Below, piece after piece: positions 1-42,505 of a DNA stretch of 42,505 nt. A program made the position numbers and the translations under genes. This stretch comes from a virus. The notes under the pieces were generated by a model. That model had not been told where the DNA came from and ran no database searches. It worked only from the letters and a program-made list of their open reading frames with translations. Location of the stretch: positions 1 to 42,505 of the IMG/VR virus record IMGVR_UViG_3300033146_006236; one strand, 5' to 3'. The first letter of the stretch is position 1, and every line of letters starts with the position of its first letter.

Positions 1-53
1 CTATCCATTAAGGAAGTTTCCATAAGGCCAAAAACGGGCATATATGAAACACA

Positions 54-85
54 AAAGCCTGTTAATCAATTGATTAACAGGCTTT
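54..85 (-). terminator. Perfect 32-bp palindrome, terminator of the 496-89 gene
   Basis: AAAGCCTGTTAATC is followed directly by its reverse complement with no loop bases left over. It lies immediately after the stop codon of the leftmost gene and is followed on the minus strand by four T. It probably ends the short early transcript; a cruciform or protein site is also possible. Confidence 0.6.
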
Positions 86-88
86 GTA

Positions 89-496
89 TTAAAGTGGCAA
101 GTCCGCCACGTGGGCAGGTTCTGGTAGTGGTGGTTTCTTTTGTTCTATCCTCACGGGTTTAATTGCTTGGTCATTCCTGAAGATGTAAGCTAATGGAAAG
201 AATGGGCCTTTGTTGCTTTCTTCTTTTTGTTCCGTGCTGGTTTCTTCTTTGTTGCTGTTGATAGGTTGACCCCATAACAGATAAGCTTTTGAGCCTTTTT
301 TTATTGTAAAGCCCTCTTTTTTCCAACTACCAAACGATTTAAAAACAAAGCTTTCATCAGGATTATAGATAAAATTCATTATCATGTCATTAACTGTCAT
401 ATCTTCACTTGTTATGCCCTGTTCGTCGGCTAATTGTTTGGCCGTGTGGCTTAAAGTTTGTAAAACTTTCCTTTTTTCTTTCATTATTGCATTCAT
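89..496 (-). CDS. Small protein resembling an ArdC-type ssDNA-binding N-terminal domain
   Basis: A 135-residue soluble protein. The central block (a W-K-K-E-G-F-T-I-K-K-G-S-K-A-Y-L-L-W run, then P-L-A-Y-I-F-R-N-D-Q) matches the pattern I know from the ArdC/DUF1738 single-strand-binding domain: lysine/glycine turn, W-x-P, then a hydrophobic strand ending in x-x-Q. The tail is low-complexity, rich in Glu, Lys and Pro, and no protease domain follows, so it would be a stand-alone domain. It starts 16 bases after the TATAAAAATTTACA leader shared with early and replication genes at 16-21 kb, suggesting the same expression class. It is the second gene of a two-gene minus-strand unit with the coiled-coil gene upstream. 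A role in antirestriction or in DNA handling during entry is inference from the domain resemblance. Confidence 0.55.
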   Translation of the reverse strand: MNAIMKEKRKVLQTLSHTAKQLADEQGITSEDMTVNDMIMNFIYNPDESFVFKSFGSWKKEGFTIKKGSKAYLLWGQPINSNKEETSTEQKEESNKGPFFPLAYIFRNDQAIKPVRIEQKKPPLPEPAHVADLPL

Positions 497-572
497 TGTA
501 TTAATTTTGATGTGTAAATTTTTATAAATAAAGGGGGGCTAATGTTTGCACACATTGCCCCCCTTTTAATTT

Positions 573-992
573 TTATATAGCTTGAACTTCTGCCTTTAAT
601 TCATGAACCTTAACATTAATTTTATCGTCTGCAAAAGCAATAAAAGAACGGATAAACTCAATGTTTGAAATAGAAAAAATTGTTTGTTTATTGTAGTTTC
701 CGTATGTTAAGGATATAGCGTAATGCTCTGAAATTAAACTATTTTCTTTTTGTAAGTTATCTATAACAGTGCTAATGTCATTTAGAACAGAATTAAAAAC
801 AGCAATATCTTTTAATATTTGCGCTTTCTTTTTGTACAATTTTGCGGCATCTTCAAAGCTTAATGATTGCTTTTGTTTTAGCTTTTCGTTTTCAGCTTGT
901 AAGGCCTCTAACTGTTTAGCCAGTTCCAGGGCGGTAGGTTGTTTTTTGATGTTTGTTTTTGTTTTGGCTTCTTTTTTTTTAATGTTTTCCAT
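573..992 (-). CDS. Small coiled-coil protein, unknown function
   Basis: 139 residues. The first 20 are highly basic (K-rich), followed by a predicted coiled coil at about residues 22-90 (heptad-like Leu/Ala with many Glu/Lys) and a short mixed C-terminal part. I recognise no family. The start is preceded by the TATAAAAATTTACA leader (996-1009) that recurs before early genes, supporting this ATG and placing the gene in the early regulon. A promoter with TATCAGC repeats lies about 170 bp upstream (1137-1238). It may be co-transcribed with the next gene, 76 bp downstream. Confidence 0.6.
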   Translation of the reverse strand: MENIKKKEAKTKTNIKKQPTALELAKQLEALQAENEKLKQKQSLSFEDAAKLYKKKAQILKDIAVFNSVLNDISTVIDNLQKENSLISEHYAISLTYGNYNKQTIFSISNIEFIRSFIAFADDKINVKVHELKAEVQAI

Positions 993-1136
993 TTGTGTAA
1001 ATTTTTATAAATTTTTGTGCGTTTAAAAGGTTTCTGCCTCCTTACATGTTTTAGGCTATGTTTGCCCCTCTGTTGTTTTCAGGATTTTTTTAATGGGGAA
1101 AAAGTCTCAAATAACAGACGTGAAAAAATACAACAT

Positions 1137-1238
1137 AAACCCCTAATACTAATTAGCTGATATAAAGATACTTAACATAAAGGAGATAAGCAAACATGCT
1201 GATACTTAGGGGTTTGTAAGGATGTTAATTTGCTGATA
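1137..1238 (-). promoter_or_regulatory. Promoter with repeated TATCAGC operator sites
   Basis: Read on the minus strand, TTG (1191-1193), 20 bases and TATCTTTA (1163-1170) match the Bacteroidota promoter apart from the last base. GCTGATA (plus strand) occurs at 1156, 1198 and 1232, with a variant GCTGACA at 1315. The promoter is also bracketed by a 10-bp inverted repeat, AAACCCCTAA (1137-1146) and TTAGGGGTTT (1206-1215). It probably drives the two genes at 992-89 under control of a regulator bound to the repeats. Which regulator binds is unknown. Confidence 0.45.
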
Positions 1239-1292
1239 TTCAGACAATTGCAACAAAAAAAATTTTGTGGGGAATTATTTTAATATTTCTTG

Positions 1293-1315
1293 TTATTTAT
1301 AATGGTTCTAAATAG
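1293..1315. promoter_or_regulatory. Third copy of the AT-rich palindrome found in the two cassettes
   Basis: TTATTTATAAT, one base, then a mirrored half matches the 23-bp palindromes at 25453-25475 and 33680-33702 with two differences. The rest of the cassette (TATATTTG element and RNA core) is absent here. It is probably a protein-binding site upstream of the 992-89 unit. It resembles an AT-rich Fur-type box in layout, which is only a hypothesis. Confidence 0.4.
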
Positions 1316-1474
1316 CTGACATACAGCACATCACTACCAAAACCCGTCTATAAGAGGGTGCATTTCCTCAAAATTTCCTGAGCAGGAATTCTAATTATTA
1401 AGATGAAAAGATTTTTGGAAATTTTTAGGGAATACCACTAAAAAACCTTCTGAACCAAAGGAATAATCAAATAA

Positions 1475-1508
1475 AAAAGCCGTAATCTATAACAAGAATA
1501 CGGCTTTT
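1475..1508. terminator. Bidirectional terminator-like hairpin
   Basis: AAAAGCCGTA (1475-1484) pairs with TACGGCTTTT (1499-1508) around a 14-base loop. T-runs follow in both directions, the longer one on the minus strand. It is the first strong minus-strand hairpin after terL and may end the late transcript. The rest of 1027-1560 shows no credible gene. A smaller inverted repeat (TTTCCTG, AG, CAGGAAT) lies near 1372-1390. Confidence 0.6.
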
Positions 1509-1597
1509 CAATCGTCTAGTACCTTTGTTGCAAATAAGTAAATTTGCACAATTTTTTAAACAACATAACATTTGTATAAATATTTTGTTGTACTTTT

Positions 1598-1739
1598 GTA
1601 AGCAACAATACTAATACTTGATACACGTATTGTTGCTCTTTAAAATAGAAATCTGTCATAAAATTTTCTTTTTAAAGATTAATAAAACTCATTAAAAGCA
1701 GCTAACTCCTCTTCCAAAATTTGTTAGCTGTTTTTTTTA
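1598..1739 (+). ncRNA. Candidate small RNA of about 140 nt with three hairpins
   Basis: No ORF is present, but the stretch has the parts of a small-RNA gene. TACTTTTG (1591-1598) matches the -7 element, with TTG at 1572-1574, though the 16-bp spacing is shorter than usual. Next come a perfect 10-bp hairpin (GCAACAATAC 1602-1611 with GTATTGTTGC 1627-1636) and a second hairpin (CTTTAAAA 1638-1645 with TTTTTAAAG 1669-1677). The last is an intrinsic terminator (CAGCTAAC 1699-1706 with GTTAGCTG 1723-1730, followed by eight T). It lies between terL and the left early genes. It could be a phage regulatory RNA; no known family is recognised. Confidence 0.5.
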
Positions 1740-1886
1740 TTAAAGCAAATATACAAGAGAAAGCCATTCAGTAGGAATGTTTTGCATTTTAAATCTACTA
1801 TAGGCCTTTTCTATATATTGCTGAGGCAAATCTACTAAATTATATATTGACCTGGAAATCAGTTCTCTAAAAATAGGAGAATAATA
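1740..1886 (-). pseudogene. Decayed 3' end of a protein-coding gene
   Basis: A 48-codon open stretch ends in TAA just before the hairpin at 1699-1730. It reads like real protein (…NLVDLPQQYIEKAYSR…, then NIPTEWLSLVYLL) but has a TAA in frame at 1887-1889 and no early ATG, so it looks like the C-terminal remnant of a gene lost by deletion. Family not recognised. It could be chance, but amphipathic composition and position against a hairpin favour a remnant. Nothing else is seen between 1890 and terL. Confidence 0.35.
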
Positions 1887-1978
1887 TTAGTATAAATTGT
1901 TTGAAATTCATGCAACCCATTAGCATATAGCACATTATTTTAAAATAACTTGTTGATAAATTTATTCAAAAAAATAAA

Positions 1979-3634
1979 TTACATCCTCACATCAACAAAA
2001 ATACTTGATTTCTTATCGTTTTTAAGCCAGTAACAGCCTTTGTCTAAGGCATCGGTACTGTGTGGTGCGGTTCGTTGGTCTGCTTTTAGTTTCCTTTCAA
2101 GCGATTTGTCTTTTTTCAGTTCGTTTCCTGCTTGCTTGGCTTTTGTGTCTTTCATCGCAATGACAAGGTACTTGCAATTGTTCCCATCAATGCGAATTTT
2201 AAAAAGTTTGCTTTCTTTTTCACCCATAATTTTTTGCATAAGCTGCCACTTTTCGTACATGGGTGGTTCTTTGTGCCTGTGCTTTTTGGTAGTAACAGTC
2301 CAGCCCTGGGCCTTTAGTTCTTTTATGGCATCTTCATTGATTGTTTTTGATTTTTGGATGGATGTATTATCTCCGTATGTATCGCGAACAAATATAATAT
2401 TCTTGTCGTTGTGAGGCTCAAAGAAATTGGCAAATTCTTGCATTAATAGCTTAGGCATTTCACCCCCGGGCATAACATAGAATTCTTTGAGAATGTATAA
2501 AATATTGCGTTTTTTGTCGAATTGAGCTGCAAGGGTGAAGCTGATGGTGCCACCCCAATCAAAAAAAAGGTGGATGGGTAGGTTTGGATTGTAATATTTT
2601 CGGCTTAAAATATTGCTTTGGCGTTCGTTTAATTTTGAAAAATCAAAACCTGTTGAAATTGCCAGATCGTTTGTAAAATCATCATCCCAGCTATCGTAAT
2701 ATACGTGAATATCTTCATTTAGCGCATAGAAACTATTCTCATTGAGGGTAAGAATCATATTCATAATCTCAATAAGGAATATGATTTCCGGTAGGCGTTT
2801 GCGCTGCGATTTGATGTATGACAAACCAACATTTTGCCAATTATCAACAGCGTTTGAAAGAGTAAATAAAGTAGTACCTTCTTTATCTTTATGTAGCAAT
2901 GGTTTCATTTTTCTGCGGATAAGCTGGATCTCATTCCATTGGCGTGCAAATTCTTTTTCATTTTCAATATCCAATAAATCAATCTGCATTTTTACAACTT
3001 GCCGCCACAGACTGAAATAATCAATACCATATTCTTCTAAATAATAGTTGCCCTTATCCAAAATCCAACGGCTCTGCTGCGTGTAAGGCATTGATGTTGA
3101 ATGATACTCGCCTAAATGCCAATCTACATTATATTTGCCCTTATTTGCACGTAAAGTTGGTGATAATTCATTATCCAGGCGTTGTTTGTCTAGCCGCAAG
3201 GTTTCATCTGTTAAAAGAAAATCTGTATTAGGACCACGCCCAGAACCAACCAATTGCTGTGAGGCCAAATAAAAACCAACAGGGCGATCAGAATTAAAGA
3301 AAGTAATGTAGTTAGAATAATCTTTTACAGGGGCATTGATAGGCGTGCCCCATTCTTTTGGCGGTTGTTTGCCAATTACATAATGAACATCACGCAGGTA
3401 GCCCATCCGCTCTAAATGTGCGAAAGCTGATGGTAGAATAGAAGTAAGTACATGGGTTAAAGTTCTGGCGGCAATTATGCCTGAGGCACCTGGTAAATGT
3501 TGAACAATTTGGTGAAGCTGATGGCCAAAATAGGTTGATTTACCAAACCCCCGGCCTGATACCATAAAATTGTACTTTGGCTGAAGTATGGATATAGCTG
3601 TTTGAAATGGATTAAATGACAGGTTTTGGATCAT
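1979..3634 (-). CDS. terL: Terminase large subunit (packaging ATPase-nuclease)
   Basis: 551 residues, normal size. The ATPase has a Walker A motif GRGFGKST (residues 27-34) and Walker B FLLTDE (139-144, catalytic Glu144). The C-terminal RNase H-like nuclease has D358 in a D-W-G-G motif, D417/D421 in V-R-D-T-Y-G-D, and H524 with D527 and D530 in H-S-T-D-A-L-D. It translocates concatemeric DNA into the prohead through the portal and cuts it. It is last in the head/packaging operon, 3 bases after the DUF5662 gene and close to terS. About 990 bp without a credible gene follow. Portal is at the other end of the window, fitting a circular map. Confidence 0.95.
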   Translation of the reverse strand: MIQNLSFNPFQTAISILQPKYNFMVSGRGFGKSTYFGHQLHQIVQHLPGASGIIAARTLTHVLTSILPSAFAHLERMGYLRDVHYVIGKQPPKEWGTPINAPVKDYSNYITFFNSDRPVGFYLASQQLVGSGRGPNTDFLLTDETLRLDKQRLDNELSPTLRANKGKYNVDWHLGEYHSTSMPYTQQSRWILDKGNYYLEEYGIDYFSLWRQVVKMQIDLLDIENEKEFARQWNEIQLIRRKMKPLLHKDKEGTTLFTLSNAVDNWQNVGLSYIKSQRKRLPEIIFLIEIMNMILTLNENSFYALNEDIHVYYDSWDDDFTNDLAISTGFDFSKLNERQSNILSRKYYNPNLPIHLFFDWGGTISFTLAAQFDKKRNILYILKEFYVMPGGEMPKLLMQEFANFFEPHNDKNIIFVRDTYGDNTSIQKSKTINEDAIKELKAQGWTVTTKKHRHKEPPMYEKWQLMQKIMGEKESKLFKIRIDGNNCKYLVIAMKDTKAKQAGNELKKDKSLERKLKADQRTAPHSTDALDKGCYWLKNDKKSSIFVDVRM

Positions 3635-3636
3635 AG

Positions 3637-4134
3637 CTAATAAATACAGTCAAAAATCTCATACATTAATTTAACAGCCCATTTAGGCAATTTAATTTCA
3701 TCTTTATTGTTTTCGTAATAATCTCTTGCAGTATCACCAAATTTAAAACCCATGGCTATCCAATCAACAAGATTGTGGATAAACGCTACTTGTTTATCGT
3801 TTCCATAGCCGTCCATTGTCCAAGTTTGCCAGTGATGCGAGTTTTTTATTTTATGATGTTCCCATGCATTTTTAAATAAATCTCTATCCTTTTTTTCATT
3901 TTCACAAGGAAAGAAAAATTGTCGATACTGAGTAAACTCCTGCATTGACAATTTACTCTTATCGTGATGCTTGACTTCGCTGTCAATTGCAAACCATAGA
4001 TTATCATCAGAAATAAAAGCAAAGCCCTTATTTTGACACTTGTCGTTTATTAACTTCCATGCTTTTTGAATATTGTTGTAATGTTCTTCAATGTAATCTA
4101 AGTACTCTCTGAATTTATTAATTTTTTTTATCAT
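3637..4134 (-). CDS. DUF5662-type phage protein with conserved His/Asp clusters
   Basis: 165 residues. The protein follows the DUF5662 pattern: N-terminal Y-x-x-x-N-x-x-K-A-W helix, H-H-D-K-S-K-L (about 57-63), A-W-E-H-H-K with S-H-H-W (about 90-101), and a late D-W-I-A-M-G-F-K-F-G-D. Repeated His and Asp suggest a metal site with an HD-like helical fold. The family is common in phages, often near packaging or small early genes, and has no established reaction that I know. Here it lies between terS (11 bases) and terL (3 bases), so it is translated as part of the packaging operon. Family confident; function unknown. Confidence 0.75.
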   Translation of the reverse strand: MIKKINKFREYLDYIEEHYNNIQKAWKLINDKCQNKGFAFISDDNLWFAIDSEVKHHDKSKLSMQEFTQYRQFFFPCENEKKDRDLFKNAWEHHKIKNSHHWQTWTMDGYGNDKQVAFIHNLVDWIAMGFKFGDTARDYYENNKDEIKLPKWAVKLMYEIFDCIY

Positions 4135-4144
4135 ATATATTGTT

Positions 4145-4723
4145 TTATGATTCCATTATTATTTTAGCATCTTCAATCTCAACATCCTGAAAAAGGAAGC
4201 TGGTTAATTCTACACGTTTGTTGACCGGAAGCTTATGCAGCTCATCCATATTTATTTTCTTGGCTTTTGCACCGTAATTAATTGTTATGTAATAATTATT
4301 ATGGCCTAGTAATTCAGGGTCAATAGCAGCTTTATCCTTTTTGTCTATCTGATAAATTTTAATTAAATCAGCTCTTGCTCGTTGCCAAGCACGTTGGTCA
4401 AATTTTTCACGTGCAACCTGAATTTGGAGAATAGCATCATCAACAATAAAATTTCTAATCCAATCCAGATCCCGGCGGTTGATTGGGTTAAAAAGTTTTT
4501 GGCAACGTTGTATATCGTAATAGGCTGAGCGGTCCGTGTATCCATACTTTTTCATCAGCTTACGGGCAACAACAACCGGGCGGTCAATTTTTAGTTGGTC
4601 ATAGCAAAAATCAAGGCGGTCGTAAATTTCAATTTCTTTTGCCGACAGTTCCTCGGTGCCGGGGTCCCTTAGCCATGCCTGAATATGTTCGAGGGCTGTA
4701 TTTTCGTTGTTTTTCTCAAGCAT
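4145..4723 (-). CDS. terS: Probable terminase small subunit
   Basis: 192 residues, two genes before terL in the same operon. The N-terminal half is helical with a likely HTH around residues 50-72 (R-K-L-M-K-K-Y-G-Y-T-D-R-S-A-Y-Y-D-I-Q-R), as expected for recognition of packaging-site DNA. The middle (about 80-125) looks like a helical oligomerisation segment, and the C-terminal part is strand-rich and acidic. TerS selects viral DNA and stimulates TerL. Assigned from HTH, length and position rather than a diagnostic motif. It overlaps the upstream 114-residue gene by 8 bases. Confidence 0.75.
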   Translation of the reverse strand: MLEKNNENTALEHIQAWLRDPGTEELSAKEIEIYDRLDFCYDQLKIDRPVVVARKLMKKYGYTDRSAYYDIQRCQKLFNPINRRDLDWIRNFIVDDAILQIQVAREKFDQRAWQRARADLIKIYQIDKKDKAAIDPELLGHNNYYITINYGAKAKKINMDELHKLPVNKRVELTSFLFQDVEIEDAKIIMES

Positions 4724-5060
4724 GAAATTGCAGGATAAGTTTTGCTTTATAGTTCCGTAATTCTTTTTCTAGCGAATCACGTTCAAAAACATCGGTAATG
4801 CCTAACATTTTTTGTTTAATCTCAATTTCACGTTTCAAATATCCTCTATGAAATGATTTGTACAAGTCTGAACCTTCATGCTGAACATCTATTATAAATC
4901 GCCTTATATCAAGTTCAATAATTTTCGCAATATCTTCTGGTAATGTAAGCAAGTGAGCTAATTTCTCAACATCATTTAGTATCTGAAGGGAATAAATCCC
5001 CGATCCACTTTTTATCAAAGTTAAAGACTGATTTTGATGTACTAATGATTCCTCGTTCAT
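4716..5060 (-). CDS. Small helical protein of the packaging operon
   Basis: 114 residues, mostly helical, with no family I recognise. The central part (about 27-105) has alternating hydrophobic and charged residues. The gene overlaps terS by 8 bases at its 3' end and overlaps the upstream PLD-like gene by 89 bases in another frame. The first 25 residues are poorly structured, so the true start might lie further in, though no nearer ATG precedes the helical core. Location suggests a packaging or head-assembly accessory role, which is inference. Confidence 0.55.
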   Translation of the reverse strand: MNEESLVHQNQSLTLIKSGSGIYSLQILNDVEKLAHLLTLPEDIAKIIELDIRRFIIDVQHEGSDLYKSFHRGYLKREIEIKQKMLGITDVFERDSLEKELRNYKAKLILQFHA

Positions 5061-5541
5061 AATTATTGTTATTGCTCAAATTACCTGAAGTAATTACTGT
5101 GATGTATTGTTTTTCGTTCCATATCAGTGCCACTTTTGCGTGAATATTGGTAAAAACGATAGGGAATTTCCCTTCAATTAAATCTATTGCAGGTTTGAAA
5201 TTGTGTTTTTTTTGCGCATTCAAAAAAAATTTTAAACTATGAAACATCCCTGTATCCCATGCCCTTATAAAAGAATTGGCTGCAATGACGGAAACATTGA
5301 AGCTAGTAACGATAACGCTAGCGCCGCCAATTTTGTTAGCGCAAAAGATAACAATATCGTGCAAAGCAAAACGGCCATTGCTTGTAAAATGATAGTTTTT
5401 GTTTTTCTCATTAAAATCAATTTTGCGTAAATGTTTTGATAAATAATCATCCTGCGAACTTATAAAGTGTGCAGGATGATTGATTTCAGAAAAGTTATTA
5501 GTACTAATCTGTGTTTCCGGGCTATCTAAATCAAATAACAT
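4972..5541 (-). CDS. Phospholipase D-like (single HKD-half) protein
   Basis: 189 residues. The C-terminal half carries a degenerate PLD/HKD motif: H134-A-K136, a strand, then T-S-G-N-L-S-N-N-N-N (151-160) and E162 in the place where family members have G-S-x-N and E/D. The first half contains F-C-A-N-K-I-G-G-A and V-I-V-T-S-F-N, resembling the first strand and helix of such a fold. Only one half is present, so a homodimer would form a complete site, as in Nuc-type nucleases. PLD-like genes next to terminase are a recurring feature of Bacteroidota phages. Role may be DNA end processing or a structural remnant; activity is not shown. Confidence 0.6.
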   Translation of the reverse strand: MLFDLDSPETQISTNNFSEINHPAHFISSQDDYLSKHLRKIDFNEKNKNYHFTSNGRFALHDIVIFCANKIGGASVIVTSFNVSVIAANSFIRAWDTGMFHSLKFFLNAQKKHNFKPAIDLIEGKFPIVFTNIHAKVALIWNEKQYITVITSGNLSNNNNYERGIISTSKSVFNFDKKWIGDLFPSDTK

Positions 5542-6444
5542 TTATTTTTCAGGTTCCGGGGTTTCCTCAAAATAATTCTCAAGCCATTCAAGCATGGTTC
5601 TGCCAAGCTCAGCTTTTTGCAAATTTTTTTCTTTTATATTTTTTTTCTTCGATGTTTCGGCACGCTGTACTTGCTTTAATACTGACGAACGTAACTTAAC
5701 TTGCAAGTCTTTTAGCTTCCAGTAAGTCATATCTTTATGACCAAATTCGGCTTGTAGTTTGTCATCAACTGACAATTCTTCTTCTTTTTGAGAATCAGGA
5801 TTTGTTTTTACACCGCCAACAGGTGTATTTTTCAAACCTTCAATTTCATCAAAGAATTGTTTTGCTTCACCAGCTAACTTATTAGCAGTTTCCTGTTTCA
5901 TTTCTTCATTTTTGGCAAAACCATTTTTTTCATCAAAAAACATTAATAATGAATGAATTTTGATTATACGGTCTGCCATCCGCCTCATATCTTTCAAGAT
6001 AACAGCACGTTTTGAAACGCTTTTGTCATCGTTTTGCTCACCAATATCGGCCAAATTCTTTTTGCTTAGTTCCAGGGCGTTGTACAATTGACCTTTTTCA
6101 ATTACAACTGCTTTCAATTCTTCCGGAAGATCCTCATAAGCAATTTTGTATTCGTAATTGGCAGGTGCTTTTTCTTTAGTTTCGTCAATTACTTTGTAAG
6201 GAAGTACGGCAGGGCGTTGATTAAGTTTAGTGCTACGGTTTGTGCTTTTTTCACCAACCATTTTTTCAAGCTCATACACCAATTTGGAGTGCATTGCGCT
6301 TTTCTGCCATCTCTGATTAAGAGTAAGTATTACATTATTGCGCTTAGCAGGATGTTCGCTATACAGTTCAACGCCTTCCCAATAATCAAGTTCTTCTTGA
6401 TCCAGGTATGACTTTATTTCTCGTGTAATTTGTTCCTTATTCAT
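5542..6444 (-). CDS. Conserved phage protein with coiled-coil, unknown function
   Basis: 300 residues. Residues 1-60 form a compact domain (D-Y-W-E-G-V-E-L-Y… H-P-A-K-R-N-N-V-I-L-T-L-N… S-A-M-H-S-K-L-V-Y-E-L) that I associate with Bacteroidota phage proteins of unknown function. Residues 95-205 are long charged helices, and 240-300 are again helical with K/E-rich repeats. Abuts the PLD-like gene with no gap and heads the terS-terL transcript after the terminator at 6515-6532. A TGTCCTTTT box at 6501-6509 precedes it by 57 bases. It could help initiate packaging or bind DNA; not determined. Confidence 0.55.
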   Translation of the reverse strand: MNKEQITREIKSYLDQEELDYWEGVELYSEHPAKRNNVILTLNQRWQKSAMHSKLVYELEKMVGEKSTNRSTKLNQRPAVLPYKVIDETKEKAPANYEYKIAYEDLPEELKAVVIEKGQLYNALELSKKNLADIGEQNDDKSVSKRAVILKDMRRMADRIIKIHSLLMFFDEKNGFAKNEEMKQETANKLAGEAKQFFDEIEGLKNTPVGGVKTNPDSQKEEELSVDDKLQAEFGHKDMTYWKLKDLQVKLRSSVLKQVQRAETSKKKNIKEKNLQKAELGRTMLEWLENYFEETPEPEK

Positions 6445-6501
6445 ATCAATAATATTTGATTATCAAATTCTTAATAAAAGTAGAAATTTCCAAAAAAATT
6501 A

Positions 6502-6509
6502 AAAGGACA
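6502..6509 (-). promoter_or_regulatory. TGTCCTTT box, candidate late promoter element
   Basis: One of four minus-strand (T/A)GTCCTTT boxes found 26-58 bases before late operon starts (others at 9728-9735, 31387-31393, 42338-42345). No normal TTG/TAnnTTTG pair with proper spacing is seen here. It lies between the terminator at 6515-6532 and the 300-residue gene, so a new transcript must start or read through here. Confidence 0.35.
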
Positions 6510-6514
6510 AAAAA

Positions 6515-6532
6515 AGCCCCGTCTCCGGGGCT
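6515..6532 (-). terminator. Intrinsic terminator after the capsid operon
   Basis: AGCCCCG (6526-6532 side on the minus strand) pairs with CGGGGCT around four bases, followed on the minus strand by seven T. A textbook rho-independent terminator 45 bp after the 303-residue virion gene. It separates the protease-capsid unit from the packaging unit. Confidence 0.85.
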
Positions 6533-6576
6533 GAATCAATAAAAACTAAAACCAAAAAATCTACTATGGAAGCATA

Positions 6577-7488
6577 TTATGTGGTTGTGAAACGAACATA
6601 GTTAGATCCGTTCATACGTCCTTGTGTATCGGCACTTAATACTTTTGAAGCATCAATTTTTAATTGGTACATAGTTGCAGCTGAAAAATTAGAGGTTGGC
6701 GATAATGTAACAACATTACCGGAAATAGCACCTGTAAATGGCTTAGCAGCAACAACATTACCATCAACGTCAAGCGATTCAAGCGTTGTGGCGGCTTCAA
6801 TTTCCTGATTGGTGAAAGCGGCTAATGTGTCGGCATTAACAACAGCTTCGCCAAATGTAATGGTTGGGTCAACATCAAGCAATACGCCAGTTGCAGCATG
6901 TGCAGGCACATAAGCAACAGTTAAGCCTTCATCAACAGGATTTAGCATTGCTTCAATCGCAGCAATATCAATAACTTCGCCTGCAAAACCATTATCATAA
7001 GAACTGAAAGTCAGCTCATTACCTTTTAACGAGGCGATTGTGTCACCAGTACCTACCGTACCTTCAGCCGCCAATCTAGCGGCAAATTTTTCACTACCAA
7101 GCCTGAACATCTGTTCATCAGTTTTCACAAAAAATATCCAATCCTGGTTAGGTATTTCAAGAATTGCCAAACCCTCGCTAGTTAAGCCGGGATTTAACAA
7201 TTTTAAGTTGATTTTGTGCGAAACGCCATCCATTTCACCCTGCCTGTCAGCGGTTAAACCACCTTTTTCAAGCGTAGAATAAAGCTTAAACAGTTGCTTG
7301 CCGGGCATCAACCTATCCTGACCTTCAGATAGTTTGTTCATTGTCGCAAAATTACGGTTGTCAGATGCTGGCGGTTTTGTTGCCAATTCAGCAAAATCAG
7401 ATTTTGGTGCAAAATAAACATTTTCCCAAATGCCGCCCATATTACCTTTTTCCAGGACAGCGTTATTTATGTCTTGATATTCTATCAT
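6577..7488 (-). CDS. Virion protein with C-terminal Ig-like domain (possible tail tube)
   Basis: 303 residues. Residues 195-303 form an SbsA/Big_5-type Ig-like domain: G-V-L-L-D-V-D-P-T-I-T-F-G-E-A-V start, then L-S-P-T-S-N-F-S-A-A-T-M-Y-Q-L-K-I and final V-R-F-T-T-T. The N-terminal 175 residues are strand-rich, without signal peptide or membrane segment. A G-N-E-L-T-F-S-S-Y-D-N-G-F-A-G stretch recalls tail-tube-like folds. Some phage tube or capsid proteins carry such add-on Ig domains displayed on the particle. It directly follows the major capsid gene and ends the transcript at a strong terminator, so abundant structural expression is likely. Ig domain good; tube assignment is inference. 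Confidence 0.65.
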   Translation of the reverse strand: MIEYQDINNAVLEKGNMGGIWENVYFAPKSDFAELATKPPASDNRNFATMNKLSEGQDRLMPGKQLFKLYSTLEKGGLTADRQGEMDGVSHKINLKLLNPGLTSEGLAILEIPNQDWIFFVKTDEQMFRLGSEKFAARLAAEGTVGTGDTIASLKGNELTFSSYDNGFAGEVIDIAAIEAMLNPVDEGLTVAYVPAHAATGVLLDVDPTITFGEAVVNADTLAAFTNQEIEAATTLESLDVDGNVVAAKPFTGAISGNVVTLSPTSNFSAATMYQLKIDASKVLSADTQGRMNGSNYVRFTTT

Positions 7489-7534
7489 TATATTGTAATT
7501 TTAGAATTTTAATTTAAGATTGAAAAAAAAGAAA

Positions 7535-7548
7535 AGGCTGTGAAGCCT
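7535..7548 (-). terminator. Weak hairpin after the major capsid gene
   Basis: AGGCT pairs with AGCCT around four bases. On the minus strand a T-rich tract (TTTTCTTTTTTTT) follows. Located 6 bp after the capsid stop, it may terminate part of the transcripts and so raise capsid mRNA over the downstream virion gene. Stem is short; confidence low. Confidence 0.4.
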
Positions 7549-7553
7549 AATCC

Positions 7554-8531
7554 CTATAAGTTGTTGACATTGAATACCCGCTTATCAAGCGAATGTATTT
7601 GAAAACCGATAACAATTTTATTGACCATTGCAATGTAAAATGGGTTGTTATCAGGATGGAAAATCTTAACTTTCCCAAATTCTTTGTTGTCACGGTCGGT
7701 TTCATAAGTTAAAACGCCTTTTACGTTCATAATTACCTTCTTACTTGTGCCCATGGCCGATTCCCAAATGAATTTGGCTTTTTTGTCGGTACCGTCCAAA
7801 AATTCTGTAGGTACATCACCATCCGTAATATTTGGGTACTCAGATTTGAACCATTCCTTGTACATTTGCTTGTAGCGATATGGTATCCTGATTTCAACAA
7901 CGGCTAATTGCTGGGTAATTTCAGGCATACTATAATATTGTGCCTTCAATTCATCGCCAATATTGGCTGCTGTATAATCTGTTGCAGCTCCGGAAAGCTC
8001 ATACATGTTACCTAATGCAACAGAGATATTAGTTGCTGTTTTTTCATCTTCGATAATTTTAAAGTAGCCATCGGCAATAGCAATAGCAGTTGTGCCGGCA
8101 GCATTATAAACACCTTGGTAAGGTAGAATAAACAAACTCTGTAAGCCAACACCTACGTAGGTTTCGAGATACCATTGCGCAAACGGCAATTTCTTTTCGG
8201 TAAGGTTCAAATCTTCAAGTGCGATAAGATAGGTGTCACGATAACGTTCAATCTCATCTTTGATAGGAACCATCCCTACCCTAACCTGAGCGGTACGTTT
8301 TTTAATTTCGCCAAGTGTTTGCCAGTTACCCAGAGTTGGATCATATGGCATGGCGATATTCCCTTCTATGAAAGTAAGCATGTCAATTGTTGACTGAACG
8401 CCTTTAATGTTCGCAAGTGTTGAAAGAACAGCGCGAATATTGTGCATCATCAATTTTTTTATTTTAGGCTGAGTTTTATCGGCTGTGCCTTGAATTGCCG
8501 TTATATCAATAGGTGTAGTTAAATCTGCCAT
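7554..8531 (-). CDS. Major capsid protein, HK97-like (Bacteroidota type)
   Basis: 325 residues. Directly follows the ClpP-type prohead protease/scaffold gene, the usual position of the HK97-fold capsid gene. An N-terminal helical segment (residues 1-55) precedes a mixed core with long strands (K-V-I-M-N-V-K-G-V-L-T-Y-E) and a late I-F-H-P-D-N-N-P-F-Y-I-A-M-V-N-K-I. The sequence fits major capsid proteins of Bacteroidota siphophages, but no universal motif exists, so the call rests on context, size and overall pattern. A host-type repeat sits 17 bp upstream (8548-8567), which might affect expression or mRNA stability. A weak hairpin follows the stop. Confidence 0.8.
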   Translation of the reverse strand: MADLTTPIDITAIQGTADKTQPKIKKLMMHNIRAVLSTLANIKGVQSTIDMLTFIEGNIAMPYDPTLGNWQTLGEIKKRTAQVRVGMVPIKDEIERYRDTYLIALEDLNLTEKKLPFAQWYLETYVGVGLQSLFILPYQGVYNAAGTTAIAIADGYFKIIEDEKTATNISVALGNMYELSGAATDYTAANIGDELKAQYYSMPEITQQLAVVEIRIPYRYKQMYKEWFKSEYPNITDGDVPTEFLDGTDKKAKFIWESAMGTSKKVIMNVKGVLTYETDRDNKEFGKVKIFHPDNNPFYIAMVNKIVIGFQIHSLDKRVFNVNNL

Positions 8532-8547
8532 ATTATTAGTATATTAG

Positions 8548-8567
8548 CCCTTCGACTATGCTCAGGG
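8548..8567. repeat. Dispersed-repeat element CCCTTCGACTATGCTCAGGG
   Basis: A 20-bp imperfect inverted repeat of the type CCCTTCGACT…GCTCAGGG, which I know as a frequent intergenic repeat in Sphingobacteriales and related genomes. It lies in the 61-bp gap between the protease and major capsid genes. Presence in a phage late operon suggests acquisition from the host. Confidence 0.55.
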
Positions 8568-8592
8568 ACGGTTATTAATTAGTAATTGTTAA

Positions 8593-9702
8593 TTATGCCT
8601 GCTTTTTGTTGTATTCTGCCAAGGCTTTTGATGTTTCTTCGTCAAGCTCATCAGCAGGTGCATCATCACCACCTTTTGAATTGTCTCCGCCTTTTGGGTT
8701 AACTCCGCCATCACCGGCAGTGCCATCAATTTTGGCTTGTAATTCTTTAATTTTTTCCTGGTCCTGGGTAACCTTGTTTTCAAGGGCCAATTTTTCTTGC
8801 TTCAAAGCTTCGATTTCGGTATCTTTTTCAGAAAGCGAATCGTTAATTTTAAAAGCATCGTTGATGTCCAATTCAACTTTGTTGCTTGCATTAAGCACAA
8901 ATTCAGAAATGCCAATTAAGGCAAGTAATACGGTGAGTTTTGCTTTGAATGTTAATTTTTCCATGTTCTTGTTTGTATTAGATTTTGATGAAAATTTATT
9001 TCTAAGGGTGTTAAGAATGCCTCTTTTGTCAGGTTTTATTTCGGATTTATAGAGTTCAATTATTTGTTTGAACTCCATTTTTTCAAGTTGATTTTTCGCT
9101 GCTGGCGGTTCAACCGCTTCATCTTCAAGAAAATCGACAAAGCCAAATTCTTGAGCCTGTTCAGCAGTCATATAATGCTCACGGCCATCAAACCATTTCG
9201 CTTTAATTTCTTCAACAGTCATCCCCGATTTGACCGCAATAGCATTTTGCAAAGCACTTTCAAATACTTGCAATGATTCGATTTGCTCTTCATGATCCTG
9301 AATATTGCCACGTGTTACCGTGCTTGCAGAATGTAGATGATAAATTGAAGTTTTTGGAAAATGGGTAGTTCCTGCAAGCATGATTATAGAAGCCATACTG
9401 GCAACTAATCCATTATTGAAAGTGTGTATGTCAGCATTTGCAGATTTAAGCGTGTTGTAAATGGCTAATCCATCTTCGATATAGCCGCCGGGGCTATTGA
9501 TGTGGACATTAATTCGCTTATAAGTTTTATCAAGCCTTTTTATCAATGAAACAAGGGCATAGGCAACGTTATTTGTACCGTCATCCCAGTAGGATTCATC
9601 CCAGCCGATTTCACCGTAAATGTGGATATCTACTTCCTGTTCGGATTTTGCTTCAAAAAAGAATGGTTTTGGCATAATTGCATCTATAATTGTATAGTGC
9701 AA
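8593..9702 (-). CDS. ClpP-type (S14) prohead protease fused to a scaffold-like tail
   Basis: 369 residues. Residues 20-195 are a ClpP-fold serine protease: H-I-N-S-P-G-G-Y-I-E-D-G-L-A-I-Y (67-82), nucleophile Ser102 in L-V-A-S-M-A-S, catalytic His122 in I-Y-H-L-H-S-A. The third-residue region R-E-H-Y-M-T-A has Glu175 where ClpP has Asp. Residues 247-369 hold a hydrophobic stretch, a coiled coil (about 278-325) and a Gly/Asp-rich acidic tail, like a scaffold to be degraded. An in-frame ATG at 8962-8964 could start a separate 123-residue scaffold, as lambda C/Nu3 does. It processes scaffold and possibly capsid during prohead maturation. It precedes the major capsid gene. Confidence 0.85.
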   Translation of the reverse strand: MHYTIIDAIMPKPFFFEAKSEQEVDIHIYGEIGWDESYWDDGTNNVAYALVSLIKRLDKTYKRINVHINSPGGYIEDGLAIYNTLKSANADIHTFNNGLVASMASIIMLAGTTHFPKTSIYHLHSASTVTRGNIQDHEEQIESLQVFESALQNAIAVKSGMTVEEIKAKWFDGREHYMTAEQAQEFGFVDFLEDEAVEPPAAKNQLEKMEFKQIIELYKSEIKPDKRGILNTLRNKFSSKSNTNKNMEKLTFKAKLTVLLALIGISEFVLNASNKVELDINDAFKINDSLSEKDTEIEALKQEKLALENKVTQDQEKIKELQAKIDGTAGDGGVNPKGGDNSKGGDDAPADELDEETSKALAEYNKKQA

Positions 9703-9727
9703 TGTTAGCTATGTGTGTAATTTTATT

Positions 9728-9735
9728 AAAGGACA
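9728..9735 (-). promoter_or_regulatory. TGTCCTTT box, candidate late promoter element
   Basis: CTGTCCTTTAATAAAA on the minus strand, 26 bases before the protease start. It matches the boxes at 6502, 31387 and 42338. It would start a protease-capsid transcript separate from the fibre genes upstream. Confidence 0.35.
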
Positions 9736-9773
9736 GGTAATTTAGTCGTGCGATTAGTAATTAACATAGCCTA

Positions 9774-10112
9774 CTAATGGAAAAAATCTAGCAAAGAAGC
9801 AAATGGTTTGCGTGAGCTCAAATAATTTAAGTCGTATTCGTTTCTGAACGCTTCACGTTCAAAAATGATATTCCGATAAGCTGCATCTGCATTTTTATAC
9901 CTGACAAGGTTTATCAGGTAATTTATAATATACACAATATAAAAAAATACTATAAGCATCTCTGCTTGTTGTTTTAGGTGTATTTTTTCGTGATTTATAA
10001 GCCTGTTATACCTTTTGCCATAATCTTTTTTAGATTTGGCAAGGAAAATAAACGGGAATAATGTTATCCCCGAATACCCTTTTGGTACTAATTTGCTGTT
10101 GTGGATAATCAT
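9774..10112 (-). CDS. Small membrane protein with HExxH zinc-protease-like motif
   Basis: 112 residues. H41-E-K-I-H45 is a zinc-metalloprotease motif in the context N-H-E-x-I-H-L-x-Q-Q-x-E-x-L, followed by a membrane helix (about 53-72) and the conserved Y-R-N-I-I-F-E-R-E-A-F tail, where a Glu could be the third ligand. I know this as a small conserved Bacteroidota protein annotated as hypothetical or M56-like. It lies at the end of the fibre gene block, 9 bases after the 192-residue gene, so expression is late. A role in lysis or envelope modification is possible but unproven. Family resemblance good, activity uncertain. Confidence 0.6.
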   Translation of the reverse strand: MIIHNSKLVPKGYSGITLFPFIFLAKSKKDYGKRYNRLINHEKIHLKQQAEMLIVFFYIVYIINYLINLVRYKNADAAYRNIIFEREAFRNEYDLNYLSSRKPFASLLDFFH

Positions 10113-10120
10113 TTTTTTTG

Positions 10121-10699
10121 TTATTGCGGCATCTCATCCCAGTCAAATGCCGGAATCTCACCATTTTCTATTAATTGTAATATTTTTACGTCTTGAGCTT
10201 CCCTACATGTGTCAAGCCAATTTAGTTTTGCTGTAATGTGATTGTATCTTGATTGCTGTTCTGTTGTGAGTGTAGGTAATTTCTCCAAATTATATGCTTC
10301 TCGGATGTGCTTTATCCTTGTAGCAGGGATATAGGCGTTGTCGAGATAAGTCCCTATATGGTTATTCATATTTTCGATTATGATTTCATTTGCAAGCGGC
10401 TCTGTTTCAAATGTTATGTTGCAAATTTTCATAAAATAGTCCTTAGTTTCAACTTCGGCCTGCGCTTCTTCATCAAAAGTTTTAATTAAATTAAAATAAT
10501 TTGCGTCAAAATCATCTGTAAAAGTTTCAGTTTTGCTTAACCTGTGTGTAAGGTTATCATAAACAGGCTTATCTCCCTCGACAACAATAAACATCTGATT
10601 ATTAACATAATCAAAACCTTCTAATTTTGTTTTGTGTAAAGAAGGGTATTTTTCCCATCTTTTTTCTTTTTGCGTGTTTTTGTTTTTTATTATGTACAT
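10121..10699 (-). CDS. Late protein downstream of tail fibre, possible fibre-assembly factor
   Basis: 192 residues, soluble, acidic. N-terminal part is strand-like (M-Y-I-I-K-N-K…F-I-V-V-E-G-D-K-P-V-Y-D), the middle is helical, and the C-terminal part (about 130-192) has T-T-E-Q-Q-S-R-Y-N-H-I-T-A-K-L-N-W-L-D-T-C. Short proteins with a two-part layout and conserved Trp/Asp near the end often lie directly after receptor-binding genes as fibre chaperones, and the position here fits. I recognise no specific family. Begins 9 bases after the BspA-like gene. Chaperone role is inference. Confidence 0.45.
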   Translation of the reverse strand: MYIIKNKNTQKEKRWEKYPSLHKTKLEGFDYVNNQMFIVVEGDKPVYDNLTHRLSKTETFTDDFDANYFNLIKTFDEEAQAEVETKDYFMKICNITFETEPLANEIIIENMNNHIGTYLDNAYIPATRIKHIREAYNLEKLPTLTTEQQSRYNHITAKLNWLDTCREAQDVKILQLIENGEIPAFDWDEMPQ

Positions 10700-10708
10700 A
10701 ATTGTATC

Positions 10709-11476
10709 TTAAAATCCTTTCCAATTGTTCGGAATATCTGAAAAATTTGAGATGTTTGGTGCACCTTGAAAACAAGAAACAAAACTGTCAATTGTAGGGA
10801 ACCTATCCCACCATAAACCTGGGGAGAAATATGAAGTAATCGCATTACTATAATAGCACATATAGCCACAACTAGAAATGTTTGATGTATCCCAATTTGA
10901 TGTGTCAATTTCTGTAAGCAAATAGCATCTAACTATCATCCCATATACGCTTATAGTGCTCGAAGTGTCAAGCTTCGAGACATCCAATATAGCGAGCATA
11001 TTGCAATCCCGAAATGTATATGAAAAACTAATAACGTTGCGAGTATCCCACTCTGCGACATCAACAGATTCTAGTAATCGACACTCATTCGCAAAATTTT
11101 GAAGAGAAGTGATTCTGTTTGAAACAAGCCCGGCAACGCTTAACGTTTTCAAGTTAGAGCATCCAAAAAATGCATTTTCTAAATAATCAAATTCACAATC
11201 ACCTGCCGCATCAACACTAATTAATTTATCTTTATCTCCAGCATTGTTAAAACTCCATGCCCCCACTTTCCCATAAATGGTTATTTGCCAAGTACTTGAA
11301 CTTGCAAATATGTGTGTATTCCCAGTGCCCCATGAAATTAGGTTAGAACTTTCACCATCTCCCCACAAGACCACTGCATCATAAGAATATCCCCTCTTAG
11401 TTGGGATGGTAAAGCTATCACCAACTATAGTGAACCGAAACGGAGCCTTAAACTTATATTGGTTTAGCACATTCAT
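10709..11476 (-). CDS. BspA-like (DUF285) repeat protein, probable receptor-binding tip
   Basis: 255 residues. From about residue 100 it has repeats of the DUF285/BspA leucine-rich type: L-x-x-F-A-N-E-C-R-L-L-E-S-V-D-V-A-E-W-D-T-R-N-V, then F-R-D-C-N-M-L-A-I-L-D-V-S-K-L-D-T-S, then L-T-E-I-D-T-S-N-W-D-T-S-N-I. The N-terminal 90 residues are strand-rich with a W-G-D-G-E-S-S motif like a PKD/Ig-type fold. In bacteria such repeats occur on secreted adhesins; on a phage they would sit at the fibre tip and bind the host surface. It overlaps the knob fibre gene by 4 bases, supporting a joint role. No signal peptide, as expected for a virion protein. Confidence 0.75.
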   Translation of the reverse strand: MNVLNQYKFKAPFRFTIVGDSFTIPTKRGYSYDAVVLWGDGESSNLISWGTGNTHIFASSSTWQITIYGKVGAWSFNNAGDKDKLISVDAAGDCEFDYLENAFFGCSNLKTLSVAGLVSNRITSLQNFANECRLLESVDVAEWDTRNVISFSYTFRDCNMLAILDVSKLDTSSTISVYGMIVRCYLLTEIDTSNWDTSNISSCGYMCYYSNAITSYFSPGLWWDRFPTIDSFVSCFQGAPNISNFSDIPNNWKGF

Positions 11477-12465
11477 ACTATATACCCCCCTATATATATC
11501 AATAACGCTTTCCCTGTTTCATCAGCCCCTACTTGGTCAAGTTGGTAATTAATTTTCTGACCTTTTGTTAAACTATTATTTGATATAACAGGCTGTATGT
11601 TCGCTGTTAAGCTGGTAAGTTCAGTCACCCCTCCGGACATATTCTGTACAAAAGTTTCGATTACTGTTGTTGTAACCGCTACAGTGTAGGTATTGGTTGT
11701 CTCAACTTCTTCACGAATAAGTATTTCATAATCCGTACCGTGTTCTGCGGTGTAATTAGGGGTTGAAGTGTGTGCGTTAATGTTTGCAATCACATCATCG
11801 GCAGTTTGCCATAAGCTTGTGTTGTAAGCTACAGTGGCTGTCATAATTTCAATAGCATTGACTGTAATAGAATTAATTGATCCCGAACTGCCTCCGGTTA
11901 ATTCTACCATGCCCAAATTGGGTATTGATGCATCAATGGAAATTCGAGCACTTAACATACTGACATCATCAATCAAAATGTCGGCTATTACATTGCTTCC
12001 GACACATCTTCTGCCTATCCCAGCCCACACATCGGTTACAATCATATCATATGGTACAAACCCGATTGATTTATCTGGCCCAGTTCCTAAGTCAGACTCT
12101 ATATCTGATGCAGCCGTTCCTATAGTGAAAAAAGTTTTAGTCTGTGTTTTCGACCACGCCCCCCAACTTGAACCGTTATAAAAGTTTGCCCAATATTCTA
12201 CAACACCTGCATTATATGTTTTGTAGAATAGGTATTTTGATGTGCCGCGAGGTATCAACTCTAAAATACCTGTTTTGTTTGTTGTAGGGATATTTGTTGT
12301 TGCGGGGCCGGTTGAATAGTGCCCTTTTTCTGTTAAATTATATGCATTTGCTGTTGTTGCATCACGGATTGTGAGGGCATAGTTGTACAATTCAGTGAAC
12401 ATGCTGTTAAGCTTGTTACGAACTACTAATCCGGTTTCGGAGTTATTTATGTTTTGTTTAGCCAT
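11473..12465 (-). CDS. Tail fibre protein with pyocin-knob-like domain
   Basis: 330 residues. Residues 1-30 have the N-x-x-x-x-N-x-x-F-T-E-L-Y pattern that starts many Bacteroidota phage fibres. Residues 35-110 resemble a pyocin knob (A-Y-N-L-T-E-K-G-H-Y, then L-E-L-I-P-R-G, then Y-W-A-N-F-Y-N-G-S-S-W-G-A-W-S-K). The remainder is strand-rich and Thr/Val/Ile-rich, fitting trimeric beta structure, and ends hydrophobic. It should mediate host attachment. Its stop overlaps the start of the BspA-like gene (ATGA type), so both are translated together. Confidence 0.75.
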   Translation of the reverse strand: MAKQNINNSETGLVVRNKLNSMFTELYNYALTIRDATTANAYNLTEKGHYSTGPATTNIPTTNKTGILELIPRGTSKYLFYKTYNAGVVEYWANFYNGSSWGAWSKTQTKTFFTIGTAASDIESDLGTGPDKSIGFVPYDMIVTDVWAGIGRRCVGSNVIADILIDDVSMLSARISIDASIPNLGMVELTGGSSGSINSITVNAIEIMTATVAYNTSLWQTADDVIANINAHTSTPNYTAEHGTDYEILIREEVETTNTYTVAVTTTVIETFVQNMSGGVTELTSLTANIQPVISNNSLTKGQKINYQLDQVGADETGKALLIYIGGYIV

Positions 12466-12476
12466 TTTTTATATTT

Positions 12477-13517
12477 TTATTCGCCGTCTATCCATAATTC
12501 TTCATCTATCCATATTTTTTCATCATCCCAATAACCAGATGATAAAATCCAGTTTGACAATGTATCGTAAATTAAATTGTCGGCAAAGGGTGCACGGTGC
12601 CGACTTTGCCACGTAAAAGTTAGCGTATAACTATTAAGATCTGCAACTGCCTGCCCTTTTTCAAGCTTAGTTTCAACCACACAAGCGTTGCCGGGTTCAC
12701 CAATTAGCCGAACATGGTTGTTGTTGTCGGTTACTTTTGCTATTAATTTATTGTTGTCGAATAATAGTAATGCTGTGCGTTTGTCTATGCTATCTTTTGC
12801 TATTTTGCAAACAAATTCGTAATCAAACAAATCAGCCGCTTTTTGGATTTCAACAAAACTTGATGATTCGGGAATAATATTAGCAGATGCCGGTACCGTA
12901 GCCGGATCAACAAACAGTACTTGGTAGATTTGCCCTGAAATTATATCGCCAAAATTGTCAACTTCGTTTTCGGCAAAAAAATTAAGTTCTTGAATACCAC
13001 CAAAATTGCTTGTTTCACGGTCGAAATCAAAAGCAGTGGATGATAACAAATCAATATTTTCGGCAAATGCTGCCCGGTATCGGCTTTGCCACTTAAATGT
13101 TAGCGTATAACTATTAAGGTCTGCAACTGCCTGCCCTTTTTCAAGCTTAGTTTCAACCACACAAGCGTTGCCGGGCTCACCAATTAACCGCTCCTGGTTG
13201 TTGTTGTCGGTAACAATTGCAATAATTTTGCTATTGTCGCAAATCAACAGGTTTGAATATTTGCTTATTTCATCTTTTGCTATTTTGCAAACAAATTCGT
13301 ACCCGAACAAATCAGCCGCTTTTTGTATTTCTGAAAAACTTGACGATTCTGGAATAATATTAGCCGATGAAGCTTCTGTATCATCAATAAGCGAAATTTC
13401 GGAAATTTGACCTAAAATAATATCACCGAAAATTTCTACTTCGTTTTCGGCAAAAAAAACAAGTTTGGATAATCCACCCAAATTTCCAGTTTCTTTATCA
13501 AATTTTAGGTTATTCAT
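12477..13517 (-). CDS. Virion-associated protein made of two near-identical 160-residue domains
   Basis: 346 residues. Residues about 1-155 and 160-315 are the same domain twice: F-D-x-E-T-x-N-x-G-G, F-F-A-E-N-E-V-x-x-F-G-D-I-I, S-A-N-I-I-P-E-S-S-S-F, Y-E-F-V-C-K-I-A-K-D, R-L-I-G-E-P-G-N-A-C-V-V-E-T-K. A short Trp-rich C-terminal tail (W-x-L-S-S-G-Y-W-D-D and W-I-D-E-E-L-W-I-D-G-E) follows. The period is 480 bp and long stretches are identical even at DNA level, so the duplication is recent or kept alike by gene conversion. No known family. It lies 11 bases before the fibre gene, so a baseplate or fibre-base protein is likely. Confidence 0.65.
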   Translation of the reverse strand: MNNLKFDKETGNLGGLSKLVFFAENEVEIFGDIILGQISEISLIDDTEASSANIIPESSSFSEIQKAADLFGYEFVCKIAKDEISKYSNLLICDNSKIIAIVTDNNNQERLIGEPGNACVVETKLEKGQAVADLNSYTLTFKWQSRYRAAFAENIDLLSSTAFDFDRETSNFGGIQELNFFAENEVDNFGDIISGQIYQVLFVDPATVPASANIIPESSSFVEIQKAADLFDYEFVCKIAKDSIDKRTALLLFDNNKLIAKVTDNNNHVRLIGEPGNACVVETKLEKGQAVADLNSYTLTFTWQSRHRAPFADNLIYDTLSNWILSSGYWDDEKIWIDEELWIDGE

Positions 13518-13526
13518 ATCTTATTT

Positions 13527-14036
13527 CTAATACTTTGAGTGGACAAATTCCGACATAGACTGAGTAAGTGATGATTTACAGTAAGTTACACGCCTTTTTT
13601 CCATATATCTAGTAAAACTTCGGTAAAATGATGCATAATTAAGGTCATCGTCGGTAATATTCATTGTCGAAAAATAATATTCAACTAATGTTTTTCTATC
13701 AAAAAATGAATGGTCCTTATGCTTTAATAACATGCGAAAATCATATAGAAAATTGTTTTTTACATGATTCCGAAATTTCTCCCTTGACGGTTCGCTTAAT
13801 TTATTATAAAAGTAAACATCCTTGACTTCGTTAAAAGGCAAATATATTTTGCATCCGGGTTTATTTTTATCTGGTGGGTAGGTTCTGTTAGTATTTGTAA
13901 TCAACCTAATAAGTAATAGGTTGTAATCGCTTCCAAACTGAAATTCTATTGGCTCTTTTTTGTTTTTGCTTTGAAATATTAAATATTTTTTCAAATAGCT
14001 TGGCATTTCAATATAAACTGGTATTGGTGAGGCCAT
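13527..14036 (-). CDS. Unknown protein at the head of the fibre/head operon
   Basis: 169 residues, basic, soluble. The start has V-Y-I-E-M-P-S-Y-L-K-K-Y-L, a pattern I associate with Bacteroidota mobile-element proteins of unknown role; the C-terminal half has Y-A-S-F-Y-R-S-F-T-R-Y-M-E-K-R-R and looks helical and DNA-binding-like. It is the first gene behind a good host-type promoter (14062-14092) next to the TGTAGTAA array. It could be a regulator of the late block, or an initiator for the array, but no motif decides this. Next gene follows after 9 bases. Confidence 0.5.
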   Translation of the reverse strand: MASPIPVYIEMPSYLKKYLIFQSKNKKEPIEFQFGSDYNLLLIRLITNTNRTYPPDKNKPGCKIYLPFNEVKDVYFYNKLSEPSREKFRNHVKNNFLYDFRMLLKHKDHSFFDRKTLVEYYFSTMNITDDDLNYASFYRSFTRYMEKRRVTYCKSSLTQSMSEFVHSKY

Positions 14037-14061
14037 AATAATTATTTGATTTTTATTTTTA

Positions 14062-14092
14062 CAAAGTTAACGATTGTGTTAACGGTGTGCAA
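14062..14092 (-). promoter_or_regulatory. Host-type promoter with GTTAAC operator dyad
   Basis: Minus strand: TTG (14090-14092), 20 bases, TAACTTTG (14062-14069), a full match to the Bacteroidota consensus. Two GTTAAC hexamers (14066-14071 and 14078-14083) overlap the -7 element and could be a repressor site. It drives the gene at 14036 and probably the fibre block after it. Confidence 0.65.
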
Positions 14093-14217
14093 TATTAGGA
14101 ATAATACTTAAGGCTTTTTTTTACGTTTTTTTTAGGATTGCTAGTTTTTTGTAACAATTATTTTAGCAAAACAACACTGTTTTTTTCGTTTTGTAAAAAC
14201 TTCCGCAAAACGGGGTG

Positions 14218-14512
14218 TTACTACATTGGGTATGCTCAAAGCCGCTACTGGCGTGGCCTGTAGCCAATGTAGTAAACTAAACTTAACATTGGTAAAGAAG
14301 CGGCTGTAAGCCTTGCTGCTGTTGGGCTGTGTAGTAATGTAGTAAGGTTTTTAATTACTACATTGGTACAATCAACTACTACATTAGTTATATAACTAAT
14401 TAATACGCTAATGTAGTAAATGTAGTAAAATGTAGTAAGAAAAAGCTTACTACATTGTTTTAATTAATTGAAAAACAGTAATATACATTACTACTGTGTA
14501 GTAATGTAGTAA
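14218..14512. repeat. Array of 11 TGTAGTAA repeats, candidate origin (iterons)
   Basis: Exact TGTAGTAA lies at 14268, 14330, 14338, 14412, 14421, 14431, 14497 and 14505, and its complement TTACTACA at 14218, 14355 and 14447. Near-copies start at 14376 and 14488. Copies cluster head-to-tail with 8-10 bp spacing, as iterons do, in AT-rich DNA without genes. The array sits between the replication operon and the late operon promoter. Most likely a replication origin or a large regulator-binding site; the binding protein is not known. Confidence 0.6.
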
Positions 14513-14593
14513 ATATAGTAGGTTTGTATTTAATTTTAGATTTTAGATTGAAAATTTCAGATTGAAATTTAAGCCGCTAATGCACTAATAAAA

Positions 14594-14619
14594 AAACCGC
14601 TACTGGTTGGTAGCGGTTT
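14594..14619 (-). terminator. Intrinsic terminator of the early/replication operon
   Basis: AAACCGCTAC (14594-14603) and GTAGCGGTTT (14610-14619) form a 10-bp stem with a six-base loop. On the minus strand seven T follow. It ends transcripts from the small-gene end of the replication operon before the repeat array. Between 14620 and 14716 nothing else is seen. Confidence 0.85.
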
Positions 14620-14716
14620 GGTAATACAAGGTAGCTTGTATAGGGGCAGGTTGTGCAAACATACTTGTTAAGCTCAATTAACAATTGCCTTGTATTTGGA
14701 TTTCGGGGTTAAATTC

Positions 14717-14911
14717 CTATTCTCTTGCATCATCAATTTGACTTTGTTCTAACTCTAATTCTTCAAATTTTGCAATAGCTCTTGTCTTTGAAATAAAATT
14801 AGAATGTAAAATTTTATTAGTTCCTTTTTCTGCAATATCGTATATTACTATATCAAGAAACTCTATTTTACCTATAAACATATTTTCATTTTCTTTTATA
14901 ATATGTAGCAT
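14717..14911 (-). CDS. Small acidic protein, unknown
   Basis: 64 residues, Glu/Ile-rich, no membrane segment. Pattern: an N-terminal strand-rich half (M-F-I-G-K-I-E-F-L-D-I-V-I-Y-D), then a helix rich in Glu (A-K-F-E-E-L-E-L-E-Q-S-Q-I-D-D). Last gene of the early operon, before a strong terminator. The long inverted repeat at 14955-15027 lies just upstream and may control its expression. No family recognised. Confidence 0.45.
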   Translation of the reverse strand: MLHIIKENENMFIGKIEFLDIVIYDIAEKGTNKILHSNFISKTRAIAKFEELELEQSQIDDARE

Positions 14912-14954
14912 GATTTGTTGTTTTTAAATGAATAAATATGAATGCTTAACACTC

Positions 14955-15027
14955 GCTTTGAAACAATTTTTGCATTTTTGTTTTTCGTTTCACTCAAAAC
15001 TAAAAAATGCTAAAAATAGTTCAAAGC
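14955..15027. repeat. Long imperfect inverted repeat in the early operon
   Basis: The arm 14955-14979 (GCTTTGAA … GCATTTTT) is mirrored by 15002-15027 with few mismatches around a 22-base loop. In RNA this would be a hairpin with about 22 pairs. It fills most of the gap between two small genes and no T-run follows, so mRNA processing, attenuation or a small mobile repeat are all possible. Confidence 0.5.
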
Positions 15028-15046
15028 TCACACACGTTATAAACAA

Positions 15047-15247
15047 TTAAGCAAAACTATCATTCAGTTCTTTTGAAGCTTTTAATAAAAATCTACTTTT
15101 AATTTCAGCAGAATAGTCATCAAATTGTTCTAAATAATATTTAACTTCAATAAGTTGTTTTTCAACTTGATTAGCTTTTTTTATAAGCATTGCAATTTTT
15201 TTTTCAAATGCAATTTGTTCTGAAATATCATTATTGCATTTTTCCAA
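15047..15247 (-). CDS. Small coiled-coil protein, unknown
   Basis: 66 residues, almost entirely helical with heptad-like spacing (I-A-F-E-K-K-I-A-M-L-I-K-K-A-N-Q-V-E-K-Q-L-I-E-V-K). The start codon would be TTG at 15245-15247, inside the end of the upstream 48-residue gene; no in-frame ATG is close, so either this TTG start or a later one (Met at residue 20) is used. Function unknown. Confidence 0.4.
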   Translation of the reverse strand: MEKCNNDISEQIAFEKKIAMLIKKANQVEKQLIEVKYYLEQFDDYSAEIKSRFLLKASKELNDSFA

Positions 15248-15377
15248 GTTTTTTGTTACATTCGGATAATCTCTTTCTGTATTCTTTGTAGGTAATTTCC
15301 TCTTTTTCTAATTTTGTTATTAAATTAGCAACTTTTTTAATTTCACTTGGAGTTGGTTTCCTTTTCTTTTTTTTCAT
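15231..15377 (-). CDS. 48-residue basic helical protein, unknown
   Basis: A small gene read directly from the sequence: ATG at 15375-15377, TAA at 15231-15233. The product begins with a run of Lys/Arg (M-K-K-K-K-R-K-P-T-P-S) then a helix (E-I-K-K-V-A-N-L-I-T-K-L-E-K-E-E) and a second helix with Y-K-E-Y-R-K-R-L. It overlaps the next gene by 17 bases, typical for tightly packed phage early genes. Charge and helices suggest binding to nucleic acid or to a host protein, which is a guess. Confidence 0.45.
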   Translation of the reverse strand: MKKKKRKPTPSEIKKVANLITKLEKEEITYKEYRKRLSECNKKLGKMQ

Positions 15378-15447
15378 GATGTAATTTTAATTAAATGATT
15401 AATAATTAAAGTTTATAACAGTGTGCTTGTTTTCATTTTCGTTAGCC

Positions 15448-15807
15448 TTAATATTGCTTATGAGTTCCTTTTAAGTCGTCACGCTCTATGCTTGTATCTC
15501 GCAATAATTCAAACACAGGTTTTTCTAATGGATATTCTTTGCCATTGATTTCGGTGCTATATTTATAGTTTCCGTCTTTATCAAAAAGGCTCTTGTCAAT
15601 TATGCCACTTTCTATAAAATAGCCTTCGCCTTTTTTGTAGTAGATTTCTTGATATGCAAGCCCACACCTTTCGCAAGAAGAGTGAGCAGGGTTGTTATTT
15701 ACTCTATGTCCAAATATCCTACAAATAAGAACATTTACATTACCAATTACACCAAATCTAAAATAATGGTGTAGTAATCCATTAATCATTACATCTTTTT
15801 TCTTCAT
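15448..15807 (-). CDS. Zinc-ribbon-like prophage protein (DUF1660-like)
   Basis: 119 residues. C29-R-I-F-G-H34 and C45-E-R-C48-G-L form the four-ligand pattern C…GH…C-x-x-C of DUF1660, a small prophage protein family with unknown function. The remainder is mixed with acidic and aromatic residues. It lies in the early small-gene block, 10 bases after the 72-residue gene. A zinc-bound domain that binds nucleic acid or a host protein is likely; precise role unknown. Confidence 0.6.
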   Translation of the reverse strand: MKKKDVMINGLLHHYFRFGVIGNVNVLICRIFGHRVNNNPAHSSCERCGLAYQEIYYKKGEGYFIESGIIDKSLFDKDGNYKYSTEINGKEYPLEKPVFELLRDTSIERDDLKGTHKQY

Positions 15808-15817
15808 TTCTATTAAT

Positions 15818-16036
15818 TTAAGTTATTACTAATTTTACCATTTTGATGTAAAAAATATCATTGATAGTATTCCCTGCTTGCAAGGTGTTGCTTTCAAGCA
15901 GTAGTTCAATTTCTATATCCATTTGTTGGTATAGCTCGTTCCAAATCTCTTTTCGTGTAACAAAATCGGGGTGCTTTTTTGCATCCTTTTTTTGCTTGTT
16001 AATTTTTGATATTATTTCGAGTATTGCTTTTTGCAT
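15818..16036 (-). CDS. Small early protein, unknown
   Basis: 72 residues. N-terminal basic helix (I-S-K-I-N-K-Q-K-K-D-A-K-K-H-P), then T-R-K-E-I-W-N-E-L and a leucine/glutamate stretch ending N-T-I-N-D-I-F-Y. I have an impression of similar short proteins in Bacteroidota phages but no family name. Three bases separate it from the upstream 58-residue gene and 10 from the next, so it belongs to the same transcript. Confidence 0.5.
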   Translation of the reverse strand: MQKAILEIISKINKQKKDAKKHPDFVTRKEIWNELYQQMDIEIELLLESNTLQAGNTINDIFYIKMVKLVIT

Positions 16037-16039
16037 GAT

Positions 16040-16216
16040 TTACATGTTTAATTTATTTAACAATTCATCAAACTCTTTTTCTGCTTTTTTTGCAGCAAAT
16101 AAGGCTGATTTTTTACGGGTTTTGAAATATGCTTTTTGGTATTGCCGCATTTCAATCCCTTTAGCTGCAATTTTTTCGTTTAACTCAATTTTCTGGGTAA
16201 TTTCTCTGTAAGTCAT
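16040..16216 (-). CDS. 58-residue basic helical protein, unknown
   Basis: A short gene read from the sequence: ATG at 16214-16216, TAA at 16040-16042. The product is helical and basic (A-Y-F-K-T-R-K-K-S-A-L-F-A-A-K-K-A-E-K-E-F-D-E-L-L-N-K). The start is set by the leader TATAAAAATTTACA (complement of 16220-16233) three bases upstream, the same leader used by both neighbours on its 5' side. That conserved leader is the best support that this small ORF is real. Confidence 0.6.
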   Translation of the reverse strand: MTYREITQKIELNEKIAAKGIEMRQYQKAYFKTRKKSALFAAKKAEKEFDELLNKLNM

Positions 16217-16234
16217 AATTGTAAATTTTTATAG

Positions 16235-16708
16235 TTAGTACTTAAAATCTGTCCAATGAATAATTTTTCCTATGTAATTATTTGGAAAAAATGATATAAA
16301 ATCGCTTAATGTCTCAAATCCGTCATTAATGGCTAATTGTGTTGCTTTATGCGCGTCAATAGGCTTGCTGTCTATTAATATTTTGTATTCATGTTTATGT
16401 ATATTCTCGTCTATTTTTTCGTTTGTTATGTGAATTAATTCAAATGTTTGTATGCTTTTTACAAAAAATAGCGGTGCAAAATTTGGTCTGTCAACGTAAA
16501 TAGCATGTACAGCACTGCCCGGCCCCCATTTGTTTTTTTTGTCTTGCCGAATGGTGTGGATTTTTGGGATATAATTGTCTACACGGTAACCATATTCTTC
16601 GTTTAATTCTTGAAAATCATAACCTAAAACATTAATTAGGCATGATTGAATTTTTCTATGAAAATTAGTAGGTTTATTATTGATTTTTCCTGAAAATGTT
16701 AAAATCAT
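16235..16708 (-). CDS. ASCH/PUA-like domain protein
   Basis: 157 residues. The pattern P-K-I-H-T-I-R-Q-D (48-56), W-G-P-G-S-A-V-H-A-I-Y (about 61-71), F-V-K-S-I-Q-T-F-E-L-I-H-I (about 82-94), then A-I-N-D-G-F-E-T-L-S-D-F-I-S-F-F and G-K-I-I-H-W-T-D is that of ASCH-fold proteins found in many phages. The fold binds RNA or modified nucleotides; roles in phages are not settled. The start is fixed by the TATAAAAATTTACA leader at 16712-16725. Part of the early operon. Confidence 0.7.
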   Translation of the reverse strand: MILTFSGKINNKPTNFHRKIQSCLINVLGYDFQELNEEYGYRVDNYIPKIHTIRQDKKNKWGPGSAVHAIYVDRPNFAPLFFVKSIQTFELIHITNEKIDENIHKHEYKILIDSKPIDAHKATQLAINDGFETLSDFISFFPNNYIGKIIHWTDFKY

Positions 16709-16726
16709 AGTTGTAAATTTTTATAG

Positions 16727-17095
16727 TTAATAAATATTTTTTTTGTTTATAGAATTGCTTTCCCATTTTTCGAATATACAACCTGATATTTTGTGAGGAT
16801 ATAGATCTAGAATCGGAATGAATAGTTTATGGGTATTTTTGATTTGTTTGCGTGGATAGTATGCTTTGCATATTAGGTTATTTTTGTCATTCTGTTTTTC
16901 TAGATTGCGATGTGAATAAATTAATAATGAACTTAATCTTACATCAAGATTATATCCTCGCATAGTCAAGTTAAATAAATGATCATTCATGTAAAATATA
17001 CTAGCCCATTCTTTGTCGTAGTAATCATTAGCGCTAATTAAAATGGGCATTTTCTTACGTAATGTATATCCAATTTCAAATACTTTTCCTAGCAT
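16727..17095 (-). CDS. Early protein, unknown
   Basis: 122 residues, basic, soluble. Contains M-P-I-L-I-S-A-N-D-Y-Y-D-K-E-W-A-S-I-F-Y-M-N-D-H-L and later L-F-I-P-I-L-D-L-Y-P. No family recognised. Translation start agrees with the TATAAAAATTTACA leader (17098-17111) two bases before the ATG. Sits between the primase gene and the ASCH-like gene. Confidence 0.5.
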   Translation of the reverse strand: MLGKVFEIGYTLRKKMPILISANDYYDKEWASIFYMNDHLFNLTMRGYNLDVRLSSLLIYSHRNLEKQNDKNNLICKAYYPRKQIKNTHKLFIPILDLYPHKISGCIFEKWESNSINKKNIY

Positions 17096-17124
17096 GGTGT
17101 AAATTTTTATAGTTAATAAATAGT

Positions 17125-17148
17125 GGATTGCTTAGCTCGCAATGACGA
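17125..17148. repeat. Dispersed repeat of the CGTCATTGCGAG type
   Basis: On the minus strand the element begins TCGTCATTGCGAGCTAAGCA and ends ATCC. It closely matches the intergenic repeat CGTCATTGCGAGG…AAGCAATC that I know from many bacterial genomes, notably Bacteroidota. It lies right after the primase stop codon, so it was probably acquired from a host at a gene border. Confidence 0.6.
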
Positions 17149-17149
17149 C

Positions 17150-20100
17150 CTAGAACGGCAAATCCCCGTTTTTTTGTTTTACTTTTTGCACTGTTTTTTT
17201 GAATAAATTTGATGTTAGGCTCAAATTATATTTTTCATTAAAATCTTTTGTTGCTTCTGTAAGCTCCCCATCGGTTTCAATTTCGCTGATGTGGTGCCCA
17301 TTATTGAAGAAATCAACAATATATTGGTCATCAATTTTTATGCGCTCGGGCAATCCTGATTTAATATAGAATACAGTACCGGTTGCATCCCTGGTTTGCT
17401 CAACAGAAATGCCTTCTTTATCGAAATAAGCCTTTATAATTTTTGTGAAATTCCGTTTCAGTTTTTTGTTATCCTTATAATCCCTGTCTTCCATCAACTT
17501 GCTGTACAAGTCTTTGGTTGAATAACTTTCCGATGGCTTAAAATATGGCTCGTTATCATCATCGCCCCTACTCAGGTGGTCTAACCAGAACACTATTTCC
17601 ATACTGCCAGATAATCGCCTTGCTTTTTGTAGCAATTCGTTTCGATAAAGATTTTTTGAAGGTGGTTCAAGCAATTTATTGTTGTTTTTGAAATATGCCG
17701 GAAGCATGCTACCAAGCACATATTTGCTGAATTTGTTCCATTCTTCCTGCTTATCGCCTTTCCAGTCACGGAAAAAATAATGTTCGTATTTGTCAACTGG
17801 GGTGTAATCAGCATGGTAAATGCTATCAAGTTCAATTACACATGAACGGGCTTTCGATGAACCACTATCCCGATCAAGGGGCCTGTTTGTTGTTATGAAA
17901 ATACGTGATTTAATGTACATATTTTCTTGCCGTTTTTTTTCGACCTTAAAAGCACGTTCGGCAAGGTTGTACAAATCTTCAAAATTTATCCAGCTCGGGG
18001 GGTCATCGTACAATACACAAGTTGTGTTTAGTTCCAAATCCTGCCACTTATGTTTGTCATCAGATTTCAAATCTTTACCGGGCACATAAATGTAAGTTTT
18101 ACTTTCATCAGGGTTTTTATTTAGCATATATCTGCCAAGGCTTTCAACAAAAAGTGTTTTGCCTTCCCTACCCTCTGCGGTGTCATCTTCGCTAATGCGG
18201 CCTTGTGTTAATATTACTGCTTTACGCTGCATATCGGTGAAATTGTGAAGCATATAACCACCTGAAACTAATAACGATTTATAACGGATACTTTCCTGCA
18301 GATAAGATTTGTTTTCATCCATTTTCCACTCATTACCGGAAATATCGTGTACAAATTTTTCAAATACACCAGGGCCCTGGCCCTTTGGTTCGTGAAAATC
18401 TCGATCTAATACGGCATCATCCCACACATAGCCCTCTTTAAGCTGTTCGTATTCAAAGGTTTTGTAGCCGTTTCGGTCAGAAACTACATAACAATTTTTG
18501 AAGAAAGTATAGTGTTTATCAATCGTGTCTTGTAGTAATTGTATCTGTTTGTCCGGGAACAATATCAGCCGTTTTTCTTCAAACAACATTGTTACTTTTT
18601 TAAGTAGTAGCAACTCTATATCATTAGCAGTTATAAGTTTTGTCCATGGCTGCCCATTTTCAGAATAACCCTCATATTCAATAGGTTTCAACAATCTGAT
18701 ATATTGAAAAAAGGTTCGTTTCATGTAATTTATTGAAATTTTTTTCATTTTACCGTTTTTCAACTGAATGAAAATCATATCATTTTCATCAGCAGAAACT
18801 GTGTATGTGTAGAATCCAAAATATACAAGTTTGGTTTTATTGTCTTTTTCAAATTCAAAACCCTGTGTTGATTTTAATTTCATCAAAAACCGCCGCTCAT
18901 CAATTTCGAGCCCGGTTGGTTGCCCGGCTTTATTTTTTTTAATGAAATAAAAATTGTGCTTTCTAAAATTCTCTTTTGAATTATCTGCCTGAACCGATTC
19001 TTCTTCGTTCTCTTCTGATAAGTTAAGGCCTTTGTCCCTTTGTGTGAATGCAGCTTTTTGAACTGCTTTGTTCCACTCTGTTTTGTTTGTTTCAGTCCCT
19101 TTTATAATCGCATCAATATACTCTTGCCTATCTTCTTTCGATTTTTGCAAAAGCAATTCGGCAATTGCCTTTTTTATTTTCTTTTTTTGCTGAATGTTGG
19201 TTGCATTTGTCAGCTCATCAATTGCACGTACATCAATTAGGTAGTCACGTTCATTCTGTTTTTCGAAATGTTTGAAATGTTTTTCAGAGGTAAAAAAACT
19301 GTCGGGGTCCGCTCCATCGGCAAGTGTAAGCACTGTAACGTTGCAGGATGCAAAAGTCAGTTTTTCACCATTTTTTTGCATTGAGAGTTGCCCGGCATTG
19401 TCGCCATCATCTACCAAACAGATGTTTTTTGTAAGTTTTTTAATGGCTTCAATTTGCTCATCGGTTAACGATGTACCCGATTTTGCAACCACATTTTTAA
19501 TACCGTGCGCAAACAGGCTTATTTTGTCGGTATTACCTTCAACAACATAACATTTATCTGCTTTACGTATAGCTGCCTGACTTTCAAAATCGAAACCAAA
19601 AAGTATGTTGCTTTTTTTGTAAATTAAGGTATCAGAGGTGTTGATGTATTTCGGGTAAGGCTTGCCTGTTTCGTTTGTTGAATCATCCCATGGCATTTGG
19701 CGTGCCGTAAATGCAACAATCTGACCTTTAGCAGAATGGATAGGGATAATAAAAGGCCGGAAAATGAAATTATCACGAAAGTATTCCTTAGTATCCTTTT
19801 GCGATTTTTTCACCAATCCGGCCTTAATCAGCACCTCTATACTAAACCCTGCATGTTTTGCGGCTTTCAGCAAATTATCAAAACCATCGGGCGCAAAACC
19901 TATGTTGAATTTTTTGATCAGATCAATATCATTATTGAAACGTGAAAGCATGTAAGCTACCGTTTGTTTTTCTTTGTTACTGAAACTGAAATCTAATCCG
20001 CTAAGGAAATAATCGTAAAATTTATTTTCAGGGTATTCCCTTTGCGGATTTGTGCCGTATTGCTCAATTAGAGAAAGGAAGCGGTTATGATACCAGTCAG

Positions 20101-20482
20101 CCGCCCAGCTGCTGGCAATCACAAGGGCTTCCTTTTCTTTGTATTTTTCTTGCTGTTCTTTTGTTTGTTCTTTAGACAGGCCATGGCCTGTCTCTACTAT
20201 TTTGATATTGAAATCACGGGCTATTTTTTTTATCGCATCAGGGTAGGTGATTTTATCATTTTCCATTACCAAACCAATGCCGCCTACGGTTTTGTCGCAA
20301 ACAAAACAGCTTGCAATATTTTTAGCTGGCGATAAGGTGAAACTAGGGTGTTTGTCCTTATGCCATGGGCATTTTGTAACAAAATTTACACCTGATTTTT
20401 TAATGCTAGTGTTAAGGTATTTTTCTGCAATATCAATTATTGCAAGCTCTTTAACCTGGTTTATGGTTTGGGCGGATATCAT
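17150..20482 (-). CDS. Primase-helicase fusion (CHC2 zinc finger, TOPRIM, SF3-like ATPase)
   Basis: 1110 residues. The N-terminal DnaG-type zinc finger has C38, H41, C59 and C62. The primase core includes TOPRIM with Glu315 (V-V-E-G-N-T-D) and D358/D359/D361 (V-D-D-G-D-N-A-G). A linker at about 400-560 follows. The C-terminal ATPase has Walker A G-R-E-G-K-T (771-776), Walker B V-L-Y-D-D (823-827) and a sensor-like I-T-T-N-R-P (863-868). It should make primers and unwind the phage origin. The start overlaps the stop of the DnaA-domain-IV gene by 4 bases (20479-20482), so both are translated together. Bacteroidota phages often encode such fusions. The helicase class (SF3 or VirE-like) is inferred. 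Confidence 0.9.
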   Translation of the reverse strand: MISAQTINQVKELAIIDIAEKYLNTSIKKSGVNFVTKCPWHKDKHPSFTLSPAKNIASCFVCDKTVGGIGLVMENDKITYPDAIKKIARDFNIKIVETGHGLSKEQTKEQQEKYKEKEALVIASSWAADWYHNRFLSLIEQYGTNPQREYPENKFYDYFLSGLDFSFSNKEKQTVAYMLSRFNNDIDLIKKFNIGFAPDGFDNLLKAAKHAGFSIEVLIKAGLVKKSQKDTKEYFRDNFIFRPFIIPIHSAKGQIVAFTARQMPWDDSTNETGKPYPKYINTSDTLIYKKSNILFGFDFESQAAIRKADKCYVVEGNTDKISLFAHGIKNVVAKSGTSLTDEQIEAIKKLTKNICLVDDGDNAGQLSMQKNGEKLTFASCNVTVLTLADGADPDSFFTSEKHFKHFEKQNERDYLIDVRAIDELTNATNIQQKKKIKKAIAELLLQKSKEDRQEYIDAIIKGTETNKTEWNKAVQKAAFTQRDKGLNLSEENEEESVQADNSKENFRKHNFYFIKKNKAGQPTGLEIDERRFLMKLKSTQGFEFEKDNKTKLVYFGFYTYTVSADENDMIFIQLKNGKMKKISINYMKRTFFQYIRLLKPIEYEGYSENGQPWTKLITANDIELLLLKKVTMLFEEKRLILFPDKQIQLLQDTIDKHYTFFKNCYVVSDRNGYKTFEYEQLKEGYVWDDAVLDRDFHEPKGQGPGVFEKFVHDISGNEWKMDENKSYLQESIRYKSLLVSGGYMLHNFTDMQRKAVILTQGRISEDDTAEGREGKTLFVESLGRYMLNKNPDESKTYIYVPGKDLKSDDKHKWQDLELNTTCVLYDDPPSWINFEDLYNLAERAFKVEKKRQENMYIKSRIFITTNRPLDRDSGSSKARSCVIELDSIYHADYTPVDKYEHYFFRDWKGDKQEEWNKFSKYVLGSMLPAYFKNNNKLLEPPSKNLYRNELLQKARRLSGSMEIVFWLDHLSRGDDDNEPYFKPSESYSTKDLYSKLMEDRDYKDNKKLKRNFTKIIKAYFDKEGISVEQTRDATGTVFYIKSGLPERIKIDDQYIVDFFNNGHHISEIETDGELTEATKDFNEKYNLSLTSNLFKKTVQKVKQKNGDLPF

Positions 20483-20781
20483 AGAAGGTTTGTTTTTTTG
20501 ATTATTGATTTAATTGCCGAAATGTGGGCGTTTTTTTTTGCATGAAGCACACTTGCATGATCGTGCCCGGTTAATTCACCAATTTCACTCAATGTTTTAC
20601 TTGAGAGTTGCATGGCTAACAAATAATAAGCTTGCCGTGCTTCAACAATTTCACGCTTACGTGTTTTTTTCAGCAAAACTTCTTCTTTAAAACCCGAAGC
20701 ATAGCATACTTTCTTGAAAATATAGTTTAAACTATTTATCGGCCTTAAAAAGCCTGAGTGTGTGGTTTCGAATATGTTCAT
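20479..20781 (-). CDS. Free-standing DnaA domain IV protein (DnaA-box binding)
   Basis: 100 residues. R41-K-R-E-I-V-E-A-R49-Q followed by L-S-E-I-G-E-L-T and G72-H-D-H-A-S-V-L-H-A81 is the signature of DnaA domain IV, the HTH domain that binds DnaA boxes. No AAA+ ATPase domain is present, so it can bind but not melt DNA alone. Directly upstream of and overlapping the primase-helicase gene, it probably loads that enzyme at the phage origin, as a DnaA substitute. A competitor of host DnaA is the alternative. The start follows a variant of the shared early leader (TATAAAAACATACA). Confidence 0.85.
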   Translation of the reverse strand: MNIFETTHSGFLRPINSLNYIFKKVCYASGFKEEVLLKKTRKREIVEARQAYYLLAMQLSSKTLSEIGELTGHDHASVLHAKKNAHISAIKSIIKKTNLL

Positions 20782-20791
20782 GTGTATGTTT

Positions 20792-20977
20792 TTATAGGTT
20801 TCGGATACTAAATTTCCGTTTTGCTTTTATAGCTTCAAAAACAGCTATTTTGTCATCGAAATTTACAAGCTTGTAATTATTACTTTCCTGATCAATATTG
20901 TGGCAAGCTTGGCGAAAGGTGATTTCACCTTTATGTTGCCGTTGTAATTGGTTATTTATTATTATTTCTATTTGCAT
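20792..20977 (-). CDS. Small early protein, unknown
   Basis: 61 residues. Strand-rich beginning (M-Q-I-E-I-I-I-N-N-Q-L) and a short basic end (A-K-R-K-F-S-I-R). Contains C-H-N but no zinc motif. Lies 10 bases before the DnaA-domain gene in the same direction, so it shares its transcript. No family recognised. Confidence 0.4.
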   Translation of the reverse strand: MQIEIIINNQLQRQHKGEITFRQACHNIDQESNNYKLVNFDDKIAVFEAIKAKRKFSIRNL

Positions 20978-21012
20978 GCGTAGGAATGATTAATGTTTGA
21001 TTTTTTTAGATT

Positions 21013-21300
21013 CTATGTTACAAATATGTAATCATTGGGTATTAAATTGGTATAATGCTTAAGTGTCATCCTTAGATGATTTCTACCTACATCGCTCAAA
21101 TCACCTGTTTTATTTACTGTTGTTAAAAAAGGCTCAGTATCGTGATAGGCTTTTACAAAAGTCTGATCAAAATAATCAAGATCTTCCTCTTTAGGCCCAT
21201 CCTGTTGTAAATCGTCAAATAAGCGTAAATACTTATTAATTATAATTTTAAGCTCTTTAATACTTGCGGCCATTACGCCTTTTTTAGTTGTAGTTTTCAT
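21013..21300 (-). CDS. Early protein, unknown
   Basis: 95 residues, soluble, helical. L-K-I-I-I-N-K-Y-L-R-L-F-D-D-L and later F-L-T-T-V-N-K-T-G-D-L are the most patterned parts. ATG at 21298-21300 is one of two possible starts; the second Met (residue 10, V-M-A-A-S-I-K) would also fit. Follows the Cro-like gene by 22 bases in the operon driven from 21.95 kb. No family recognised. Confidence 0.45.
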   Translation of the reverse strand: MKTTTKKGVMAASIKELKIIINKYLRLFDDLQQDGPKEEDLDYFDQTFVKAYHDTEPFLTTVNKTGDLSDVGRNHLRMTLKHYTNLIPNDYIFVT

Positions 21301-21322
21301 GATTCTTGATTTTATTTAATAT

Positions 21323-21532
21323 TTATTCTTCCTCAAATTCAAATATGTCATCGATACCAACACCAAATATTTTTGCAATTGTGCGTGCTAACGACACATT
21401 TGGTGTGTATTTTTGATTTATGATGTGGTAAATTGTCCGTTTGTGGACCTTAGCCGTAATTGCTAATTTGTTCACCGTCATAGTCTGCAATTGCAGATGC
21501 TTCCTTATTTTGTTGTTTTTGATTTTTAGCAT
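21323..21532 (-). CDS. Small XRE-family HTH regulator (Cro-like)
   Basis: 69 residues, nearly all one HTH_3 domain: I-R-K-H-L-Q-L-Q-T-M-T-V-N-K-L-A-I-T-A-K-V-H-K-R-T-I-Y-H-I-I-N-Q, then V-S-L-A-R-T-I-A-K-I-F-G-V-G-I-D-D-I-F-E. Length and position (second gene of the lytic-direction operon opposite the repressor) suggest a Cro-type repressor acting on the operator at 21928-21959. Its start lies inside the preceding gene (83-base overlap). Met1 is needed to keep helix 1 of the domain, so I accept the overlap. Confidence 0.75.
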   Translation of the reverse strand: MLKIKNNKIRKHLQLQTMTVNKLAITAKVHKRTIYHIINQKYTPNVSLARTIAKIFGVGIDDIFEFEEE

Positions 21533-21914
21533 TGTTAAAGTGATTGGTTCTTAATGAAATTTCCACCAAAATTGGTAATAGGTGATCTATATATTCCTGT
21601 TCTATCTCAGGGAATAGTTTTTTAATTTTTAGAGTTGCGTTAACACTGAGTGCGGTTAGATATATGAAAATTTTGGTTTGATAATTTGGTCTTGCAATAT
21701 CTACATACCTGTAGTTATTGAAAAGCACTTTCTTTTGATCAATCCTTAAACCAGGTGCCCAAATAAGCCTATTGTTGTATAATCTTTCAAAAAAGATAGT
21801 TTTTAATGGTGATGGTAGGCCCTTTACCCAAATATTTAATGGGCTGTCGGTTAATTTACGTTCTGTTTGTTCTGTTTTTTTTGCAGTTTTTTTCATGTGT
21901 ATAGTCTCAATCAT
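21450..21914 (-). CDS. First gene of the early lytic operon, unknown
   Basis: 154 residues. Basic start (K-K-T-A-K-K-T-E-Q-T-E-R-K), then W-V-K-G-L-P-S-P-L-K-T-I-F-F-E-R-L and a helical hydrophobic part (F-I-Y-L-T-A-L-S-V-N-A-T-L-K-I-K-K-L-F-P). The last 30 residues are low-complexity and overlap the Cro-like gene. First to be expressed when the repressor is released, so it may be an antirepressor, host-takeover protein or regulator. No family recognised. Confidence 0.5.
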   Translation of the reverse strand: MIETIHMKKTAKKTEQTERKLTDSPLNIWVKGLPSPLKTIFFERLYNNRLIWAPGLRIDQKKVLFNNYRYVDIARPNYQTKIFIYLTALSVNATLKIKKLFPEIEQEYIDHLLPILVEISLRTNHFNNAKNQKQQNKEASAIADYDGEQISNYG

Positions 21915-21927
21915 ATGTATTTTATCA

Positions 21928-21959
21928 GTATCTTAGTATTATAATTAATACAAAGATAC
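21928..21959. promoter_or_regulatory. Immunity operator: 32-bp palindrome over divergent promoters
   Basis: GTATCTTAGTATTA (21928-21941) is mirrored by TAATACAAAGATAC (21946-21959) with one mismatch. On the minus strand the right half contains the -7 element TATCTTTG (21951-21958), and TTG lies 19 bp further (21978-21980), a full consensus promoter for the early lytic operon. The left half carries the weaker TATCTTAG facing the repressor gene. Repressor binding would thus block the lytic promoter and limit its own. Confidence 0.75.
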
Positions 21960-21974
21960 AAACATGATTGTAAT

Positions 21975-22388
21975 ATGCAAACTAAAATGAAAGTAAATAC
22001 AAACTTCTTTGAAAGAATTTTACAGTTGATTGAATACTACAAAATTGAAAGTGTAAATGTTTTTGCAACGAAACATCTGGGCTACAATGCTTCTCAGAAG
22101 ATAAATAGATTAAGAAAAACAGGAAACAACCCATCTTTTGATATAATTGTTGATATTTCAAACAAGTTTGAATCAATAGATTTAAATTGGCTGCTTACTG
22201 GGGATGGTAATATGTTAAAAACAGAAGATAACAACAGTAAAGTAACCGAACCTGCGGCAACATATGGCAAGATTAATGATTTAAAAACAATTTTTAAGCT
22301 AGACGATGAACAACTAAATATTTTAGATAAATATCTTGAAATAAAAATTAAACAAGTGTTAAATAAAGTTGAACTAAAAATTAAGTGA
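21975..22388 (+). CDS. Phage repressor-like HTH protein (CI analogue without peptidase domain)
   Basis: 137 residues. N-terminal HTH domain (F-F-E-R-I-L-Q-L-I-E-Y-Y-K-I… A-T-K-H-L-G-Y… Q-K-I-N-R-L-R-K) followed by S-F-D-I-I-V-D-I-S-N-K-F and L-N-W-L-L-T-G-D-G-N-M-L, a signature of repressors in Bacteroidota prophages. The C-terminal 45 residues are helical and probably dimerise; there is no S24/LexA peptidase, so RecA-driven self-cleavage is not expected. The second ATG (21987) gives an equally good start and avoids the -33 of the opposite promoter. Divergent from the early operon across the palindromic operator. It maintains lysogeny by analogy. Confidence 0.8.
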   Translation: MQTKMKVNTNFFERILQLIEYYKIESVNVFATKHLGYNASQKINRLRKTGNNPSFDIIVDISNKFESIDLNWLLTGDGNMLKTEDNNSKVTEPAATYGKINDLKTIFKLDDEQLNILDKYLEIKIKQVLNKVELKIK

Positions 22389-22390
22389 TT

Positions 22391-23194
22391 ATGGTAAGAA
22401 CAGTAGTATTTAGTGCCTTTTTTATATTGCTATTATTTGGATGCAAATCTGATGAAGAAATTAGGACTGATGGATTAAAAAAACAGGTAACAAATATTTT
22501 TTCAGGAAGTTATGTTAAGTGGGATGTTGCATTAAAAAGAGGGATGGAAATTAATATGGACATGGATAGCATCCAAAAAGTATTATATGTTTTAAAAGAT
22601 AAGGATCCTGAATCAGCAATAGAATATGCAAATCAAATAGACAGTATATTAAATATTGCTATTTCAGAAAATGAGTTAAAAACAAAGAAAGCACAAAAAG
22701 AAAATCTTAAAAAAATTAAAAAAAAGATAACTAATCTCAAACGAAAATTTTTATATCAAAAAGATGAATTTGAAAATATAGGTTTTTATACTCATAAAAG
22801 ATTCGGAAAAAATTGGGCTAACAGAAAAACATTGACCGTAGGGCTGAATTCTACAGGATATATATATTTGAAAAGTAATTATTATAGTACTGATTGGCTA
22901 TTTCATAATAAAGTGTTGGTAAAAATAGGCGAAAATAAATATGAAACTGCAACTGTAGAAAGGTATAAAGATAATTCAAGAACGAGTAATTCAGGCGGGC
23001 ATATATGGGAAGTTATTACATATGAGAATGAAGAAAGGATTATTGGATATATTGCTAATAGATTTAATGAAAAAATATCTATAAGGTTTGTTGGCAGTAA
23101 ATATCACGATGATGCTGTTCTTTCCTATAAGGACAAAATTGCAATAAAAGAAAGTTATGAGTTAGCTGAATTGTTGGAAAACCTAAATAATTAA
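22391..23194 (+). CDS. Lipoprotein co-transcribed with the repressor, candidate superinfection exclusion
   Basis: 268 residues from the ATG at 22391 (a GTG at 22385 overlaps the repressor stop). The signal peptide M-V-R-T-V-V-F-S-A-F-F-I-L-L-L-F-G-C ends in a lipobox with Cys18, so it is a lipid-anchored exported protein. The rest is rich in Lys/Glu helices (about 60-125) followed by strands (about 130-235). It directly follows the repressor and so should be made in lysogens. Many phages use surface lipoproteins to block reinfection or alter the host surface; that role is inference. No named family. Confidence 0.7.
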   Translation: MVRTVVFSAFFILLLFGCKSDEEIRTDGLKKQVTNIFSGSYVKWDVALKRGMEINMDMDSIQKVLYVLKDKDPESAIEYANQIDSILNIAISENELKTKKAQKENLKKIKKKITNLKRKFLYQKDEFENIGFYTHKRFGKNWANRKTLTVGLNSTGYIYLKSNYYSTDWLFHNKVLVKIGENKYETATVERYKDNSRTSNSGGHIWEVITYENEERIIGYIANRFNEKISIRFVGSKYHDDAVLSYKDKIAIKESYELAELLENLNN

Positions 23195-23226
23195 ATAATT
23201 ATGATGGGGGAGAAACTGAATTTTTA

Positions 23227-23448
23227 ATGTCGTTGGTATACATGGTTGTGGGGATAGTAGTATTATTTATAACCGGCAAAACAATTGCGTCTATTTGGGG
23301 CATTGCCGATAGCCAGAAACAAATTATAAAAAGGATAAAAGAAAAGAAGAATGACAAAAAAAAGAGCCTACTGAGTAGGCTCTTTTACTTTAACTATAAA
23401 TTTAAACTCCATTCGGGCTTCTTCATGCTTAAAACTAAGCAAGGTTAA
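23227..23448 (+). CDS. Small membrane protein after the lipoprotein gene, 3' end doubtful
   Basis: Residues 1-27 form a membrane helix (L-V-Y-M-V-V-G-I-V-V-L-F-I-T-G-K) followed by a basic coil (K-Q-I-I-K-R-I-K-E-K-K-N-D-K-K-K). From residue 46 the reading frame runs through a terminator stem (23360-23386) and antisense to the next gene, which is unusual; the mRNA may end first or the real protein may be shorter. 32 bases after the lipoprotein gene, so probably in the same lysogenic transcript. A membrane anchor or partner of the lipoprotein is possible. Confidence 0.45.
   Translation: MSLVYMVVGIVVLFITGKTIASIWGIADSQKQIIKRIKEKKNDKKKSLLSRLFYFNYKFKLHSGFFMLKTKQG
23360..23386. terminator. Bidirectional terminator between immunity and membrane-protein operons
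   Basis: AAAAGAGCCTAC (23360-23371) and GTAGGCTCTTTT (23375-23386) with a three-base loop form a perfect 12-bp stem. T-runs follow in both directions (eight T on the minus strand). It ends the repressor-lipoprotein transcript from the left and the membrane-protein operon from the right, and contains the stop codon of the 82-residue gene. Confidence 0.85.
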
Positions 23449-23616
23449 AACTTCTTCAATATCGGCCAAATTAGGTCGGTTAATTGGTGCCCACAAATCA
23501 ATAAAATTGTCAATTTCTATCATCGTGTCGTAATCTTCAATTACGGCAGGTGTGTAATAAGCTTGTATTACATCTGCAATTTTTTGCTGTTCATCTGTTA
23601 ATTTAATTTCATCCAT
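23368..23616 (-). CDS. Small acidic protein paired with the membrane protein
   Basis: 82 residues, acidic, soluble. Pattern L-T-D-E-Q-Q-K-I-A-D-V-I-Q-A-Y-Y, then I-D-N-F-I-D-L-W-A-P-I-N-R-P-N-L and E-E-V-L-T-L-L-S-F-K-H. Two bases follow the membrane-protein gene, so the two are translated together. The stop lies in the terminator. An accessory or antidote to the membrane protein would fit the layout, but nothing in the sequence proves it. Confidence 0.5.
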   Translation of the reverse strand: MDEIKLTDEQQKIADVIQAYYTPAVIEDYDTMIEIDNFIDLWAPINRPNLADIEEVLTLLSFKHEEARMEFKFIVKVKEPTQ

Positions 23617-23618
23617 CT

Positions 23619-24977
23619 CTATTTATATTTATCGGGTTCGTTAATTAAGCCCGCGGTTATCATCATATTTTTAAATTCGTAAAGTTTCCACCTTTTGGCA
23701 TTACATTGTGCCAAAATCTGTTTTTCTTTCCAGTCCAGTTCGCCTTCATCTTTTTTGCGGATACAATATCTGAGCATATCGTTTGTTTTTAGTTTGCCCA
23801 AAACGTCTGATTTGTTTACCGCTTGGTTAACAGGTGGTTGCGTAGTGTTCGAACTGGTGTTCGAACCCCTTTTAAACCCTATGTTCGAACTATCCGTTTC
23901 TTTGTTCGAACTGTCGGTTTCTTTATCCGGACTTTCAGTTTTATCAGCTGCATTATTTTTGAAGCCTGCAACCTGTATCGGTATCTCCGGGATGGGTATT
24001 TCATCTGGTTGTGGTTGATTATTTTTAAAACTTTCAATTGGTTTTTCGGCCTGATGTTCAATTGCGGCTTGAATACGGGCGGCATCGTTAAACAAACGTG
24101 TAGCAACATGTTTGAACATGTTTTCTACAATTGTGTTTTCGGCCATGGCAATATCTTCGCTTACAACTGCCAGTCGGTCATTTTCGTTATAAATACGGGA
24201 CCAGCTAAACATTAATAGGCCGTTAAAAATAAATTGTGCTACCATAATAGCTATTACATAATTATAGTAGCGGTTAGCCTCAGCGGTTGTTTTTACGTTG
24301 TTTTGTTTTAATAGTGCATTTTGTTTTTGTACAACCCTTGACTTATCATGTTTACTTTGCCTGTCAAGGCTGTCAATTTTTAGGTTGTACATTTTAATAT
24401 CAGCTAGTTGAATAGCCGTCAACACTTCACGCTTACCACCAATCCAACCTTGTGGGTTGGCCTGTATTCGGTTTATTTCGGTGTAATAATGTTTAATCCG
24501 GTTGTTGTATTTTGCATCAATCGTTTTTAAATCAATAGCCTTGTTTTTTGTAATAATAGTCGTTTTGTCAATTTTATCGGACTGCCGCATTGCAAGCCCA
24601 TTTGTGCTCATATGGAACGACAAAAAATAAATACCACCTGCTATAACACCCGAAAACACGGCAGTTGTTATAATACCTTTAAGCAGGAATTTAAAAAACT
24701 TTGCAAGGAAAAACCATGTAAGCAACTCTATACCAACCAATAGTACCAGACTGGTGATGATTGCTGTGTTTTCTGAGCCTATAACCGGAAGGCTAACATT
24801 GTATAGAAAGTAATAACCGGCATAAACTGAAATTACCCATGTAGCTGTTTTAAACAACGACAATATTATAATACCAGCACGCCATTCTTTTGAGAAATGC
24901 CATAATTTGAATTGATTTTTGGCGTGCTTGCCTATCAAGCTGTCAAATCCGAAATTTTTATTTATGTTATGTTTCAT
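23619..24977 (-). CDS. Four-helix membrane protein under XRE control, unknown
   Basis: 452 residues. Membrane helices at about 34-59, 71-98, 101-122 and 239-259, a long coil between the third and fourth (about 140-230), a low-complexity hydrophilic linker (about 310-385, with repeated E-T-D-S-S-N), and a small C-terminal domain (about 390-452, D-W-K-E-K-Q-I-L-A-Q-C-N-A-K-R-W-K-L-Y-E-F). It has no signal peptide or known enzymatic motif. It is expressed divergently from an XRE regulator through operator repeats and so looks like a tightly repressed accessory gene. Exclusion, abortive infection or lysis functions are possible; none is supported by a motif. Confidence 0.6.
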   Translation of the reverse strand: MKHNINKNFGFDSLIGKHAKNQFKLWHFSKEWRAGIIILSLFKTATWVISVYAGYYFLYNVSLPVIGSENTAIITSLVLLVGIELLTWFFLAKFFKFLLKGIITTAVFSGVIAGGIYFLSFHMSTNGLAMRQSDKIDKTTIITKNKAIDLKTIDAKYNNRIKHYYTEINRIQANPQGWIGGKREVLTAIQLADIKMYNLKIDSLDRQSKHDKSRVVQKQNALLKQNNVKTTAEANRYYNYVIAIMVAQFIFNGLLMFSWSRIYNENDRLAVVSEDIAMAENTIVENMFKHVATRLFNDAARIQAAIEHQAEKPIESFKNNQPQPDEIPIPEIPIQVAGFKNNAADKTESPDKETDSSNKETDSSNIGFKRGSNTSSNTTQPPVNQAVNKSDVLGKLKTNDMLRYCIRKKDEGELDWKEKQILAQCNAKRWKLYEFKNMMITAGLINEPDKYK

Positions 24978-24988
24978 GATATAATTTT

Positions 24989-25071
24989 TTGATAAAGTAC
25001 TAAAATTGATTACTTTTACACAACAAAAGTATTAAAATTAAAACATAGAACAAAATTAAAGTACTAAAATT
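24989..25071. promoter_or_regulatory. Divergent promoters with three operator repeats spaced exactly 32 bp
   Basis: AAAGTAYTAAAATT occurs at 24994-25007, 25026-25039 and 25058-25071, all in one orientation and 32 bp apart (three helical turns). The plus promoter is TTG 24989-24991, 19 bp, TACTTTTA 25011-25018. The minus promoter is TTG (25051-25053), 19 bp, TACTTTTG (25024-25031). The first repeat lies inside the plus promoter, the second overlaps the minus -7 element, and the third lies just behind the minus -33 element. The product of the gene at 25084 is the probable binder. Confidence 0.75.
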
Positions 25072-25083
25072 TAAACTAATATC

Positions 25084-25362
25084 ATGAATTATAGTTCTAA
25101 TATTGAATATTTCAGGAAGTTACGAGGATTTACAAAAGATGAATTATACAAAAGATCTGGTGTTTCTAAATCTGCTTATATTTATGCATTTAATAATAAT
25201 TCTTTCACCACAAAATCACTAGAAAAGCTAGCCAAAGCACTAGATGTTTCAGTAATTGATTTGGTGAAAGATAAGGGGGCTGATGAAAACAAAGCTGCCT
25301 TGGATGATATGAGCGAAATAAAAAAGAAATTGGATGATTTTGAGGAAAAGCATTTGAAATAA
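25084..25362 (+). CDS. XRE-family regulator of the membrane-protein operon
   Basis: 92 residues. The HTH domain covers residues 5-62 (I-E-Y-F-R-K-L-R-G-F-T-K-D-E-L-Y-K-R-S-G-V-S-K-S-A-Y-I-Y-A-F-N-N-N, then L-E-K-L-A-K-A-L-D-V-S-V-I-D-L-V), followed by a charged coiled coil for dimerisation. It is divergent from the 452-residue membrane protein across three operator repeats, so it most likely represses both directions. A fourth near-match of the operator (25521-25534) lies in the promoter of the next operon, which it may also control. The stop is followed by the twin-RNA terminator of the left cassette. Confidence 0.8.
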   Translation: MNYSSNIEYFRKLRGFTKDELYKRSGVSKSAYIYAFNNNSFTTKSLEKLAKALDVSVIDLVKDKGADENKAALDDMSEIKKKLDDFEEKHLK

Positions 25363-25421
25363 AAAAAGCCCCTGCATTTCTGCCGGGGCCGTGTCAATAA
25401 GCCATTTTAATTAAAAAACGA
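25361..25421 (-). ncRNA. Candidate small RNA, left cassette copy
   Basis: On the minus strand TATATTTG (complement of 25427-25434) matches the -7 element. About 6 bases on, a conserved stretch follows (G-T-C-G, T-rich, AATTAAAATGG, CTTATTGACAC). The RNA would end in a hairpin (GCCCC, mismatch, GCA, GAAA loop, TGC, mismatch, GGGGC) and seven U. The right cassette has the same RNA with a differently spelled but equally paired hairpin. No TTG lies at -33, so an activator or weak promoter must be assumed. It is convergent with the XRE gene. The GACAC segment is complementary to the leader of the linked acidic gene. Confidence 0.5.
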
Positions 25422-25485
25422 CTCCACAAATATACTACATTTTCAGCCTCTCTTATTTAGAATCATTATAAATAAGCCTTTTTTT
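25391..25485. repeat. 95-bp cassette, left copy (inverted to 33670-33764)
   Basis: 92 of 95 positions match the reverse complement of 33670-33764. It contains the conserved RNA core, the TATATTTG element and the 23-bp palindrome at 25453-25475 (TTATTTAGAAT, C, ATTATAAATAA). The three differences lie between the TATATTTG element and the palindrome. It sits upstream of the acidic-protein operon at 25587. Confidence 0.9.
25453..25475. promoter_or_regulatory. AT-rich palindrome in left cassette
   Basis: Half sites TTATTTAGAAT and ATTATAAATAA mirror each other at 10 of 11 positions around a central C. It lies 19 bp upstream of the TATATTTG element of the small RNA, covering the -33 region, so a protein bound here would control that RNA. 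The layout resembles a Fur-type box, but identity of the binding protein is unknown. Confidence 0.55.
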
Positions 25486-25516
25486 ATGTATTTCTTTAAA
25501 ATAAGTGTCCTTTTAT

Positions 25517-25547
25517 TTGGACAGTATTAAAATTATGCCTACTTTTA
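25517..25547 (+). promoter_or_regulatory. Promoter of the acidic-protein/HTH operon
   Basis: TTG (25517-25519), 20 bp, TACTTTTA (25540-25547), then the leader GTCAATAAG…AATTAA before the ATG at 25587. Between the two boxes lies ACAGTATTAAAATT (25521-25534), one mismatch from the three XRE operators at 24994-25071. Confidence 0.6.
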
Positions 25548-25586
25548 CATCGTCAATAAGTTATTAATTAATTAAAATTTAAAACG

Positions 25587-26009
25587 ATGAAAAATTTAAA
25601 AAACACCAGCGTATCAGTAATTGAAAAAGGAATTGAAACTTCAAACAGATTTGAAAACAACATTCTTGCAATTTTCAAAGAAAATGCAAGCTGGATTAAT
25701 GTTAATATTAAGCATATAGCCCTTTGGGATGTTTCTTTTGGGAATACTGGTTATGGCAGATTTCGCAGGGCAGGTCGAGGCATTGAATTAATTATTGAAG
25801 GTGAGCGTCCATCTAACACTATAGACGGAGATATTGACGAGTTTGAAGAAACATTTAACTTGAGCGAAACTATTGAGTCTTATGATATTGATGCGCTTAA
25901 CGATTTAGAATATGGTACAACAACATATTCTAACGAAATGAAAAGAATAACTTTGAAATTAGTAGAAGATGAAATAGATAATATTATTGAAACCCTTAAT
26001 GAAGAATAA
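25587..26009 (+). CDS. Acidic protein of a two-gene accessory operon, candidate anti-defence
   Basis: 140 residues, no membrane segment. N-terminal 60 residues hold a helix and I-A-L-W-D-V-S-F-G-N-T-G-Y-G-R-F-R; the C-terminal half is strongly acidic (D-G-D-I-D-E-F-E-E-T-F, E-D-E-I-D-N-I-I-E-T-L-N-E-E). Its stop overlaps the start of an HTH gene (TAATG), the order seen in anti-CRISPR (acr-aca) loci. It lies downstream of a promoter cassette shared with the other accessory operon at 33582. No known family, so the anti-defence idea is context only. Confidence 0.6.
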   Translation: MKNLKNTSVSVIEKGIETSNRFENNILAIFKENASWINVNIKHIALWDVSFGNTGYGRFRRAGRGIELIIEGERPSNTIDGDIDEFEETFNLSETIESYDIDALNDLEYGTTTYSNEMKRITLKLVEDEIDNIIETLNEE

Positions 26010-26305
26010 TGATACAAAAAGAAATTTTAAAAAAAGCCCGGCAGCAAGTCGGGCTTTACATTGCTGATATAATGCAGCAACGAGGAATTAATAAAAAACA
26101 ACTTGCTGATAAAGCAGGGGTTAAGCGTGATGCTATTTATGCTATTTTGGATGGAAGTAAAGCATATACAATTGATACTTTCCTTCAAGTAATACAAGCC
26201 CTTGATTGCTATTTCTTCCTTTCTGACAAAGAAGGTGAACACCTCAACTTTGAACATATGGAAGAAAAGTCAGACCCAGGCAAGGCCATGGATTTTAAGA
26301 AATAA
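26009..26305 (+). CDS. XRE-family HTH protein, Aca-like position
   Basis: 98 residues. HTH domain at about 17-70: I-A-D-I-M-Q-Q-R-G-I-N-K-K-Q-L-A-D-K-A-G-V-K-R-D-A-I-Y-A-I-L-D-G, then I-D-T-F-L-Q-V-I-Q-A-L-D-C-Y-F; a short acidic/basic tail follows. The ATG overlaps the stop of the acidic gene, so translation is coupled. It ends directly at a strong terminator. By analogy with aca genes it would repress the operon promoter; it may equally be an antitoxin. Confidence 0.75.
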   Translation: MIQKEILKKARQQVGLYIADIMQQRGINKKQLADKAGVKRDAIYAILDGSKAYTIDTFLQVIQALDCYFFLSDKEGEHLNFEHMEEKSDPGKAMDFKK

Positions 26306-26309
26306 AAGA

Positions 26310-26335
26310 AAGCGGCAATTGCCGCTTTTTTTTTG
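26310..26335 (+). terminator. Intrinsic terminator of the acidic/HTH operon
   Basis: AAGCGGCAATTGCCGCTT is a perfect palindrome followed by a run of T. It lies 5 bp after the HTH stop. Ends the accessory operon before the integrase region. Confidence 0.85.
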
Positions 26336-26432
26336 TCTATATTTGTTAAAGTATTATAGCTAATATAAAATAATTGTTAAATTAGTTAGTAAATGAGATT
26401 TGGAAACTGTATAAAGGTTTGATATTAGGGAT

Positions 26433-26489
26433 GTTAACTAAAAGCGGTGTAAAACCTTCGGGTTCACAAAAAAACCGCAACTAGTTAAC
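26433..26489. other. Structured element upstream of the integrase (RNA or attP candidate)
   Basis: Outer arms GTTAACTA (26433-26440) and TAGTTAAC (26482-26489), inner GCGGT (26444-26448) with ACCGC (26474-26478), and a central AACC-TTCG-GGTT stem with a stable UUCG-type tetraloop. It lies just before the terminator at 26501-26535 and next to the integrase. A short structured RNA or part of attP are both reasonable. Confidence 0.4.
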
Positions 26490-26500
26490 TATTAACGATA

Positions 26501-26540
26501 AACCGCCCATTATCAAGCAATTGATAGGGGCGGTTTTTCT
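26501..26540 (+). terminator. Strong terminator directly upstream of the integrase
   Basis: AACCGCCC (26501-26508) pairs with GGGCGGTT (26528-26535), with TATCAA and TTGATA forming an inner stem; five T follow. It insulates the integrase from upstream transcription. Two tandem AGTTACTAAAT units (26556-26577) fill most of the space to the integrase start. Confidence 0.8.
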
Positions 26541-26585
26541 GTTTTTTAAGCAAAAAGTTACTAAATAGTTACTAAATGGTTTTTT

Positions 26586-27743
26586 ATGAAGGTAAGTGTC
26601 TCAATTAATGATAGTTACATAAAAGAAAATAAAACATGTTTAATTTACCTCCGTATCTTCCTGAATAAGAAGTACTTAAACGTACCCCTTGAAATATCAG
26701 TTAATCCTGATCATTTCGACAAAAAAAAACAGAGATTATTTAAAGGGCCTTTCAAAATAAAATACAACCACATTATTAACGATGCAATTGGCAGGGCTTC
26801 TAACATAATTTTAAAATATCAATTCAATAAACAAACCCTGACCAGGGATGTTTTTACGAAAGAATTTACCAACCCTGCTGTATTCCTCGATTTTTATGCT
26901 TTTATGGATGATCAAATTAAAAGCCGTAACGGTGAAATAACTGAAACATCTGCTAAACAACATATGAGTATTTTAAATAAAATGAAGAAATTTAAAAAAG
27001 AGCTGCTTATTGTTGAATTAGATGAAACTTATTTAAAGGCTTTTCAGAAATATTTAAAAAATAAGCTAAAAAATAATCCGAATACAATACACAACGCCTT
27101 AAAAACAGTTCGAACATACATAAATATTGCTATTAAACTTGAACTTATAACAAAATCGCCGTTCAGGCACTTTAAATTTAGGCGTGAAGCTACTTACCCG
27201 GTGTTTTTGACCGAACCGGAACGCAATAGTTTGATGGATTTGTACAGTTCGAACTATTTACCGTACAAATATAAAAATGTGTTAAGGTGGTTTTTGTTTT
27301 CTTGTTTTACAGGGCTACGGATCGGGGACTTAAGAGCTGCAAAACATGAAGATATTTCAAACAAAATGCTTTATTTTCGACCTCAAAAAACGAAAAATGT
27401 AAACAACAAACGTGTTGATGTACCTTTGACAAAATTTGCCTTGAAACTTATTAACGATGAAAACCCGAATAGGATAAAGGGATTATTATTTGACTGCTAT
27501 TCGGAAGCCCGGATGAACAAAAACATAAAAGAGGTTATGGCGGTTGCTAAAATTGATAAGGATATTAGTTTCCACAATGCCCGTCATACTTTTGCTACTT
27601 TGTTTTTGAAAAAAAGCGCAAAAGCAAACGGGATATTGATATTACAACGTCTGCTTGGGCATTCTAACATTGCTACAACAATGGTATATTCGCACGTAAT
27701 TGATGATGATATAAGGTCTGCTATGAATGAGTTTGATTCTTAG
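26586..27743 (+). CDS. int: Tyrosine recombinase (phage integrase)
   Basis: 385 residues, the usual size. N-terminal arm-binding domain (about 1-95: V-S-V-S-I-N-D-S-Y-I… L-N-V-P-L-E-I), core-binding helical domain (about 98-205), catalytic domain with R245 (T-G-L-R-I-G-D), K268, H330-x-x-R333 (H-N-A-R-H-T-F-A-T), H359 (L-G-H-S-N) and nucleophile Tyr368 (M-V-Y-S-H). All catalytic residues are present, so it should be active in integrating the phage circle. The stop overlaps that of the tape-measure gene tail to tail, so the integrase lies inside the phage map, not at an end next to host DNA. Confidence 0.95.
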   Translation: MKVSVSINDSYIKENKTCLIYLRIFLNKKYLNVPLEISVNPDHFDKKKQRLFKGPFKIKYNHIINDAIGRASNIILKYQFNKQTLTRDVFTKEFTNPAVFLDFYAFMDDQIKSRNGEITETSAKQHMSILNKMKKFKKELLIVELDETYLKAFQKYLKNKLKNNPNTIHNALKTVRTYINIAIKLELITKSPFRHFKFRREATYPVFLTEPERNSLMDLYSSNYLPYKYKNVLRWFLFSCFTGLRIGDLRAAKHEDISNKMLYFRPQKTKNVNNKRVDVPLTKFALKLINDENPNRIKGLLFDCYSEARMNKNIKEVMAVAKIDKDISFHNARHTFATLFLKKSAKANGILILQRLLGHSNIATTMVYSHVIDDDIRSAMNEFDS

Positions 27744-30700
27744 AACCCACTATATTTCATCCTAATTATTTTTTCTTCATCATGTTCGGTCAAATCATCA
27801 TCTGTGATTACTGCACGTAAATATTTTAAATCGGCAACAGATTTGGTCATTTCTGCAATATTTGTTGCCATAAGCTCAATTTTATCATTCATTTGTTTCG
27901 CCCCTTCTGTATCAACCTGGTTAATTACAGTATTGTTGTTGCTTACAACTGTGTTGCCGCCTTGTTTCCCTGCAATTGCTTTTTCCATACCTGAAAAGTT
28001 TGGGCTTTGTGGCCTACCCAGGAACTGGGGTTGTTTCCCTTCCTGTACCCTTGCCAAATCATCGGCAATTGGCCCTAATGTTTTGCTTTGCACAATGCTT
28101 GACGATAGCACAATTTCGGGGCCTGCTTCACCAATTTCAGCTATGGTACGCTTATTTACACGTGCACCTTTCCCATAAGAAGGGATAGGTTCTGAGTTGA
28201 TTGCATCAATTTGTTTTTTTGTTTTAATTAATGCAAAAGCCGACAAAAGCCCTGCATAAATGGGGTTTGCAGCCCATTTGCCCCAAATGTTTGCAAGTGC
28301 TGAAAACATATTCATTGTTGCATCATATTTTTTTAATTGTTTTTCTCTTTTTGCTTGTTTGGCTGCAACACGTCCTTTTTCCCTGTCCAAATCGGCATCA
28401 ATTACCTTTATTTGGCTGTTATAATATTTTTCAGAAATAAGCCCAGCATCTAATCTTTTTTGCAAGGTTTTTTTCTTTTTGTCAGAATTTTTCTCGTAGC
28501 TCGCAAGTTTTGCATTTTCTTGGTTGTTTAATTTTTGGTTGTTTAATGAAAAAATATTGCTTAATTCACCTGCAATTGTCATTGCTTTATTAACATTTTC
28601 ATTAAGCAATTCCCAGTCTTCCGGGGTCATCCCAAAAATATCGGTTGGCGCTTCATCTCCATTTTTGATAGCCTCAATTTCGGCATTCATTTTTTTAACA
28701 AGCTCAACGGTGCTTATTTTATAATCCTTTGCCTTATCAATTAATTCCTTGTATTTTTTAGTTACCTGATGTATTTCTTTTTGAGTCCCATCCATCAAAA
28801 TTTCATCAACTTTGCCCTGAAACTTTATCTTTTCATCTTCAAGTTTTTTTGCAAAATCCTGTTCCGATTTCAAAAATTCATTATTCCTTGCATCAACAAG
28901 CTGGTCTCTTTGTGCGAAAAATTTATTCAACAAGTCAAGTTCATCATCATTTAGTTTGCCTTTTTTTGCCCGAATTTCCTCAAAATGAGCTATTGAGTTT
29001 TCAACTGCTTGAAACTGATCATCATATTTATCAATAATGTTTTCAATTGCTTTTTCTTCTTCGCTTAAATCAGCAAGGTTAAATTTACGGCGGATACCTA
29101 AAATAATTTTACGGAGCTGTTCATATTTTTTGGCATATTTTTCTAATGGGTCAGTTTCTTCTTCTCCGCCGCCACCAGAACCACCCCGGCCAGAATTGGT
29201 TGTTGTTGTTGTTTTTTTATTCGTTTTTTTAGATTCCTCCTCTGCTAGCGAACCGGTAAGTACATCATAAGTCGACTGCAAGTCTTTTATTTTTCCTTGC
29301 AATTTCGCTATACCTGCCATCCGCTGTGTCATATTGCCCCCTGTGAGGTTGTCTAATATTACATCGCCATATGATTGTGGCAAGTCTTCTGTTTGCTCTT
29401 TTAGTTTTTCCTGCAGTTCAACAATTTCTTTATATATACCAACGGCTTTTTCTTCTTTAACTTGAAGTTCTATTTTTTTCCGGATAGCGTTATTTATTAA
29501 ATCATAAGCAGCGGCAATATCTGTTAATGATGCATTTTCATCAAGTAAATTAGGCAGGTAATCTCCATAACTTACATTTATTTCTTTAATAAGTTTTTTT
29601 CTGTCTTCATTTGTAATATTTGTATCACCGATCCTTTTTTTAAGCACTTCTAATTTTACAGCTTCATCGCCCATCCGCTTATTAGTTTCTTTAACAATCT
29701 CGTTTTGAGCTTTTTGTAAACTGTTAAGACCTAGCAATGTATCTTTGAAAATCACTATTGCGACACCTGCAGATACAATAGCCGCCGCCACTAAACCCCA
29801 TGGGTTTGCTTTCATTGCAATATTCAACATTCGTTGAGCTGCTGCTGCCCTTTTTGTGTTTCCTGTTAATTTTGCCTGAGTCAGGGCAGCCAACAATTGT
29901 GACTTTCGCAACAAATTATTTTTAAGGATTATTAAATTGGTCCATGCAGCATTAGCCTTTAAGGCCAAATTATATGAAGTAATTGCAATAACAACCAAGG
30001 CAATAACTTTTGCAAGAAATTTTATTGTTTGTGAATTTTCCTCAATCCAGGCTACAGCACTTACAAGGGAATCAACTAAGCCTTCAATTGCATTCTTAAC
30101 ATTGCTATTCATCCACAATTTTACCCAGGCTTTTTTAAGCTTATCAAGTTTTGCAGCTAAATTTTCGTTTTTGATATTGTATTCATCTGTCAAGCTTGAA
30201 CCTTTTTCAAATTCGACATTGGCAAGTTCCTGCTGTTCCCTTAACAAATCAATATTGCCTGCAAGTGCTGGCAGTACCTGTGCGGCCTGTACTCCTTCAA
30301 CACCTAAATTCTCTAATGTTGCCGATAGCCCTGCAACACCTTGCTTTGTGCTTTTTGCACCTTCCAAAACCTTTAACATTGCCTCGTTTGCATCGGTTTC
30401 AAGCAATTTAGAGTATTCTTTAACAGATAAACCAGCCAATTTTGCAAATTTGGAAACGCCTTTTTTGTCGCCTAAAGCAATAAGGAATTTGGCCATTGAA
30501 CTACTGGCAACCTCTTGTTTTTTTCCTAAAATGTCCATTGTTGCGGCAAGCCCTAGAACATCCTGCATGCTGATGTTTGCATTTTCGGCCAAACCGCCAA
30601 ACCGCTGCGTAAATGCCACAAGGTATTCTTCGCTTGCTACTGATGCTGCGCCAAGGCTGTTAATTGCAGAGCCTGTTTTTTCAAAAGCCGTTGCGGTACC

Positions 30701-31333
30701 GTAAACTTCTTCGATATTAAACAATTCGTTAAGCTTACCTAGCTGCTTAATTGCATCAAGGCCGCCTAAATCTTCACCTAATGCAACTACCAGCTTGTCG
30801 GCTGCACCAACAAATTCTAAAACTTCTTCTTTGCTGTTTTTGCCTAGTTTACCTGCAATTGCGGCTAAGTTACGTAGTTCGGAAGTTGGTGTACGGGTGT
30901 CTATTTTTGAAAGGCTGCCGTTTAATTCGTCAACCTCTTTTGCTGTCAGTCCTGTGGTTTTCTGTATATCAGCTAATTGATCAGACAATGAAGCTGCACC
31001 GGATATTAAGCCAGTAAATGCGCTGCCTATATTTTGAACAGCTGATGTTATCATGTTGCCAGCAACAAATGCAAGCGATGTTGATTTGAATTCGTTTTTG
31101 ATTTTTGTCCAACCATTTGCAACCTGCCCTTGTTGTTTCCTGTGCTGATCCATTAAGCCTTGCAATTGCTTAAGTTTTTTTGTTTGTGCAAGGTATTCTT
31201 TGCTGCCAACTGTCATATTTGCCAGTTCGTTGCGGGCTTTTCGCATTGATGTCCAGATACCTTTATAGGTATTTTCGACCTGACGGCCATTTATCCAAAT
31301 ATTTATTTTTCGGGTAGTGCTCTTGTCTGCCAT
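27740..31333 (-). CDS. Tape measure protein
   Basis: 1197 residues. N-terminal coil, then a TP901-type tape measure core (about 95-400: S-A-F-T-G-L-I-S-G-A-A-S-L-S-D-Q-L-A-D-I-Q-K-T-T-G-L-T, repeated A-A-x-A-x-x-L-G), a hydrophobic stretch (about 455-480: F-L-A-K-V-I-A-L-V-V-I-A-I-T-S-Y-N), a second hydrophobic stretch near 520-540 and a long coiled coil at about 735-1010 with a Gly-rich spacer. It sets tail length (about 1.5 Å per residue gives roughly 180 nm, by the known rule) and is ejected during infection. The start abuts a T-run after a hairpin (31336-31374), which is unusual. Tail-to-tail with the integrase. Confidence 0.92.
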   Translation of the reverse strand: MADKSTTRKINIWINGRQVENTYKGIWTSMRKARNELANMTVGSKEYLAQTKKLKQLQGLMDQHRKQQGQVANGWTKIKNEFKSTSLAFVAGNMITSAVQNIGSAFTGLISGAASLSDQLADIQKTTGLTAKEVDELNGSLSKIDTRTPTSELRNLAAIAGKLGKNSKEEVLEFVGAADKLVVALGEDLGGLDAIKQLGKLNELFNIEEVYGTATAFEKTGSAINSLGAASVASEEYLVAFTQRFGGLAENANISMQDVLGLAATMDILGKKQEVASSSMAKFLIALGDKKGVSKFAKLAGLSVKEYSKLLETDANEAMLKVLEGAKSTKQGVAGLSATLENLGVEGVQAAQVLPALAGNIDLLREQQELANVEFEKGSSLTDEYNIKNENLAAKLDKLKKAWVKLWMNSNVKNAIEGLVDSLVSAVAWIEENSQTIKFLAKVIALVVIAITSYNLALKANAAWTNLIILKNNLLRKSQLLAALTQAKLTGNTKRAAAAQRMLNIAMKANPWGLVAAAIVSAGVAIVIFKDTLLGLNSLQKAQNEIVKETNKRMGDEAVKLEVLKKRIGDTNITNEDRKKLIKEINVSYGDYLPNLLDENASLTDIAAAYDLINNAIRKKIELQVKEEKAVGIYKEIVELQEKLKEQTEDLPQSYGDVILDNLTGGNMTQRMAGIAKLQGKIKDLQSTYDVLTGSLAEEESKKTNKKTTTTTNSGRGGSGGGGEEETDPLEKYAKKYEQLRKIILGIRRKFNLADLSEEEKAIENIIDKYDDQFQAVENSIAHFEEIRAKKGKLNDDELDLLNKFFAQRDQLVDARNNEFLKSEQDFAKKLEDEKIKFQGKVDEILMDGTQKEIHQVTKKYKELIDKAKDYKISTVELVKKMNAEIEAIKNGDEAPTDIFGMTPEDWELLNENVNKAMTIAGELSNIFSLNNQKLNNQENAKLASYEKNSDKKKKTLQKRLDAGLISEKYYNSQIKVIDADLDREKGRVAAKQAKREKQLKKYDATMNMFSALANIWGKWAANPIYAGLLSAFALIKTKKQIDAINSEPIPSYGKGARVNKRTIAEIGEAGPEIVLSSSIVQSKTLGPIADDLARVQEGKQPQFLGRPQSPNFSGMEKAIAGKQGGNTVVSNNNTVINQVDTEGAKQMNDKIELMATNIAEMTKSVADLKYLRAVITDDDLTEHDEEKIIRMKYSGF

Positions 31334-31335
31334 AA

Positions 31336-31374
31336 AAAAACGCTTAATTCATTTTAAGCGAATTAAGCGTTTTT
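31336..31374. terminator. Hairpin with T-run touching the tape-measure start codon
   Basis: AAAAACGCTTAATTC (31336-31350) pairs with GAATTAAGCGTTTTT (31360-31374). On the minus strand seven T follow and the ATG of the tape-measure gene begins at once. It terminates the accessory module or acts as an attenuator or translation switch. On the plus strand it is also terminator-like. Confidence 0.65.
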
Positions 31375-31386
31375 GTTGGTTGTGCT

Positions 31387-31393
31387 AAAGGAC
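31387..31393 (-). promoter_or_regulatory. AGTCCTTT box before the tape-measure gene
   Basis: The minus strand reads CAGTCCTTTAGC, 54 bases before the start codon, matching boxes at 6502, 9728 and 42338. It could be the late promoter that allows tape-measure expression despite the hairpin; no consensus host promoter is visible. Confidence 0.3.
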
Positions 31394-31395
31394 TG

Positions 31396-31935
31396 TTATA
31401 ATTGCATGGCAAATATAACATAAGTGTCCTTAATTTTTGACCATATTGTTATAGGGTCAGGATGTTTCCCTTTCCTGAACCTAGAAACTTGCTCTATCCC
31501 TTCGTTTCTGGAGATGTTTTTGAGCAAAGAGGAATATTTTAGAACGGGGTGGTTTAATATAATTTTTAATTTTCGTTCAGAATAAGACTGAAACGCCTCT
31601 TTTATTTCAATCTTTATTTTTTTCAATTCTGATTTTACGGCTGTCAGCTCCCTGACAGACAATGAAGATTTTCCCTTAACGACATCCGTTAATTTATTGA
31701 CCCGGATATCGCACAATTGGGATATTACATTAAGATATAGATTCCCACTATTTAATACTGCAACAATTCTTCTTTGCTGCAATTGTTCTGCTTTCGATAG
31801 CTTTTCATATTTTTGAAAATTCTCCTGAAAATACTTATCAGGTATTGAATTCCTGTTTTTCCAAACTTTCAGTATTTTTTCTGAAAGATTGTGTTTTTTA
31901 ACGATTTCTATGGCATTTTCTTCGTTGAATTTCAT
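31396..31935 (-). CDS. Helical protein at the end of the inserted accessory module
   Basis: 179 residues, basic, helical. It contains V-I-S-Q-L-C-D-I-R-V-N-K-L-T-D-V-V-K-G-K-S-S-L-S-V-R-E-L-T-A-V and later L-K-Y-S-S-L-L-K-N-I-S-R-N-E-G-I-E-Q-V-S-R-F-R-K-G-K-H, both of which look like HTH units of the XRE type with an R-x-R-K-G-K-H recognition end. No named family. Four bases after the NUMOD-type gene. A second regulator or a partner in the module is inferred. Confidence 0.5.
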   Translation of the reverse strand: MKFNEENAIEIVKKHNLSEKILKVWKNRNSIPDKYFQENFQKYEKLSKAEQLQQRRIVAVLNSGNLYLNVISQLCDIRVNKLTDVVKGKSSLSVRELTAVKSELKKIKIEIKEAFQSYSERKLKIILNHPVLKYSSLLKNISRNEGIEQVSRFRKGKHPDPITIWSKIKDTYVIFAMQL

Positions 31936-31939
31936 TTTT

Positions 31940-32695
31940 TCATTTTTTTATTAATATGATAAGATACTCTTCAATACCTATACCTGCAGCTTTAGCTTTT
32001 TTTCGCAAAGCAGTATAAGTCTTGATATCTACTCGCATATTTTTATATTTTTTTGTTTTTTCAGGAACTTTATATCTTTTGTTTTTTGAAATATAAAACC
32101 CTTTTTTTGTTAGGTTTTCGTACCTAATAGCATTAGTTACGAAACCTGTAGTTTTCCCAATATCCTCAGCACACTCTGTTATTGACGGATATTCTCCGAC
32201 CAATTCATTAATGGGGCTGAAAAGATACACCGGGACCTTCCTTTTATTTTCTTTTTTTTCTTTTTTTATAAAAACATTTTCGTAAGATAAAAGTGTTTTA
32301 TTAAAAAAAGTTTTCAGGTAAATCGCTGTCCGTACTTTTGAGGCCGAAACATTGAAGTGCGCTGCCATTACATTCGCACCACCCCACACTTTCATTAACG
32401 CCCCATCCTTAGAGAATTGGTATATGGGTTTTGATGGGGCACCATCTTTCCTCATTCGTTTCCCTTTCCCTATGTGATATTTCCCTGTTTTGTCATCACG
32501 GTACACCTTAAACCCTTCATCTGCAATTTGTTTCAAATATCTGAACGCTGTACGGTTCGAGATAGCCAAAATATTACAGATTTCTGTAATATTTGCACCA
32601 TCCCCCATAAGCTCAAACATCAACTTGATTATGTTATGAGCTGATTTGCTTGTATTCCGGGGGTCTGTATTCCCCGGTGTTATATATCTTTTCAT
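31940..32695 (-). CDS. HTH protein with two NUMOD1-like DNA-binding modules
   Basis: 251 residues from ATG at 32693-32695 (an upstream in-frame start at 32761 would overlap the previous gene wholly, less likely). N-terminal HTH (M-G-D-G-A-N-I-T-E-I-C-N-I-L-A-I-S-N-R-T-A-F-R-Y-L), then two copies of a NUMOD1-type module: I-Y-Q-F-S-K-D-G-A-L-M-K-V-W and V-Y-L-F-S-P-I-N-E-L-V-G-E-Y-P-S-I-T-E-C-A-E-D-I-G. The C-terminal segment (M-R-V-D-I-K-T-Y-T-A-L-R-K-K-A-K) is like a ribbon-helix-helix. NUMOD1 modules are known from homing endonucleases; no nuclease motif is visible here, so it may be a regulator. The ATGA overlap with the 76-residue gene confirms the start. Confidence 0.65.
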   Translation of the reverse strand: MKRYITPGNTDPRNTSKSAHNIIKLMFELMGDGANITEICNILAISNRTAFRYLKQIADEGFKVYRDDKTGKYHIGKGKRMRKDGAPSKPIYQFSKDGALMKVWGGANVMAAHFNVSASKVRTAIYLKTFFNKTLLSYENVFIKKEKKENKRKVPVYLFSPINELVGEYPSITECAEDIGKTTGFVTNAIRYENLTKKGFYISKNKRYKVPEKTKKYKNMRVDIKTYTALRKKAKAAGIGIEEYLIILIKK

Positions 32696-32922
32696 ATTAT
32701 TGCTGGGTTGTCTGCGTTTACATCGGCAATTGTCATTGCATATAGCAACGACACCCTGCACCCTGAATGCTCAAAAGGGTATCCCTTTTCTTTTACTATT
32801 TGGGACCAACGGCGTTGTGAAACTTCTAGGGGATTTTCGACATGCATAAGGCATGCCTTAATGGCGGTGTAATAGAAGACTTGACCACTTATCAAGTCTT
32901 TCACTTTTATTAGTTTCGTCAT
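32692..32922 (-). CDS. Small protein of the accessory module, unknown
   Basis: 76 residues. V-K-D-L-I-S-G-Q-V-F-Y-Y-T-A-I-K-A-C-L-M-H, then S-Q-R-R-W-S-Q-I-V-K-E-K-G-Y-P-F and S-L-L-Y-A-M-T-I-A-D. The first part looks like a NUMOD-type strand-helix unit (x-D-L-x-x-G-x-V-x-x-Y-x-x-I), related to the next gene. It ends with an ATGA overlap into that gene and starts 3 bases after the acidic gene. Confidence 0.5.
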   Translation of the reverse strand: MTKLIKVKDLISGQVFYYTAIKACLMHVENPLEVSQRRWSQIVKEKGYPFEHSGCRVSLLYAMTIADVNADNPAII

Positions 32923-32925
32923 CTA

Positions 32926-33582
32926 TTATATTTTCTCTAAAATGGTTTCATCAATATCAAACGCCTTTATATCTTCTTGACAGAGGATGGTTTCCCCATA
33001 TTTATCCTCGCTTAGAAGTTGTTGGATTAAATCTTCCAACGAGTTTATTTCGTTTTTTTCACAAAGGACAGCCCACTCGTGACGATCCCCGGGGTTTAAC
33101 GATTCGTTTGAAAATACTTGAATTAAAATGTCGTCATTTCTTCGTCCAATACTTAGGTTAGTGTTTTGAAAAATATTTTCAGATGTGTAATATGAGCCTA
33201 TAACTTCGGGTTCTTCTTGAGATTCAATCTCGTCTATTTTTTTGAAGTAACCTAATAGCGTGTCTAGGTACTCCGTTACTTCCTCTGTATCGGAATTGTT
33301 TTTTGGCAAATTATCACCAAAGTCTATCTGATAGCCTTCCATATCCGAATTAGAATCTTCACTAAGCGAAACAGAGCTATAACTGTCTGTATCGCTGATG
33401 TTGATTTCTCCGTCTAAATTGTATTGTTCTGGCTCTGCCGTAAAACACTCGTCTAGGTCATAACCGAATTTTTCGGCTTTGCTTAGGTTAAAGCAGTACT
33501 CAATTTTTATATTGTCATTCTCCATGGTTGCCCATGCGCATTCTGTTTTATTGATTGCTTCTACTTTTTCTTGAATTTTCAT
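32926..33582 (-). CDS. Strongly acidic protein, first gene of the inserted module, candidate DNA mimic
   Basis: 218 residues with Asp/Glu in large excess over Lys/Arg throughout. Residues 48-105 are almost only D, E, S, N, Y and T (D-T-D-S-Y-S-S-V-S-L-S-E-D-S-N-S-D). The C-terminal third is folded-looking (I-Q-V-F-S-N-E-S-L-N-P-G-D-R-H-E-W-A-V-L-C-E-K). No known family. Acidity of this degree is typical of DNA-mimic antirestriction or anti-defence proteins (Ocr, ArdA are examples of the principle, not homologs). It starts the operon behind the right cassette and is followed by DNA-binding proteins. Confidence 0.6.
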   Translation of the reverse strand: MKIQEKVEAINKTECAWATMENDNIKIEYCFNLSKAEKFGYDLDECFTAEPEQYNLDGEINISDTDSYSSVSLSEDSNSDMEGYQIDFGDNLPKNNSDTEEVTEYLDTLLGYFKKIDEIESQEEPEVIGSYYTSENIFQNTNLSIGRRNDDILIQVFSNESLNPGDRHEWAVLCEKNEINSLEDLIQQLLSEDKYGETILCQEDIKAFDIDETILEKI

Positions 33583-33617
33583 CGTTTTATTTTTTAAATT
33601 AATAACTTATTGACACA

Positions 33618-33660
33618 TCAAAGATACGAATAAATTACTAATATGCAAACATATTAGTAA
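33618..33660 (-). promoter_or_regulatory. Promoter with perfect operator dyad before the acidic-protein operon
   Basis: Minus strand: TTG, 19 bp, TATCTTTG, a full consensus match. A perfect inverted repeat, TTACTAATATG (33635-33645), four bases, CATATTAGTAA (33650-33660), overlaps the -33 box and the spacer. The transcript would begin with GTGTCAATAAG, which is complementary to the 3' part of the small RNA in the same cassette. Confidence 0.75.
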
Positions 33661-33669
33661 TTAATTTGC

Positions 33670-33764
33670 AAAAAAAGGCTTATTTATAATGATTCTAAAT
33701 AAGGAAAGCTGAAAATGTAGTATATTTGTGGAGTCGTTTTTTAATTAAAATGGCTTATTGACAC
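33670..33764. repeat. 95-bp cassette, right copy (inverted to 25391-25485)
   Basis: Reverse complement matches the left copy at 92 of 95 positions. It contains the palindrome 33680-33702, the TATATTTG element 33721-33728 and the conserved RNA core to 33764. Outside the 95 bp the two copies share layout but not sequence, except the GTCAATAAGTTATTAATT leader and AAAACGATGAAAA start region. Confidence 0.9.
33680..33702. promoter_or_regulatory. AT-rich palindrome in right cassette
   Basis: Identical in sequence to the left copy (TTATTTATAAT, G, ATTCTAAATAA on the plus strand). It lies 18 bp upstream of the TATATTTG element of the right small RNA. See the left copy for interpretation. Confidence 0.55.
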
Positions 33765-33792
33765 TGCCCTGCTAGAGATAGCGGGGCTTTTT
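33734..33792 (+). ncRNA. Candidate small RNA, right cassette copy
   Basis: TATATTTG (33721-33728) would start an RNA of about 60 nt. The core to GACAC is identical to the left copy. The end hairpin is GCCCTGCTA, GAGA loop, TAGCGGGGC (9 pairs, one G-U) and five U. Left and right hairpins differ in sequence but keep the stem, GNRA-like loop and U-run, which argues for a selected RNA. It converges on the 3' end of the 205-residue gene. No -33 TTG is present. Confidence 0.55.
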
Positions 33793-33795
33793 GCG

Positions 33796-34413
33796 TTAAT
33801 ACATCCGTTTAATAACTTTTGTCATTTCTTTTTCTACAAGGTTATAAATTTCACGTGCAAGCATGCCATTTTTGCTTGCATAATTGTTAATCAGGTGTAT
33901 TATTGGCTTAATGGCAACTATTTCGCCGGGGGTGTAGGTAATAAGCTGCCTGTTTTTGTATAGAAACAAATCTAGTTCTTGTATTTTTTCATCGCTTAAA
34001 ATAGAAAGACGTGTTGAAATAATAGAGATAAGGTTGTTGACAGGAATGTTTTTATTACGTAGTTCGTCAATTTCTTGAATTAATATAGTTGCGAAATTAA
34101 AATATACGTTCTGAATAACAATAATAGCAGCTTCGCGCGATAATTCTGAATTGTACTTATTTGAAATAATTGTCAGCTTTCTGCTTATAGCCTCAGCTTC
34201 ACGGTTTCGTGTTTTAACCCTTGCCAAAATACCTTCCTGTGTCAATTTTATTTCATCTATGAAAGCTTCAACCGCCTCTGATTTTGTTTTTGCTTTTTTA
34301 TTGCCCATGAATTGGGCTATAAGTTTGTAAGCAATATATATAAGCAATATTACAATTGCCATCCATCCATTTTCACTTTCAAGAATAGCTTTGATTAATC
34401 CTTTGTCTATCAT
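33796..34413 (-). CDS. Membrane-anchored late protein, unknown
   Basis: 205 residues. One membrane helix at about 16-34 (W-M-A-I-V-I-L-L-I-Y-I-A-Y-K-L-I-A-Q-F), then a basic short segment and a long helical soluble region. It lies between a tail gene and the accessory module, in the tail operon. Single-helix proteins in this region can be holin or spanin-like, but the long soluble domain is unlike a classic holin. Could also be a tail-associated membrane factor. Not recognised. Confidence 0.5.
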   Translation of the reverse strand: MIDKGLIKAILESENGWMAIVILLIYIAYKLIAQFMGNKKAKTKSEAVEAFIDEIKLTQEGILARVKTRNREAEAISRKLTIISNKYNSELSREAAIIVIQNVYFNFATILIQEIDELRNKNIPVNNLISIISTRLSILSDEKIQELDLFLYKNRQLITYTPGEIVAIKPIIHLINNYASKNGMLAREIYNLVEKEMTKVIKRMY

Positions 34414-34421
34414 CTGAAATA

Positions 34422-34841
34422 TTATTTTTTGCCTAAGGCATAAGCATTTACTGTTGCATCGGCATAGTTCTTAACAACAGTGTCTGCAAGGGTTTCTAAT
34501 CTTTTTTCAAGCACAAAATTGTACCAATCAATAATTTTACGGGGGTTCGATTTTGGGGAGCGGCCACGGCTGGCCCCAACGGCAATATAAAAACCATGCT
34601 TGGCAAATGGAAAAACTATTCGCTCAGCAACACCAAAACGGGTGTTTACTTTTGATTTTATACTGCTTGCCAAAAAGGCAGAGCTTTTACCTTTAGCAAT
34701 CCCTTTTATTTTTTTTATTTTTATAAATGCGTGTTTCTCCCTGTTTGTTAACTGCCGCACACGCTTCTCCATCATTGCACGTGATTGGCCTGCCCATTTC
34801 CTTACATCCGCATTTAGCTCTTTTGGCCTTATATTTTCCAT
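34422..34841 (-). CDS. Tail-completion-like protein (HK97 gp10-like position)
   Basis: 139 residues, basic. N-terminal helices (R-A-M-M-E-K-R-V-R-Q-L-T-N-R-E), a Lys-rich loop, strands in the middle (I-V-F-P-F-A-K-H-G-F-Y-I-A-V-G-A-S-R-G-R-S) and a C-terminal helix pair (W-Y-N-F-V-L-E-K-R-L-E-T-L-A-D-T-V-V-K-N-Y-A-D-A). The order helix, strand with K-H-G-x-x, final helices resembles gp10-like head-tail/minor tail proteins. It overlaps the 699-residue gene by 1 base. Assignment is moderate and based on layout. Confidence 0.45.
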   Translation of the reverse strand: MENIRPKELNADVRKWAGQSRAMMEKRVRQLTNREKHAFIKIKKIKGIAKGKSSAFLASSIKSKVNTRFGVAERIVFPFAKHGFYIAVGASRGRSPKSNPRKIIDWYNFVLEKRLETLADTVVKNYADATVNAYALGKK

Positions 34842-36940
34842 TACCGTAATTTTATTTTACAATTCTGGAAACCACCTAAACCTAAACTAATGTCAACCGT
34901 TTCAGGAATGTAATTGCGTGAACCAACCCTTATTTTACGGGACTTGCTGCCTGCCTTGAAAATAGTTACAAGTTTGTTGAAAATATCGGCATTTATTTTG
35001 AAATCCATTTCTACCAGATCATGTGTTGCAACATAATCGTAAAAATCTTTTGCAAAAGTTTCGTATAAGCCATCTTCGCCTTGTGTGTGCAGGTTTACCC
35101 CAGTTGTGGGGTTGCCATCTTTGTCGTACTTATTGTTCGATGCAAATGGGTAAGTGCCTAAGCCATGATAGTTCAATAATTTAAAGCCCGATGGGTTAAC
35201 TCCCGTTTCTGAAATTGTACCTATTTGCTCAATTGTAGGTAATTGGCCCTCAAGCAAATTTAATCGTGAAAACAAGGTGTTTATTTCTGTTTTAATTTCT
35301 TGTACATCCTTACCTTCAGTAATAATATCCGCAAAATTATCGGTTAAGAATTCCCATTTCAGGCTTCCGGTGTCATCATTTACAGCAATATTAAAATAAT
35401 TGGCAGGCTTAACTAACAACAACTGGTTTACCGATACAGGATCGGGAAATGGTTCTGTTGTTGCTATAATCATATTTTCGTAGCTTCCGGTGTCTTTCAG
35501 GTTATCTTCAAGCATTTCATCATCCTTCCATTCAGTGAGAAAAGAAAATTCTTTTTCTTCAAAGGTGATGTTTTCACTTTTTGCAATAACATAATTTGTT
35601 AAGTCAATATAGTTTTGGTTTGATAATATATTGTTCCAGCTTTCAATTTCAACTTGCATATTTTCAAAACTAAAAAACACAGCCCAGCTAAATTTTTTAA
35701 TCAGTGCGTTTAAAAATCCTGATACTGTTAAATCAGGCACATGGTTTTTAAGTTCGATTTGTTTTGAAAATTTGTCCATCAGATGTTCTTCGGCAGGATA
35801 AATTTCTAACTCAATGTTTTTTGTTTCGATTCGATGATAGTTAGATAAAACGCCTAAAAAGAAAGTAAGATTTACAGGTGCCTCAAAATTTATAATTGTG
35901 CTGAATTCAATATATTGATAATCGTCAATTGTTTCAAGCTCGTGATATCCTGCCTCAATATACGAAGAACCGACAAGAATTCGTAAATATAGATATTGGG
36001 GCAACGATTGATAAGATTTTTTTGCTTCGCAACGAAAGCTTATCCGATAAGCCCCTCCAATATCGCTATGATAAGCCCCTTGCAAGGTCTGATAGGTGTT
36101 GTCGGCATCTATTACTATTTGAGAAAACCAAATTTGGGTATTTATCTGCCACACACCACCTTCAAAATTAGAAAGTGGTTCTGGATGTTTTGCAAACAAA
36201 TAATCTTTTGCGTTCGACCTTTCCAGGGCTACATTATTATAGCAAACCATTTTCCCAAAGTCGGGCGATTGGTGTGCACTGCCAATAACTGAAAATTGTA
36301 TGCTCTTGAAAATATCATCAATAATTTTCAACATATAAGGCATTGCAACTAGGGGGTTTACATTGTACACCCTGCCCTCAAAATAATAGTTCTTCACATA
36401 GCTCTCTGTTGGCATACTGTATTGGTTCATACGCTTGCCATAATCTAAGTAGTCTTGATTTTTGTCGGAATAATACTTTTCGTTATATACAACCGGGAAT
36501 GCATAACCGGAGTCTGGATAAGATTGGCTACTCAAGCTCTTTGCCTCAGCTATTATTGCATCAGTATCATCGCCTAAATAGTGTGTGTCGGTAACAATAT
36601 CGGCAATTTTCTGCCCTGAAATAGACTCAATAATATCATTTAAAACGACAAAACATTTGTATTCGGCTGTTTTTGCGCTGCGAACATACAGCTTGCCTTT
36701 TATTTGCGATCCTGCAACAACTAATACACAATCGTATATTTTTATTTTGTTGGTGCCAGGTATAAAATTCGCATGCTTGAATATAAGGTTGTTTTCTTTT
36801 ATTGCCGGCACCGTAAACCAATAGCTTGTAGCTGCCGGGATGGTGTCCATGTAAGGCAAAGGAAACTTGAACGATAACCTTAATGAAAAGTTATCAGGCA
36901 ATAACACATATTTATCTGAAACAATTAATCCTAAAACCAT
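34841..36940 (-). CDS. Large tail/baseplate protein
   Basis: 699 residues. A strand-rich N-terminal domain (about 1-95: S-L-R-L-S-F-K-F-P-L-P-Y-M-D-T… I-K-I-Y-D-C-V-L-V-V-A-G-S-Q-I-K-G-K-L-Y-V) resembles the start of baseplate hub or distal tail proteins; later parts are mixed with N-F-A-D-I-I-T-E-G-K-D-V-Q-E-I-K-T-E-I-N-T-L-F-S-R-L-N coiled coil at about 540-575. I recognise it as a Bacteroidota-phage tail protein without a named domain. It overlaps the 497-residue gene by 10 bases. It probably forms the tail tip around the tape-measure end. Confidence 0.6.
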   Translation of the reverse strand: MVLGLIVSDKYVLLPDNFSLRLSFKFPLPYMDTIPAATSYWFTVPAIKENNLIFKHANFIPGTNKIKIYDCVLVVAGSQIKGKLYVRSAKTAEYKCFVVLNDIIESISGQKIADIVTDTHYLGDDTDAIIAEAKSLSSQSYPDSGYAFPVVYNEKYYSDKNQDYLDYGKRMNQYSMPTESYVKNYYFEGRVYNVNPLVAMPYMLKIIDDIFKSIQFSVIGSAHQSPDFGKMVCYNNVALERSNAKDYLFAKHPEPLSNFEGGVWQINTQIWFSQIVIDADNTYQTLQGAYHSDIGGAYRISFRCEAKKSYQSLPQYLYLRILVGSSYIEAGYHELETIDDYQYIEFSTIINFEAPVNLTFFLGVLSNYHRIETKNIELEIYPAEEHLMDKFSKQIELKNHVPDLTVSGFLNALIKKFSWAVFFSFENMQVEIESWNNILSNQNYIDLTNYVIAKSENITFEEKEFSFLTEWKDDEMLEDNLKDTGSYENMIIATTEPFPDPVSVNQLLLVKPANYFNIAVNDDTGSLKWEFLTDNFADIITEGKDVQEIKTEINTLFSRLNLLEGQLPTIEQIGTISETGVNPSGFKLLNYHGLGTYPFASNNKYDKDGNPTTGVNLHTQGEDGLYETFAKDFYDYVATHDLVEMDFKINADIFNKLVTIFKAGSKSRKIRVGSRNYIPETVDISLGLGGFQNCKIKLR

Positions 36941-38424
36941 TTGTTGAATGCATATCTGTATGAAAACTTAATCGAAAATAAATCCAAATCTTCTGGAACA
37001 ATCTCTACACTGCCTGTAATAATATAGCAACGCAAATATTCATCGTCAACTATTTCGTACAATTCATTGCTTAGCATCATGTTAGTGAAGTTTTCGGCTT
37101 CCATTTTTGTAACACTACCTGTTTCTATATCAAAAAGGCTGTAAGATTCTTCTACCTCTGAAATAAGTTCCGAATCGGTATGTACGTAATTTACCGATAG
37201 CTCTTTGTTAGTTATTGTACGCTTTGATTTTAGTTTTTCGCTTCGTTTACCTTTTGTGTTGAAATTTTCCCAAACACCAAAACCATTCAAAAATAAAAAT
37301 TGTCTGGCATAAAGTGGCTTTTCGGTAAGGATGAATGTCATCCATTTTGTGAATGCAACATCCGATCCGTCAACTAGGGCCAATTGATATTTGTATATTG
37401 TTTTTGTGGGCGAATGTTGTGTAAGGTTTAGTTTTTCGACCGAACACGGAAATTGTAAAATATTATTGATGTTGGCGGCAATTGATTTTACGTTAACTTC
37501 TTCATCGGTTCTGTCAGTATAATATAGTTTAGCCCTTAAATGTACCGTTTGCGATGTTGCCGTAAAGAAATAATTGAGTAAAAAATATGAATTAACCCAC
37601 AAAAAAACCTGGTAATTAATCCACGTAAGGTAATTTTTATCAGCCCCGGAAAAATCGATTATATCAAAATCAGGGTATTTGGCAAAAGGTATTTTTCCCG
37701 ATAAGGCAAAATAATCGTTTGTTATTGTGTTGAATGTTTCTAAGCCGTCGACAGTGCGATATTTTTCAGCAAGCTGTACCCTGTACTTATCTATCCCATT
37801 CTCAGCGAGTTCAGTGTTGTTAATGTCGGGTAAGTTATGTGGAATATAATCCTTAAACATTTTGCCTAGCTTTATTTGCGTTATCATATCCTTGTCAGGA
37901 TCGAGGCTGAACTCAAATAGATCGATAATTACCGGGGCTTCAAGTTTTGAAAGTTTCCCTATTATCGAATAATCAGAAACCAAGGTCGGTGCCGTTCCAT
38001 CAATGCGATCAACTAAGCTTACATGTTCCGGCAAATTATCAAGTGTTGCATCCCAATTTGTGGTTTGTGATATATTTGTGTTAATCACAATATTAATAAC
38101 ATCAACACACAACGCAGTATAATATTGCGAAAAAATAGGCATGTTGTTAATAGCCGTAACAATATCGGCCATGCTCGTAGTTGCCTGAAATTCGTAATCT
38201 TCGGTTGGTGTGGTCCTTGCAATTAGGTCAAAATAATTCCCAGTATCAAAATTAAGGAACCTGAAAAATTCACCATCAGCAACCATATTGGCCGGGACTG
38301 CTTTTTCAACCACCAATTCGCCACCTGAGCCACTTTCAGCTATCACTTTTTCGCCTTGCAGCTGAAATGGTAATCCATTCCCGGCAAAATCATATAATTT
38401 TGGTTGGTGTAATATAGTTATCAT
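36931..38424 (-). CDS. Tail structural protein, unknown domain
   Basis: 497 residues, strand-rich, no membrane segment or signal. N-terminal part starts I-T-I-L-H-Q-P-K-L-Y-D-F-A-G-N-G-L-P-F-Q-L-Q-G, a type of beginning I associate with Bacteroidota-phage tail-tip proteins. Later segments include W-I-N-Y-Q-V-F-L-W-V-N-S-Y-F and W-M-T-F-I-L-T-E-K-P-L. It shares codons with both neighbours (1 base upstream, 10 bases downstream). Expected in the distal tail. Confidence 0.55.
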   Translation of the reverse strand: MITILHQPKLYDFAGNGLPFQLQGEKVIAESGSGGELVVEKAVPANMVADGEFFRFLNFDTGNYFDLIARTTPTEDYEFQATTSMADIVTAINNMPIFSQYYTALCVDVINIVINTNISQTTNWDATLDNLPEHVSLVDRIDGTAPTLVSDYSIIGKLSKLEAPVIIDLFEFSLDPDKDMITQIKLGKMFKDYIPHNLPDINNTELAENGIDKYRVQLAEKYRTVDGLETFNTITNDYFALSGKIPFAKYPDFDIIDFSGADKNYLTWINYQVFLWVNSYFLLNYFFTATSQTVHLRAKLYYTDRTDEEVNVKSIAANINNILQFPCSVEKLNLTQHSPTKTIYKYQLALVDGSDVAFTKWMTFILTEKPLYARQFLFLNGFGVWENFNTKGKRSEKLKSKRTITNKELSVNYVHTDSELISEVEESYSLFDIETGSVTKMEAENFTNMMLSNELYEIVDDEYLRCYIITGSVEIVPEDLDLFSIKFSYRYAFNKWF

Positions 38425-38894
38425 TATATAGTCGTGTTATGGTGAGATAATATATCGATCGTTACAAAATAGCCAAAATTGGCATCGGCATAATTGTCAA
38501 CAGGTGAAACTTGCACATTATTGATAGCGATATGTTTCACAAATTCGCTTTTCGGCCATCTCATATCAGCACGCAACCTATTGAATATATTGTCAATTAT
38601 TGCTTCTGTATTGTCGTAAATTTCATCTATGCGGTTGTAATCTTCCGTGTCGGCGGCATTATCAATAATCAAAAAAGCAATGGTCCGTTCCTTGTTTACA
38701 TCATCGGCACCGTTATCGTTGTATTTGAAATCGTAGCTATCAAGCAACATTGCAGGGTAATTAACAGAAGTTTGTAGGCCGTTCAAAAATTCTTCAAGCC
38801 CTTTTCTGAAAAAATGTTTTTCCTCGGAAGTGTGGCCCAGGTATTCATTTGCCAAATTTTCAAAATATGAGATATAATTTAAATATGTGCTCAT
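38424..38894 (-). CDS. Probable tail terminator-like protein
   Basis: 156 residues. Two helices at the start (N-Y-I-S-Y-F-E-N-L-A-N-E-Y), strands in the middle (T-I-A-F-L-I-I-D-N-A-A-D), a helix with D-N-I-F-N-R-L-R-A-D-M and final strands ending F-G-Y-F-V-T-I-D-I-L-S. The helix-strand-helix-strand order and size match tail terminator (gpU-like) proteins, and the position after connector genes fits. Assigned from fold pattern and order only. Confidence 0.5.
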   Translation of the reverse strand: MSTYLNYISYFENLANEYLGHTSEEKHFFRKGLEEFLNGLQTSVNYPAMLLDSYDFKYNDNGADDVNKERTIAFLIIDNAADTEDYNRIDEIYDNTEAIIDNIFNRLRADMRWPKSEFVKHIAINNVQVSPVDNYADANFGYFVTIDILSHHNTTI

Positions 38895-39709
38895 TTGTCC
38901 ATTTTTTCGTTTAACTCTGCCAACACATCTGAAAGTAACAAGTTGTCAACTTTTTCAAGTTTAAAAACACTACCTGCTAAATTTCGCCTAATGTTCATCC
39001 ATCCGGCACGGTTGTTACCAAATTCAATAGCCCTTTTATCTGTTTTTTTGTCAGAACCAAAAACAGCCGGGTATTTTTTTGTAAGCCAATACCTTACACC
39101 TGCATAATTGAATAATATTGATTGCTTTGTAATGCTAGATAACCTTCGTACAAGGATGGCTCTACTGTCCAGAAATTCGGAATTAAAAACCTCACGGATA
39201 TCACCACCGCTTTTAAAATCAAAATTTGCCTTTTTTTGCCGATAAAGCACAGCAATAAATTTGTTTAGAATATCCTCATTTTCACTGTCAAAATAATTCA
39301 TAAATAACATGTCGGCAACAATGAATTCACCGAATAACATGTAAGAAAAATTACTTTTGGGGCCATAATATTGTTTCTTATTCATCTGGACACTGCGAAT
39401 AATCCATCTGTTAAAATCCTGTTCTTCAAAAAGAAAACTTTGCAGCTGTAAAAGTTCATCCAGTATGCCATCTTCAACCAGGCTATCTATAATTTTAAAT
39501 TTTTTCCTTTTATTTCTCCGCCCGCCATTTAGCCGCAAAAATGTTTCAAGTAAAAACACTTTATCTTCAAGCCGTTCGCTCAACGGAATTTTGTTAAGTA
39601 TAACAAATTGCACCACCCGCTCCAGCTGATCTCTTACCAGTTCATTATAAAATTCAGGATGTTTGAAATGTGTGGTTTTGTCGTGAATGTCAATGTCTAC
39701 GCTAATCAT
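38891..39709 (-). CDS. Conserved phage protein between connector and tail genes
   Basis: 272 residues, basic and helical. Highlights: D-K-T-T-H-F-K-H-P-E-F-Y-N-E-L, L-L-Q-L-Q-S-F-L-F-E-E-Q-D-F-N-R-W-I, and a final N-N-R-A-G-W-M-N-I-R-R-N-L-A-G. No named family. Similar large helical proteins occur at this place in Bacteroidota phages. Overlaps the next gene by 4 bases. May join head and tail; inferred from order. Confidence 0.5.
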   Translation of the reverse strand: MISVDIDIHDKTTHFKHPEFYNELVRDQLERVVQFVILNKIPLSERLEDKVFLLETFLRLNGGRRNKRKKFKIIDSLVEDGILDELLQLQSFLFEEQDFNRWIIRSVQMNKKQYYGPKSNFSYMLFGEFIVADMLFMNYFDSENEDILNKFIAVLYRQKKANFDFKSGGDIREVFNSEFLDSRAILVRRLSSITKQSILFNYAGVRYWLTKKYPAVFGSDKKTDKRAIEFGNNRAGWMNIRRNLAGSVFKLEKVDNLLLSDVLAELNEKMDK

Positions 39710-39712
39710 ATA

Positions 39713-40699
39713 TTAAATAACTCCTATTTTATTAGTTCCTTCAATGTCAAATACACTCCCCGAATCATCATACGCTGATGAATTTGCATAAGTAGGATAA
39801 TCGCCAATGTTTGCCTTTAAAAAACTTTCGCATGTTTTTAAATATGCATGTCCCATGGCTTTTGCCCTGCCAAAAATACTTTCATATAAGTCGGCTACGG
39901 CTGCACTTTTTATTTTAAAATTCTTTGAATTTTCAACTATTTGTTTTTGATATAAACCGTACTCGTTAAGTTCAGCTAATAGCTCTACACCACCCCTGTA
40001 AATTGTCCTGAACGCAACAGCTTTTTGTAATAATTGTAAAAATTTTGCATTAACCGGGCTTAGGCTGTCTGCCAATATCTGTGTTTTTAATTCGTCAAAA
40101 AATTCCCTGCCAATTAATGGTAGTATATCAAAATCCTCAGCAACTGTTTGTTGGTTGCGCAATTTCAAAAACACTAAGCGGCTTCCGTTTATGTTGTAAA
40201 TTTTCGTAAATTCATCGGTCGAATTCACAAAATTGCGAAGCATAAGTGTATAAGCTTCGCTAGCTGTCCATGTAGGGAAATTAACTTTGCTCAATTCTAA
40301 ATATTTAAGCGCAATATCTAACCTGTTATATCCATTGTGCTTAAAACCAAGCTTCAAGTTTTCCTCCTGCCTTTGAAACAGTGCTTTTTTACCACTTTCC
40401 TCATTTTCAATCCGGTGAAAGCCCTGATTTGAAAATACAGTATTCAAAATATCAAAACCTATGTGAAAGGCTAGGTAAGTAATAGGCTCTTGCAACAACT
40501 TAATAACAGCATCTTGATGCGTACTCGGAACAAAAGGCTCTGCATTATAATGTGTATCCAACTCATTGTACAGTTCTGAACCTATTGTGTCTTCAATAAT
40601 TCGCTCAGCATCAAAAGCAAAAGGCTTTAGTTTTGCAAATTCAAAAGAAACATTAACAGGTAATATCTCCTTAACTCTATCTATATCACGTAATAACAT
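39713..40699 (-). CDS. DUF6712-like head-tail connector protein
   Basis: 328 residues with two related helical halves (about 1-165 and 170-320): each has a helix ending in I-G-x-E-L/F-x-x-E-L, then a helix-rich part. The first half reads D-T-I-G-S-E-L-Y-N-E-L, the second L-I-G-R-E-F-F-D-E-L, suggesting internal duplication. I recognise the DUF6712 pattern found in Bacteroidota phages after portal, comparable to gp6-like connectors. Starts 2 bases after the portal gene. Function by analogy. Confidence 0.65.
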   Translation of the reverse strand: MLLRDIDRVKEILPVNVSFEFAKLKPFAFDAERIIEDTIGSELYNELDTHYNAEPFVPSTHQDAVIKLLQEPITYLAFHIGFDILNTVFSNQGFHRIENEESGKKALFQRQEENLKLGFKHNGYNRLDIALKYLELSKVNFPTWTASEAYTLMLRNFVNSTDEFTKIYNINGSRLVFLKLRNQQTVAEDFDILPLIGREFFDELKTQILADSLSPVNAKFLQLLQKAVAFRTIYRGGVELLAELNEYGLYQKQIVENSKNFKIKSAAVADLYESIFGRAKAMGHAYLKTCESFLKANIGDYPTYANSSAYDDSGSVFDIEGTNKIGVI

Positions 40700-40701
40700 A
40701 T

Positions 40702-42015
40702 TTAGCTTAAATTAGAACTGGTACCGGACCCGGTATCAAGTGTCGTTAAAAAAGTATTTCGGAATCGCAATTGTAAATTATCCATGCTTGGATTATTCAA
40801 ATGCAACATCATTTCAATAGGATCTGCTAATTTTTGCCTTGCTTCCCAGCTCAGCGCATATTGCAATAATAATAATTCACGTTGCATGCTACCACCCTTG
40901 CTATTGCCATACATCAAGCCTAGCAAATCAGGACTTATGCCAGCTGCAATTGCGGTTTGGGTGTCGGCTGCTGTGGAATTAACAAGGTTTTCTTTGTTGA
41001 ATTTTGGTTCAATAAGTTCAATTTCCCACTTATCCCCACCAGGCGTGTCGTCATCACCAAAAAAAGTTATGAGGGCTTTTCTGGCATTTTCAACGCTTGT
41101 AAATTTTTGCTCAAGCTTTTCAATATCAGCCTCAATTTTCGCTTTGCGCACTTTTTTGTCATCAAATTCATCTTCAGGATATTTTTTCTCCCAATACGCA
41201 TAAGGTATTCTGATAATGAAGAAGATATTCAAGACATTATCCATTCCTGCTTTTATCAGTGCAGGTACTTTTTGCGCTATCTCAATCCAATCTTTTGCGC
41301 TGTACCAGTCAGGTAGCGGATAGAAATCGTTTGAAGAAAAAGAATTTGCGATATGCATAAAAACAGACTGACCTTTCAAAGCACCTTCATCTCGCAATTG
41401 TTGGAGATGAGCAAACGGGTCAATTTCATCAAGTAGCAAGTATTTTTTTATATCCTTTTTTTCAGGATCAGGCCACTTACCAGAAACCAATACATTATTT
41501 ATTTTACCATCCTTGTCAGGCACTTCAAGCCTACAATGTAATGAACTGACAGGGTTTAATTTTAAAATTTTAGTGCCCTCAATATTTGGTATCAGTTGAA
41601 CAAATGCACCACCAAACGCCCTAATATTATATTCTGTTTTCGCCAAATACCTTCGAATAACATACGATTGCATTTGCTTAGTAATTTCAGGGTCATCAAT
41701 AACCTTTAATTTTTCCTGCCCATCAGGCAAATAACCTTCAACTTCACAAGGAAAAACACCCTGACCTAATGTAATTTTTGAAATATCGTTAATGGCCCTT
41801 TTCAGAACCGGGGTTTTGCTAATAGTCTGATCAGCAATTTGAGGAAAATCATTATCATCGTACCAAGGAATCGCGTTGAAACTACCCACTTCAACAGGTT
41901 CAATCTCCCTACCCGGTTGAATGGAAGGCAACGACTCATCATCGGTTGTTAACATCAAAACTTTCTTTGATGAAAAACTCACTATTGGGTTTCCTTTACT
42001 ATCAAATTCTGTCAT
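40702..42015 (-). CDS. Portal protein
   Basis: 437 residues. The overall layout is that of Bacteroidota-phage portals: N-terminal arm with N-A-I-P-W-Y-D-D-N-D-F-P, wing region with N-I-R-A-F-G-G-A-F-V-Q-L-I-P, I-L-K-L-N-P-V-S-S-L-H-C-R, clip region, and a C-terminal stem with I-A-A-G-I-S-P-D-L-L-G-L-M-Y-G and S-M-Q-R-E-L-L-L-L-Q. It forms the ring at one capsid vertex where TerL docks and the tail joins. It overlaps the 97-residue gene by 4 bases. TerL is at the other edge of the window, so the order terminase-portal is restored if the map is circular. Confidence 0.85.
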   Translation of the reverse strand: MTEFDSKGNPIVSFSSKKVLMLTTDDESLPSIQPGREIEPVEVGSFNAIPWYDDNDFPQIADQTISKTPVLKRAINDISKITLGQGVFPCEVEGYLPDGQEKLKVIDDPEITKQMQSYVIRRYLAKTEYNIRAFGGAFVQLIPNIEGTKILKLNPVSSLHCRLEVPDKDGKINNVLVSGKWPDPEKKDIKKYLLLDEIDPFAHLQQLRDEGALKGQSVFMHIANSFSSNDFYPLPDWYSAKDWIEIAQKVPALIKAGMDNVLNIFFIIRIPYAYWEKKYPEDEFDDKKVRKAKIEADIEKLEQKFTSVENARKALITFFGDDDTPGGDKWEIELIEPKFNKENLVNSTAADTQTAIAAGISPDLLGLMYGNSKGGSMQRELLLLQYALSWEARQKLADPIEMMLHLNNPSMDNLQLRFRNTFLTTLDTGSGTSSNLS

Positions 42016-42305
42016 TTCAATAAATTAAATTCTACATTGCCGGCATAAAATAAAATGGAATGAATCCAAACCGGGTAAACATGCCCTATTTCAAAACCAT
42101 TTTCATCAACAGGTTGTACGGCTTTCATATCGTTTAACTTCATGTTCATTTTCAAACCCGTTTTTTTTCCTCTTTTAATAAATCTGAACTTTCCTTCCTT
42201 GCTTATAAATGCAACTGAAAATATTTTGTCTTTACCATCTGGTAATTTTCTTTCATCCCAGTCGGCCAGTACAGCATTTAAAGCTGTTACCCGTCTTAAA
42301 ATCAT
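42012..42305 (-). CDS. Small protein before portal, unknown
   Basis: 97 residues, basic, strand-rich (I-F-S-V-A-F-I-S-K-E-G-K-F-R-F-I-K-R-G-K-K) ending V-W-I-H-S-I-L-F-Y-A-G-N-V-E-F-N. Its final codons overlap the portal start (ATGA-type), so translation is coupled. First gene of the tail operon, 33 bases after a TGTCCTTTT box. No family recognised. Confidence 0.5.
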   Translation of the reverse strand: MILRRVTALNAVLADWDERKLPDGKDKIFSVAFISKEGKFRFIKRGKKTGLKMNMKLNDMKAVQPVDENGFEIGHVYPVWIHSILFYAGNVEFNLLK

Positions 42306-42337
42306 ATTTCAAAAGTGAGCAAATCAACCATTTTACA

Positions 42338-42345
42338 AAAGGACA
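42338..42345 (-). promoter_or_regulatory. TGTCCTTTT box before the portal operon
   Basis: The minus strand reads ATTGTCCTTTTGTAAAATGG, 33 bases upstream of the start of the first gene. A TTG lies only about 13 bp further upstream, unlike the 19-bp host promoter. This is the best-placed of four such late boxes. Confidence 0.4.
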
Positions 42346-42415
42346 ATTATATGCTCAATAATTACACTCTATAAAAAAAACATGCTTAAAGTGAATTGAA
42401 AGAAATGTGCGGAGC

Positions 42416-42490
42416 AACTTCGTTGTAAGTTATTAAGGGGCAAATGGTTATAATTATATACCAAACCCCTTAATAACTTACTACGAAGTT
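42416..42490. repeat. 25-bp-arm inverted repeat near the right edge
   Basis: AACTTCGTTGTAAGTTATTA then AGGGG (42416-42440) is mirrored at 42466-42490 with one mismatch; the 25-base spacer is itself nearly palindromic. No T-run follows, so it is not a simple terminator. It could be a small mobile repeat (MITE-like), a bidirectional structural element or a site used by phage proteins. Confidence 0.55.
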
Positions 42491-42505
42491 ACCCCTCTGG
42501 TAAGA

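Follow-up and report, generated by a model that had tools for sequence, protein, structure and literature searches.

The phage DNA analysed here, the full 42,505 nt of virus record IMGVR_UViG_3300033146_006236 (the window, to which all coordinates refer), contains two inverted control cassettes, at 25363-25586 and 33583-33792, each predicted to produce a small antisense RNA directed away from an accessory gene (Table 1). Antisense regulation is the best-supported reading of the sequence. The whole scheme, in which a divergently transcribed RNA, probably repressed by Fur, silences two unrelated accessory operons in trans, is given an even chance of being correct.

The inverted arms (25363-25506 and 33649-33792) are 144 nt long and show 85% identity, which bears out the positions and the opposite orientation of the twin cassettes in the original prediction. 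Within the arms, the two cassettes agree at every position of a 45-nt core (GTATATTTGTGGAGTCGTTTTTTAATTAAAATGGCTTATTGACAC), for which the chance expectation is zero; 100 shuffles gave 0 matches, even with 3 mismatches allowed. The core consists of the TATATTTG promoter and the body of the short RNA, and the intrinsic terminator comes next. That a conserved core exists had been recognized earlier, but the conserved block extends further upstream than described and takes in a 23-bp palindrome. Exact copies of GTCAATAAG occur four times in the window, all inside the cassettes: two in the leaders and two, as the complement, in the 3' part of the RNA. When the two regions are aligned over their whole length, the leader, the palindrome, the RNA promoter and the RNA are conserved, while the accessory promoter/operator and the genes are not. 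Duplication of the cassette at some time is likely, since leader and core can be aligned. A transposon with terminal inverted repeats was ruled out because the two cassettes have the phage's own integrase and tape-measure genes between them. A short peptide (M-A-Y) in the core was set aside as too short to weigh.

Table 1. Predicted features of the two cassettes and the adjoining genes (window coordinates; a dot marks features without strand).
Feature	Position	Strand	Remarks
Left small RNA, ~65 nt	25361..25425	-	5' hairpin, single-stranded AUUGACAC, terminator with 7 U; ends predicted
Right small RNA, ~63 nt	33730..33792	+	5' hairpin 33731-33756, single-stranded AUUGACAC 33757-33764, terminator; ends predicted
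-7 element TATATTTG, left small RNA	25427..25434	-	exact TAnnTTTG match
-7 element TATATTTG, right small RNA	33721..33728	+	18 nt past palindrome
Left intrinsic terminator stem-loop	25368..25390	-	GAAA loop, one G-A mismatch
Right intrinsic terminator stem-loop	33766..33787	+	9 pairs, GAGA loop
Left leader	25551..25586	+	complementary to small RNA up to start codon; duplex -26.0 kcal/mol, net -13.2
Right leader	33583..33616	-	complementary to small RNA up to start codon; duplex -25.4 kcal/mol, net -17.6
Left accessory promoter TTTG-N20-TACTTTTA	25516..25547	+	sequence; -7 box imperfect
Right accessory promoter TTTG-N19-TATCTTTG	33619..33649	-	five full promoters of this kind in window
Inverted repeat TGTCC-N8-GGACA over -33 element, left accessory promoter	25506..25523	.	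possible operator, possibly chance (0.43 expected)
Perfect 12-bp inverted repeat over -33 element, right accessory promoter	33634..33661	.	probable operator (0.00 expected)
Left accessory acidic protein	25587..26009	+	140 aa, pI 4.4, no family
HipB/HigA-like HTH protein	26009..26305	+	second gene of left operon
Right accessory acidic protein	32926..33582	-	218 aa, pI 4.05, no family
23-bp Fur-box-like palindrome, left copy	25453..25475	.	matches Fur box in PMC5609570
23-bp Fur-box-like palindrome, right copy	33680..33702	.	matches Fur box in PMC5609570

The promoter element facing away from the accessory gene and the terminator behind it were both found as claimed: in each cassette the element is an exact match to the TAnnTTTG -7 consensus (PMC7366714), and a strict scan for terminators detects both of them in the correct orientation. 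The TTTG -33 element is missing from the small-RNA promoter, which counts against the antisense-RNA reading. In the window, TAnnTTTG is followed by a terminator within 15-120 nt at four places, the two cassettes among them, compared with 0.1 ± 0.37 in simulated sequence. The RNA fold has z values of -5.7 (right) and -4.1 (left). The 5' hairpin of the RNA, overlooked in the original prediction, comprises 10 bp, for which three G-U pairs are needed. The left terminator stem-loop is present and passes the strict scan, with a G-A mismatch in its stem that had been omitted. Covariation of the two terminators could not be upheld: two pairs are changed on both sides, in only two sequences and with one broken pair, and 131 of 500 shuffles were equally good, which is not significant. 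No Rfam family was matched at gathering score anywhere in the window.

The complementarity of the RNA to both leaders is real and longer than described originally. In each leader it begins near the predicted start site and extends as far as the AUG, and the duplex energies (Table 1) lie 7 sd beyond those of shuffles (~-8 kcal/mol; 0 of 1000 as good). The leaders are 34-36 nt long and weakly folded or unstructured, and they depart from the exact complement of the RNA by indels and by C-to-T substitutions compatible with G-U pairing. By plain duplex energy the two accessory leaders rank first among 51; after subtraction of the RNA-folding cost, their net energies (Table 1) compare with -1.7 ± 1.7 kcal/mol for the 49 other phage leaders, the best of which reaches -8.6 kcal/mol. 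AT-rich stretches elsewhere in the window give plain duplex energies of up to -22.9 kcal/mol, a point against the antisense reading. The claim of an antisense RNA regulating the accessory operon is partly supported: the complementarity coincides with the predicted transcript ends and exceeds that of other leaders, and RNA and leader are both conserved, while terminator covariation drops out as evidence.

According to the proposed mechanism, each cassette would be a divergent control region. Outward, the TATATTTG promoter would give a 63-65 nt RNA ending at the intrinsic terminator; inward, a separate promoter would give the accessory mRNA with its 34-36 nt leader, which, if it starts where predicted, includes GUGUCAAUAAG. 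The single-stranded AUUGACAC of the RNA would contact the first mRNA bases (GUGUCAAU), the 5' hairpin would open next, and a duplex of ~30 bp would then span the leader to the start codon, blocking translation and probably exposing the mRNA to RNase III. Each RNA may be able to silence both operons, because the antisense part is the same in both. The palindrome upstream of the RNA promoter would serve as a Fur-type operator, and its position just upstream of that promoter makes the following iron logic likely: with sufficient iron Fur would be bound, the RNA off and the accessory proteins made, and with scarce iron the RNA would be on and the accessory proteins off. The virus may in this way silence two accessory genes at iron scarcity.

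The left and right accessory proteins show no similarity to each other, and no relatives were found in the viral contigs, phages or plasmids searched; their single-sequence structure models (pLDDT 41 and 52) are too poor for use. Homologues of the RNA were sought in several ways, and none turned up in the collections covered, a point against the antisense reading. A 23-mer search of the viral contigs gave no match, and neither a 16-mer, searched in the same contigs, nor a gapped pattern, searched in species genomes (one exact-pattern scan, the whole of the Bacteroidota genome coverage), gave more than chance matches, whose sequence looks like ordinary coding DNA. The DNA search of 97 related records returned short matches only, the best of which (E 6e-4) is promoter-like sequence without the rest and was rejected. 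The leader pattern was found in two contigs with the same sequence, which is unlike a leader. A covariance model built from both copies recovered, in 100 sources, the two copies and weak matches only; the third match (window 6509-6564), which is weak and overlaps a terminator, was discarded.

Upstream of the RNA promoter lies the Fur-type palindrome, which had also escaped the original prediction. For the set of three sites in the window, 0.11 is expected by chance. The cassette palindrome is identical to the Fur box of R. anatipestifer (Flavobacteriia), for which a published study reports EMSA with four promoters (PMC5609570). An identical 23-mer precedes a TonB-dependent receptor gene on a Hymenobacter plasmid, in the same orientation and 3 nt ahead of TACCTTTG. 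The palindrome is also seen in promoters of many other phages, including before structural genes. Phage Freya_1 has exact copies and an annotated Fur-family gene; among 50 phage records scanned, ~46 of them with the palindrome, such a gene is shown only by Danklef_1. No Fur is encoded in the window itself, which weighs against the proposed scheme. The palindrome lies just upstream of the RNA promoter and at least 50-60 bp from the accessory -7 elements; the gap to the promoter is 18 nt here vs the common 11-14 nt in other phages. Among the fetched palindrome promoters, only the two of the window give a short terminated transcript without an ORF.

The repeats might instead act as DNA, the direct repeats GTGTCAATAAG...AACGA being two regulator sites, one distal and one at the accessory start site, that work by looping, with the outward promoter and terminator as incidental insulation; the regulator could be, e.g., the HTH protein encoded in the left operon. 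This would agree with the four exact GTCAATAAG copies, which form direct repeats around each accessory promoter, and with the HTH proteins encoded beside the left cassette. We consider it improbable, however: the similarity is ~30 nt long and ends where the predicted transcript ends and the start codon lie, the repeat lacks palindromic symmetry, the inverted repeats that resemble operators over the -33 elements differ from it in sequence, and the RNA hairpin is not a DNA palindrome, because it relies on three G-U pairs. It is improbable, too, that the core is a degenerate duplicated leader, left by copying of the control region together with its leader, with a functionless outward strand. Leader and core can indeed be aligned, but the core has stayed fully identical between the cassettes and the accessory promoters next to it have diverged, whereas a functionless copy should decay first; moreover, a promoter and a terminator belong to the outward strand itself. 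The argument from core identity would be weaker if gene conversion had occurred very recently.

An antisense RNA could also exist with iron not being its signal, if the palindrome serves another regulator or the accessory promoter. The unusual 18-nt gap points in this direction, as does the presence of the palindrome in other phages before structural genes, which do not make an obvious iron regulon. Against this, the palindrome is remote from the accessory -7 elements and adjoins the RNA promoter, and it matches both the Fur box and the TonB-receptor promoter; with so few palindrome phages encoding a Fur-family gene, a host protein would be its natural reader. We regard this variant as unlikely.

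With regard to known systems, the Fur-controlled antisense RNA proposed here recalls IstR-1/tisB, an E. coli type I toxin-antitoxin system in which the RNA is divergent from its target in one control region, has 21-nt complementarity to the 5' UTR, and a LexA site is present at the locus (PMC4147584). Divergent arrangement, complementarity to the 5' UTR and a stress-repressor-type site are shared, and, as in type I systems generally, the predicted antisense RNA gene adjoins its target and is complementary to its mRNA leader. In contrast to tisB, the targets are acidic, non-hydrophobic proteins of 140 and 218 aa instead of a short hydrophobic peptide, the leader would be paired all the way to the AUG, the putative repressor site adjoins the promoter of the RNA and not that of the target, and there are two copies for two genes. 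An exception in size among type I toxins is already known in SymE (113 aa). The DonS RNAs of Bacteroides (78-128 nt) are divergently encoded, cis-antisense to susC homologues of polysaccharide loci, and lower the expression of the adjacent operon (PMC7366714). The presumed setting in Bacteroidota and the divergent position beside an operon are similar, whereas the RNA described here does not overlap its target, sits on a phage, and adjoins genes that no match in Pfam, PHROGs or NCBIfam identifies as susC. RyhB-type RNAs have a Fur operator at their promoter, so that their targets are apparently activated by iron; such RNAs are induced when Fur no longer binds under iron limitation, and they act on mRNAs for proteins that use iron. 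At the motif level a Fur box is likewise found at the small-RNA promoter here, but there is no sequence relation to RyhB, and the predicted targets are phage accessory genes. Phage P22 encodes sar, an RNA of ~70 nt that pairs over the translation start of a target it overlaps in cis. Like sar and similar phage antisense RNAs, the RNA would be phage-encoded and pair over the translation start; it differs in that the module is dispersed, in twin copies, and includes a Fur-type operator. In the literature searched we came across no small RNA under Fur control, either from Bacteroidota or from a phage.

In general, the module would be a variant of known antisense-RNA regulation, found in one phage. 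Its description as a portable iron-gated riboregulator of a Bacteroidota phage, a Fur-repressed antisense RNA with its matching leader, reused at two sites so that one shared trans-acting RNA governs unrelated accessory genes, is tentative. If true, the phage would use a small RNA to tie accessory genes to the iron status of its host, and this in a phylum in which the model genus lacks an obvious Hfq or ProQ (PMC7366714); it would also offer a natural two-copy module (promoter, RNA and leader) in which chaperone-free pairing along an entire leader could be studied. Fur-box palindromes before phage structural genes would, in turn, make iron control of Bacteroidota phage development directly testable.

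Inverted relative to each other, the two cassettes match over 144 nt at 85% identity, including a 45-nt stretch identical in both and without a match in shuffled sequence, and the twin arrangement of the original prediction is thus upheld. An alignment of both regions from the accessory start codon to the terminator shows conservation of leader, 23-bp palindrome, outward TATATTTG promoter and RNA body. The stretch with the accessory promoter is not conserved, and the two accessory proteins, of 140 and 218 aa, show no similarity to each other beyond being acidic. As the accessory promoter stretch and the proteins differ while the rest is kept, it is a module, not a gene, that the two places share. 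Over the -33 element, each accessory promoter bears an inverted repeat of its own (a perfect 12-bp repeat, not due to chance, on the right; one that could be chance on the left).

In both copies, an intrinsic terminator is found ~37 nt after TATATTTG; the window has four units of this promoter-plus-terminator kind, and simulated sequence gives 0.1. The predicted RNA folds into a 10-bp 5' hairpin, followed by the single-stranded AUUGACAC and the terminator hairpin (fold z of -5.7 for the right RNA and -4.1 for the left). The 5' hairpin is present in the RNA and is no DNA palindrome, because it contains three G-U pairs. The covariation claimed earlier for the terminators carries no weight, since it rests on two sequences, in which two pairs differ in both bases and one pair of the left copy is broken.

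Features of the window and of Polaribacter phage Freya_1 (L170, a fetched viral record)
Feature	Position	Remark
Inverted repeat	25363-25506 / 33649-33792	
Predicted small RNA, left	25361-25425 (-)	
Predicted small RNA, right	33730-33792 (+)	
Exact palindromes	25453-25475; 33680-33702	
Weaker third palindrome	1293-1315	roughly 1-kb non-coding stretch, then AGCTGA, also seen in the cassettes; may be left over from a cassette
Non-coding stretch	1560-1740	TACTTTTG, hairpin GCAACAATAC...GTATTGTTGC, terminator-like end; possible further small RNA
Terminase-like protein	1979-3634	
Non-coding repeats	14219-14520	TACTACATT / AATGTAGTAA units resembling an iteron array; possible replication origin
Two-gene operon	25587-26305	acidic orphan protein and HipB/HigA-like HTH protein; possibly a toxin-antitoxin or anti-defence pair
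Basic HTH protein	31940-32761	between tail genes and right accessory gene; weak NUMOD1 and homing-endonuclease matches
L170, palindrome examples	14265-14287; 22525-22547	
L170, annotated ferric uptake regulator family gene	4082-4510	adjoins terminase; palindrome in same phage

Pairing with the RNA body spans both leaders, from the predicted 5' end up to the start codon. The duplex energies are -25.4 (right) and -26.0 (left) kcal/mol, compared to about -8 for shuffled sequence (0 of 1000 as good), and after paying for the self-structure of the RNA the net values are -17.6 and -13.2, respectively, beyond all 49 other leaders tested (mean -1.7, sd 1.7, best -8.6). The proposed complementarity is therefore confirmed. 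Its limits coincide with the predicted transcript starts and stops, as expected of an antisense RNA, whereas neither a DNA binding site nor a chance duplication would be expected to give complementarity bounded in this way. An antisense RNA, whatever signal controls it, is quite probable, counting together the best explanation and the alternative in which the palindrome serves another regulator or acts on the accessory promoter. Judged from sequence, the best explanation is two copies of an antisense RNA that is divergently transcribed and acts in trans; with Fur control included, it stands at about an even chance. The antisense part is the same in both RNAs, which suggests cross-silencing: each RNA would silence both accessory operons, its own and that of the other cassette.

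The layout resembles that of IstR-1; the RNA is not filed there, because its predicted targets differ from the toxin in size and hydrophobicity. The control logic appears similar to that of RyhB, of which the RNA is not considered a member.

The window (42505 bases, G+C 0.346) encodes an integrase, a tape-measure protein, a primase, a head protease and repressor-like proteins, and its terminase-like protein is <60% identical to terminases from phages of Flavobacterium, Cellulophaga, Polaribacter and other Bacteroidota. The promoters follow the TAnnTTTG pattern of Bacteroidota (PMC7366714), and the virus is taken to be a temperate phage of this group. Between the palindrome, TTATTTATAATGATTCTAAATAA, and the downstream TATATTTG there are 18 nt; the window has the palindrome twice exactly and once in a weaker form, with 0.11 expected. 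For Riemerella anatipestifer, where EMSA showed Fur binding to four promoters, the predicted Fur box is ATTTAGAATTATTCTAAAT (PMC5609570); the palindrome agrees with it at 17 of 19 positions. In a Hymenobacter plasmid the same 23 bases, in like orientation, stand 3 nt ahead of a TACCTTTG promoter that serves a TonB-dependent receptor gene. The window gave no match to the Fur family, so a host Fur is the likely reader of the palindrome and, judging by the palindrome's position, would repress the small RNA.

No homologue of the small RNA was found in the collections searched, which possibly left out records of this phage and very near ones, nor by one exact pattern in Bacteroidota genomes. Among the fetched palindrome sites with a promoter, a short terminated ORF-less transcript follows only at the window's two. 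At least 120 viral-contig stretches contain the exact palindrome, TTATTTAGAATNATTCTAAATAA (range L005-L160, Polaribacter phages included), and Freya_1 carries it twice without mismatch and once with two mismatches, where 0.00 would be expected. A Fur-family scan of 50 records matched only Danklef_1, a relative of Freya_1; ~46 of these entered via the palindrome, and the set includes records not known to have it (L039 and L040, tape-measure relatives with no palindrome in the fetched stretch, and L025 and L033, chance 16-mer matches). Among the stretches listed, a TAnnTTTG promoter, if visible, most commonly follows after 11–14 nt, and the palindrome is frequently upstream of apparent structural genes, judged by sequence starts and two annotated phages, without a family scan. 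It is possible that phage late genes are under iron/Fur control.
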